A stretch of DNA of 41,378 bases from a virus. The notes below the pieces were generated by a model. It searched no databases. It saw only the letters and a list, made by a program, of their open reading frames with translations, and was not told where the DNA came from. The translations under genes and the position numbers were made by a program. The first letter of the stretch is position 1; every line of letters starts with the position of its first letter. This document shows positions 1 through 41,378 of this stretch, piece after piece. Location of the stretch: the IMG/VR virus record IMGVR_UViG_3300047453_000046, positions 1 to 41,378 of that record. One strand, 5' to 3'.

Positions 1-1990
1 TTGTTAGACTTCCGCCTAATGTTGTGCCATTGACTCCATTACCTGCAATAATATGACCGGGTGCATTTAAGTTGCCTGATGTTTTATTGAATGTAAATCC
101 TGAAATACCTGCGTAATCACTTCCGCCGTCATTAAAGATGACTTGTGTATCTGTACCTTGGGCTGGAACTAATGTTGCTGTGTCCCATGTTAAAACGCCC
201 GATCCATCAGTTTTTAAGAATGCTCCATTGACACCACCAGTAACTGTTACGTTACTTACTGGTCCTAAGTTAGATGTGCTGTTAAAGTCTATGTTGTTAT
301 CAAAACCACCTGATACAGACATCGAACCTGTTACTGCTACTTCTGTGCCTGAATTGTTAACTTGTAATACGTTTGCTGTTCCACCAACTGTAACTCTGAA
401 TGGTCCGTCAGTATCAAGTCTTGCTTCACTTGTGCCGTTTTCGATATAAGAACCTGTTGATACAGATATGTTTGATAGACCGCCACCGTCACCAGTAAAT
501 GTACCAGTTGTAGTTACGTTACCTGCACTAAGATTACCTGAAACATCTAATGAACTTAATGTTCCTACAGATGTAATGTTTGATTGCACAGCATCGACTA
601 CTGCATTTGCTGTACTTGCATGTGTAGCATTTGCTACAGTACCTGATACATTTGCGCCATCTACTGCATTTGCTGTCGCGGCAAATGATACTTCTCCAGA
701 TACATTTGCCCCTGCAACTGAATTTGCTACTTGTGCGAATGTAACCTCTCCAGATACATTTGCTCCTGCTACAGCATTTGCTGTTCCGGCAAACGATACT
801 TCTCCTGTTACATTTGATCCTGCTACTGAGTTAGCACTATCTGATGATACTGCATGTGTAGCATTTGCTACAACTCCTGATACGTTACTTCCTGCAACAC
901 TATTGGCTGTGCCTGCAAAACTAACTTCGCCTGTTACATTAGAACCGGCTACTGAATTTGCTACTTGTGCAAAAGGAACTTCTCCGGATACATTTGATCC
1001 TGCTACAGTGTTAGCAGTTGCGGCAAATGCAACTTCACCTGATATATTTGCTCCAGCAACACTATTTGCTGTTGCCGCAAATGCAACTTCACCAGAGACA
1101 TTTGCTCCGGCTACTGCGTTAGCAGTTGTTGCAAAACTTACTGTGCCAGAGACATTAGATCCTGCTACTGAATTTGCTACTGCTGAGAATGCTACTTCTC
1201 CGCTTACGTTTGCGCCTGCTACTGCGTTTGCTGTTGCAGAGTTAGTAACTTCTCCCGTTACATTAGCGCCTACTATATTTGATAATCCGCCGCCATCACC
1301 AGAAAATAAACCTGTGTTTGCTGTGAATGCTGGTGACGTTACTGTTGATTGAACGTCTAGTGTTGTTAAAGTACCTACTGATGTAATGTTTGGTTGTGCG
1401 TTAGTATATACTGTACCTGCAACAAGTGCATTTGCTACTTGTCCTGTTACATTTGAACCTGCTAATGCTGATAAACCGGCACCATTACCACTGACATTAG
1501 ATGCCGCTATAGCACCTGTTAATGTTATGTTATTAGCATCTATGTTGCCGTTTCCAGATGATGTGTTTGCTAATACATATCCAAAATCACCTGATAAATT
1601 ACCTATGACTGTGTTACCCTGAATATTACCTGACACTACAACGTCAGTAATATTTGCTATTGTATTGGGTAAGTCAATATATAATGTTTGAGTAGAATCT
1701 GTGATAGTTGCAGATCCAGGTCCTGTTCCTGGAGAACGACCTACTGATAATGTTGTTGAAGAAAACTGTACACAAGCAATGTTTGCACCTAATACAACGT
1801 TCCCAACTGGGGAACCGTTTACTAAGTATACTCCGGGTCCTGCAGTTTTGTTTACTGATACAACTGCTTGATCACCTAACCCTGCAAATACTTCTGTAAA
1901 ATTTAACTGAACTTTTTCAAACGCCGATCGTATTGCATCTGCATCTGGATCGTCAGGGAATGCTCCGAAGTCAATATTTCTTTGTGCCAT
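1..1990 (-). CDS. Long tail fibre-like virion protein, C-terminal part beyond the window
   Basis: Open from ATG at 1990 to the window edge without a stop (663 codons visible), so the gene is partial. The start begins MAQRNIDFGAFPDD, an N-terminal pattern I associate with tail fibre-like proteins of marine T4-like phages. A late box (GATAAATA) lies 22 bases upstream, with a weak AGGA ribosome site. The first 230 residues or so are Gly/Asn/Val-rich beta-type sequence. They are followed by twelve copies of an 18-residue repeat of the form VAGxNVSGEVxFAxxANx, then by a block with NITSVGTLSSLDVSGN that also occurs in the other fibre gene at 25118-28801. Role inferred: trimeric beta-helical fibre or tail-surface protein for host recognition. 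The receptor-binding tip would lie outside the window. Family call fairly sure; the exact T4 counterpart (gp34-37) is not assignable. Confidence 0.75.
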   Translation of the reverse strand, partial: MAQRNIDFGAFPDDPDADAIRSAFEKVQLNFTEVFAGLGDQAVVSVNKTAGPGVYLVNGSPVGNVVLGANIACVQFSSTTLSVGRSPGTGPGSATITDSTQTLYIDLPNTIANITDVVVSGNIQGNTVIGNLSGDFGYVLANTSSGNGNIDANNITLTGAIAASNVSGNGAGLSALAGSNVTGQVANALVAGTVYTNAQPNITSVGTLTTLDVQSTVTSPAFTANTGLFSGDGGGLSNIVGANVTGEVTNSATANAVAGANVSGEVAFSAVANSVAGSNVSGTVSFATTANAVAGANVSGEVAFAATANSVAGANISGEVAFAATANTVAGSNVSGEVPFAQVANSVAGSNVTGEVSFAGTANSVAGSNVSGVVANATHAVSSDSANSVAGSNVTGEVSFAGTANAVAGANVSGEVTFAQVANSVAGANVSGEVSFAATANAVDGANVSGTVANATHASTANAVVDAVQSNITSVGTLSSLDVSGNLSAGNVTTTGTFTGDGGGLSNISVSTGSYIENGTSEARLDTDGPFRVTVGGTANVLQVNNSGTEVAVTGSMSVSGGFDNNIDFNSTSNLGPVSNVTVTGGVNGAFLKTDGSGVLTWDTATLVPAQGTDTQVIFNDGGSDYAGISGFTFNKTSGNLNAPGHIIAGNGVNGTTLGGSLT
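630..1300 (-). repeat. 54-bp tandem repeat array inside the tail fibre gene (12 copies)
   Basis: A landmark CCT (in the Ser-Gly codons) recurs at 642, 696, 750, 804, 876, 930, 984, 1038, 1092, 1146, 1200 and 1254. The period is 54 bases, with a single 72-base step (804 to 876). Each unit encodes 18 residues of the pattern VAGxN(V/I)(S/T)GxVxFAxxAN. The copies differ mostly at synonymous or conservative sites, so the array is old enough to have diverged but the frame is strictly kept. Confidence 0.9.
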
Positions 1991-2012
1991 AGTAATTCTA
2001 TCCTAATATTAG

Positions 2013-2020
2013 TATTTATC
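2013..2020 (-). promoter_or_regulatory. Late promoter box GATAAATA for the tail fibre gene
   Basis: An exact GATAAATA, one base from the T4 late consensus TATAAATA, ending 22 bases before ATG 1990. It sits between the terminator of the upstream gene and the fibre start. Confidence 0.7.
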
Positions 2021-2042
2021 AATCTTAGTTCTTATTACTTAG

Positions 2043-2073
2043 ATAAAAAAATACCCGACTGAGCCGGGTATTT
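2043..2073 (-). terminator. Rho-independent terminator after the 1260-residue gene
   Basis: On the minus strand a nine-base-pair stem (AAATACCCG / CGGGTATTT) with a seven-base loop is followed by a run of T. It lies 25 bases beyond the stop of the 2098-5880 gene and before the late promoter of the fibre gene. Confidence 0.85.
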
Positions 2074-2097
2074 AAGTGGGTACAACGAGTTTTCTTG

Positions 2098-5000
2098 TTA
2101 TTTTAGACTATCTAATTTGTTTAGAATAGTTGCAAATCCATCAGATGACATAACAGAACCTTCTTTAACTAAGTCAGCACCATTGTAGCCCATTCTGTCT
2201 TCTTGACCAGCAATGACCGGGATAGTTGTTTGTCCTGTTGACTTCTGTTTGTTAATTCCACCAGAGATTACTTTAGTCATAAAGTCGATATCTTGTTCAA
2301 ATGAAGTATCGGTGCCGTTTTTACCTGCATCGTTAGCCCATTCATCAAGTTTTTCTTCTTTCATGTCTCCACATGCTTCATCAACGTCTTTCTCAGAATC
2401 GTCTTTCTTACCTTTCTTTTTATCTTGGTATGCTTTAAGACCTGCTGGTATTTTACCTTCTTCTAAATCGTCTTCTTCAGATTCTGCTACTTTGAATTCT
2501 CTCTGATCATCAGTTTCCATCTCAGTGATTTCTTCGTTTTCACCGTCGTTTACAGAGTCCTTAGGGGCATCCTCTGCGCCTTCTTTAGTTAAAAGTCTCT
2601 CATCATCATGTTGTGATAATGGCTGAGTAGGTTCTTCTGAAGATTCTACACCTACTTCTGCTAGTAAGTCTAAAGTTCTAATAGTTTCTTCTAATGACTT
2701 AGGTTTATTGTCGTCTTCTTTGTCTCTCTTACCGAACTTGCCTCGTGAATCATCTCTGCGATCTTTTTCACTCTGTTTCTTACCAGATTCTTTACCGTCT
2801 TTCATACCGAGTTGTTCGTCTTCTCTGTCATCATAGCCTTGCTTTTCATCTAACTGAGCAAGTTCATCTAATTGTGCAAGAGTTTCTTCTAATGATTTTT
2901 CTCTATGCTCTGAATCTCTCTTACCAAATTTACCATAAGAGTCATCTCTACGTGCTTTGTCTGATTGTTTGTGATCTGATTCTTTTCCAGTTCTCATGCC
3001 TAATGACTCATCTTCTTTGTCATCATAGCCTTGTCCTTCTTTAGAGATTTCTCTGTGTTCTTCGTCACGTTTGCCGAACTTGCCATATGAATCATCTCTA
3101 CGGTCTTTCATAGATTGATGCTTACCTGACTCTTTACCAGTTCTCATGCCTAATGACTCATCTTCTTTGTCATCATAGCCTTGATCTTCTTCCATGTGAT
3201 GCTTATCTTTGTAGTCATCATATTCTAAATCTTTAGTGACATCTTCTCCATCTCTACCTGAATGTCTACGACCGTCATAATGTGCATCATGTGCAACTTC
3301 TTTACCTGCTCTTTCAGCATGGTCGTCCATTTCTGCATCTGATTCTTCTTTCATGGAATCTCCACAACCTTCTTCCATGTTGTGTTGGTCGCCACATGAT
3401 TCACATGCCGCATCATCTACTTGTACATCAATGTCAGTACCAGGTGCTTCTACTTCATCTTCATAGTCACCGTCTACGTCTACAATACCCATTAACTTGA
3501 GCATGTCATCGTGTGAACCATTAGGCTCAACTTCTACTTCAGGACTACCATAGAATGATACGTCTCCTACTGCAGGTTGTTCTACATCTACAACCTCTGC
3601 ATCGCCGTATTGCCCTAAGCCTACGTCTTTAACAAACTTGATTAACTTGTCTGCTTCTGCATCTGTTGCGTTAACACTAACTCTGTCTGGTTGATTTTCT
3701 TCACCTTGAGTGATAGACATTGTATAGCCTTCATCAAGTTTGGTTTTTGTTGATTTTTTACCTTCAACTAAATGAGAGTTTAATTCTTTTTCTAAAGACT
3801 CAAAAGTCCATGCATCTTCTTCTAATTCTGCGGCTTCTGATGTCTTTGTATATTCTTTTCCGCCTACTGTAAACTTGTCACCTTTTTCTTTTCCTACCAT
3901 TGCGCCTGAGAATGCGTTGCCTTCGTCCATGTCATCTTCATCGATGCCTTTACGTGCTACGGTTTGTGCGTCCCAGTCATATTTGTCATATGCACCGTCA
4001 TCATCAGCACCAACGTTTCCGTCTGGAGAAGATTCTGCTTCGCCCATTGCACCATAAGATGCCATAGTATCTACGACTTCATCTTCGCCTTCTTCAAATA
4101 CGCCATCGCCAGTTAATTTATCACCTGCGATTCCACCTAATGCCGCACCTGCTGCCTTACCTATAGTTGCTCCAGGGACACCACCGATTGAACCACCGAT
4201 TGCTGTGCCTGCCATGCCACCTAGTTTAGATCCTGCAATAGCACCGCCGACTCCACCGAGTACGCCTTCTTCCATACCTGCGATTGGTTGTTGTCTAATT
4301 CCCATACCTGAAGTATCTGAAGTATCAAAACCATCTGTAGCATCAAGACCAGCCTTAGCATCTTCATAAGTGTTCTTCATGCCACATGCTTCATCAAGAC
4401 CTGTCTTGTAGCCTTCGTGGTATGCTCTAGCACCTTCAGAACCTGCATCATGTGGACATGCATAAGATCCTTTACATAAACCATGAGATTTACCCATGTG
4501 CTTTGCGGCCTTCAGAATATGCTCTGCGCCTTCTTTTAAGTTTGTTTTAGTATTTTTAATCATAATAGTAAGTTCTTCTTTATTGCACTTAGGGTGCAGT
4601 TGTTGTATTTGTGATGTAGACAAACCTTCTGAACACATAGATTTCACTTTTGAAATACTAGGTAGTTTACTTGATTTGCTTACTTTACCTTTTGCCTTTT
4701 CTTTTACAAGTTGAGGTGTGTCAGCATCGTTGGCTGCCAAAGCGGCGTTTGCCGCGGCGTTGCCTCTTTCATCGTTAGATGAATTATGTGAACCGTCATC
4801 TGCTGGATATTGAGCACCTTCTTCAAATGTTAAGGGAGATGCTTGTCCTGGACCTTGTGGGGGCATTTCGCCCTCTTTCATCTTGCCTAATGTTTTAGCA
4901 AGACTTGCTTGTTTCTCTGTTTTTGCTGGGAAGTCATCTTTGTTTGCTAATACTTTGTTTGCAAATGCTTTAGTAGTCATTCCGTGACTTTTTGCTTTCT

Positions 5001-5880
5001 TAGTGAAAGCACCTTTGTTTTTAGTTGCGCCAGCAATCCAATCTTTTGCTTCTCTGATTGTTTCTTCGTCATCATCCATTACTTTGTCTAAGACTTTTTT
5101 ACCGCCATATAGCAATGCTACTGCGGCTAATAACGGAAGACCATATGTTGATGCTGTTCTTTTAACTGTATCGAATGCGGCGTCACCTATTGCATCTCTA
5201 ATCATTCCACCTGCACCGTCACCCAATGCGGCTATTTTTTCGGCGCCTTGATCAAACATAAGTTTACCTGAATCAATCATATCATTCAGGCCGCCAAATG
5301 TCCTATTGGTCAGATCATAGATTTCGACGGCGCCGTCTTTGACATTGCCTGCTAATTCTCTACCTTGTTCTGTGCCGGCTGTAGCACCAACTGCCGCAGT
5401 TTTGATTGGGTTCTTTGCCGCATATTTCGCTCCGGCCTTTGAGATTCCACTAATCATCTGAGCACCACGTTTTGCTAACCAAGGACCTGCCACTCTAGCA
5501 CCAGTCATAAGTGCTGGGCCTAATGCCGCTAAAGGAGCAAGTTCGTCAAGTTGCTCGTCTTCTTGCATTTCTTGACCGATAGTTAATTCGCCCTTGTCAA
5601 TTGCTTGTGACATTTGATTTGCAACTTGTGGGTTAGACACAGAGCCGATTGCTTCACCGTCTTTGTGAATTGTTTGTGCTCCAGGCTTTGCTGGTTCTAA
5701 TGATAGTTCTTCAAAGACATTTTTCAATGAAGGAAGATTTAATTCGTTTGTTATTGGCTCAACAACTTCTGCTGATTCAGTTAACATGTTACTAGGTCTT
5801 TTAGTTTTTTTCTCAACGACAGGTTTCTTTTCTTCACCCTTTAAAGAGTCTAGTTGAGTTAAAATATCTTTAAAATCCAT
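2098..5880 (-). CDS. 1260-residue low-complexity, partly repetitive protein; function unknown
   Basis: I do not recognise a family with a known activity. Visible layout: an N-terminus MDFKDILTQLDSLK that is echoed by the C-terminus (ILNKLDSLK); Ala/Gly-rich helices at about 115-240; a hydrophobic segment near 246-260; a Cys/His patch near 468-500; a glycine-zipper stretch near 541-588 (repeated GGxxG/AxxG steps); then a strongly acidic half with Cys pairs (CESCGD, EGCGD) and three copies of a charged repeat starting near residues 900, 950 and 1014. Much of it is probably disordered. The start is ATG 5880, ten bases after the preceding stop with AAGGA upstream. Its neighbours are head and packaging genes and it is read toward a strong terminator, so a virion, core or injected internal protein is plausible. 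That role is inference only. Confidence 0.8.
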   Translation of the reverse strand: MDFKDILTQLDSLKGEEKKPVVEKKTKRPSNMLTESAEVVEPITNELNLPSLKNVFEELSLEPAKPGAQTIHKDGEAIGSVSNPQVANQMSQAIDKGELTIGQEMQEDEQLDELAPLAALGPALMTGARVAGPWLAKRGAQMISGISKAGAKYAAKNPIKTAAVGATAGTEQGRELAGNVKDGAVEIYDLTNRTFGGLNDMIDSGKLMFDQGAEKIAALGDGAGGMIRDAIGDAAFDTVKRTASTYGLPLLAAVALLYGGKKVLDKVMDDDEETIREAKDWIAGATKNKGAFTKKAKSHGMTTKAFANKVLANKDDFPAKTEKQASLAKTLGKMKEGEMPPQGPGQASPLTFEEGAQYPADDGSHNSSNDERGNAAANAALAANDADTPQLVKEKAKGKVSKSSKLPSISKVKSMCSEGLSTSQIQQLHPKCNKEELTIMIKNTKTNLKEGAEHILKAAKHMGKSHGLCKGSYACPHDAGSEGARAYHEGYKTGLDEACGMKNTYEDAKAGLDATDGFDTSDTSGMGIRQQPIAGMEEGVLGGVGGAIAGSKLGGMAGTAIGGSIGGVPGATIGKAAGAALGGIAGDKLTGDGVFEEGEDEVVDTMASYGAMGEAESSPDGNVGADDDGAYDKYDWDAQTVARKGIDEDDMDEGNAFSGAMVGKEKGDKFTVGGKEYTKTSEAAELEEDAWTFESLEKELNSHLVEGKKSTKTKLDEGYTMSITQGEENQPDRVSVNATDAEADKLIKFVKDVGLGQYGDAEVVDVEQPAVGDVSFYGSPEVEVEPNGSHDDMLKLMGIVDVDGDYEDEVEAPGTDIDVQVDDAACESCGDQHNMEEGCGDSMKEESDAEMDDHAERAGKEVAHDAHYDGRRHSGRDGEDVTKDLEYDDYKDKHHMEEDQGYDDKEDESLGMRTGKESGKHQSMKDRRDDSYGKFGKRDEEHREISKEGQGYDDKEDESLGMRTGKESDHKQSDKARRDDSYGKFGKRDSEHREKSLEETLAQLDELAQLDEKQGYDDREDEQLGMKDGKESGKKQSEKDRRDDSRGKFGKRDKEDDNKPKSLEETIRTLDLLAEVGVESSEEPTQPLSQHDDERLLTKEGAEDAPKDSVNDGENEEITEMETDDQREFKVAESEEDDLEEGKIPAGLKAYQDKKKGKKDDSEKDVDEACGDMKEEKLDEWANDAGKNGTDTSFEQDIDFMTKVISGGINKQKSTGQTTIPVIAGQEDRMGYNGADLVKEGSVMSSDGFATILNKLDSLK
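2714..3183 (-). repeat. Three copies of a charged protein repeat within the 1260-residue gene
   Basis: Copies begin at the Gln codon at 3183, 3033 and 2841 (spacing 150 and 192 bases). Each reads roughly QGYDDxEDExLGM, then GKES, QSxKxRRDDS and GKFGKRD. Copies 1 and 2 are nearly identical at the DNA level in their first half. Alternating acidic and basic blocks are conserved. Confidence 0.85.
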
Positions 5881-5890
5881 AATGTTATCC

Positions 5891-6517
5891 TTAGTACCCT
5901 GCTGATGTTTCAGGTTTGGGTCCTCTTTTAACGTCAGTCATTGGACTCTTTTGACCTTTAATTGAATCATCTGTCCAAGGCTTCCAAGGATCAAAAGAAT
6001 CTTTAGTGTTCTTTTGATCTGCAGGTAAACCTACTTTACCTACGTTTTTATGTTCTGCGTGTTTGTGAATGCTGTCTAAATACTTATCACCGTATTCTTC
6101 ACTGGCTTCTTTTCCATTGTCATTCATTTCTTCATTTTGTAAGAGAGGTGTATCTTTCATTTCATTTTCATAACCGACCATTTCTTTATCAATGCTATCA
6201 TCAAACATTGTATTGACCATTCTTACATAATTGATATTGTGACCTAACAGTTGTGCTAACTGTTGAATCATTGGCTCTGTTACGGGATATGCAAACTGAC
6301 ACTTAAATATGTGTACTGGTTCATTTGAAAGATTGGGGAAACCATATGGTGATTTCATAATCGGTGTTGATGTTGGGCCTTTAATTTCTTTAGGCTCAAA
6401 CTTGTTTAAGTTATGTTTAAATAACTCTAAGAAATTTTTGCTACAGTCACCAGCAACTTTGATTGTACAATCATAAGTATGAACCGATTCTGCAATGTAA
6501 TGTTTTAAACTTTTCAT
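5891..6517 (-). CDS. Conserved marine T4-like phage protein, function unknown
   Basis: A 208-residue protein starting MKSLKHYIAESVHTY. An in-frame ATG at 6589 would lengthen it by 24 residues, but that would lie inside the upstream gene (which ends at 6546) and upstream of the late box at 6540-6547. That box places transcription start just before ATG 6517, so I chose 6517. The N-terminal 120 residues look folded (a basic amphipathic start, KSPYGFPNLSNEPVHIFKC, and a TEPMIQQLAQLLGHN helix). The C-terminal 80 residues are polar, charged and proline-rich. I recall similar proteins in other marine T4-like genomes, but with no assigned role. Ten bases separate it from the 1260-residue gene downstream, so the two are probably co-transcribed and may act in the same virion structure. 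Confidence 0.75.
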   Translation of the reverse strand: MKSLKHYIAESVHTYDCTIKVAGDCSKNFLELFKHNLNKFEPKEIKGPTSTPIMKSPYGFPNLSNEPVHIFKCQFAYPVTEPMIQQLAQLLGHNINYVRMVNTMFDDSIDKEMVGYENEMKDTPLLQNEEMNDNGKEASEEYGDKYLDSIHKHAEHKNVGKVGLPADQKNTKDSFDPWKPWTDDSIKGQKSPMTDVKRGPKPETSAGY

Positions 6518-6539
6518 ATTGTATAGTTCCCGTATAATA

Positions 6540-6547
6540 TATTTATC
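6540..6547 (-). promoter_or_regulatory. Late promoter box GATAAATA upstream of the 208-residue gene
   Basis: An exact GATAAATA ending 22 bases before ATG 6517 and overlapping the last bases of the gp16-like gene. It matches the spacing seen for the fibre gene (22) and gp13 (22), and it decides the downstream start. Confidence 0.65.
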
Positions 6548-7031
6548 ATTCCTCTGTGTTTTTTGCAGATAAAACTCGTAGTAATTCATTACGATCTAAG
6601 TTTTGAGCACCATCACCTAAGGGTATATTTTCTATTTTTTCTTCTATTTTTGCTTGACGTTGATCTAATGTTGCTTTCTTTAATTGTAAATCAATCATTT
6701 TTAATTTTTTGTTTAGTTTAGCAGTCTTAGCAGTAATAGCATGATTCAACATATTACTAGCAACACTAAAAATGTCACCGCTGAAACGTGAATCAACTTG
6801 CATTCCTAAATCCATTAAATCTTGGAAACTTGTTTCTGCTTTCTTACTAAGTTCATCCATTTCTCTATCAGATGCTTCTAGTCCTCTAACTGTAGGTAAA
6901 GCAGTTTCGATCTTTTCTAAATTGTTTAATGCTTCTTTAGTAACTTCTTCTGCTACTCCAGGAATAGGTTCATTCAGTTCATTTTCGTCACTGGATGCCA
7001 AGTCAAATAATTCTTCAAGTTTTTTTGTCAT
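6546..7031 (-). CDS. 16: Probable terminase small subunit (gp16-like)
   Basis: A 161-residue, almost entirely helical protein. The central part (about 58-125: a helix with MDELSKKAETSFQDLMDLG, then FSGDIFSVASNMLNHAITAK, then a Lys-rich coiled coil KLNKKLKMIDLQLKK) matches my memory of small terminase proteins in T4-like phages of marine and alpha-proteobacterial hosts. The family forms oligomeric rings that recognise DNA and regulate the gp17 packaging motor in the cytoplasm. The N-terminus is acidic. It lies directly downstream of gp4. The ATG at 7031 is preceded by TAAATA plus exactly five bases and has no ribosome site, suggesting a leaderless late transcript. The assignment rests on pattern memory. 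The large subunit gp17 is not in the window. Confidence 0.6.
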   Translation of the reverse strand: MTKKLEELFDLASSDENELNEPIPGVAEEVTKEALNNLEKIETALPTVRGLEASDREMDELSKKAETSFQDLMDLGMQVDSRFSGDIFSVASNMLNHAITAKTAKLNKKLKMIDLQLKKATLDQRQAKIEEKIENIPLGDGAQNLDRNELLRVLSAKNTEE

Positions 7032-7036
7032 ACATC

Positions 7037-7044
7037 TATTTAGT
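7037..7044 (-). promoter_or_regulatory. Late box ACTAAATA, leaderless type, for the gp16-like gene
   Basis: ACTAAATA ends six bases before ATG 7031 (five intervening bases). The box overlaps the stop codon of gp4. There is no Shine-Dalgarno sequence between box and start. Confidence 0.55.
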
Positions 7045-7490
7045 TACTTTCCACGCCCATTGTAGAAAAGGTCATCTTCTGTAACTACCCTAAATTTAAT
7101 ACCTTGTGCTTTACAGAATGCTTGTGCTGATTTCCATTTAGCATGATTGATAGCAATTGTTGCTCGTTGCTTTGCATTCTTAACTTTTTCTGTTATAATA
7201 CTTTCTGCTTTAGGTTTTATTTCTATTAACTCTGCGTTTGTTCTTCCGTACTTGTCTTGGTAAACAATAAAAAAGTCAGGTATATAATTAGTACGTCTAC
7301 CTTTAAAAGGATGCAAATAAGGAATAACGATAGATTCACTAGCCCACTTAACCACTTTGTCATTGGTATCACAAAAGATCATAAACGTAAGTTCCCAGCC
7401 TGATCGATACTTAGGCTTGCCTTTACCTACATATTTGTGTGGATTTTTTATAGTGTAAATACCCTGTGCGTATTTTCTTCTACGAGGCAT
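7044..7490 (-). CDS. 4: Head completion protein gp4-like, nuclease-fold
   Basis: A 148-residue protein, close to T4 gp4 (150). It starts MPRRRKYAQGIYTIKNPHKY and continues YRSGWELTFMIFCDTNDKVVKWASES, the family's signature N-terminal half. In the middle, YIPDFFIVYQ followed by AELIEIKP gives the PD...(E)xK pattern of a PD-(D/E)XK nuclease fold, and a basic helix follows. In T4, gp4 (also called gp50/65) completes the packaged head before tail joining. The start ATG 7490 has AAGGGG eight bases upstream. It is followed at once by the small terminase gene, so head-filling functions are grouped. Confidence 0.85.
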   Translation of the reverse strand: MPRRRKYAQGIYTIKNPHKYVGKGKPKYRSGWELTFMIFCDTNDKVVKWASESIVIPYLHPFKGRRTNYIPDFFIVYQDKYGRTNAELIEIKPKAESIITEKVKNAKQRATIAINHAKWKSAQAFCKAQGIKFRVVTEDDLFYNGRGK

Positions 7491-7499
7491 TTGTTCCCC

Positions 7500-7877
7500 T
7501 TATGGTAATACGTTGCGTTGTACTGCTTGATTAGGAGTGGGTACCCTTGATACTCCATACAATGCTGTTTTTGACTTTAATAAATTGAGATAAAAAGCCA
7601 TTTCTGTGTTTACTTGAAGTTTTGTTAGTACATTAGTCTTAAAGTAATCCATAAAGATTTGAATGTTTGTTCCTGTTTCTTGTGCTATTCTAAACAGTGT
7701 AGTTGCATACTGTGATGCTGTCTGCTTAGTTCTTTCAGATTCAGGATTGCCTTTTAAGACTCCTACAAAATATGAATATACTGAATCCCAATCAGCGGCA
7801 TTAACTTGTAATGGCACACTATAAAACGTATCAAAAATTTCTAATGTGTTTTCACGGTATGTTATGTTTATTGGCAT
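7500..7877 (-). CDS. Conserved marine T4-like phage protein, probable baseplate or tail factor
   Basis: A 125-residue protein. Recognisable conserved pieces are SVPLQVNAADWDSVYSYF near residue 20, a middle helical part, and the end MAFYLNLLKSKTALYGVSR then PNQAVQRNV. I remember this pattern from other marine T4-like genomes, always next to tail or head genes, but with no proven role. Its ATG overlaps the stop of the tube-like gene (TAATG), so it is translationally coupled to a tail protein. A baseplate or head-completion role is inferred from position only. Confidence 0.7.
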   Translation of the reverse strand: MPINITYRENTLEIFDTFYSVPLQVNAADWDSVYSYFVGVLKGNPESERTKQTASQYATTLFRIAQETGTNIQIFMDYFKTNVLTKLQVNTEMAFYLNLLKSKTALYGVSRVPTPNQAVQRNVLP

Positions 7878-9073
7878 TATGCTCCTCCCGTCCCGTCTGA
7901 CTGCCCGCCGGCCGGTGGAGGTTCATCTTGTGTGTTATTGTTATTAGCACCTGTAACTACTCCTTGGTTAGCAATGTTTACTATTGTTGGAGTTGCGCCA
8001 TTAACTGGAGTGTCAGTATCTCCTCCATTAATAAGATTATTTAAAAAGTTCGTTGCGTAATCTGTCAATCCGGAAGTGACTTGATTAACCGCAGTTTCAA
8101 CTAATCCTGATCCACGATTTTGATATGTTTCATAAGCAAAACGAGCATAATCTCGGGCTGTTCCATCATCTCCTAAAAATGCAGGAGGGAAATCTCCTAT
8201 CAGATTATTACCGCCCTGTTCAAGTGGACTTTCAGTTATATCATAACTGTCAGGTCCTCCGAATCCTGCTACTTCCTCTCCATCAAATTCACGTCGGGGT
8301 AGTCCTGTACCGTCTTCTAACTCTTCTCCTATCTTGCCTGAGTTATAAACTACAGTTTCATAGTTGATAGTCATTCTATTTTGCATTGTTCCGCCACCGT
8401 CTGCATAATCATAAGTGTCATGGTCAAACGTTGTGATGATTGGATTAATTAAAGTGTATGCAATGTAATTTCCTGCCCACATACCATATACAGTGATGTT
8501 ATTAAAGAAAGGAACTTTCTCTCCGCCGTCTGCTCTATTTCCACTTGGACCCCGGGCATCTCCCCTATAACCATATTCGGTATCACCTGATATAGATGGA
8601 TCATATATATTACGTCTATTGTAATCTTTTATAGCCGGTGCAGTAGTCCAAGGGTCAACTACAGGATTCCATGCATCTGCATAGTTATATCTATAGTATG
8701 CGTCCCACATTGCAGTAATCTGCGATGCATTATCATCATGGAATGTAATGTCAATAGGTTGATATTTTATCTTTGATTGAATCAAACGTTTTCTATTATA
8801 TTGATTCATCTCTTGCACGTCCATATTAAACGTGGGCAATTTAATTTGTTTTACTAAGAGTCCGTAGTTTTGTCCTGTTGGAGGTTGATATGCTGTAGGG
8901 TTAATTTCAAACCAAGTATGGAAAGTAAATTTGACTTTACCTGCATTGGCCATGCCACCTGGCAAAAAGTTTTTCTGAGCATGAGTATAGTCTCGCAGAT
9001 ATGTTCTGCCAACTAAAGTGCCCGTGAGGTTTTGAAGAAATTCATCTCTGACTTGTCCAAAATCAATTCCCAT
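7877..9073 (-). CDS. Baseplate tail-tube-like protein (gp54/gp48 type)
   Basis: A 398-residue protein. The N-terminal half carries FHTWFEINP, then LLVKQIKLPTFNMDVQEMNQ, then a Tyr-Asn-Arg-Lys-Arg stretch and PIDITFHDD with a Trp/Tyr-rich helix. This is the pattern of tail-tube fold proteins that cap or start the tube (T4 gp54, gp48, and gp19 itself). Near residues 210-260 it resumes with a conserved YGMWAGNYIAYTLINPIIT segment, and the last 80 residues are Gly/Asn/Pro-rich and probably flexible. It immediately follows gp19, supporting a tube-baseplate junction role. The start ATG 9073 has TAGGAG upstream and a late box 20 bases before. I cannot decide between gp54 and gp48. Confidence 0.65.
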   Translation of the reverse strand: MGIDFGQVRDEFLQNLTGTLVGRTYLRDYTHAQKNFLPGGMANAGKVKFTFHTWFEINPTAYQPPTGQNYGLLVKQIKLPTFNMDVQEMNQYNRKRLIQSKIKYQPIDITFHDDNASQITAMWDAYYRYNYADAWNPVVDPWTTAPAIKDYNRRNIYDPSISGDTEYGYRGDARGPSGNRADGGEKVPFFNNITVYGMWAGNYIAYTLINPIITTFDHDTYDYADGGGTMQNRMTINYETVVYNSGKIGEELEDGTGLPRREFDGEEVAGFGGPDSYDITESPLEQGGNNLIGDFPPAFLGDDGTARDYARFAYETYQNRGSGLVETAVNQVTSGLTDYATNFLNNLINGGDTDTPVNGATPTIVNIANQGVVTGANNNNTQDEPPPAGGQSDGTGGA

Positions 9074-9093
9074 ATATTAATCTCCTATAAGAG

Positions 9094-9101
9094 TATTTAT
9101 C
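9094..9101 (-). promoter_or_regulatory. Late promoter box GATAAATA for the tube-like baseplate gene
   Basis: An exact GATAAATA ending 20 bases before ATG 9073. A TAGGAG ribosome site lies between box and start. It sits just after the gp19 terminator. Confidence 0.7.
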
Positions 9102-9117
9102 TAAACTATATACCCAT

Positions 9118-9138
9118 AAAAAAACCGGTCGAAACCGG
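9118..9138 (-). terminator. Terminator after gp19 with UUCG loop
   Basis: On the minus strand a CCGGT stem, TTCG loop and ACCGG stem are followed by seven T. It lies about 30 bases beyond the gp19 stop. UUCG tetraloops on a C-G closing pair are unusually stable; here the closing pair is T-A. Confidence 0.8.
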
Positions 9139-9165
9139 CTTTTTTAATTAAAATAATTCTATTAC

Positions 9166-9813
9166 TTACGTAGCAGTACCAATCTGACTTGGGAATGTCT
9201 GTAGACCAGACTGTCCAACACCAGCACCCGGTACGCCGTTTAGATCGCCGCCAGCATTTGTCTGGACTGCGTTATCGTAACGTAGAGTCATAGCAATAGT
9301 CACTGCATCAGATGTACCATAGTTTAGAGTCTGATAGTTTGCTTGTTGTAAGAAACAACCTGCTAATGACCAGTTTTCTAATACTGTTGGTGTATTGATA
9401 CCGTTACCACCGTCTAAGATTTGAATTTCAGTTTCAAACTTATAGTCTCCACCTGCGGCCGCTGAGGACTGCTCGTAGAAATCTAATTGACGTTGTAACT
9501 GAGCACCAACTGCTTTTGATACATTACCAGAAGCATCGTCTCTGACGTTGATAGCAAGTGTTTGCCATGTGTGTTTACCAGCAAGATAGACACGTGAGTT
9601 GTACACGTTCATAGTGATTTCGTCAAACTGAACTTGTGGTCTCGCACAGTCTACTACTTGTCTAGTAAGAATAAGTGAAGAATCATCGTCAAAACCAAAA
9701 TTAATAAAGTTCACACGGAATCGATATTGAAGTTTTGGCATCAACAAGTTTTGGTTAGCGCCTCCCTCAGGTTGTACCGAAAGTTTTGCTAATGTATCTG
9801 AGGCTGTTGCCAT
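9166..9813 (-). CDS. 19: Tail tube protein gp19
   Basis: A 215-residue protein, somewhat longer than T4 gp19 (163). Conserved family pieces are RFRVNFINFG near residue 31, TRQVVDCARPQVQFDEITM near 50-68, YLAGKHTWQTLAINVRDD near 75-92, and the C-terminal LENWSLAGCFLQQANYQTLNYG then VTIAMTLRYDNA. gp19 polymerises into the inner tail tube inside the sheath. It lies immediately downstream of the sheath gene gp18, the usual T4-like order. ATG 9813 has CAGGAG upstream and a late box 33 bases before, and it is bounded by hairpins on both sides, so it can be made as a separate abundant message. Confidence 0.92.
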   Translation of the reverse strand: MATASDTLAKLSVQPEGGANQNLLMPKLQYRFRVNFINFGFDDDSSLILTRQVVDCARPQVQFDEITMNVYNSRVYLAGKHTWQTLAINVRDDASGNVSKAVGAQLQRQLDFYEQSSAAAGGDYKFETEIQILDGGNGINTPTVLENWSLAGCFLQQANYQTLNYGTSDAVTIAMTLRYDNAVQTNAGGDLNGVPGAGVGQSGLQTFPSQIGTAT

Positions 9814-9846
9814 TGTTAATCTCCTGTTTTAATATATCTTAATATA

Positions 9847-9854
9847 TATTTATC
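9847..9854 (-). promoter_or_regulatory. Late promoter box GATAAATA for gp19
   Basis: An exact GATAAATA between the gp18 hairpin and the gp19 start, 33 bases upstream of ATG 9813. Confidence 0.7.
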
Positions 9855-9863
9855 TTTTTAATT

Positions 9864-9885
9864 CAGAGAGGCCGAAGCCTCTCTG
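9864..9885 (-). terminator. Hairpin after gp18, UUCG loop, weak T run
   Basis: A nine-base-pair perfect stem CAGAGAGGC / GCCTCTCTG closes a TTCG tetraloop on the minus strand, 14 bases after the gp18 stop. The bases after it (AATTAAAAAG) are not a proper T run, so it may act as a transcript-end stabiliser or a partial terminator rather than a full stop. Confidence 0.65.
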
Positions 9886-9898
9886 TATATCTTTTTTA

Positions 9899-12800
9899 CT
9901 AAGATCCTGATAACTCACCAGTGTTGAATATTCTGACCGGAACATAGATAAACTCAGCGGCTTTCACGGGCTCTACTGCTATGTCAATCCAAAGTTCATT
10001 TCGATCAATTCTTGCTGGAGTGTTGTTAGAATCATCACAAACTACTGAGTAGTCATATAATCCTCGTTTTGAAACTAGATCCTGGAACAATGATTCGACT
10101 ACTGCTTTAATAGACTTTCTTGTTTGAGGGTCATTAGGTTCAAAGACAAATGGTCTTGCGGCTAATATTAATTGTCTACGAATGTAAGCAACTAATCTTG
10201 CTACGTTTACTCTGTCTAATGCAGATGATGAATCAAATGAAGTTTTGTTACCATAGTTCAATAATCCATTACCTGTAAAGAATACCATTGGGTTAATAAA
10301 GTTAGTGTATAACACATCTCTAATACCAATACGTGTTCTAATTGAGTTAAACTCGCCTTCGTCATCGATGTATCCGATGCTTGTAGCATTATCGATTATA
10401 CCACGTCTAGTACCTGCAGGTGCTAACCAAGGATAAGCAATATTGTCATTACGCAACATAGTTCTTGTCATCATATGTGATGATGGGACAGCAACTAAGT
10501 TACCTGATAGATCACTAGTGATACCTGATGGATAGAATAGACCCATATAAGTATTTCTACTTACAAGTCCATCTTCACCTGTTGTTATTGCGCCTGCGGC
10601 GTTAGTTGCCCAAGCCTGAATTTCAGTTGCATCATCTTTCAATCTCATTGGTGTATCACCAACGATGTAAGAAGTTTCACCTCTATCAGAGTTTAATGCT
10701 ATCATGTTAGGCTGTAGTTCAGGATAACCTGGAGTTGCTTGTAAGTTGAAGTAGTTATCTTCGTCTCTAATTGCAACGTTAGAGTCAACCGCTGAACGTA
10801 ATGCTTGTGTTACCATTGATCTTTGTGCTTTACGACCTGCGTTCATTGCACCGTTAGACGCATCACCTGAAGCAGATACCCATGCATCTTTCTGTACTGG
10901 TAAAGTATCAGACGGGAATCTGTCACTGTTAAAGTAATTTACACGATACTGTTTAACGTTATATGAAGAACGTCTTGTGTTCCAAAGCAACATACCTTGT
11001 GGGTAGTTTCCTGATAAAGGAGCATCGACATCTAAGTAATCACTTCCTAACATTGATTTGATAGTCGGTATCGGATCATTTGCAGGGTTAGTTGTTCCGT
11101 TAGTTGCCCAACGTGCATCTTTAAATAAGATACCTTGTGGTGTAGTTTGATCTGAGTTGTCAATTAAGACCCACTTATCAGTAGCACTACCGCCACCTGT
11201 TGCTGGAACTGACTGCCATCTATAGAATAATGGATATTTCTCTAAGTCAGAAGTATCTAACCAAAGATCACCGTATACTAATGATGTACCGTCACTTTGA
11301 AGTGTAGGCTCACTAGCAGACACTAAAGGTCCTGCTGGATCAGTTGCATTTACAACTGATGGGCTAGGTAATCCGTTTGAATCATAACCTTGTTGACTAT
11401 AACCTTTCCAACCACCGTCATAATTAATCATAATGTCTACTTGATCAGTTGACGAGTAGTACCAGTTAGTCATGTTACTAGGTATTGCAGTTGGCGCGCC
11501 TTCATTTGCTGTTAATGAATCGGCTCCTGTAGTAGTCAATGAGAACTCTCTCCAGTTAGATAACTGAGTTGTGAACGCATCTGAGCCAGTACCTGTGCTT
11601 AAAGTATAAGATGTGACAACACCTGCTGTAACACTTGTAATTTTTACTTGTAAATCATTTGCTGGTGAAGAACCGCCTAAGTCTGAACCTAAGAAAGTAA
11701 CTACGTCACCTACAGCATGACCTGTACCACCGTTTACTACAGAATCTGGATCAAAGTCATAGTAACCATAATCATTAAGTACTGCGATTGATAAGCCAGT
11801 ACCTGCGCCTGATGAAGAATCCTGTGTAGGTTGAAACTGAATGTCATCTCTAAATGGTCCATTCTTACAACCTGATGTATTAACAGTAAATCCTGCTTCT
11901 GCAAATAAACCAGAAGATACACCTGTAGTGTTATCAAAATCGTCTAAGATTATAACACCACCTGATGTGTGTTGTAATTGAATAGAACCATCATCGTTTA
12001 CACTTGCTGAAGTGTAAGGAACGTTTGCCGCTGACCATGCAGTTACAAAGTCAGATGCATCAGTTGCATCACCTAAGTTGAATGTATAAGGGCTACTTAA
12101 TGTTTGTGACCCAGGAGTTGAAATTTGAATTCTTGCTACATATGGGCCTGAAGTAAAGTCTGGTCCAGTGTTTGTACCGTTGATTACTGTTGGGCCAGTT
12201 GCTATTCTATAGAAGTAGTATACTGGAGCCGCTGTGTACTCACCGTTAAATGCATATTGTGCATAGACAGTTCCTGCAGGAATTGCTTGTCCGCCTGTTG
12301 AGTCTGCTGAATAGATTTGACCCCAATCAGAGTCTGCAAAAGTAGGTGTCTTAGGAATATATGTAGATGATGTGCTATCATATTCAGCAATTACTGGTTG
12401 TAATCCTGTTCCGTCAACCTTAATCCATACAGAACCAGTTGGAGCAGGCTGAGCCTGTCCTAATTGCCATAATGGCTGTTGAGCAGATGTACCATATAAT
12501 GATCTTGGCTGGAAGCCAGTTACATTAGTACCTGTAAATCCTAAGTCAGTAAAGATAGTACCTGTTGCGTTAGCAAATCTAACATAGAATGGGATCGGAG
12601 GACTACCTTGATCTCCACCTGTCTGTGAAGAATAAACTTCAAGTTTGTTATCAATTACTGCCGCTGAAACATAGTCCCAACCTAATGCATTAATATCTGC
12701 CGCTAACTGACCGATAGTGTTATTCGGTGCTGCCTGGACAGTAAGTTGTGCTACGTTTGTTCCATTCATGACCAAGTCGATTGTGTCGCCTTGCGTTAAT

Positions 12801-13507
12801 GTAGGATTAGATGTAGGTGCTGTGATTGAAGGCCATGCCTTGAACCAATCTACTGAATCTAAACCAACCCATGTATTCTGACGATTCTTGTACCAATATG
12901 TAGGTGCATTGTCATTGTTAGGGTTTCTATAATTAGGAATTGCAACTACTGCATAGTCACCGATGTTTCCTACTGATTGTAGAGGTGTACCTACTGACAC
13001 TAAAGTAGAGTCAGAGATAACGATTGGTGCTTTTGCTGTAAATGCTCCTGTTGTTGAATTAAACTCATTGATTCCCCATGTAGAAGAAGTTGTGTTTAAC
13101 CAAAACGAACCGTTTGTAGGTGCCCCTGTTGGACGACCTGTTGATCCTACTAAACTTGCTAGATCAACGTCTGCTCTTAAAACAAATACTTGATTTGAAA
13201 TACCAAGTGCAGAGTATGCCGCTAGTAATCCATATTCATTTAATTCATAGCCTTGTAACGGAGTACCGTTTGATGCTGTGTAAAAGAATGGGTTACCATA
13301 TAAAGTAACTAGATCACGTTGAGAAGTTACTCTGTATAATTTACCTGCGTTTGCGGCCGTCGTGGCTGCCGCAGTCGATGTTGATGTTGGATCCGCTTTA
13401 TCTTGTGCTGTTGCTAACAAGAAGAAGGGAATTGATGCTGTTGCGCCTGGTAAGTATTGACTTTCATCAATGATGCTTACTTCTACGCCTGGTGATGTTA
13501 GTGCCAT
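9899..13507 (-). CDS. 18: Tail sheath protein gp18, greatly enlarged
   Basis: A 1202-residue protein, nearly twice T4 gp18 (659). It starts MALTSPGVEVSIIDESQY, typical for the sheath handle domain. The last 300 residues hold the conserved C-terminal domain: MTRTMLRNDNIAYPWLAP, FINPMVFFTGNGLLNYGNKT, LVAYIRRQLILAARPFVFEP, and the end IDIAVEPVKAAEFIYVPVRI. Between these are long Gly/Ser/Thr/Asp-rich segments with repeated short blocks such as GSFWLNTTSSTWG, GSVWIKVDG and GDLWLDTSD, which look like inserted surface domains. Sheath subunits surround the gp19 tube and contract on infection. The late box lies 58 bases upstream; the leader contains a hairpin and an overlapping 20-codon micro-ORF. ATG 13507 follows AAAGGA. 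Confidence 0.93.
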   Translation of the reverse strand: MALTSPGVEVSIIDESQYLPGATASIPFFLLATAQDKADPTSTSTAAATTAANAGKLYRVTSQRDLVTLYGNPFFYTASNGTPLQGYELNEYGLLAAYSALGISNQVFVLRADVDLASLVGSTGRPTGAPTNGSFWLNTTSSTWGINEFNSTTGAFTAKAPIVISDSTLVSVGTPLQSVGNIGDYAVVAIPNYRNPNNDNAPTYWYKNRQNTWVGLDSVDWFKAWPSITAPTSNPTLTQGDTIDLVMNGTNVAQLTVQAAPNNTIGQLAADINALGWDYVSAAVIDNKLEVYSSQTGGDQGSPPIPFYVRFANATGTIFTDLGFTGTNVTGFQPRSLYGTSAQQPLWQLGQAQPAPTGSVWIKVDGTGLQPVIAEYDSTSSTYIPKTPTFADSDWGQIYSADSTGGQAIPAGTVYAQYAFNGEYTAAPVYYFYRIATGPTVINGTNTGPDFTSGPYVARIQISTPGSQTLSSPYTFNLGDATDASDFVTAWSAANVPYTSASVNDDGSIQLQHTSGGVIILDDFDNTTGVSSGLFAEAGFTVNTSGCKNGPFRDDIQFQPTQDSSSGAGTGLSIAVLNDYGYYDFDPDSVVNGGTGHAVGDVVTFLGSDLGGSSPANDLQVKITSVTAGVVTSYTLSTGTGSDAFTTQLSNWREFSLTTTGADSLTANEGAPTAIPSNMTNWYYSSTDQVDIMINYDGGWKGYSQQGYDSNGLPSPSVVNATDPAGPLVSASEPTLQSDGTSLVYGDLWLDTSDLEKYPLFYRWQSVPATGGGSATDKWVLIDNSDQTTPQGILFKDARWATNGTTNPANDPIPTIKSMLGSDYLDVDAPLSGNYPQGMLLWNTRRSSYNVKQYRVNYFNSDRFPSDTLPVQKDAWVSASGDASNGAMNAGRKAQRSMVTQALRSAVDSNVAIRDEDNYFNLQATPGYPELQPNMIALNSDRGETSYIVGDTPMRLKDDATEIQAWATNAAGAITTGEDGLVSRNTYMGLFYPSGITSDLSGNLVAVPSSHMMTRTMLRNDNIAYPWLAPAGTRRGIIDNATSIGYIDDEGEFNSIRTRIGIRDVLYTNFINPMVFFTGNGLLNYGNKTSFDSSSALDRVNVARLVAYIRRQLILAARPFVFEPNDPQTRKSIKAVVESLFQDLVSKRGLYDYSVVCDDSNNTPARIDRNELWIDIAVEPVKAAEFIYVPVRIFNTGELSGS

Positions 13508-13560
13508 AATAATATTCCTTTTGTATGATTTTGAGGGTTACACCCTGATTGTTTTTTCAT
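13498..13560 (-). CDS. Possible 20-residue leader micro-ORF overlapping the gp18 start
   Basis: ATG 13560 lies exactly five bases after the TAAATA of the gp18 late promoter, the same geometry as several genuine genes here. The frame runs 20 codons (starting MKKQSGCN, ending ILLWH) and its TAA lies just inside gp18, so it overlaps the gp18 start in another frame. A small hairpin (AGGGT / ACCCT) forms within it. There is no ribosome site, so translation would be leaderless. It may be chance; conservation in related phages would be the test. Confidence 0.25.
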   Translation of the reverse strand: MKKQSGCNPQNHTKGILLWH

Positions 13561-13565
13561 ACTAT

Positions 13566-13573
13566 TATTTATC
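13566..13573 (-). promoter_or_regulatory. Late promoter box GATAAATA for gp18
   Basis: An exact GATAAATA, 58 bases upstream of ATG 13507 and five bases upstream of the micro-ORF ATG at 13560. It gives gp18 one of the longer leaders here. Confidence 0.7.
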
Positions 13574-13619
13574 TTGTTGTACAAAAAATAATGGTTTAAC
13601 ATACCTTCGAAGGCATTTT

Positions 13620-13627
13620 TATAAATA
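13620..13627 (+). promoter_or_regulatory. Late box TATAAATA, leaderless type, for the HNH-like gene
   Basis: An exact match to the T4 late consensus on the plus strand, followed by five bases and ATG 13633. No ribosome site is possible in this gap. Confidence 0.65.
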
Positions 13628-13632
13628 CAGTT

Positions 13633-13983
13633 ATGAGTTTACCTAGACCAATTTGTAAAGTTTGCAACAGAAAAGTGTGTGCCGTAAACTATGTTAAGAA
13701 TGGCAAACGACATTATAGAAGTATGTGCAATCAATGTGGCAAGGTGAACAAAACAAGAAAACCTATATATCTTTGGCAACGAGCAGGATATGAAAAACAA
13801 GATACATGTTTCTTGTGTGGATTTAAAAGTTTATACTCTACGCAAATGGTAGTGTATCATATAGATGGAAGACCGCAGAATACAGACTTCACAAACTTAA
13901 GAACAATATGTTTAAATTGTATTGAAGTCGTAAAAAGAAAACATGTAATGTGGCACAGGGGAGATTTAACTGTTGACTATTAA
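13633..13983 (+). CDS. Small zinc-ribbon / HNH-like protein
   Basis: A 116-residue basic protein. Two Cys pairs at the front (C8-C11 with C32-C35) look like a zinc ribbon. A second set (C59-C62, then YHIDG at 75-79, N83, N88-L89, C93-C96 and H104) has the order of an HNH nuclease core with zinc-binding Cys pairs. The first His of the motif is present (H76); the last catalytic His is uncertain. It is transcribed against its neighbours, and its last 18 bases overlap the end of the dNMP kinase gene on the other strand. The ATG is five bases after TATAAATA, so the message is probably leaderless. Function could be a nuclease or a DNA/RNA-binding zinc protein; I recall similar small proteins in marine T4-like phages. 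Confidence 0.7.
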   Translation: MSLPRPICKVCNRKVCAVNYVKNGKRHYRSMCNQCGKVNKTRKPIYLWQRAGYEKQDTCFLCGFKSLYSTQMVVYHIDGRPQNTDFTNLRTICLNCIEVVKRKHVMWHRGDLTVDY

Positions 13984-14586
13984 CTCTATATGTTTATGTA
14001 AGTCATCAATTGTGCCATTGTTGTCAACTTGATAATCGTAATCTAATCCAACACTACTATACTCACTAGCATGAACTCCTAGATCGACTAGTCTTGCTAA
14101 TGCTTGAGGATTTTCATAATAATTATAATCTACCGCATCATTTAACCAGGTAGGCTGTTCTCCTCGATTGACTCTGAGTGTAGTTCCACCTGCATTTTTA
14201 ATTGCTTCTACTTCATTTTTAAATCTGCAATCAGTAATGACTACGTTATCTTCTATTTTACGTAATTGATTTTCAATAGATGATACCCAGATATCATTAT
14301 GAAATGATCGTCTGCCTACTTCAGTTCCCCAATACTGCAAGACCCAACGGGGAGTCAAATGAGGCATATCTAATCGTTTTGCCCACCACTCATCAACTTC
14401 TTCTCGCCACTCTCTACTAGATTGAGTAGTGCCTTCTAACATTTCTCTGTCCCAGCCAAAGATAGCAGAGACACAATCCTTCAAGGGACCTGCATAACTC
14501 AGTTTTTTAAAGCCGTGAAATCTTATAAGATAATCAGCCGCAGTATCTTTGCCACTGCTGATAAGTCCTGTAATACCTATAATCAT
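13966..14586 (-). CDS. 1: Deoxynucleoside monophosphate kinase (gp1-like)
   Basis: A 206-residue P-loop kinase. The nucleotide-binding loop GLISSGKDT lies at residues 7-15, followed by AADYLIRFHGFKKLSYAGPLKD as in T4 gp1 and related dNMP kinases. Later are WGTEVGRRSFHNDIW (about 107-120) and VVITDCRFKNEVEAIK (about 135-150), both family hallmarks. It phosphorylates dNMPs to dNDPs for phage DNA synthesis in the cytoplasm. A near-consensus sigma70 promoter (TTGACA, 17 bases, TATAAT) lies 30 bases upstream, so it is probably expressed early, unlike the late virion genes around it. Its 3' end overlaps the convergent HNH-like gene. Confidence 0.88.
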   Translation of the reverse strand: MIIGITGLISSGKDTAADYLIRFHGFKKLSYAGPLKDCVSAIFGWDREMLEGTTQSSREWREEVDEWWAKRLDMPHLTPRWVLQYWGTEVGRRSFHNDIWVSSIENQLRKIEDNVVITDCRFKNEVEAIKNAGGTTLRVNRGEQPTWLNDAVDYNYYENPQALARLVDLGVHASEYSSVGLDYDYQVDNNGTIDDLHKHIELIVNS

Positions 14587-14615
14587 ATTGGATAGTCCTG
14601 TAGTAAAGTAATAAT

Positions 14616-14644
14616 ATTATACAGGGTTTATAAAAGAATGTCAA
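14616..14644 (-). promoter_or_regulatory. Sigma70-type promoter for the dNMP kinase gene
   Basis: A perfect TTGACA (14644-14639) and a perfect TATAAT (14621-14616) on the minus strand, separated by 17 bases. The transcript would start near 14609 and carry a short leader with ACAGGA before ATG 14586. The -35 overlaps the last bases of the upstream SGNH gene. Confidence 0.8.
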
Positions 14645-15339
14645 GTGTTTTTGGAAAAATAATCTAATATTTTATCTATTGCAAAATGACGCATAACATT
14701 CCCGTTAGGATGCACTCCATCTGCAAATATATTCGGGAGTGCTTTTTTCGCGGACAAAATATTTTCATACTTAGACATTTCACTTGTTAATATATCTAAA
14801 TTTTTATCTTTGAACGGGTTATTATAGTAATCGAAACTTTGAAAATGTGATGTAGGTAACTTATAGCCTACAATTTCTGACAACAAATCTTCAATTATAA
14901 AATCTGCCCAATTATAGTCATCTGGTCTATATAGTGATGCATGTCCACCTACGATTGCCCATTTAGCATTTGGGCATATATCTCTTATTTCAGAAACTGC
15001 CTTGTTAACTTCAATGTGCAACCGATCGAGGGTATCTAAAACATTTTCAGTTCCAAAACGTGCTTTTGCATAATGTGGAATGTACAATGGAAGAAGTTCT
15101 TCTCTTCCTAACTCAGTATAAAACCAAATAATTAAATCAATATCTTTGAATTTAGATAGTAAAAAAATCCTGCCTTCATTAAGAGTTTGTAGATTGGTGC
15201 CACCGTAGTGGGAACAGTTGAAAATTTGATGATCATCATATTTTGGCCAGTGAGATGAGTCGAAAGCGGAAGCCCAGTATTTGTGTTGTATTTCACCGAA
15301 GTAATAACCCCAACTATCTCCGACAACTAAAATGTTCAT
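14641..15339 (-). CDS. SGNH/GDSL-type hydrolase-like protein (first of three)
   Basis: A 232-residue protein. It begins MNILVVGDSWGYYFGE, a GDS block I with the nucleophile Ser at residue 9. Block II-like Gly/Asn residues follow (YGGTNLQ). The C-terminal DGVHPNG supplies the Asp-xx-His pair of the SGNH catalytic site. Members deacylate or de-esterify lipids and glycans. Overlap of its ATG with the TGA of the glycosyltransferase-like gene upstream implies coupled translation and perhaps a shared role in modifying a surface or virion glycan; that pathway is inference. No signal peptide is seen, so it acts in the cytoplasm or in the virion. Confidence 0.7.
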   Translation of the reverse strand: MNILVVGDSWGYYFGEIQHKYWASAFDSSHWPKYDDHQIFNCSHYGGTNLQTLNEGRIFLLSKFKDIDLIIWFYTELGREELLPLYIPHYAKARFGTENVLDTLDRLHIEVNKAVSEIRDICPNAKWAIVGGHASLYRPDDYNWADFIIEDLLSEIVGYKLPTSHFQSFDYYNNPFKDKNLDILTSEMSKYENILSAKKALPNIFADGVHPNGNVMRHFAIDKILDYFSKNT

Positions 15340-16634
15340 TTAACAATTTTCCCAGAATAATTTTCGTCTGGACTTAAATGTATATTAGGGTCACAGGGCA
15401 TGACCCAAAGTCGTAAGATTTTATGTTTGGGTACATGTTTTAATGGAGGACAAGATCGATATAGCAATTGCCATTCTTGGTCTAATACATATTGCCAATG
15501 TCTATAATTGAATTCAATATCTTCAATGATGCCTTGTCTGTAACTTTTTGCATGATCCAAAAAGGAAGTTATTCTTTTGTGTGCTATAGAAATATATTCA
15601 CTTATACTAATATCTTTATTAATTAAGTCTGGTTCAGATGTATATTTTCTAAATGTTTTAAATCCTAATCCTTCTAATGTTTTTTCTTGTAGATCGAATT
15701 TACTAATTCCCATAAAAGGTTTTTTAGTTGCAATAGGTTTCCAAGTTTTTTCTGTAGTAGAGTAAATATCATGTTCCCAAAAAGGGCGAACTTCCATATC
15801 CTCTGTTATACCTTTAAAGTCATCAGACCAATGAGCGGGATTAGGATTGTCAAACCATGTTTCAGGCATAACGATTAATGATGCATTGTTCCATTCGTCA
15901 GGGAAAAGATAATTAGCAACATCAAAACTATTTACTTTACCACTTTTAATTACTTCAGAAAACGAATCACCGGGTAATGTTCGTTCTAGTTGACTATAAA
16001 TTTTTTTTAAATCTTCTAAATTTAAATCTTCATCGATACCATTTAATATTGGTTGATAATCTTGTGATATAGAATCTTTGAATGCACCATACGGATTTAA
16101 CGAGTTTGTCAAAGAGTAATCTAATCTATCAAGTGTGTTTTCTTTAAAGAATTGATACAACAAAGGCAGTTTATGAACTCTACCTGTAATATCACCTATC
16201 AACCACAGTGCTTTCTGATCTTCTTTATCTAATGACTTACTCCAATCTCTAGTTGTGTCTAATCCATGACTTCTTTCTTCGGTTCCTTCGGATCTTAATA
16301 AAAAATATCTAGGATTATGACCAAACACCATGTAATGATCTGGCAATTCATTTATGTTAACTCTGGTACCTTCATGCAATAGATATACATGTTTCAGATT
16401 AGGAAACATTTGGCTTGTATGTAAATATTCTAGTGTCTGTTTTGTAAACGTGGTGTAATCCCACCCAACTTGTGGTTCATACAACATAAAACTAATAATC
16501 AGATGTTCGATATTTTGTGTTTTGTAACGGCCAATAGAATTGACATTCCCATTGAAGGGCACATTACGATCATGTCCGCACTCTACATTAATAGACCAAA
16601 TGGTATCTGTGAACTGACAACTAGAAATCGTCAT
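15336..16634 (-). CDS. Glycosyltransferase-like protein (TEKTWKPI family)
   Basis: A 432-residue protein. Most of it is unfamiliar, but near residues 292-330 it has TTEKTWKPIATKKPFMGIS followed by LEGLGFKTF. I know this pattern from phage and marine bacterial proteins that resemble the C-terminal nucleotide-sugar-binding part of GT-B enzymes (compare the EK...PV.G motif of fucosyltransferases). The likely activity would be sugar transfer, but donor and acceptor cannot be read from sequence. It lies ten bases after gp13 and overlaps the SGNH gene by four bases, so it is in the late gp13 transcript. A weak case remains that it is a non-catalytic relative. Confidence 0.55.
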   Translation of the reverse strand: MTISSCQFTDTIWSINVECGHDRNVPFNGNVNSIGRYKTQNIEHLIISFMLYEPQVGWDYTTFTKQTLEYLHTSQMFPNLKHVYLLHEGTRVNINELPDHYMVFGHNPRYFLLRSEGTEERSHGLDTTRDWSKSLDKEDQKALWLIGDITGRVHKLPLLYQFFKENTLDRLDYSLTNSLNPYGAFKDSISQDYQPILNGIDEDLNLEDLKKIYSQLERTLPGDSFSEVIKSGKVNSFDVANYLFPDEWNNASLIVMPETWFDNPNPAHWSDDFKGITEDMEVRPFWEHDIYSTTEKTWKPIATKKPFMGISKFDLQEKTLEGLGFKTFRKYTSEPDLINKDISISEYISIAHKRITSFLDHAKSYRQGIIEDIEFNYRHWQYVLDQEWQLLYRSCPPLKHVPKHKILRLWVMPCDPNIHLSPDENYSGKIVK

Positions 16635-16644
16635 GCAATATAGG

Positions 16645-17430
16645 TTAGCCTTGAATCCAAGTGAGAGGTTGTGAGTAGTCTACGTAGTCACGTAAATCTT
16701 TATGACATTGTTCTTGTGCCGCAAGACCCTCTGCCTTCATTGCCGCACCATTAAGAGCAGTTCCACCTGCGGGACCTGCGATAGTTGAGAATTTTTCACG
16801 TGCTTGACCTATAGTAATCATGCATGTTGCTAACACATAATTTTCTAGCCAAGGTGCAATACCCGGGTCTTGTAATAAAGTTGTTTCTGGGCGTTGAATA
16901 TCAGCCCAAATAAGAATCTGTTCTCCGGATCCTTTAAAGTCCCTAACAAATCTAATTGTTTTAGTTACTGGATCAAACGTGTATATAACAAATCCACCAA
17001 ACATTCTAGCGGCTAATTCTACATACCCTGCATAGAAGTCATACGTTGCTAGTCCACCTGCATAGTTATAGTTTAACAGATACGTGTTTAAGATAGCAGA
17101 TGAAAACGGATCGAAAGATGATGCTCCTGGTCCTGTTTCAAGTCCAATTGTTCTTCTAAAACATTGCCTAACATTAATAAACTCTGTTGGTAATGTATAA
17201 GTATCTTGGTCTTTTTCTACTGTTAATAAAGTATAGGACTCTTGCACTGAGTTTTCAGCACGTTGTCTATACACTTTAACTGCAAAGTTGTATGCCGCTT
17301 CGTAGTGTTCTGGATCTAATTCTAAGTCTACAATGCCATCGCCCAGCCTGAAACGAACCTGATCAAACATATTCTCTTTGAGTTGTTCGAGGTTTTCGCC
17401 GTTTGGTACTGCTAGTTCTTCTGATGCCAT
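16645..17430 (-). CDS. 13: Neck protein gp13
   Basis: A 261-residue protein (T4 gp13 is 309). The N-terminal part has LKENMFDQVRFRLGDGIVDLELDPEHYEAAYNFAVKVYRQRAE, the family's recognisable RLG...VELxxxxY.xA block. A beta-rich middle has YTLPTEFINVRQCFR. Near 200-250 the PWLENYVLATCMITIGQAREKF helix is followed by a Gly-rich GPAGGTALNGAAMKAEG segment, as in T4 gp13. gp13 and gp14 form the head-tail neck complex after packaging. The late box lies 22 bases upstream of ATG 17430. gp14 is about 2 kb away on the opposite strand, a rearrangement relative to T4. Confidence 0.8.
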   Translation of the reverse strand: MASEELAVPNGENLEQLKENMFDQVRFRLGDGIVDLELDPEHYEAAYNFAVKVYRQRAENSVQESYTLLTVEKDQDTYTLPTEFINVRQCFRRTIGLETGPGASSFDPFSSAILNTYLLNYNYAGGLATYDFYAGYVELAARMFGGFVIYTFDPVTKTIRFVRDFKGSGEQILIWADIQRPETTLLQDPGIAPWLENYVLATCMITIGQAREKFSTIAGPAGGTALNGAAMKAEGLAAQEQCHKDLRDYVDYSQPLTWIQG

Positions 17431-17452
17431 GTTGATAAATTCCTATTTCTAG

Positions 17453-17460
17453 TATTTATC
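17453..17460 (-). promoter_or_regulatory. Late promoter box GATAAATA for gp13
   Basis: An exact GATAAATA ending 22 bases before ATG 17430, just beyond the stop of the SGNH-like gene upstream. A TAGGAA ribosome site lies in the leader. Confidence 0.7.
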
Positions 17461-17463
17461 AGT

Positions 17464-18222
17464 CTAAATGTTTTTCTGTTTTATATAATTGTTTAAATCA
17501 GTGGCTCTGGATAGATGTGCGTCTGCTCCATGGTGACCATATTTAGCATTTGGATTCATCATTCCTGCTTGTTTATACTTTTCATAAAAGCCGTAGTCAT
17601 TGTTTCTGTACATGTAATAACGTGTAGCATCAATCTTTGATAGATATGGCTTTAACCATTTCATGTTGCGATTATTGAATGCGATGCCCGAGTTAGTCAT
17701 AAGATATCTGATACCCTCTGCTTTAAAAAAGTATTGCAGTGATAAAGCATCTTTGGCAGTTAAACATTCAGTATAAATCTCTGAATACACTAAAAATCTT
17801 TGTGCTGTTAAAAACTGTTCTTTTTCTTGTGGTGCAACATGATGTGGATCTGTCATTGCATTTACTTGAACTGAATTTAGAAATGACGGGTCTGCCCAAT
17901 CAGCACAAGTGTCCTGGTTGATACCTACATCATGCGGGACGGGTGCTTCTATTCTACAACTCTCTGCCCAGTTAACCAAAACAAAAAGATTGTTTGCTTT
18001 ATTTGACACTAAATCTTGGTTAAGTGTAAACCAATTTAGTACACTACGATGTATAGCGCCATTAGAGGAACCGTTTCTTGCAATATTGATAGGAGTATGG
18101 CCCATCATTTTTGCTAGTTGGTTACCAAAACTTGCCTGACGATTTTCTGGGCTTGATAAGTCCCCATGAATTTCCGCTCCGGCGGCATGACTACACCCCG
18201 CAATCAACATATAATTTGCCAT
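17464..18222 (-). CDS. SGNH-like hydrolase-fold protein (second of three)
   Basis: A 252-residue protein starting MANYMLIAGCSHAAGAEI, where GCSH stands in for the GDS of block I. NIARNGSSNGAIHRS near residue 47 is block II-like (Gly/Asn), and LVNWAES near 82 resembles block III. The C-terminal HHGADAHLS may carry the Asp-xx-His element (D-A-H spacing is not canonical). It lies four bases downstream of the 380-residue unknown and upstream of gp13. Relatives in phages are usually annotated as unknown. Whether it is an active esterase is open; the fold assignment is moderately sure. Confidence 0.6.
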   Translation of the reverse strand: MANYMLIAGCSHAAGAEIHGDLSSPENRQASFGNQLAKMMGHTPINIARNGSSNGAIHRSVLNWFTLNQDLVSNKANNLFVLVNWAESCRIEAPVPHDVGINQDTCADWADPSFLNSVQVNAMTDPHHVAPQEKEQFLTAQRFLVYSEIYTECLTAKDALSLQYFFKAEGIRYLMTNSGIAFNNRNMKWLKPYLSKIDATRYYMYRNNDYGFYEKYKQAGMMNPNAKYGHHGADAHLSRATDLNNYIKQKNI

Positions 18223-18226
18223 ATTA

Positions 18227-19369
18227 TTAAAACGCCTTTAAAATAATCATTTGGTCATTGAAACGACCTTTGGGTTGAACACCTACTGCTTTGATAGAAT
18301 CAAAGAATTTACGTGCCGCGGGCTTACTGCCCATAATTTCTTTTATTTGTTCTTTGGGTTTGCGTAGTGTTTTAATTGCACTCTTGGACTTGTCAAATCC
18401 GTACAATGTATTTCCTTTAACAAACATTTCTCCTGCCATTTCTTCTGCAATATAATGATGAAGTTTACGTTTAGCAGTATCATAACACCATGCTTCTTTA
18501 GACATATGAAGTTCTGCTGGTCTAATGCTTTCTAGTTTAAGTTTTGTTACTTCACATTCAAAACGTTTTTGATACTTCAACTTTTGTGTTGCTTTCTCAG
18601 GAGTGATAGGCTTAGTCTTACGTTTTGCTCTATTTTTAATCTTAAGAGCCTGATATGAATTCAGTACACCAATCATATTATCATATGCAACTATGATACT
18701 TTTGACTTTTCTCTTAGATAAATGATTATATGCTTCAACTAACTGTTCATCTTTACCTTCAATAACTTCTTTGAATTCTTTTTGTTCTTTTGTATAACTA
18801 TCGACTAGTTGAGGTATATGATTGGGTAAAGGATTGTATGCGTTTAACACTCGCATGATTGCTGTATTAAATTTGGCATCTATTTTGATCTCGTCTTCAA
18901 AGAATTGATCTAAAATACCATCGATTTCTCCACCTGCTTCCATTAACTTGCCAAGCATGATTTCTTGTATAGAAGGACGATTGGGTTTGTCTTTTGCTTT
19001 TTCTTCTTTTACTTGAGCAATCTTGGCTCCCTTTACAAGCCATTCGTCTTTGAGTTTAGTGATATGATCCCAGTGACTTTGTGGTGCGTACCCAACTTTG
19101 TTTAAGAAAAATACAGTTGTCCCGGTAGAATTGAAGTTCCAATCTGGATTTCTAAGAATAACTTCGATTTCTTCTGTAGGCCACCCAGATTCTTTTTTGA
19201 TCCATGTTTTAAATTCAGTCAGTCTTTTCTTATCACTGATTTCTGTACGAATAAAATATTGACAATCTTGGAATGCTTTGTTGCGTTCCTCTTCGTCTAA
19301 AATTTCCTTGTGCTTTTCCCAATCTGGTTCGGGTGTCAAGTAAACTGTTTTTTGTTTTCGTCTAGCCAT
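18227..19369 (-). CDS. Conserved marine T4-like phage protein of 380 residues, function unknown
   Basis: A soluble, very Lys-rich protein. The C-terminal third is the most recognisable: KEAWCYDTAKRKLHHYIAEE, FVKGNTLYGFDKSKSAIKTLRKP and KPAARKFFDSIKAVGVQ. I recall this pattern from other marine T4-like genomes, always without a function. The N-terminal part has ERNKAFQDCQYFIRTEISDKKRL and a Trp-rich segment. The basic character and mixed folds suggest nucleic-acid contact, but no motif proves it. Unlike the virion genes, it is preceded by a sigma70-type promoter (19411-19439) with an AAGGGG ribosome site, suggesting early or middle expression. It diverges from gp14. Confidence 0.75.
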   Translation of the reverse strand: MARRKQKTVYLTPEPDWEKHKEILDEEERNKAFQDCQYFIRTEISDKKRLTEFKTWIKKESGWPTEEIEVILRNPDWNFNSTGTTVFFLNKVGYAPQSHWDHITKLKDEWLVKGAKIAQVKEEKAKDKPNRPSIQEIMLGKLMEAGGEIDGILDQFFEDEIKIDAKFNTAIMRVLNAYNPLPNHIPQLVDSYTKEQKEFKEVIEGKDEQLVEAYNHLSKRKVKSIIVAYDNMIGVLNSYQALKIKNRAKRKTKPITPEKATQKLKYQKRFECEVTKLKLESIRPAELHMSKEAWCYDTAKRKLHHYIAEEMAGEMFVKGNTLYGFDKSKSAIKTLRKPKEQIKEIMGSKPAARKFFDSIKAVGVQPKGRFNDQMIILKAF

Positions 19370-19410
19370 TTTGCCCCTTAATGAATTTAATGTTCATACT
19401 TAGTGATTGC

Positions 19411-19439
19411 ATTATACATTAAATAATTTTTTGCTTCAA
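19411..19439 (-). promoter_or_regulatory. Sigma70-type promoter for the 380-residue gene
   Basis: TTGAAG (19439-19434) and a perfect TATAAT (19416-19411) on the minus strand, with a 17-base spacer. It lies in the divergent region between this gene and gp14. Confidence 0.6.
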
Positions 19440-19477
19440 CCTTTTATTTACCCAAATTCTTCGTCTCATTGTATTGA

Positions 19478-19485
19478 GATAAATA
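19478..19485 (+). promoter_or_regulatory. Late box GATAAATA, leaderless type, for gp14
   Basis: GATAAATA on the plus strand, followed by five bases (TATAT) and ATG 19491. It rules out the longer reading frame from 19407, whose first 28 codons lie upstream of the box. Confidence 0.65.
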
Positions 19486-19490
19486 TATAT

Positions 19491-21248
19491 ATGCCAAGAT
19501 TAAGTTTATACCGGGAACAGAAGCAAAACGACTACCGTTTTTTAGACAGAAGTATTTCTGAACAGTTGACTGTGGGCGGTACTGATCTATATATTCACAA
19601 GTATGCTGGACCGCTGGATCAAGGTCCGTCGAATGATTTTACACAACCTGAATATAGTTCAATGGATCCTACAAACATACAAGACTTGCTATTCTTAGAG
19701 AATAGAGATAGAAAATATGAAAAGGATATTTATCGATTACGGGGCCATTACAACGTACAAAACTTAGACTTTGATCTAAGTCAGTTTGGTTTATTTTTAA
19801 GTAATGACACTATTTTTATCAACGTGCATTACAATGACATGATCGATATCTTAGGTAGAAAATTAATGGTAGGTGATGTTATCGAACTACCCCACTTACT
19901 AGATTACAATCCCTTAGACGATAATCCTGTAGAATTTCCAGTAGCACTAAAAAGATTTTATCAAGTTACAGATGCTAACTATGGTAGTGAAGGCTTTTCG
20001 CAAACATGGTATCCTCATCTATGGCGTATCAAATGTGAGAAACTAGTAGACAGCCAAGAGTTCGCAGACATCTTACGTCAACCAACTGACAAAGACAATT
20101 ACTTAGGTGATTGGGATAAAAACAAAACATACCCTGCAGGGTATACAATGACATTCGGTGACAAAAACTATATCGCACTACAAGATGTACCACAAGGAAC
20201 AAAACCCGGTGACACTGATCCAGATCCGTATTGGGAACTGGATACAGGTAAAACACTTAAAGATGTATTAGGTCGATATAATGAAAATATTAGAATTAAC
20301 GATGCTAACTTAAAAGAAGCAAAACGTATTGTACCGAAAGCCGGTTATGATACATCTAATTTATATGTCGTGCCGGGTTATGGCATCTTTGAAGCAAACG
20401 GTGTACCATCTGACAAAGAAAATCAACCCGCACCTCCTGTCGATATACGTTCATGGATGCCCGGTAACAGTGCATTAACTGCTACTGGACAAGTTATCAC
20501 AATGAAAAGTGACAAATACAAATATGAATCTACTGGTATAAGAATACCCAAAGAAGTTATTGATGTAATGCAAGCCAAACACAGTGAACAAGACATAGAC
20601 TTAGAAGCAATGATAGCAAAGTTTGTACAAGCAAACTTATCAATTGCAGTTGAAGCACCAGAGATGTCATCAACTGGCTCAGGTCAAATGGAAGGCACAA
20701 AATTATTGACAGTTAATATAAGTGGTCCTGTAGTAGGTCCATATGGTACTGCTGACAACACTTATGCAACAGCAGACCAAGATCCTACTCAACCAGGCTT
20801 TACTGGTACGGAACCTTATGGTCCGAATACAATGGACTATCGTGCTGACTGTGATCCTCGTTTTCAATACATTGCAAGATCAACACCACGTGACTTTGGT
20901 TATACGTCAGGGTACTTGTCAGGAGAAGGTGCTCCGCCTAATGGTCTCCCAGCAGGCGCCGGTATTTCGTTCCCACAAAGCCCGCAAGTCGGAGATTATT
21001 TCTTGCGTATAGATTATACACCTAATGTACTGTATCGATGGTCAGGAACTCTTTGGTTAAGAGTTAGTGAGAACGTAAGAACATCTACTGGCTTCACTGA
21101 AGAAGATACATCACAACTTTCAGGATTTATAAATAATGAGGCTGAAATATTCAGCAACAACGATGAAGCAAACGTACCATCTGCTCAAGGACTAAGTGGC
21201 ATCTTAGACTTAGAACCAGATGATAACCCACCAAGTGACGGGACATAA
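19491..21248 (+). CDS. 14: Neck protein gp14, enlarged, with an embedded carbohydrate-binding-like module
   Basis: 585 residues from MPRLSLYREQK; T4 gp14 is 256. The first 200 residues fit gp14: an initial YIHKYAGP segment, then LLFLENRDRKYEKDIYRLRG, FLSNDTIFINVHYNDMIDILG, and MVGDVIELPHL...YQVTDAN...W. About residues 206-250 form an unusual insert, WDKNKTYPAGYTMTFGDKNY then ALQDVPQGTKPG and YWE, with the spacing of a CBM5/12-type chitin-binding module. The C-terminal 200 residues include a GDYFLRIDYTPNVLYRWSG block, common in phage virion decorations. The start was chosen by the leaderless late box, which excludes a longer frame. Its stop overlaps the gp15 ATG (TAATG). gp14 joins gp13 in the neck. 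Confidence 0.75.
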   Translation: MPRLSLYREQKQNDYRFLDRSISEQLTVGGTDLYIHKYAGPLDQGPSNDFTQPEYSSMDPTNIQDLLFLENRDRKYEKDIYRLRGHYNVQNLDFDLSQFGLFLSNDTIFINVHYNDMIDILGRKLMVGDVIELPHLLDYNPLDDNPVEFPVALKRFYQVTDANYGSEGFSQTWYPHLWRIKCEKLVDSQEFADILRQPTDKDNYLGDWDKNKTYPAGYTMTFGDKNYIALQDVPQGTKPGDTDPDPYWELDTGKTLKDVLGRYNENIRINDANLKEAKRIVPKAGYDTSNLYVVPGYGIFEANGVPSDKENQPAPPVDIRSWMPGNSALTATGQVITMKSDKYKYESTGIRIPKEVIDVMQAKHSEQDIDLEAMIAKFVQANLSIAVEAPEMSSTGSGQMEGTKLLTVNISGPVVGPYGTADNTYATADQDPTQPGFTGTEPYGPNTMDYRADCDPRFQYIARSTPRDFGYTSGYLSGEGAPPNGLPAGAGISFPQSPQVGDYFLRIDYTPNVLYRWSGTLWLRVSENVRTSTGFTEEDTSQLSGFINNEAEIFSNNDEANVPSAQGLSGILDLEPDDNPPSDGT

Positions 21249-22843
21249 TGGCACAATATTTTTACGACAATCAGATAAGAAGATTTTTATTACAGTTTGC
21301 TAAGATTTTTAGTAACTGGTATGTAACTGCAGGAAATGATCCTAACGGCAATCCTATTCTTGTAAGAGTACCAATTCAATATGGAGATGCAAGTAGACAA
21401 GCATCAACAATTATAGCAAACAACTCAGCATCTAATCTACCTTCTGCACCTTTAATAACTTATTTTATTAACGGATTAGAATACGATCAAAGACGTACAC
21501 AAGAGCCTTACTTTGTAGAGAAACAGAATGTACGTCAAAGAGACTATGATCCAACTACAGCCGCATACGGAGAGACACAGGGTCAAGCATTTACTGTTGA
21601 AAAGTTGATGCCAGTTCCGTACACACTTAGACTACAAGTAGACTTTTGGACAACTAACTATCAACAAAAATTAGAATTGATTGAGCAGTTAGGTACACTA
21701 TTCAATCCATCATTAGAAATTCAAAACACTGACAACTTTATTGACTGGACATCTTTAACAGTTGTATATCAGGATGGACTGACGTTCTCATCTCGTAGTA
21801 TACCGCAGGGCACAGGTAATCCTATTGATGTTATGTCATGGAAATTCTATTTGCCAATGTGGTTAACAACATCTGCTAAACTTAAAAAGTATGGTGTTAT
21901 TAATAAGATTATTACTTCTATCTTTGAGGGTAAAACACAAGAAGATATGAAAGATGATGACTTGTTATTAGGTACACGACAAAAGATATCTCCATATGGT
22001 TATCAAGTATTGTTCATAGGTAATTCATTACAGTTATTACCACAAGATCAAGTTGATCAACCTTCTAACTTCTCATTAGATAAACCAACTAATCCAGACA
22101 CTGATTTATTTTGGACATCTATTTTAAATATGTATGGTGCATACCGAGGAGGTATTTCGCAAGTTGCATTACAAAATCCATATATGGATACAGAAATTAT
22201 GGGTACAATAGTTGTCGATCCACTTGATGATCGTTATTTAATTTATAATGTTGATGAAGATACCTTACCACAGAATACATTAGACCCTGTAACTTCAGTT
22301 ATTAATCCTCAAGTATCAGGACCAAATAACGGACTACCTGGACCTATTCCTAATGTTAGATATTTGTTAACACAAGATATAGGTTCTAGTACATCATCAT
22401 GGGGTACGATGATAGGTAGTCAAACAGGTACATCAGCATTACCTGAATCTCAAGTTGCAACTACACTGACTCCTGGAACATTATATCAGATTGCTACTAT
22501 AGGCACAACTGATTTTAGATTTTATGGTGCGCCAGATAATAATATAGGTACACAGTTTACAATGAACAATGTACAACCAGAAGGAACAGGAACAGTTTAC
22601 ACTGTTGTAGAAGCAAAAGCAAATGATATCATACAATTCAATGCAGATATTATGACTTGGTTTGTTGCGTTTGATTCTGCTATCAACAAAGATGAACTAG
22701 AGTATGTGACTAACTTAACCACAGAGATTCAATATCGATGGGCGGCTACCCCTGCTGATTCTACTCAGCCCGGGCTCCCTGCACAATGGATGAAGTCCTA
22801 CGAAGGCTATTACAATGAAGGTGACTATAGTATAGTTATTTAA
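21248..22843 (+). CDS. 15: Tail sheath stabiliser / tail completion protein gp15
   Basis: A 531-residue protein, about twice T4 gp15 (272). The start MAQYFYDNQIRRFLLQFAKIFSNW and PILVRVPIQYGDASRQA correspond to the T4 gp15 opening (YFYNSSFRRY...LFSNIQ...FIRVPITYAS). A central YTLRLQVDFWTTNYQQKLELIEQL then FNPSLEIQ block and DVMSWKFYLPMWLT match the rest of the family core. The last 250 residues are an extension rich in Pro/Gly/Thr with a repeated LTPGTLYQIATIGTTDF-type virion block. gp15 forms the ring that ends the tube and sheath and meets the neck. It is coupled to gp14 by TAATG. Confidence 0.85.
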   Translation: MAQYFYDNQIRRFLLQFAKIFSNWYVTAGNDPNGNPILVRVPIQYGDASRQASTIIANNSASNLPSAPLITYFINGLEYDQRRTQEPYFVEKQNVRQRDYDPTTAAYGETQGQAFTVEKLMPVPYTLRLQVDFWTTNYQQKLELIEQLGTLFNPSLEIQNTDNFIDWTSLTVVYQDGLTFSSRSIPQGTGNPIDVMSWKFYLPMWLTTSAKLKKYGVINKIITSIFEGKTQEDMKDDDLLLGTRQKISPYGYQVLFIGNSLQLLPQDQVDQPSNFSLDKPTNPDTDLFWTSILNMYGAYRGGISQVALQNPYMDTEIMGTIVVDPLDDRYLIYNVDEDTLPQNTLDPVTSVINPQVSGPNNGLPGPIPNVRYLLTQDIGSSTSSWGTMIGSQTGTSALPESQVATTLTPGTLYQIATIGTTDFRFYGAPDNNIGTQFTMNNVQPEGTGTVYTVVEAKANDIIQFNADIMTWFVAFDSAINKDELEYVTNLTTEIQYRWAATPADSTQPGLPAQWMKSYEGYYNEGDYSIVI

Positions 22844-22871
22844 GGACGACCCTGTCACCTACTAAATAACT
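22834..22871. repeat. Perfect 9-bp inverted repeat around the gp15 end and the NUDIX promoter
   Basis: AGTTATTTA at 22834-22842 and TAAATAACT at 22863-22871 are exact inverted copies with a 20-base loop. The left arm covers the gp15 stop codon; the right arm contains the late box of the NUDIX gene. In RNA it could fold at the gp15 end; in DNA it could be a bound site. Confidence 0.6.
22861..22868 (+). promoter_or_regulatory. Late box ACTAAATA, leaderless type, for the NUDIX gene
   Basis: ACTAAATA, then five bases and ATG 22874. No ribosome site fits between them. Confidence 0.55.
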
Positions 22872-22873
22872 GT

Positions 22874-23290
22874 ATGGCAATCATTATAAATCAATCTGCC
22901 GGTATATTCTTTTATTGCAAGTCTACCAAACGATCACTTTATCTTCTAAGAAACGAAAGTAAGAATCCTACATGGTCTATCCCAGGTGGCAAAATAGAAA
23001 AAAATGAAACTTTGTTTGCTGGATTAAAACGAGAGTGTATGGAAGAAATTGCATATTGGGAAGATGATTTTAAATTAGTACCTATACAAAAATTTGTTAA
23101 CAATACGTTTGCATATCATACATTCTTTTGTGAGATTGAAGAAGAATTTCCCCCAATTCTTAATGATGAACATTGTGGGTATGCTTGGGTAGGAGATGAT
23201 AAGTACCCAAAACCCTTACACCCCGGGCTATTTTCTACGATTAATATAGATAATGTAGTAGAAAAGTTATCTAGTCTAAAGAATCTCTAA
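22874..23290 (+). CDS. NUDIX hydrolase
   Basis: A 138-residue protein with a Nudix box at residues 39-61: G39, E45, R53-E54 and E57-E58 are in the GX5EX7REUXEE positions. The final Gly of the consensus is replaced by Ala (IAYW). Nudix enzymes cleave nucleoside diphosphates linked to another group (for example NADH, ADP-ribose, oxidised dNTPs or capped RNA ends). The substrate cannot be read here. Short N- and C-terminal parts leave only the bare Nudix fold. It is the last gene of the plus-strand gp14-gp15 block and has its own leaderless late box, so it may be made late, although it could also be read from gp15. Confidence 0.88.
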   Translation: MAIIINQSAGIFFYCKSTKRSLYLLRNESKNPTWSIPGGKIEKNETLFAGLKRECMEEIAYWEDDFKLVPIQKFVNNTFAYHTFFCEIEEEFPPILNDEHCGYAWVGDDKYPKPLHPGLFSTINIDNVVEKLSSLKNL

Positions 23291-23388
23291 TACAAACCCC
23301 CTCAGAGACGTTCTAAGACGTATAATGTGCTTTTACACATAGATAGATGTCAATGATCTATGTTGCTTAGAGGACGATTTACAGAGCC
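23291..23388. other. Convergent intergenic region with a stem-loop, no gene seen
   Basis: 98 bases between the ends of the NUDIX (plus) and aldolase (minus) genes. CATAGAT and ATCTATG (about 23338-23365) can pair around an 11-base loop. A direct repeat of AGACGT lies near 23306-23320. There is no T run on either side and no tRNA fold that I can draw. It may serve as a transcript-end region for both genes. Confidence 0.4.
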
Positions 23389-24123
23389 TCAGGAGCAGTA
23401 ATTAACACCATTTCGATCCAGCATTCTCAGTAATGCAGTCCAAAATAAGTTTACATGCTCTGCTACGTCATTTGTTGGTGAGTCATTAATTCTTGCTATT
23501 TTATCCCATTCTGCTTTAGAAGGAACTGATAGTTCTGCACCAGTACGCAGAACATCGACTTGAATTTTGCAGGCGTTCTCAAGCATATAGAGGTTATAGA
23601 GAGCCTCTGGAATATTTTTGGCTACAGATAGTAAGCCATGATTTCGCATAATCAGTAAAGATTTATCTCCGATATCTTTTCCTAATTGGGCACATGATCT
23701 AGTATCGGGAACCTCGATACAATGATAGTCGTAATAGTTTATTTTGTTTTGTACTTCGCCTGATTGTTGTGATAAATTCATCAGTCCTTCTTTCATACAT
23801 GAAACTGCAATCCCCGCACGGGTGTGTGAGTGCAAAGTACAATTCACATCTTGTCGAGTTTTCATTATTGCCGTATGTATTGCATGTCCTGCATCCATAT
23901 AAGATTCTCCTGCTAAGATTTTCCCATCAAAATCAACCTTAACAAGATTAGATGCAGTTACTTCATCAAACATTAAACCATACGGTGTAGTTAAATAATG
24001 ATTTTTATTTTGAAGTAGCCGAGTACTTAAATGAGTGAAGATTACATCTGTCCAGCCAAAATGATGAAATAAGTGATGACAAGCGGCGAGATCACATCTT
24101 AATTTCCATTCAATATCTTCCAT
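23389..24123 (-). CDS. Class II aldolase / bacterial adducin-like protein
   Basis: A 244-residue protein across the whole class II aldolase/adducin domain. The zinc ligands are visible: H98 and H100 in NCTLHSHTRAG and H162 in MRNHGLL. The catalytic acid of fuculose- and rhamnulose-phosphate aldolases, expected four residues before H83, is Gly here (AGHAIH), as I recall for bacterial adducin-like members, so classical aldol cleavage of a sugar phosphate is doubtful. C-terminal NLYMLENACKIQVDVL is also typical of the adducin-like branch. It is a host-type metabolic gene rather than a phage core gene. It starts six bases after a TAAATA box and follows a terminator, so it has its own late or leaderless transcript. 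Confidence 0.85.
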   Translation of the reverse strand: MEDIEWKLRCDLAACHHLFHHFGWTDVIFTHLSTRLLQNKNHYLTTPYGLMFDEVTASNLVKVDFDGKILAGESYMDAGHAIHTAIMKTRQDVNCTLHSHTRAGIAVSCMKEGLMNLSQQSGEVQNKINYYDYHCIEVPDTRSCAQLGKDIGDKSLLIMRNHGLLSVAKNIPEALYNLYMLENACKIQVDVLRTGAELSVPSKAEWDKIARINDSPTNDVAEHVNLFWTALLRMLDRNGVNYCS

Positions 24124-24129
24124 ATATTT

Positions 24130-24137
24130 TATTTAAC
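24130..24137 (-). promoter_or_regulatory. Late-like box GTTAAATA before the aldolase gene
   Basis: GTTAAATA ends seven bases before ATG 24123 (six intervening), one base longer than the five-base class. It lies just after a terminator, so the gene needs its own promoter. Confidence 0.5.
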
Positions 24138-24140
24138 CCA

Positions 24141-24169
24141 AAAAGAAAGGGTGACTAGCACCCCTTCTT
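24141..24169 (-). terminator. Terminator after the coiled-coil membrane gene
   Basis: On the minus strand an 11-base-pair stem (AAGAAGGGGTG / CACCCTTTCTT, one G-T pair) with a five-base loop. The distal arm continues into TTTTT. It lies 15 bases beyond the stop at 24184. Confidence 0.75.
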
Positions 24170-24183
24170 AACCTAAATAATAT

Positions 24184-24513
24184 TTAGTGTGACATCCAAA
24201 ACTCAACGACTGAATAGCCTAGAGTTCCTGCTACCATACCTGCTCCGATAAGCATCCATCTCCATCGTTCTAATGCTGTGATCTTAGTCGCCATTAAATC
24301 ATGCGATTCTTGGTTCGACTTATTAAAATCAGTAAGCATTTTATGAGTTGATGCATTCCCTTCTTTAATCAATGTTTCGCATTCTTTAATATCATGCTTG
24401 ACATCAGTTAAGGCAGTATCAAACTTTATATCCAAGTTTTTAAATTCGACTTTGAGAACAGCAATCTCAGTGTCGTACTGTTGTAATTGCTTTTGTGCGT
24501 TACTCTGTGCCAT
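24184..24513 (-). CDS. Small coiled-coil protein with C-terminal membrane anchor (XhlA/holin-like)
   Basis: A 109-residue protein. Residues about 8-80 form a heptad-like coiled coil (YDTEIAVLKVEFKNLDIKF and onward). A single hydrophobic segment follows at about 86-105 (WMLIGAGMVAGTLGYSVVEFW), with the short tail MSH. The layout, coiled coil plus Arg-Trp before a terminal GAG-containing membrane helix, resembles haemolysin XhlA-type proteins encoded near holins. A role in lysis, spanin-like bridging or a membrane-anchored virion factor is possible, and none is proven. No endolysin is seen nearby. It lies 17 bases downstream of a small virion-like gene and upstream of a strong terminator. Confidence 0.65.
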   Translation of the reverse strand: MAQSNAQKQLQQYDTEIAVLKVEFKNLDIKFDTALTDVKHDIKECETLIKEGNASTHKMLTDFNKSNQESHDLMATKITALERWRWMLIGAGMVAGTLGYSVVEFWMSH

Positions 24514-24530
24514 GATCTAAATACTCCGGA

Positions 24531-24983
24531 TTATAAAGATTCAACTGTTACAATCGGATATGGTTGTCCACCATATGTGTCAGCGGGATAAGCAGTGTTG
24601 AAAGATATAATATACGCAACACCTGCAAAGTCTAATGCACGTCCTGAACCTTTAATTCTTTCCAATCTCACAGTACTTGCATCATCTAAAGTTACAGTAA
24701 CAGTCATAGTGTTATCTGCTAATGCTCCATCAGCCGTATCGGCTAAAGTACAAATACCTTGATTTCCTGAGCCATCATCAACAAGATACTTTCTAGCACC
24801 TTTTTGTCTGATGATAAATCCGTCGCCTTCTATGTTAGAGCCTACTTTGCATCTACATACAGTTTGAGGCCCTGTCTGAGTTGTGTTACCAGCAACAATA
24901 CGGTAAGTGTTTGATAAACCTGCCGGGTTGTTATATGTGGTATCAACATCAGAATTTTTCGATGTTTTCATTGGTCGTCCCAT
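24531..24983 (-). CDS. Conserved small virion-like protein
   Basis: A 150-residue protein starting MGRPMKTSKNSDVDTTYNNP. It is Gly/Asn/Thr-rich and mostly beta. VCRCKVGSNIEGDGFIIRQK, YLVDDGSGNQGICTLAD and RALDFAGVAYIISFN are the recognisable pieces. I recall relatives in marine T4-like phages near fibre genes, probably as structural proteins. The start follows AAGGAG by eight bases. The exact late consensus TATAAATA lies 105 bases upstream, giving the longest leader in this window. Confidence 0.65.
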   Translation of the reverse strand: MGRPMKTSKNSDVDTTYNNPAGLSNTYRIVAGNTTQTGPQTVCRCKVGSNIEGDGFIIRQKGARKYLVDDGSGNQGICTLADTADGALADNTMTVTVTLDDASTVRLERIKGSGRALDFAGVAYIISFNTAYPADTYGGQPYPIVTVESL

Positions 24984-25088
24984 TTTTTGATCTCCTTTAT
25001 ATTTTAGTGAGTGACGTTCTAGGTCTACGCGGCGGGTACCGCATAAGTCTTGTTTGATGTTATCTTACATGACAAGAACATTCATATG

Positions 25089-25096
25089 TATTTATA
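25089..25096 (-). promoter_or_regulatory. Late promoter TATAAATA with long leader
   Basis: An exact T4 late consensus on the minus strand, 105 bases upstream of ATG 24983. The leader contains a GCGG/CCGC hairpin (25029-25042) and a six-codon frame starting at ATG 25085, three bases after the box. Confidence 0.7.
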
Positions 25097-25117
25097 GTTT
25101 TTGAGTAAAAACGTTGG

Positions 25118-28100
25118 TTATAGACGACCGACTGCTACTTCAATAATAGACATTTCTTTGACAGTTTTGTCTTCGATAGCCTTACCTAGAGTCATACCAG
25201 GATGCATTATAGTAGCAACGTGATACCAAGCAGTTGCACCACCTTGACCATCACTTACCATGATGTCTCCCTTTTCACATGTACCTGTTACTTTACATGG
25301 TACTCTACCTTGTAGTGCTATAGCAACTTTCTGACCAGAACATTCTGTGTTCATAAGATATGCTGGATTAGTTGATACAACACCTGCTACTCGTCTGCTA
25401 CCTACTTCATTAGAAAGATGAACTTCTTTTTCTCCGCCGAAACATAAAACTGTTCCTTCTTCGTATTCTGCATCACCTTCATAGTATTCTGCTAAGTCAG
25501 CATAAGTTGCTGTAAGACGTGATCCTGCTGAAAGTGACCAGTTACCTGTAATTTCACCTGTTGTACCTGATGAGCCTGTTGTTAACACAGCAGTTTCAAC
25601 TGTGGCAGCGGTTAAGCCTGCAACTACAGTTGCATTGCCATTAACAGTTGCGGCTTGAGTAACAATACTTGCAGTAGTAATGTTTCCAGCATTCAAGTTG
25701 CCAGTAATATCTGTTCCACCATTGATATTTGCATAGGTAGCCGAAATGCTTTCTGCTGACATGTCTTGTTCAAAATGACCATAACTACCAGCAATATTAC
25801 CTGTTGCTACGATATGAGTGGGTGTTGATGATGGGTCACTAGCAGTCCACGTGGGACCTGGAGTAATTAAATTACCACTTGACTGATTTAATGTAAAGTA
25901 TGCCTTTGGTGTAGTGCCGTCTAAATTATAACTTCTTAGACCTTCCATTGTTAAACGCATCTTACCAGGCATACCCGGTGCAATACCGTCAGTATCGATA
26001 AGTGCATCAAAGTATTGTGTTTCTACTGTTGTACTTACTGGTCCTAAACCAGAGTTGATACCTACAAACGAGTGTTTGTTGTTAGTAAAATCGTGGTGTA
26101 CGTAACCGTTTGCACCACCTTGCTCACCTGTTACATACAAATTGCTAGTTGCGGCTTCAATGTTACCTTCGATTATTGCTTGATCTGTAGTTACGTTAGC
26201 AAATACAGCAGAATCAGCCTGTAATCCTTCGTCTGCTACAATACTTTGTGAGGTGCGTATAATACCACTCACTTCTAAGTGACTAGCATTTGCTGTTAAT
26301 GTCTGATCACCTAAAAAGATAGATGTACCAGACAAATATAAATCATTAAATCTGTTTGTGCTGTTACCCAAATCATACGTGATGTTTGCTGTAGGAATAA
26401 TATTTCCAGAAATGTTTAAGCCATCTGATGCTAATACAGTTGCAGTTAATGTACCTGTAGACTTATCGAATGTGAGACCGTTGTTGCCTGCTAATGCGCC
26501 AGCATCATTAAATTGAACTTGTGTGTCAACACCTGCTGGGGTAGTTGCTGGTGCAACCATTACACTATTGATGTTAGTGCCACCACCTGTAATTGCGGCG
26601 TAGCCTGACAAAGCAGTGTCCCATGTCATAGTAAGATTATTTTCGTCTACATATTCTATCGTTGGATAGTTGTAACGACCTGTATATGAAACTCCACTAC
26701 CATCAATTGCTTCGACACCTACGTATCTTCTATTAAGACCATGATTAACATTCCAAACTGTTCCGGCTACGGTTTGTTCATGTAAGAAATAACCACCGTC
26801 TGGGCTAGTCCAACTTAAATTACCTAAGCCATCTGTCTTAAGAATATAATTTGCAGTACCACCGTCTATTTGTACGTTGCCTACATCTCCCAAATCAGAT
26901 GCATCTGAAACTGTAAGTGTAGTAAGATTTCCACCGGTTGCAGTTATGTTACCTGCACTAATATTGCCCGAAACATCTAATGAAGTTAAAGTGCCTACAC
27001 TAGTAATATTTGACTGTGCGGCCCCTGATACGGTACTTGCAATTGAGGCTAACGGTACAGTGCCTGTTACATTTGCGCCAGCGACCGTATTAGCAGTTGC
27101 GGCAAAGTTAACTTGACCTGCAACGTTTGCACCTTGAACATTTGAAACGTTACCTGCATCACCTGATAATATACCAACAACGTTACCTACGAATGTGTCT
27201 GCGGCTACTCTATTAGTAAATGTTGTATGTGTTGCGTTTGATGTGATTTCTTGGAAGCCTAATGCGATAGACGATCCTGATAGATATAAATCTCTAAATC
27301 TATTTGTATTGTTTCCTAAATCATATACTATGTTTGCATCAGGAGTAATGTCTCCTGCTACTTCTAAACTTGAAAGTGTGCCGACACTAGTAACATTTGG
27401 TTGTGCGGCTGTTGTTAAGGTACCAGTCAATGTTGAACCTGAAACATCATATGTTGCTTCAACATTACCTGCTACGAATTTTGCGTTAGCAGTATCAAAC
27501 GTATAACTACCACTTACATTAAGCGGCTTATTTCCTGTTGCAGATGTAGATACTAATGCTGGGAAGTAATTTCCTGTAGTAAGATTACCTACTACACTGT
27601 TGTCTGCTACGTTAGCATAATCAACATTTAAATTTGCTACACGTGTTGTAGAGTCTACGACAATAGGTGTCGTACCTGTTGCAACGTTAGAAAATATTCT
27701 GGATGCTACTACTGCACCAGTAGCATTTAAGTTACCGACATTTGCGTTACCATTAACAGTTAAAGTTTTGTTTGAACTAAAGTCCCAAACAAAATCTCCG
27801 TCGCCATCGATAACACCTGAGTTGTTATATTGTACACTTGTGTTACTACCTTGAGCCGCTGATACACCACTGCCGCCTACTGTTGCGACTGCTCTACCAC
27901 CGTAACCAAATACGTTTGATGTTAGTCCTGTTGCTGTGCCAATTGGCTTTTCAGGTCCTGCTACACCATTTGCATAGATTGTATCAGAAAGCACAATAGT
28001 TGTTGTCGTTGGTATTGCATTAATATAATAAGTGGTTCCAGTACTAATGAATGAAGATCCACTGTCCATGTCTCCTGTAAATCTAACAGGGTCGTTTACT

Positions 28101-28801
28101 GAAAAGACTTGTGAATTACCAATTGTAACTCTTTTAGTTACTGTATTTGATGATGCTACACTTGAAAAAGCATACTCAGTAAATGTAGAAGTATCTACTG
28201 GTGTTAATAAATTTGTGTCAGAGTATAATGTAAACGTAGTTGAAGATTGAACGTTAGCATAATATGTGCCACCGTTTAATTCTGTCATGCCTACAGCATC
28301 AGTGATTGTAACTTCTTGTCCGTCTGTTAAAAAGTTTTCTACAGTTGAAGTAACTTCACCGGGATTTGCTTTTGATACATTTTCGATGTATGCTGTAATT
28401 GTTCCTTTAGGTGTCCAAGATAAATTACCTAGACCATCTGTTTCAATTGTATAACCAACTGAACCACCGTCTATAGCAACATTACTAATCTCTCCTAGAT
28501 CAACTAATCCTCCGGCGTCTCCGCCTCTGTTGACCCAGTTGTTACCGTCGTATACTAAGACTTGTCCGTCTGCGACTGTAACGTTTGATATGTTTAGGTT
28601 ACCGACTGCGCCATCGATTTGACTGAATGTGATATCAGAGTATGAAGTCAATACTTCAATGTTTTCTAATCCACTAGTTGTTTTTCCAATGAAGACTCTT
28701 TTCGCATCACTGGCAAAACCGATTTCTGCTTCGTCTAATTGTGGTAAATCAACTAAGTTACCAGCCCTTTGTTGAATTTTAGAGATTTGTATAATGCTCA
28801 T
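25118..28801 (-). CDS. Long tail fibre-like virion protein (complete)
   Basis: A 1227-residue protein. Residues 1-60 hold ISKIQQRAGNLVDLPQLDEA, usual for marine T4-like fibre proteins. The body is Gly/Asn/Thr-rich with repeated modules: YDLGNNTNRFRDLYLSGSSI near 490 recurs as YDLGNSTNRFNDLYLSGTSI near 815, and TDGLGNLSWT occurs twice. The C-terminal 130 residues form a compact domain with YADLAEYYEGDAEYEEGTVLCFGG and GDIMVSDGQGGAT, which I associate with fibre tips or chaperone-type ends. Role inferred: tail fibre or host-contact protein. Part of the body is homologous to the fibre at the left edge. The late box lies 28 bases upstream of ATG 28801; AAAGGAAAAGA serves as ribosome site. Confidence 0.8.
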   Translation of the reverse strand: MSIIQISKIQQRAGNLVDLPQLDEAEIGFASDAKRVFIGKTTSGLENIEVLTSYSDITFSQIDGAVGNLNISNVTVADGQVLVYDGNNWVNRGGDAGGLVDLGEISNVAIDGGSVGYTIETDGLGNLSWTPKGTITAYIENVSKANPGEVTSTVENFLTDGQEVTITDAVGMTELNGGTYYANVQSSTTFTLYSDTNLLTPVDTSTFTEYAFSSVASSNTVTKRVTIGNSQVFSVNDPVRFTGDMDSGSSFISTGTTYYINAIPTTTTIVLSDTIYANGVAGPEKPIGTATGLTSNVFGYGGRAVATVGGSGVSAAQGSNTSVQYNNSGVIDGDGDFVWDFSSNKTLTVNGNANVGNLNATGAVVASRIFSNVATGTTPIVVDSTTRVANLNVDYANVADNSVVGNLTTGNYFPALVSTSATGNKPLNVSGSYTFDTANAKFVAGNVEATYDVSGSTLTGTLTTAAQPNVTSVGTLSSLEVAGDITPDANIVYDLGNNTNRFRDLYLSGSSIALGFQEITSNATHTTFTNRVAADTFVGNVVGILSGDAGNVSNVQGANVAGQVNFAATANTVAGANVTGTVPLASIASTVSGAAQSNITSVGTLTSLDVSGNISAGNITATGGNLTTLTVSDASDLGDVGNVQIDGGTANYILKTDGLGNLSWTSPDGGYFLHEQTVAGTVWNVNHGLNRRYVGVEAIDGSGVSYTGRYNYPTIEYVDENNLTMTWDTALSGYAAITGGGTNINSVMVAPATTPAGVDTQVQFNDAGALAGNNGLTFDKSTGTLTATVLASDGLNISGNIIPTANITYDLGNSTNRFNDLYLSGTSIFLGDQTLTANASHLEVSGIIRTSQSIVADEGLQADSAVFANVTTDQAIIEGNIEAATSNLYVTGEQGGANGYVHHDFTNNKHSFVGINSGLGPVSTTVETQYFDALIDTDGIAPGMPGKMRLTMEGLRSYNLDGTTPKAYFTLNQSSGNLITPGPTWTASDPSSTPTHIVATGNIAGSYGHFEQDMSAESISATYANINGGTDITGNLNAGNITTASIVTQAATVNGNATVVAGLTAATVETAVLTTGSSGTTGEITGNWSLSAGSRLTATYADLAEYYEGDAEYEEGTVLCFGGEKEVHLSNEVGSRRVAGVVSTNPAYLMNTECSGQKVAIALQGRVPCKVTGTCEKGDIMVSDGQGGATAWYHVATIMHPGMTLGKAIEDKTVKEMSIIEVAVGRL

Positions 28802-28829
28802 AAGTCTAATCTTTTCCTTTGATTATACT

Positions 28830-28837
28830 TATTTATC
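28830..28837 (-). promoter_or_regulatory. Late promoter box GATAAATA for the fibre gene, beside a palindrome
   Basis: GATAAATA ends 28 bases before ATG 28801. Its first base overlaps a near-perfect palindrome (CATTGATTT / AAATCAATG, 28837-28855) lying between this box and the exonuclease gene's stop. The palindrome has no T run, so it is at best a weak terminator. Confidence 0.65.
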
Positions 28838-28865
28838 ATTGATTTTAAATCAATGTAGCCTTTTA

Positions 28866-29555
28866 CTAGATGTACTTAGTGTAGTATTCCTCTAACTTCT
28901 TAAGCCATTGTTGATGATACTTGTCGAACTCGTTTCCTTCTACGACAAACTCTTGGTATTCATAGTCTTTGCTACACATAAACACGACACCTTTCTTAAT
29001 ATTTGTGCCGTATAGTTCATTGTGTGCATCTGCATAAGCCGCTAATTGAATAAAGTAATCGTCAATCCATTCACGTTTCTTAGGTCTGTTAGTTTGTTTG
29101 TGATCCATGATTGCTTCATCACCGTCATGCAATCCTACTAAGTCAGTTGTACCTGCATAGATTTGAGGGAAGTACAATGATACTTCAGTGCCCCAAAACT
29201 CTTGGCAGTTAACTAAACCTTTATCGATAATTTCTTGTGCCATAATGTGACTTTGTTTGCTGTATGGATTTGATCCATATTGTCCCATGTCACCAGTATC
29301 ACTCAGTACATAGTTCTCAAGCCATTTATGCATACGTGTTCCACGACCTGCGGCTTCAGTAGTGATCTCTTGTGCTTTAGCATAGCCAACTCTCTTGCGC
29401 CAGTTCTCTAAAGAGGCTTTCTTTTCTTCAGATGCAGTAGCACTCAATATAGTTGTTACACTAGGAAGTTTTCCGCCGTCTGGTGTAAGATATCTACGTG
29501 AGCCGTCTATGTTCTTTTTCTTTAGTTCTTCGTACGGATATTTTTGTGTTATCAT
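28866..29555 (-). CDS. PD-(D/E)XK family exonuclease (RecB/Cas4/MGME1-like)
   Basis: A 229-residue protein. SVTTILSATASEEKKASLENWRK opens the domain; AGRGTRMHKWLENYV (about 89-103) is the conserved Gly-Thr-x-x-His helix. The active-site strand pair is YAGTTDLVGL followed by EAIMDHKQTNRPK (D and DxK within about 135-160), and then the QLAAYADAHN motif typical of RecB-like nucleases. Single-strand or end-processing DNA exonuclease activity in phage recombination or replication is the family expectation. It is the last gene of an operon with the IscA and third SGNH genes; its ATG overlaps the stop of the SGNH gene. Some members of this superfamily carry an iron-sulfur cluster, but I see no four-Cys set here. 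Confidence 0.82.
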   Translation of the reverse strand: MITQKYPYEELKKKNIDGSRRYLTPDGGKLPSVTTILSATASEEKKASLENWRKRVGYAKAQEITTEAAGRGTRMHKWLENYVLSDTGDMGQYGSNPYSKQSHIMAQEIIDKGLVNCQEFWGTEVSLYFPQIYAGTTDLVGLHDGDEAIMDHKQTNRPKKREWIDDYFIQLAAYADAHNELYGTNIKKGVVFMCSKDYEYQEFVVEGNEFDKYHQQWLKKLEEYYTKYI

Positions 29556-30433
29556 TATGGCCTCAATTGATCTGTTTCTGGTTTGCCTGACCAGTTTTTA
29601 TTAAGATAGTCTAATCCTAATTCATGGAAGTAATATACGTTTCTACAAAATTCAAGTGGATAAAAATTTATAGTATTAGTATGGTTATCTCTTACATCTT
29701 TTTCTGTTTTTGGAGTATGTATTAGTATATCATGTAACTTAGCATGTTTACAGTCAGTCACTTCTATTTCATCGTAACGTTTTTCTATTTCTTTCCAAAC
29801 ATAATCTGCAAGGTGTTTATGTCCTTTTACTGTTTCATGTAAGCAAGGTGTCTTATCAAAATCTTTTGTAACTTCATTGAAATCTTTTAATTTGCCAGGA
29901 TGTAATTCTAATTCATTTGCTAAAATTGTTTCATATTTTTCGATAAAGTCACCAGTATTATCATCCACCCTTGGCATATAGTCAGTCATCAGATGATTGA
30001 TATTGTTTGCATCTAATAAACTATTAATACTTGTCCAACGATGTAATTTCTCTTGTTCCATTAAACAATAATAATAATCATCAGAGTTTAAAATTATTTC
30101 TTTTTCTAACTGCGAATGAGTTCTATAACCGTCGACAATATAAAAATGATGGGGAGGATTAGCATCTGCCAAATAGCATTCCCTACGTGATGATTGTGTA
30201 TATGCATGTATGTAAAAGGGATTATTATCATGCAAAAGGTCTTTGTAGAAGTATTGCATTGTTCTGCGAAAAAGTGCTTGATTTCCTTGACCGGGAATAG
30301 CAAGATTGATTAACGGAACACCTAACCGTTCTGCAATAATAGAAGCCCAACCATCTTTGATTGGATCTGATATTCCGTGTCCGTAAGTATAACTACAGCC
30401 GTTAACGACTAAGTGTGATATTTTTAATTTCAA
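29555..30433 (-). CDS. SGNH-like hydrolase-fold protein (third of three)
   Basis: 292 residues from a TTG at 30433 (a longer frame from another TTG at 30460 is possible). I chose TTG 30433 because GGAGAGAG lies nine bases upstream, the start overlaps the TGA of the IscA gene, and the protein then opens MKLKISHLVVNGCSYTYGHG, matching how relatives begin. GCSYTYG is the block I Ser, and AIPGQGNQALFRR near 50 is block II-like. The C-terminal TPCLHETVKGHKHLADYVW may supply the His. It is related in layout to the protein at 17464-18222. Substrate unknown; coupling to IscA upstream and the nuclease downstream may be only positional. Confidence 0.6.
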   Translation of the reverse strand: MKLKISHLVVNGCSYTYGHGISDPIKDGWASIIAERLGVPLINLAIPGQGNQALFRRTMQYFYKDLLHDNNPFYIHAYTQSSRRECYLADANPPHHFYIVDGYRTHSQLEKEIILNSDDYYYCLMEQEKLHRWTSINSLLDANNINHLMTDYMPRVDDNTGDFIEKYETILANELELHPGKLKDFNEVTKDFDKTPCLHETVKGHKHLADYVWKEIEKRYDEIEVTDCKHAKLHDILIHTPKTEKDVRDNHTNTINFYPLEFCRNVYYFHELGLDYLNKNWSGKPETDQLRP

Positions 30434-30747
30434 ATTGTAAAACTCTCTCCACAACCACAACGTGCTTTCTCTAGTGGGTTGATGAATTCAAATCCTTCAT
30501 TAAGTCCACTCTTTTGATAGTCTACAGTGATTCCTTCAAGTATAGTGTTAGCCTTTGGATCTATTAATATTGAAAAGCCTTCATATTCATTAATAATATC
30601 TTCTTCATTAATACTGTCTGCAAATTCAAGTTTATAAGCATATCCACTACATCCTGTAGTTTCGATACCTATACGAATTCCGACGCCTTTGCCGCGTTTT
30701 TCTAAATGGGCTTTAATTTTATCTTTTGCTATGTCTGTAACATCCAT
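30430..30747 (-). CDS. A-type iron-sulfur carrier protein (IscA/ErpA/HesB family)
   Basis: A 105-residue protein, full family length. The three conserved Cys are present: C33 in TTGCSGYAY, and C97 and C99 in ARCGCGESF. These proteins bind and hand over [2Fe-2S] or [4Fe-4S] clusters in the cytoplasm. A phage copy is an auxiliary metabolic gene, perhaps supporting cluster enzymes during infection; the recipient is unknown. ATG 30747 follows TAAATA by exactly five bases with no ribosome site, so translation is probably leaderless. Its stop overlaps the start of the SGNH-like gene. Confidence 0.92.
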   Translation of the reverse strand: MDVTDIAKDKIKAHLEKRGKGVGIRIGIETTGCSGYAYKLEFADSINEEDIINEYEGFSILIDPKANTILEGITVDYQKSGLNEGFEFINPLEKARCGCGESFTI

Positions 30748-30752
30748 ACTTG

Positions 30753-30760
30753 TATTTAAT
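30753..30760 (-). promoter_or_regulatory. Late-like box ATTAAATA, leaderless type, for the IscA gene
   Basis: ATTAAATA, then five bases and ATG 30747, in the 66-base gap after the stop at 30814. Confidence 0.5.
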
Positions 30761-30813
30761 ACCTCAGTGTGTTATTATAAAGTAATTTATATTACGTGTA
30801 AAGTGAATTGGGT

Positions 30814-31185
30814 TTATATTTTGAATGCGCCGCGGTCTTTATTCATAGCAGATTTTGCCATTTTGTCAACAGTCTTTTCATTATCTGATTCTGCATCTTG
30901 ACCTGGCTGAATGTTAACGGGCTCATGTCCTTTAAAGACTACTTTATCGCCTTGAATGTTTGAGATTACACCTTTAAGAAGAGGCTTTTCCATCATCTTA
31001 TACAAGTCTTGTACGTCAAGTATAATATCATTGTCTTGGAATGTGTCGAGTAATTGATCAACTGTAAAATTGTCAGGATCAATGGATCCGTCTTCTACGT
31101 GTTGTTTTAGTTGATTGGAAACAGCCACGATGCTGGCTGCCATTGCATTACTATCCTGAGCATCTACAAACTCGTAAAGCCTCAT
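30814..31185 (-). CDS. Small acidic protein, function unknown
   Basis: A 123-residue protein starting MRLYEFVDAQDSNAMAAS. The first two thirds are helical (ASIVAVSNQLKQHVEDG, then TVDQLLDTFQDNDIILDVQDLYKMM); the rest is polar, ending KSAMNKDRGAFKI. No motif is recognised. The start has AAAGGT eight bases upstream, and the gene lies five bases after the stop of the acidic-tailed protein, so they share a transcript. Position among late virion-like genes is the only clue. Confidence 0.6.
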   Translation of the reverse strand: MRLYEFVDAQDSNAMAASIVAVSNQLKQHVEDGSIDPDNFTVDQLLDTFQDNDIILDVQDLYKMMEKPLLKGVISNIQGDKVVFKGHEPVNIQPGQDAESDNEKTVDKMAKSAMNKDRGAFKI

Positions 31186-31190
31186 GTGCT

Positions 31191-31931
31191 TTACCTTTTT
31201 GCTCTACCGACTGGTCCTGTTGATACGTCTACGTTTACGTCTTCGATGTCGCCAACAACTGCGTCAGGTGCACCTACGTCAATTTCATCGGTTCCCATAT
31301 CACCTGATATGTCAACTGCTGGATCAGAAACATCCATGCTGTCAACTCCAACTTCTCCGTCGCCTAAACCTGAATCTACGTCACCGTCAAATGCATCTAC
31401 AACATTACCGCCTGTAATTCCTGCTAATCCTTGATCAAGTTGACCTTTAACAGATACTAGACACTGATTTAATTCTGCAAGTGCTTGACCTGCTGTTTGA
31501 TCAAATGCTTGTGCTTCGTTAACACCGATTTCTGTTTGAACTGAATCGACTAATGCCGGCATTTCTTTGACTAACATATCTGAAACTTCTTCTAACATTT
31601 TTTGTATAGAATCAACCATGTCTTGTGCGGCTAAGATTACTTGTGATCTATTAACTTCTTCGTTTTCTGTAATGATTTTAGTTCTAGGCGCTTCAGGAGC
31701 AATTTTATAATGCTCTCTAAGGGCTTGTTCAACAAACACTAATTTCATGTATGATGGATATTCAGCACCAAAGTTTTTAGATTCTTTTGCTTCAGCAATT
31801 AAACCTTTTACTTTATTATGCATAGTTTGAGTTTGGACTTTGTTTAAGCCCTTAACTTTAAAGTCAACTTCAAAGTTTTCTTTTAAAGCCTTGACTGCAA
31901 CTTCTTGTGTGTTTAAATCATTAAGTTTCAT
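31191..31931 (-). CDS. Acidic-tailed helical protein, probable virion or scaffold factor
   Basis: A 246-residue protein. Residues 1-180 are mainly helical (KLNDLNTQEVAVKALKENFE; then SQVILAAQDMVDSIQKMLEE; then GQALAELNQCLVSVKGQLDQ). Residues about 185-240 form a very acidic, low-complexity Asp/Gly/Val tail ending in basic GRAKR. GQALAELN and its 24-base coding segment recur exactly in the gene at 34630-35604. The pattern of helical body plus acidic tail would suit a scaffold or core protein, but that is inference. The late box lies 34 bases upstream within the end of the preceding gene; CTAGGAATTTAAT serves as ribosome region. Confidence 0.6.
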   Translation of the reverse strand: MKLNDLNTQEVAVKALKENFEVDFKVKGLNKVQTQTMHNKVKGLIAEAKESKNFGAEYPSYMKLVFVEQALREHYKIAPEAPRTKIITENEEVNRSQVILAAQDMVDSIQKMLEEVSDMLVKEMPALVDSVQTEIGVNEAQAFDQTAGQALAELNQCLVSVKGQLDQGLAGITGGNVVDAFDGDVDSGLGDGEVGVDSMDVSDPAVDISGDMGTDEIDVGAPDAVVGDIEDVNVDVSTGPVGRAKR

Positions 31932-31940
31932 ATTAAATTC

Positions 31941-32501
31941 CTAGTAATCTCTCGTAGATATATTGTATTTATCTTGTTCCGCAGAATTTCTGGATTTTTT
32001 ATACCGATTCTTTTTGTGTTCCTCAAAGATTCTACGTTGTTGTTCTTTAGATGTATTTATTAGTCTTTCTAAGTTATACACAATTTGTTTTTTGCGACCC
32101 AAATCATCTTGTAATTTCGTTAATTGAATGAGTCTGTGATCTAATGCATTCTTTTTATTTTTATATCCCCTAGTATGAATAGCAATGTCTAAATTAATAG
32201 ATGCTAACTTTCCGTCTAATTGATATACTTCCGTTGCTCTGTCACTTTGATGATTGTGAGAAAAGACACAGTATGCCATTGCATTTCTTGCATTTATGAA
32301 TTCATATGATTGGTCCCAATTTTTTTCAGTGACATCAAAGATTCCTAATTCATTCAAGTTACGTATTCTATACTTACCAAAGGCCTTAATACCACTGTTA
32401 TCATTGCTAATATAAAGATTTTTTAATTCTTTAATTAGTTCTCCTTTGAACATCTGCTTGATTTTATTACGAGCATCATCTACATTTGTTTTCTTTTTCA
32501 T
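31941..32501 (-). CDS. Basic helical protein, function unknown
   Basis: A 186-residue protein, strongly basic at both ends (MKKKTNVDDARNKIKQMFKG at the front; a KKNRYKKSRN stretch near the end) with a coiled-coil-like segment at about 130-165. A central FGKYRIRNLNELGIF and NARNAMAYCVFSHNH are distinctive. I recall similar proteins beside virion genes in marine T4-like phages. Its ATG overlaps the stop of the preceding gene by four bases (ATGA). The late promoter of the next gene lies within its 3' end. Confidence 0.6.
   Translation of the reverse strand: MKKKTNVDDARNKIKQMFKGELIKELKNLYISNDNSGIKAFGKYRIRNLNELGIFDVTEKNWDQSYEFINARNAMAYCVFSHNHQSDRATEVYQLDGKLASINLDIAIHTRGYKNKKNALDHRLIQLTKLQDDLGRKKQIVYNLERLINTSKEQQRRIFEEHKKNRYKKSRNSAEQDKYNISTRDY
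31966..31973 (-). promoter_or_regulatory. Late promoter box GATAAATA inside the end of the preceding gene
   Basis: GATAAATA, 34 bases upstream of ATG 31931 and within the last ten codons of the 31941-32501 gene. Confidence 0.6.
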
Positions 32502-32932
32502 ACATTCTCCATAAAGTATATATTGTTTAATTCAGGTGTAGTATCTAAAAAGTTTGGTAAGTCTACACTTTCTGTGCCGCATATGATCATAGGTATTTCA
32601 TGGCAATCTTTTATAAGATAACCTAAAGCATCTATGGTGTTATCAAAAACTGAATTGTTCTGTACTTTAAAATCGAACTTCCAATAATGAAAGTCAGTAT
32701 TGTCTATTAAGAATCCAAATGGAGAGTCTTCTGTGTCTGCCTCTATACGATGAGGGTAATGTAATATTTCTGGGTTGCCTCGCAAACTTATGCATTGTAA
32801 TATAGTATCAAAGTTTGCTTGTGAATTTCTTTGAACTTGCCATAACTTATGATTATCTCCCACAGGCTTTGACCTGTTGAGAACATTAGTATGAGTAATG
32901 TCAAACAATGTGTAACAAGTTATGGTTTTCAT
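32498..32932 (-). CDS. Conserved marine T4-like phage protein, function unknown
   Basis: A 144-residue protein starting MKTITCYTLFDITHTNVLNR. Middle pieces are WQVQRNSQANFDTILQCISLR and FGFLIDNTDFHYWKFDFKVQ. I remember this opening from other marine T4-like genomes, without a role. ATG 32932 is five bases after an ACTAAATA box and just downstream of a strong terminator, so it starts its own leaderless transcript leading into the basic helical gene (four-base overlap). Confidence 0.65.
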   Translation of the reverse strand: MKTITCYTLFDITHTNVLNRSKPVGDNHKLWQVQRNSQANFDTILQCISLRGNPEILHYPHRIEADTEDSPFGFLIDNTDFHYWKFDFKVQNNSVFDNTIDALGYLIKDCHEIPMIICGTESVDLPNFLDTTPELNNIYFMENV

Positions 32933-32937
32933 AGTAG

Positions 32938-32945
32938 TATTTAGT
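32938..32945 (-). promoter_or_regulatory. Late box ACTAAATA, leaderless type
   Basis: ACTAAATA followed by five bases (CTACT) and ATG 32932. It begins right after the terminator of the upstream gene. Confidence 0.6.
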
Positions 32946-32949
32946 AGCC

Positions 32950-32980
32950 AAAAAAAAGCCTCTAATAAAAGAGGCTTTTT
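32950..32980 (-). terminator. Strong terminator after the 123-residue virion-like gene
   Basis: A GCCTCT / AGAGGC stem with a six-base loop, extended by A-T pairs on both sides and followed by eight T on the minus strand. It reads as a terminator in both directions. Confidence 0.85.
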
Positions 32981-32998
32981 AATTCTTTAACTAAAAAC

Positions 32999-33370
32999 TT
33001 AGTTAGTGAATGTTGCTGAAGCAGTAACTGTAGACGTTCCACCTGTAGCCGCATCGATTGCTGAAGCCAAAGTAGTTGTGTCCCAAGCGCCAGTAGGATA
33101 TACTGCGATTGCTAAGTTATCTGTTGCATCATTAGTGAACTCATAGATGTAAACAATTGCTTTTTGCTGAATTGTTAACATAGAGATGTTTGCTAATGTT
33201 GTGTTTGCCGCGATATCTGCTAATTCGATATCAAAGAAGTCTAACTTAGGTCCTTGTGGTTGTACTGTTGCACCTGAGTCAACTGCGTTTACTCCTGGGT
33301 TGCTGTATCCAGTTGCGTCTAAACGTAATACTGGATAAAAGTCACCATTTGCTCTTGTAAATTGTGCCAT
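32999..33370 (-). CDS. Conserved small protein, probable virion component
   Basis: A 123-residue, Ala/Thr-rich, beta-type protein starting MAQFTRANGDFYPVLRLDA. Distinctive parts are VQPQGPKLDFFDIELADI and ISMLTIQQKAIVYIYEFT. I recall close relatives in marine T4-like phages, probably virion-associated. It has an isolated transcription unit: a late box about 75 bases upstream, a structured leader with two hairpins, and a strong terminator directly after. AAGGAATAG precedes the ATG. Such an arrangement suggests high, separate expression. The exact role is not known to me. Confidence 0.7.
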   Translation of the reverse strand: MAQFTRANGDFYPVLRLDATGYSNPGVNAVDSGATVQPQGPKLDFFDIELADIAANTTLANISMLTIQQKAIVYIYEFTNDATDNLAIAVYPTGAWDTTTLASAIDAATGGTSTVTASATFTN

Positions 33371-33384
33371 TTTTCTATTCCTTT

Positions 33385-33438
33385 TTAAAAGACTCGTTCC
33401 GAGTCCTGTAGTTTGTTGTCCCTCACCATGAGGTTCAT
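33385..33438 (-). CDS. Possible 17-residue leader micro-ORF
   Basis: ATG 33438 lies five bases after the ACTAAATA box. The frame runs 17 codons (starts MNLMVRDN, ends SERVF) and stops before the ribosome site of the 123-residue gene. Two small hairpins fall within it (CCTCA/TGAGG at 33421-33433; GACTCG/CGAGTC at 33391-33405). There is no ribosome site. It could be a leaderless leader peptide or chance. Confidence 0.25.
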   Translation of the reverse strand: MNLMVRDNKLQDSERVF

Positions 33439-33443
33439 ACTAA

Positions 33444-33451
33444 TATTTAGT
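33444..33451 (-). promoter_or_regulatory. Late box ACTAAATA upstream of the 123-residue virion-like gene
   Basis: ACTAAATA about 73 bases upstream of ATG 33370 and five bases upstream of the micro-ORF ATG 33438. It sits in the intergenic gap after the stop at 33479. Confidence 0.55.
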
Positions 33452-33478
33452 CCTTTGTGAGAAAAATGCGGTGATATA

Positions 33479-34627
33479 TTACTTTGCGGCTAGATTTTGA
33501 GCAGAAAAGCCCATTCTGTTGACAAACTTAAGTCCGTTAGCAACGAACCCTTCATGTGTTTCACTACCATCATCTAAGTATCCTTTAACAGGACTAGACT
33601 CTGCGGCTTTGTCTAATTGATCTACGATGTTTTGTTTTAGATTATACAATGCAATCCAAATCTTAAATGCACCTATAACACCTTCTTTGTGTGTATTAAA
33701 ATGATTAGTAATCTTTTGTCTCATTGAGTCTGTCATTGGACGTTGCTCTACAAATTGTATAAAATCATTATACAAGTTTGATAAGTCTTTTGATACAATC
33801 TTTTTGTTGATGAATACAGTGAACAAAGAGTTAAATGCGTTACGTGCCTGTGGTGCTGAGTTCATAAGAATTCTTACATCATCACCATGCTGTGCAATTG
33901 CTGTTTCTGCTTGTGATTTTAACTTACTAGGCATCTTTATCTTTGGTGTGATTGGCATCTTACTAGGTACGATTGCTACATCACTATTGTTATGTAAGTT
34001 ACCAATTGTACCGTCTAGTGATGATGACTCATCTGTTGTTTCTGCATTGACTGGAATAAATGTATGTACACCTATACCTGCTGTTTTACCTTGTAGCATG
34101 TGGCCAACTTCACTGTCTGCTTTTACTTTGTATGCGATACCATTTGGGTTCATTTTAAATGAGTAGTAACCGTCTTGGTCTTCTAAAGGTTTAGCAAACA
34201 ATAAGTCTCCCCAATAGTAGCCCAATGTTCCTCTATCTGCTTTGTCTAATCCGTCCCAAATACTATCAATGATGTTGTACAAGTCTCCTCGATCAACACC
34301 TCTGTTTTTATCATACTGTCTGAATTCTTGTGGTGAAAAGACTTGTCTTCCTGTACCGTCTTTTTTATTGAACATGTGCTTATCCATGATAGAAAATCTA
34401 CCTTTCTGATCACGTCCAAATATAAGAGCAGGATAACCGTCCCACTTAATTGTAATTGTACCGGGTGTTGCAATAGTTTTTTCCATTGCACTGATTGCTT
34501 GTTTGGCACCCTCAACGTCGCCTAAGAACACCAAATCTTCTGGGTGATCTAAGTGTCCCTTTGCTTCGACTAAGTTGATTTTTTCTAATGTACGTAAAGT
34601 ATTAGATAATGATTCACTGAGGTTCAT
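33479..34627 (-). CDS. Candidate covalent nucleotidyltransferase / ligase-like protein
   Basis: A 382-residue protein. KWDGYPALIFGRD at residues 61-73 matches motif I (KxDG) of ATP-dependent nucleic acid ligases and capping enzymes, with K61 as the would-be nucleophile. GRFSIMDKHMF follows. YYWGDLLF at 137-144 resembles motif III. At the C-terminus HEGFVANGLKFVNR (358-371) resembles motif IV (EGxV) and motif V (Lys367). The order I, III, IV, V is kept, but the gap between III and IV is long and filled by a helical section (about 220-340). I recall related unnamed proteins in marine T4-like phages. Activity (RNA or DNA ligase, or another nucleotidyl transfer) is inference. It lies two bases after the 324-residue gene; a GAGGT site precedes the ATG. 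Confidence 0.55.
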   Translation of the reverse strand: MNLSESLSNTLRTLEKINLVEAKGHLDHPEDLVFLGDVEGAKQAISAMEKTIATPGTITIKWDGYPALIFGRDQKGRFSIMDKHMFNKKDGTGRQVFSPQEFRQYDKNRGVDRGDLYNIIDSIWDGLDKADRGTLGYYWGDLLFAKPLEDQDGYYSFKMNPNGIAYKVKADSEVGHMLQGKTAGIGVHTFIPVNAETTDESSSLDGTIGNLHNNSDVAIVPSKMPITPKIKMPSKLKSQAETAIAQHGDDVRILMNSAPQARNAFNSLFTVFINKKIVSKDLSNLYNDFIQFVEQRPMTDSMRQKITNHFNTHKEGVIGAFKIWIALYNLKQNIVDQLDKAAESSPVKGYLDDGSETHEGFVANGLKFVNRMGFSAQNLAAK

Positions 34628-34629
34628 TG

Positions 34630-35604
34630 TTACCTCGTTTTCAGTGATGGTATTTTTTCTGCTCTAATTGCTGATTGAGTTTTAGATTCTTTGAGTTTTG
34701 ACAGGTCTTGTGCTTTATCCTCTGGACTATAGAAAGGTTTAGGATCCATGAAATACATTTTTGAATACTTCTCTTGCATTCCTTTTGGTAACACCGTACC
34801 AGTAGAATTAACCCACTGTTTTCCGTTATAAGAGGTTTCTTTTCCACCTGCATCTTTAATTGTTACTCCAACAGGTATATTTTGGACTACATTTGCATCA
34901 TTGACCCTTACTTGATTGTTATCAGTTTCTTTTGATTTTAGTTCAGGTTCTTTTGCACCCTTTGCTTGTATTGATTTTTGTATAATTTCTGCGCCGTCTG
35001 CGTTCTTTGGTCCTTTAGGTGTAACACCTACAGTAGAAGTTGCCGCCCAAGCGCCGTCTGCTAACTGTGTTAAAATTTGTCTATCAATGTTTGGCTTAGA
35101 TGGATTTTCTGAATTGTTATACGCATGTTCTAAGTTATCAATAATGTGGTACAATACATCTTTACTTTTTGTATAGTCTACATTCTGCATCCACTGTCCG
35201 AACCAGTCTTTCAAAAAAACACTAAGTAGTCTACCACCTGATGTTTCTACGTCTGTTCCTTGTGATTGTTCGATGATACTTTCAAAGACCCTATTTAATT
35301 CTGCAAGTGCTTGACCATCTGGTTGATCATTTGTTTGATCGACATTCATCTGACTGCTGGGTGGATTAATTAAGCCGGCTCTAAGACCTGAGTCAATTGT
35401 ACTTAATGCATCACTAACGAAATCTCTTACAAAATATTTGTATGCTAATCTATCTAGTTTTGTCAGTCCGCCTTTGAGTCCTAGGCTAGGTGCTGTTGTT
35501 TTAGGTCCGCCTGTACCTCCGGCGCCTTTACCTCGGGATCGTTTGTCTCCAAACATCCAGTCACCTAATTTATTTTCATTGATAATGACTTCATCGAACT
35601 TCAT
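34630..35604 (-). CDS. 324-residue protein, function unknown
   Basis: Starts MKFDEVIINENKLGDWMFGD, then a Gly/Lys-rich linker (KRSRGKGAGGTGGPK), then helices at about 45-180 including KLDRLAYKYFVRDFVSDAL, GQALAELNRVFESIIEQ and LLSVFLKDWFGQWMQNVDY. The last third is low-complexity, Lys-rich and contains PVGVTIKDAGGKETSYNGKQWV, a small beta unit. GQALAELN is shared exactly with the protein at 31191-31931. Tight packing with the ligase-like gene (two bases) and the 80-residue gene (six bases) indicates a common operon beside gp41 and gp61. No function is recognised. Confidence 0.65.
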   Translation of the reverse strand: MKFDEVIINENKLGDWMFGDKRSRGKGAGGTGGPKTTAPSLGLKGGLTKLDRLAYKYFVRDFVSDALSTIDSGLRAGLINPPSSQMNVDQTNDQPDGQALAELNRVFESIIEQSQGTDVETSGGRLLSVFLKDWFGQWMQNVDYTKSKDVLYHIIDNLEHAYNNSENPSKPNIDRQILTQLADGAWAATSTVGVTPKGPKNADGAEIIQKSIQAKGAKEPELKSKETDNNQVRVNDANVVQNIPVGVTIKDAGGKETSYNGKQWVNSTGTVLPKGMQEKYSKMYFMDPKPFYSPEDKAQDLSKLKESKTQSAIRAEKIPSLKTR

Positions 35605-35610
35605 TGATAC

Positions 35611-35853
35611 TTATCCTTGATATTTTTTAATCGTTTTTGAGAAACGATTTTTGTCTCTTCCTCGGATAGCACTTAACAGTTTCTTTTCTAACTGTTCAGC
35701 CTGGACATCATCATAATTACGTTGGATGAATTCGATTAGATTAACCGCACTAGTAATGATATTGTTACCGCGAGACTCAACAATATGTGGGATATCTCGG
35801 TTGCTACCGAAATTTTCTAGTTCTTCTAAAAGGCTTTTAGTTTTTTTCTGCAT
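35611..35853 (-). CDS. 80-residue basic protein, function unknown
   Basis: A small helical, basic protein (MQKKTKSLLEELENFGSNRD; IVESRGNNIITSAVNLIEFIQ; RGRDKNRFSKTIKKYQG). Conserved-looking, as I recall, between the gp41 gene and structural genes in marine T4-like phages. A late-type box lies 19 bases upstream, with AAGGAATT as ribosome site. The gene is too short for a firm family call. Confidence 0.6.
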   Translation of the reverse strand: MQKKTKSLLEELENFGSNRDIPHIVESRGNNIITSAVNLIEFIQRNYDDVQAEQLEKKLLSAIRGRDKNRFSKTIKKYQG

Positions 35854-35872
35854 AAGTATAATTCCTTATTAC

Positions 35873-35880
35873 TATTTAGT
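35873..35880 (-). promoter_or_regulatory. Late-type box ACTAAATA between gp41 and the 80-residue gene
   Basis: ACTAAATA, 19 bases upstream of ATG 35853, in the short gap after the gp41 stop. It would separate the downstream genes from the replication genes. Confidence 0.55.
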
Positions 35881-35901
35881 CAATCGTGACCATTTTGGAT
35901 A

Positions 35902-37317
35902 TTATTTGTCTTTCAAAGTATTCAATAATGACTTCAATTTTGTACTTTGTACATCACCACTGACTCGTTTTTGCTCGGGCTCTACTTGATTTTCAACTAT
36001 TTCATTAGTTTGTCCCACTTGTGATGTAGTTTTAAACTTATCCATGATAGATTGTGCAGATGGTTGTGCTGTGTTGTGAGTTGGTGCATTAGTGCCTGGG
36101 TCTGTGATACGTAATGTTTCTATATCAAATGCTAATTCTACCTTTTGACCTACTCCTGAACTTGATCTTGTCTTCATTAACTGAATCTGATATTGTCCAC
36201 GTTCTCTCATACTACGTGATGTAAAGATACCGAACACATTGTCTGCTGTATTGATCTTACTGATACCACCTGAGATATGACTGTGATCAAATTCTATTTC
36301 TTCGACCGCACTTCTGTTTAACTGTGATGCAGTTACAAAGACTATATCTAATTCTTTTGCCAAGTTACGCAATTCTTCTGATACATACTTGTCTTTAACA
36401 AACAAGTCACTAGGACTTACTTTAGCACTTACAGGCATTAACAAATCCAAATAGTCAACACACATAAAGTCTAGTTTCTTGCCTGTTTGTATTTGTAATT
36501 CTCTTGTGTATGCTCTAAGATCATTGACTGTAGACTGTGCTGGGAAGTATTTAATTTGAAGATTTCCAGATGCTTTTTGTTTCATCTTTACTTTCATTTC
36601 AACGTTATCTAAGTCCTTAAACACTTCTTTAGTTTTAGTGTCAGTCAACATTGAATCTATACGCATTGCTGATAGTTCTTCACTTAACTCTAAAGTTACA
36701 TATATACCTGATAAGCCTTGCTCAACCCAATTGACTGATAGATTTTGCATGAACAATGATTTACCTGAACCCGAACCCCCTGCAAAGATTTGCAGTTCGC
36801 CTTTGTTGAATCCACCATAGAGTTTTTGATCTAAACAGGGCCAGCCTGTAGACGATTGTCCATTGCTTGATTTAAGATGCATAAGACGAGCCCTAGGATC
36901 ATCAAAGTAATCGATACCTAAGTCTCTTTGTAATGATATTTGTACAGCATCTTTGATTAACTTTTCGACAGGATCATAATCACCCTTTTCTAATAAGTCT
37001 GCTGAAGACATGATTGCTCTTTCTAACTCTTGTCTACGAGTAAACGATTCAAACTCAGTCATAAACCATTCATAATGACCCTCATCTAAATCAGCAACTG
37101 GATCAATTGTTTCTCCTGTTGTTGCTTTGATTTGTGTTGAGTCAGGCAATATTTTATATTGATCTGAATGTTCTCTCATAAACTCTGCAACAGGTCGTAG
37201 TCTTCTGTCAAAGTTTTCTGCGTTAAAAATATTAGCAACCCTAACAAACAACTCTGCGTTTGTTATCATCATTCTTAAGAACAATTCTTGTACTTCTATG
37301 TTAAATTCTTTTAGCAA
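35902..37317 (-). CDS. 41: Replicative DNA helicase gp41 (DnaB family)
   Basis: A 471-residue protein, matching T4 gp41 (475). The Walker A loop GGSGSGKS is at 180-187, followed by LFMQNLSVNWVEQGLSGIYVTLELS. Walker B-like LDFMCVDYLDLL lies near 280-290. A later HISGGISKINTADNVFGI segment carries the DnaB-family helicase motif. gp41 is a hexameric 5'-3' helicase that unwinds the fork and pairs with the gp61 primase. Its start overlaps the end of gp61 by 17 bases, so the two are coupled. The C-terminal 60 residues are polar and probably bind partners. Confidence 0.95.
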   Translation of the reverse strand: MLKEFNIEVQELFLRMMITNAELFVRVANIFNAENFDRRLRPVAEFMREHSDQYKILPDSTQIKATTGETIDPVADLDEGHYEWFMTEFESFTRRQELERAIMSSADLLEKGDYDPVEKLIKDAVQISLQRDLGIDYFDDPRARLMHLKSSNGQSSTGWPCLDQKLYGGFNKGELQIFAGGSGSGKSLFMQNLSVNWVEQGLSGIYVTLELSEELSAMRIDSMLTDTKTKEVFKDLDNVEMKVKMKQKASGNLQIKYFPAQSTVNDLRAYTRELQIQTGKKLDFMCVDYLDLLMPVSAKVSPSDLFVKDKYVSEELRNLAKELDIVFVTASQLNRSAVEEIEFDHSHISGGISKINTADNVFGIFTSRSMRERGQYQIQLMKTRSSSGVGQKVELAFDIETLRITDPGTNAPTHNTAQPSAQSIMDKFKTTSQVGQTNEIVENQVEPEQKRVSGDVQSTKLKSLLNTLKDK

Positions 37318-38275
37318 TTTTATTCCTCATAACTTCTACTTTTATTTTGCTGTTTGTAGCAGAGTCTAATATACTTAGTAATGTATTCAGACGACCATAT
37401 TTAATTACGGCATCGTTTGCATCTTTAATGTCTTCTGACCAGTTAGGTAATGACACATCAAAACCTAATTCTAATGCTCTTTCGCATATACCTAATCCTG
37501 TCTGATCCTGATCAGGGACAACAATTACACGTTTACCCAATTTGTTAATTACAGCAACTTGATTGTCATTGATTGTGTCATGTGTCAATGCTAAACCGTT
37601 CATTGAGATAGCATCAAAAATACCTTCAAAGACTAATACGACTTCCCATTCATCCTTCTGTAAGTCAGTACCAAATACATATCCTTGTTGCTGATCATTT
37701 ATGAACTTAGGATTTCTGTCGTCCATAAATCTTATTGTACTACCAACAACTTTATTTTCATATGTATAAGGGATAATTATACCCTGTGCTTGTCTACCCT
37801 CTGCATTAGGACTGACCATAAAAGGATAGTCGTTATGTTGTAGTCCCCTTTTGTTCAAGTAGTCAATGTAGACTTGATGATCTTTATTAGCAGTATAAAT
37901 CAACTCACCTTCTGGCATTGATTGTTCTTTAAATTTAGGCAACTTCTGCTGTTTCTTTTTGTGTAGAATAGATTCTAACAAATCTTTATGTTGTATAGAA
38001 TGTAAAGACCATTTATTAATATCTTGGTCTGGCATATTACACCACGACAAGAAGTTACGTGTACGTTTGCTAATTGCTCTACCTAATTTAAAACCGCACT
38101 TAAAGTTACAGTTAAAACAATGATAGTTCCAATCATCTCCGTCTGCTTTAATTCCCCCTCGCATTCTTTTGTCAGGGTTATGTCCATTATGCTGGCAACA
38201 AGGCGCATTGAATGAAGTCCAACCGCTTTGCGTTTGCTTCTTTTTGCCCGGGACAATCGTAAGTATATCAAACAT
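37301..38275 (-). CDS. 61: DNA primase gp61
   Basis: A 324-residue protein (T4 gp61 is 342). The N-terminal zinc-binding domain shows C26-C27, H29/H32 and C53-xx-C56. The Toprim domain has LVFEGIFDA (EGxxD at 217-221) and VVPDQDQTG (DxD at 255-257), which hold the catalytic metal ions. It makes RNA primers for lagging-strand synthesis, with gp41. A sigma70-type promoter ends seven bases before ATG 38275 and no ribosome site is visible, so early or middle expression from a leaderless message is likely. Upstream is a virion-like gene with a late promoter. Confidence 0.93.
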   Translation of the reverse strand: MFDILTIVPGKKKQTQSGWTSFNAPCCQHNGHNPDKRMRGGIKADGDDWNYHCFNCNFKCGFKLGRAISKRTRNFLSWCNMPDQDINKWSLHSIQHKDLLESILHKKKQQKLPKFKEQSMPEGELIYTANKDHQVYIDYLNKRGLQHNDYPFMVSPNAEGRQAQGIIIPYTYENKVVGSTIRFMDDRNPKFINDQQQGYVFGTDLQKDEWEVVLVFEGIFDAISMNGLALTHDTINDNQVAVINKLGKRVIVVPDQDQTGLGICERALELGFDVSLPNWSEDIKDANDAVIKYGRLNTLLSILDSATNSKIKVEVMRNKIAKRI

Positions 38276-38282
38276 ATCTGAT

Positions 38283-38311
38283 ATTATAGACGAAAATGAG
38301 AGTTAAAACAA
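38283..38311 (-). promoter_or_regulatory. Sigma70-type promoter for gp61-gp41
   Basis: TTGTTT (38311-38306) and a perfect TATAAT (38288-38283) on the minus strand, spacer 17 bases. Only seven bases lie between TATAAT and ATG 38275. The weak -35 would fit a middle promoter needing an activator, although I see no clear MotA box. Confidence 0.55.
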
Positions 38312-38325
38312 GTAAACAGGGTAAC

Positions 38326-39126
38326 TTATCTAGCCAAAACAGTAACTATGTTACCCACATTAGATTCAAATTTAATTTTGACAAATGGATGATAGCCGTC
38401 GATTGTGTAACCTATAGTTCCAGATTCACTAGCACCCGTTTCTGCATTACCATATGTATGTGATTCAATATCATAAAAGTTTGAATCGACTAAAGTTGAT
38501 CCTTGTATAGTGATATTGCCTACGTAGTTTGCATAGTCAATTGATGTAGTTAAGATAGGTGACATTTGTGTATTAATAATACTTGAATAATAAGTCACCG
38601 AGTCTGAATTTGCGTTTGCATTTGCATTAGGAAAAGGTTGATCGTTTGGAATCGTTACATTCTGCGACGGTACAAACGAAGGTAGTATTGAGTCAACAAT
38701 ATTTAAATCGCCTCTAGCACCTGCTTTAGAATCTACAAAGACAGGTAAGTTAAGATTACCACTTGGCCATTCTAATGAGTAATAACATTTTTGTGATTCG
38801 ATATCTTCAATCTCGGCCGCTGTAGTGTTTAATTGAAATATACCATTGATATCAAGTACAGGGGTCAATGCTTTTCTGAAAAGGATTTCGGTACCATCTG
38901 AGTTGATGGCCCTAAATGATATTTGTTGACCTTCAGTTGCAATATATGACAAATCAACAGGCTTTTGTTCCTGATTCAGAAACTGAAACTGTAATTGATT
39001 GTCAACGCCTTTGTTTAACGTTAATGGTTTTGAATAGACTGGCATATATTTCCTCGGGCTTGTGCCTGACAGAACCACAACGATTTGTCTGACTGTATAA
39101 GTATATACTGATGTAGTGTAAGACAC
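38326..39126 (-). CDS. Virion-like protein, probable tail or baseplate accessory
   Basis: 266 residues from a GTG at 39126. A strong alternative is ATG 39045 (protein of 239 residues, MPVYSKPLTLNKG), with GAGGAAA just upstream. I kept the longer form because a late box and AGGAG precede the GTG, and the first 27 residues (ending VRQIVVVLSGTSPRKY) look conserved rather than random. The body is beta-rich, with PLTLNKGVDNQLQFQFLNQE resembling the N-terminal domain of BppU-type baseplate proteins, an Asn/Ala linker (PNANANANS), and a C-terminal beta unit. Marine T4-like relatives are thought to be virion proteins. Confidence 0.65.
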   Translation of the reverse strand: MSYTTSVYTYTVRQIVVVLSGTSPRKYMPVYSKPLTLNKGVDNQLQFQFLNQEQKPVDLSYIATEGQQISFRAINSDGTEILFRKALTPVLDINGIFQLNTTAAEIEDIESQKCYYSLEWPSGNLNLPVFVDSKAGARGDLNIVDSILPSFVPSQNVTIPNDQPFPNANANANSDSVTYYSSIINTQMSPILTTSIDYANYVGNITIQGSTLVDSNFYDIESHTYGNAETGASESGTIGYTIDGYHPFVKIKFESNVGNIVTVLAR

Positions 39127-39139
39127 AAATTTTAATCTC

Positions 39140-39147
39140 CTATAGAA
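39140..39147 (-). promoter_or_regulatory. Late promoter box GATAAATA for the virion-like gene
   Basis: GATAAATA, 13 bases upstream of the GTG at 39126 and 94 bases upstream of ATG 39045. TAGGAG lies between the box and the GTG. Confidence 0.65.
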
Positions 39148-39200
39148 TATATTTATCTTTACGTGTCTTTACCAAGAAATTTGACCATTTTTTTCAACGT

Positions 39201-39208
39201 ACTAAATA
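39201..39208 (+). promoter_or_regulatory. Late-type box ACTAAATA, very short leader, for the 130-residue gene
   Basis: ACTAAATA on the plus strand with ten bases before ATG 39219. The leader would be about four or five bases, with no ribosome site. Confidence 0.5.
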
Positions 39209-39218
39209 CTTTACAGAC

Positions 39219-39611
39219 ATGACAGATTCAAAAAAACCAATCGACTTTTTCGTAAAACTGACAGAAACTCACCCGTTTATTTCGGTGTTGCAATATGCCG
39301 GGGCAGACTTTGTTGGTATCGTTCAGAACCGTGATGATCTTGTTACAACTATATATGATTACGGTGCGATAGTTGATGCAGAAAAACGAATGAAGTTTTT
39401 AGAGTTAGGAGATGTTTGGTGGTGGGAATCGAATCGTCAAATACCTATTCATTTATTTCTTAAGCAAGAGTGGGCTATGTTTAAGCCTTTCTTAAGAACA
39501 TTTAATAACAAATCATTGACATTGTTACATGGACCTATTGTATCAATGACTGACTTTCAAAAGAAAAGAGTTAAAAGAAAATCGATTACGTTGGTGAAGA
39601 GACCTTACTAA
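39219..39611 (+). CDS. Conserved marine T4-like phage protein, function unknown
   Basis: A 130-residue protein on the plus strand among minus-strand genes. Distinctive pieces are KPIDFFVKLTETHPFISVLQ, GADFVGIVQNRDDLVTTIYDYG, LGDVWWWESNRQIPIHLFLK and a basic C-terminus (KKRVKRKSITLVKRPY). I recall this pattern widely in marine T4-like phages without a role. Its last 26 bases overlap the end of peptide deformylase on the other strand, so the two transcripts are antisense at their ends. It has a near-leaderless late-type box. Confidence 0.7.
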   Translation: MTDSKKPIDFFVKLTETHPFISVLQYAGADFVGIVQNRDDLVTTIYDYGAIVDAEKRMKFLELGDVWWWESNRQIPIHLFLKQEWAMFKPFLRTFNNKSLTLLHGPIVSMTDFQKKRVKRKSITLVKRPY

Positions 39612-40143
39612 GTCTTTTAGCCATCTTAGCCTTTTGACGTTTCTTCTTTGCTCTACGTTTCTTAGCCAATTCTAAACTCATCTTACTTTGTACACGTTCT
39701 TCAAACGTTACACCTAATAAATGATCAAACTCATGCAAGAATACACGTGCTTGTATGCCATCCATATGTTTTCCTTTGACAACTTCTCCGTCGATCTGCT
39801 GATATGATACTACACATTCAGTGTGTCTTCGTACATGCAACCAAAGATCAGGATAACTAAGACAACCTTCTAAAAATAATTCTTGCTCTCCTTTAAGTTC
39901 ATCGACTTGAGGATTAATAAAAGCCATTAGTTTTTCATCAGTGCCCATGATGAATATATTTTTCATCACTCCTAACTGAGGCGCCGCTAAACCGATGCCT
40001 AAATGATTAGGATTAAACATAACTTTTGTCATTGCTTTAATTAGTTCAGTTGGATCACCGTCAAGTTTAAAGTCCCATGGTTCACAAGGTTCCTTAAGTC
40101 TAGGATCGTTTTCTGCAATTAATGTTAAGTTAAGTTCTTCCAT
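39586..40143 (-). CDS. def: Peptide deformylase
   Basis: A 185-residue protein. All three metal and active-site motifs are intact: GIGLAAPQ (49-56), EGCLS (92-96, metal ligand C94), and HEFDH (137-141). It removes the formyl group from the initiator Met of new proteins. Phage copies are common auxiliary genes in marine phages. Unlike many phage versions, this one has the normal N-terminal helix and also a Lys/Arg-rich C-terminal tail (about 161-180) that could bind the ribosome; that is inference. The ATG overlaps the stop of the 91-residue gene (TAATG). Confidence 0.95.
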   Translation of the reverse strand: MEELNLTLIAENDPRLKEPCEPWDFKLDGDPTELIKAMTKVMFNPNHLGIGLAAPQLGVMKNIFIMGTDEKLMAFINPQVDELKGEQELFLEGCLSYPDLWLHVRRHTECVVSYQQIDGEVVKGKHMDGIQARVFLHEFDHLLGVTFEERVQSKMSLELAKKRRAKKKRQKAKMAKRLSKVSSPT

Positions 40144-40418
40144 TATCTGTTGTGTCTTCCAAATTCATCAAGTAAGTCTTGACCACTAAGTCGTGTTCCA
40201 ATTATTTCTTTTTTGCCTGACACCATGTACTCTCTTTCGATAGTACCGTCATTATATTCAACGTCTATCACACGTAAATCATCACCAGTTCTGTCTGGAT
40301 TGTTGTCGTACCACATTGTAGTAAACGAATGTGCATGTACTGCTTTAACGCCCTTTGACCACTCTTCGGCTTTCATCATTTGTCTTTGTCTCTCAACGAC
40401 TGCATCATATTGACTCAT
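40143..40418 (-). CDS. 91-residue protein, function unknown
   Basis: A small, charged protein (MSQYDAVVERQRQMMKAEEW; HAHSFTTMWYDNNPDRTGDD; VDVEYNDGTIEREYMVSGKK). The middle looks like a short beta sheet. No motif is recognised. Its start overlaps the mini-DnaE gene by 14 bases, with AGAGGA upstream, and its stop overlaps the deformylase start, so all four right-end genes form one operon. Confidence 0.65.
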   Translation of the reverse strand: MSQYDAVVERQRQMMKAEEWSKGVKAVHAHSFTTMWYDNNPDRTGDDLRVIDVEYNDGTIEREYMVSGKKEIIGTRLSGQDLLDEFGRHNR

Positions 40419-40986
40419 CTTGTTCCTCTAATAAATTCATATGCACTACAACTAGTTGTGCATATGCCACTGCATGTGATTTTTTAAATGTGTATCCTGT
40501 ATTGTTGTCAATCCACACAGTTTTACTTATCTCTTTCCATGTCTGCCCAATAAGATTTCTCTTTGCTGGACGAATTACTGCCAAGAACATTGCTAGTCTT
40601 GGAATGCTATTAATAGGTTCTGGCATCTGTTGCATAACATCATATTGCTTGTTTAAATGCAACAACACTGATACAAAATTTCTTTCTTTTAAACGTTCCC
40701 AGTTAGGTTCAGCCATTAGACTTATCAAATGCATTTCATCTTGTACTGCTTTATAGATGTTTACGTTTAATAAATCTAATTTAAAGTACCCTCGTTCATC
40801 TGCTTCTTTGTAATCTAAGTTGCACATGTCGTTTACAGGATCATAGGGTACATCTGTAATGTACACCCCAGTAGGATGTTTCTTCATTGGTTGTTGTTCA
40901 CGCATTGCCGCAGGAACATGTTTAATTAGTTTAAGTAATTTACTTCTGTCTCCGAAGTCTATGTCAATATCTGACTGTATACTCAT
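40405..40986 (-). CDS. Miniature DnaE-like protein (DNA polymerase III alpha palm motifs)
   Basis: A 193-residue protein; cellular DnaE is over 1000. The landmarks of bacterial C-family polymerases occur in order: DIDIDFGDR (6-14; D8 and D10 match the D-x-D-F pair of the active site), KHPTGVYIT (36-44; cf. KHAGGVVIA), GYFKLDLLN (66-74; D71 matches the third catalytic Asp in KFDFLGL), RLAMFLAVIRP (130-140; cf. LVALFRPGP), and GYTFKKSHAVAYAQL (164-178; cf. GYGFNKSHSAAYAL). The thumb, most of the fingers, and the PHP and tail domains are missing. Whether it polymerises, binds DNA or is regulatory is unknown. Its ATG overlaps the stop of the exonuclease gene (ATGA). Confidence 0.7.
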   Translation of the reverse strand: MSIQSDIDIDFGDRSKLLKLIKHVPAAMREQQPMKKHPTGVYITDVPYDPVNDMCNLDYKEADERGYFKLDLLNVNIYKAVQDEMHLISLMAEPNWERLKERNFVSVLLHLNKQYDVMQQMPEPINSIPRLAMFLAVIRPAKRNLIGQTWKEISKTVWIDNNTGYTFKKSHAVAYAQLVVVHMNLLEEQDESI

Positions 40987-41378
40987 TTAAGTCCTGCTTG
41001 TTTAAGTTTCTGATATGCACGTTGTACAACTATTGCTTGATGCTCTGCATCTTCTACGGCTTTGTGAGATGTTACTGCTTGACCATCTTTAAGAGACACA
41101 TTACAAAGATCATAAATTGTACGTGTATCTCTAATAGTATAGAAAGGCCAGGGTATCGGACTCTCTAATTGCCTAAAGGCGTTTTCAGCCACAACAATAT
41201 CAAAACCAGCACCATTACTCCAAACTGCTCTGCGGTTCCAACAGAATTTATATAGTTTATCCATAGCATCTTTGAACGAGATTCTATCGTTGTCGCCCAT
41301 TGCTTCATTGATTGCATCTTCACTTTGTTCTCCCCACCACCTTAGTGTATCTGGATTTATGTGTCTGTTAAATTGTTC
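40983..41378 (-). CDS. dexA: DEDD-type 3'-5' exonuclease, DexA/Rv2179c-like, N-terminus beyond the window
   Basis: The open frame continues through the right edge (131 residues visible), so an ATG at 41300 is internal, not the start. Visible pieces: HINPDTLRWWGEQSEDA, as in DexA-like proteins (T4 DexA has WWKNQSPEA); VWSNGAGFDIVVAENAF with the exonuclease Asp; IRDTRTIYDL; and AVEDAEHQAIVVQRAY with the last Asp (ExoIII-type motif). The first catalytic D-x-E lies outside the window. It is expected to degrade single-stranded DNA or RNA from the 3' end. It directly precedes the mini-DnaE gene with a four-base overlap. The name dexA is by resemblance. Confidence 0.75.
   Translation of the reverse strand, partial: EQFNRHINPDTLRWWGEQSEDAINEAMGDNDRISFKDAMDKLYKFCWNRRAVWSNGAGFDIVVAENAFRQLESPIPWPFYTIRDTRTIYDLCNVSLKDGQAVTSHKAVEDAEHQAIVVQRAYQKLKQAGLK

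What the first reader, a model, noticed from the sequence alone, without database searches (positions are those of the whole stretch)
40405..40986. A 193-residue protein that keeps the DnaE active-site landmarks in order
D-x-D-F, K-H-x-G-V, K-x-D-x-L, the I-R-P block and the K-K-S-H-A-x-A-Y-A block of polymerase III alpha all occur in the right order in a protein one fifth the normal length. All three catalytic Asp positions are filled. The T4-like replisome uses a B-family polymerase (gp43), so a shrunken C-family palm is not expected. It might be a minimal polymerase, a repair or terminal-transfer enzyme, or a decoy for host polymerase III.
Basis: partly seen in the sequence, partly recalled or inferred. 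Interest (0 to 1): 0.85.

Follow-up and report, generated by a model that had tools for sequence, protein, structure and literature searches.

The report
Half of a split mini Pol III
This phage gene encodes the metal-binding half of a shrunken, two-piece version of the bacterial chromosome-copying polymerase; the other half is made by a separate gene in related phages, the arrangement was predicted in print in 2021, and I found no experimental test of it.

Summary
The 193-aa ORF (40405-40986, minus strand) is real and under strong purifying selection. It belongs to phrog_11778, and its Pol III alpha landmarks are genuine: profile and AlphaFold/structure comparison place it on E. coli DnaE 399-781, minus most of the thumb and part of the fingers. 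D6, D8, D10 and D71 (E. coli D401, D403, D405, D555) are invariant in the relatives aligned.

It is not a complete minimal polymerase. It begins at the DxDxDF strand and lacks the palm segment with the nucleotide-binding GRGS motif. Relatives encode that segment in a second, distant gene (phrog_11127; E. coli 278-393). The halves meet in one DnaE loop without overlap. Of 63 phage records with the C-half, 61 also have the N-half; all 10 phage records searched have a B-family polymerase. The window is a 41-kb fragment without its N-half; an 89-kb relative has both.

The split was described for group 2.2 jumbo phages in 2021 (PMC7824862). Added here: the cut point, 141-kb phages, and an intact DEDDh exonuclease just upstream of the C-half in 60 of 89 loci (overlapping by four bases in 38), an alpha-epsilon-like pairing. 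Whether the complex polymerises is untested. New member of a known kind.

The parts
40405..40986 (-). C-terminal half of a split minimal DNA polymerase III alpha (phrog_11778), 193 aa
40954..40971 (-). DIDIDF, residues 6-11; D6/D8/D10 = E. coli DnaE D401/D403/D405; the protein starts just before this strand
40864..40881 (-). KHPTGV, residues 36-41 (E. coli K510-H511 region)
40768..40782 (-). KLDLL, residues 69-73; D71 = E. coli D555, K69 = K553
40567..40575 (-). IRP, residues 138-140 (E. coli F638-R639-P640); the finger segment that follows in DnaE is deleted here
40459..40485 (-). KKSHAVAYA, residues 168-176 (E. coli NKSHSAAYA from N757)
40983..41378 (-). Rv2179c/DnaQ-like 3'-5' exonuclease, 5' part cut by the window end; its stop overlaps the C-half start by 4 bases. 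Same-strand homologue ending 0-1 kb upstream or overlapping in 60 of 89 C-half loci (4-base overlap in 38), near only 3 of 74 N-half loci
39219..39611 (+). convergent ORF phrog_11637, also convergent beside the C-half in RaK2; present in at least 53 of 89 relative loci
37301..38275 (-). DNA primase (T4 gp61 position); its family lies near the C-half in at least 81 of 89 loci
35902..37317 (-). DnaB-like replicative helicase (T4 gp41 position); its family lies near the C-half in at least 76 of 89 loci

Best explanation
The ORF encodes the metal-binding half of a two-polypeptide, minimal C-family nucleotidyltransferase, most likely a DNA polymerase with a separate proofreading exonuclease. Shown: it is homologous to DnaE 399-781 minus most of the thumb and part of the fingers; its active-site residues are invariant in the relatives aligned; relatives carry a second gene for DnaE 278-393 with the GRGS loop, ending in the same DnaE loop where this one begins; the two genes co-occur; a DEDDh exonuclease gene with intact active-site residues commonly precedes the C-half. 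Inferred: the two halves fold together non-covalently, GRGS of the N-half holds the triphosphate, D6/D8/D71 bind two metals, the H37/K69/R139/KKSH face contacts substrate, and the coupled exonuclease proofreads as epsilon does for alpha. With little thumb and no PHP, clamp-binding or tau-binding domain in either half, the enzyme should be distributive. I expect gap filling, Okazaki-fragment or repair synthesis beside the B-family replicase, among the primase, helicase and clamp-loader proteins whose genes flank the halves.
For: Structure, C-half: Z 9.4 to PolC, 9.3 to Taq Pol III alpha, 8.8 to E. coli 399-781. N-half: best Z 10.5; 8.8 on E. coli 278-393. Sequence: N-half PF07733 and hhalign E 2.3e-9; C-half. 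Conservation: D6/D8/D10 in 133 of 134 rows, K69/D71 in 134 of 134 (133 unique sequences, the window counted twice); N-half GRGS in 103 of 103 rows, one being E. coli DnaE. dN/dS 0.04-0.15 in 12 pairs. Co-occurrence: N in 61 of 63 phage records with C; N without C in 0 of 57 phage records; 8 of the 9 IMG/VR contigs over 200 kb have N, C and PolB. Exonuclease upstream of C in 60 of 89 loci, with D8, E10, D109, H154, D159 in 58 of 58 full-length copies. Other neighbours: primase family 81 of 89 and helicase family 76 of 89 for C, clamp-loader AAA protein 69 of 74 for N (lower bounds).
Against: No measured activity and no modelled complex. The window's own phage has not been shown to carry the N-half or PolB (none in this 41-kb fragment). 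The E. coli finger segment with YQEQ (686) and RRAMGKK (709) is deleted, so dNTP binding must differ. N and C genes are not neighbours: none of 180 C-positive and 135 N-positive loci held both (flanks up to 10 kb, many shorter). One phage record with C lacks a detectable N (PP728206, 109 kb, labelled unverified) and one was not examined; IMG/VR contigs of 191 and 201 kb have C but no N found. Phage records are highly redundant. One relative (L047) has an in-frame stop after residue 106. The exonuclease was not found within 8 kb in 29 of 89 loci, among them all seven isolated-phage loci. The GRGS loop is the least certain part of the N-half model (block 131-140, mean pLDDT 67).
Confidence: 0.75

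Rival explanations
1. The assembled pair is a nucleotidyltransferase but not a templated polymerase (terminal transferase, short end filling, or modification of another substrate).
For: Catalytic residues are kept, but most of the thumb and the finger segment with the Arg pair are gone, which would weaken template and dNTP grip.
Against: DnaE landmarks outside the metal site (IRP, KKSHAxAY) are kept; a DEDDh exonuclease gene precedes the C-half in 60 of 89 loci, which suits templated synthesis with proofreading; the genes lie among primase, helicase and clamp-loader genes.
Confidence: 0.2
2. The pair is a catalytically silent scaffold or a decoy that binds host Pol III partners or primer ends.
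For: It resembles part of host Pol III alpha, and the phages have their own B-family polymerase.
Against: Metal-binding Asp and GRGS are invariant and dN/dS is low; a decoy need not keep them. Hosts span many bacteria.
Confidence: 0.1
3. The window protein acts alone as a minimal polymerase.
For: It is modelled with confidence alone (pLDDT 92.6) and keeps three Asp.
Against: It lacks the GRGS-bearing palm segment, which a co-occurring second gene supplies.
Confidence: 0.05

Closest known systems
Split minimal DNA polymerase III alpha of group 2.2 jumbo phages (PMC7824862, passages read; phrog_11127 + phrog_11778)
   Same: Two stand-alone proteins from distant genes, an N-terminal NTP-binding and a C-terminal Mg/template-binding part, beside a family B polymerase; the window protein is the C-terminal one.
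   Different: Found here in marine fragments of unknown genome size and in 141-kb phages below the jumbo limit; cut point placed between E. coli residues 393 and 399-401; coupling to an exonuclease gene, which the passages I read do not mention.
Bacterial DNA polymerase III alpha (DnaE) and PolC
   Same: Palm fold, three Asp, K553/D555 block, RP and KSHxAxY blocks; Z 8.8-9.4 to PolC, Taq and E. coli 2hnh.
   Different: No PHP found, most of the thumb missing, RRAMGKK finger segment missing, nothing after the KSHxAxY helix, chain split before the first Asp strand.
Pol III epsilon (DnaQ) paired with alpha
   Same: A DEDDh exonuclease gene lies immediately upstream of the C-half, often with a 4-base overlap.
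   Different: Rv2179c-like family (PF16473); binding to the C-half is not shown.
Unsplit 559-aa DnaE-like protein of an IMG/VR phage contig (L333:4890-6569, G014)
   Same: Phage C-family polymerase without PHP match, near a B-family polymerase gene, in a contig that also has both split halves.
   Different: One chain that matches PF07733 to its end and the finger domain PF17657; RRAFAKK kept.

Membership tests
Split minimal Pol III alpha (group 2.2 phages) | Stand-alone C-terminal catalytic part homologous to DnaE | tested here: met
Split minimal Pol III alpha (group 2.2 phages) | Separate N-terminal GRGS part in the same genome | tested here: inconclusive
   Not in this 41-kb fragment; present in the 89-kb relative with a 94% identical C-half and in 61 of 63 phage records
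Split minimal Pol III alpha (group 2.2 phages) | Family B polymerase in the same phage | tested here: inconclusive
   None in the fragment; present in 6 of 6 phage records and 4 of 4 phage records
Split minimal Pol III alpha (group 2.2 phages) | Jumbo genome (>200 kb) | not testable with these tools
   The window is a fragment; two complete relatives are 141 kb, so size is not required
C-family DNA polymerase (full DnaE/PolC) | Palm with three catalytic Asp | tested here: met
   distances between the Asp not measured
C-family DNA polymerase (full DnaE/PolC) | GRGS nucleotide-binding loop in the same chain | tested here: not met
   The ORF starts five residues before the first Asp
C-family DNA polymerase (full DnaE/PolC) | PHP domain and finger domain | tested here: not met
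   No Pfam match in this ORF, only PF07733 in four N-halves; E. coli YQEQ and RRAMGKK fall in the deletion
C-family DNA polymerase (full DnaE/PolC) | Templated DNA synthesis | not testable with these tools
   needs biochemistry

The most novel reading that the evidence does not exclude
The two small proteins (about 360 residues together) form an obligate heterodimeric, templated DNA polymerase, the smallest C-family polymerase, whose one active site is shared between chains encoded 11 kb or more apart, and which is proofread in trans by a translationally coupled DEDDh exonuclease: a three-piece miniature of the Pol III alpha-epsilon core, working as a second polymerase beside the T4-type B-family replicase, also in non-jumbo phages.
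Probability: 0.43. Interest if true: 0.72.

Novelty: new member of a known kind. Interest (0 to 1): 0.48.

Why it matters
If active, the system would show how little of a bacterial replicase is needed for catalysis, how one polymerase active site can be shared by two proteins, and how proofreading can be kept by a coupled exonuclease. It would give T4-type phages a second replication or repair polymerase. It is testable with two or three small proteins. Against that, the split was already described in 2021; what remains open is function.

Tried and rejected
Decoy or silent protein: not favoured (invariant Asp and GRGS; low dN/dS). Sole minimal polymerase: rejected on the missing palm segment. 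Pseudogene: rejected for the family (dN/dS 0.04-0.15; dS is near saturation in the four most distant of 12 pairs), though one relative, L047, has an in-frame stop. Trans-splicing of an intein-split DnaE: not favoured, because both halves end at DnaE positions without an obvious extra segment (inspection; no intein profile was run). Cellular origin of the C-half: 11 hits in genome contigs, all titled MAG; in one (Neomarinimicrobiota) N, C and PolB lie on one contig, so binned phage contigs are the likely source (not shown for each). PDB sequence searches for the C-half found no polymerase. hhalign with A3 alone found no match; adding the divergent phage sequences gave the collinear matches. With relaxed gap costs one search also gave an out-of-register alignment (6-178 to template 315-497), not used. 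Exonuclease count: my first script skipped ORFs that overlap the C-half and gave 22 of 89; the recount without that fault gives 60 of 89. One search has the same fault, so its counts are lower bounds. The corrected count raised my odds for templated synthesis slightly. Distances between the Asp could not be measured and no complex model was possible.

Papers: searches (20 of 44 papers listed; 10 of 449 listed; none found). The only description of the split that I saw is PMC7824862 (passages). PMC5259590 (passages): a truncated 172-aa Pol III alpha-like protein and an epsilon-like protein in phage CBB. PMC6102473 (passage): Pol III alpha and epsilon subunits in Atu_ph07 and most Rak2-like phages. 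PMC9123017 (passages): PF07733 in 51.9% of one group of marine jumbo phages, split or not unstated. PMC6892783 (passages): a split intein in PolB of MIJ3. PMC13282480 (passages): review, does not hold 'DNA polymerase III' or 'split'.

Full report
What is there. ORF 40405-40986 (-) encodes 193 aa. It matches phrog_11778 ('DNA polymerase', E 2e-54) and no Pfam family. tblastn finds it in 63 of 50,697 phage records, all below 60% identity; the first viral-contig scan confirmed 414 related stretches and kept 80. Between the window and 12 relatives dN/dS is 0.04-0.15.

Homology to Pol III alpha. A profile of 133 family rows (of 134; one short row dropped by a length filter) against 50 DnaE cores gives collinear local matches: 1-11 to E. 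coli 399-406 (weak alone, E 0.013), 36-141 to 510-641 (E 3.8e-5), 164-178 to 753-767 (E 3.6e-5). None of 100 column shuffles came near (best 24.5 against 42.7). Alignment A3 alone gave no match and PDB sequence searches found no polymerase, so sequence evidence is modest. The AF2 model from 82 sequences (pLDDT 92.6, pTM 0.83) aligns over nearly its full length with C-family polymerases: PolC Z 9.4, Taq 9.3, E. coli 2hnh 399-781 Z 8.8; the first unrelated row is Z 3.2. Foldseek alone ranks Pol III alpha entries 1-11, but with E no better than 7e-3.

What is missing. Between D403 and H511 of E. coli the protein keeps 28 residues instead of 107, removing most of the thumb. Between R639 and K758 it keeps 29 instead of 118, removing the segment with YQEQ (686) and RRAMGKK (709) (that these residues grip the dNTP is recalled). 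Upstream, the chain starts five residues before the first Asp, so the palm part with GPGRGS (E. coli 359-364) is absent.

Where the missing palm part is. PF07733 rings in all six complete phage records tested and in two of eight IMG/VR fragments, each time in a separate small ORF (168-177 aa in the four read). These four match phrog_11127 and PF07733. The AF2 model of one (pLDDT 90.3) aligns with E. coli 278-393 (Z 8.8; best Z 10.5 to 5lew), and the profile aligns to position 393 (E 2.3e-9). The C-half begins at 399-401. Thus the chain is cut in the loop between FERFL and PDFDVDF, without overlap. The GRGS loop is the least confident part of the N model (block 131-140, mean pLDDT 67), as expected if it orders on assembly (inference).

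Co-occurrence. All 57 phage records with the N-half by tblastn are among those with the C-half (56 listed, one). Four further C records have the N-half by profile. One (PP728206, 109 kb, labelled unverified) has none found; one record was never listed and not examined. Many records are near-duplicates. Of 30 records given, each chosen because it had N or C, 27 have N, 25 have C and 23 have PolB. Of the nine IMG/VR contigs over 200 kb among them, eight have all three; the ninth (201 kb) has only C. In one search PolB was found in 6 of 14 records: all six phages, none of the eight IMG/VR fragments. None of 180 C-positive and 135 N-positive loci (one of the latter is E. coli dnaE; flanks up to 10 kb, many shorter) held both halves. 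Examples of spacing: about 11 kb in Slicko01, 33 kb in RaK2.

Conservation. In 134 rows (133 unique, the window counted twice; E. coli not included) D6, D8, D10, H37, G40, R139, P140, H171 and Y175 are kept in 133, K69 and D71 in 134. The missing cells at the seven of these positions re-examined belong to L052, cut by its contig end, and L047, which has an in-frame stop after residue 106. GRGS is kept in 103 of 103 N rows, one being E. coli DnaE.

A coupled exonuclease. In the window the stop of a DnaQ-like exonuclease (PF16473, E 3.9e-23) overlaps the C-half start by four bases. Of 89 C loci (unique proteins, loci of at least 9 kb) 60 have a same-strand homologue just upstream (up to 1,006 bases) or overlapping, 38 with exactly this four-base overlap; only 3 of 74 N loci have one within 8 kb. 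My earlier count of 22 had skipped overlapping ORFs. In 58 full-length copies D8, E10, D109, H154 and D159, a full DEDDh set, are kept in 58 (that these are the catalytic residues of the family is recalled). The 29 loci without it include all seven isolated-phage loci. Some of those or related phages carry genes annotated as Pol III epsilon or 'DNA polymerase exonuclease subunit' a few kilobases away (RaK2; XacN1). An alpha-epsilon-like pairing is therefore plausible; binding is not shown.

Other neighbours (lower bounds, because ORFs overlapping the half were skipped; families named, primase and helicase by likeness to the window ORFs): near C, primase 81 of 89, helicase 76, a second helicase (UvsW-like) 54, convergent phrog_11637 53; near N, clamp-loader AAA protein 69 of 74, GroES/head-morphogenesis-like protein 65.

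Known or new. [quoted passage not shown] The window protein is the C-terminal part. Added here: cut point, deletion map, invariance, co-occurrence counts, structural alignment of both halves, exonuclease coupling, and presence in complete 141-kb phages (Slicko01, Slickus01). No experimental test appeared in the rows listed by four searches of an open-licence library.

Mechanism. Most likely the two chains assemble into one palm that catalyses templated nucleotidyl transfer, proofread by the coupled exonuclease; shown and inferred steps are separated in the best explanation. Activity, substrate and role remain untested.

Noticed in passing
L333:4890-6569 (+), from IMG/VR contig G014: A 559-aa unsplit DnaE-like protein without a PHP match (PF07733 E 1.3e-42, PF17657 E 1.4e-16) about 1.7 kb from a 901-aa B-family polymerase gene, in a contig that also has both split Pol III halves: three polymerase-like systems in one phage.
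   Followed up: partly
window 40983-41378 (-): The exonuclease just upstream of the C-half is part of a conserved, often overlapping gene pair in relatives (60 of 89 loci).
   Followed up: yes
window 39586-40143 (-): Peptide deformylase gene (PF01327, E 1.6e-33) two genes downstream of the C-half.
   Followed up: no
window 30430-30747 (-): A-type iron-sulphur carrier-like protein (PF01521, E 7.9e-16) in a phage.
   Followed up: no
window 23389-24123 (-): Class II aldolase/adducin-like protein (PF00596, E 4.4e-43) in a phage.
   Followed up: no
window 39219-39611 (+): Small ORF of phrog_11637, unknown function, convergent to its neighbours here and in RaK2, conserved near the C-half in at least 53 of 89 loci.
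   Followed up: partly
N-half residues 1-60 (for example L110:10001-10180): The N-half has an N-terminal part of about 60 residues that the structure comparison with DnaE barely covers; function unknown.
   Followed up: no
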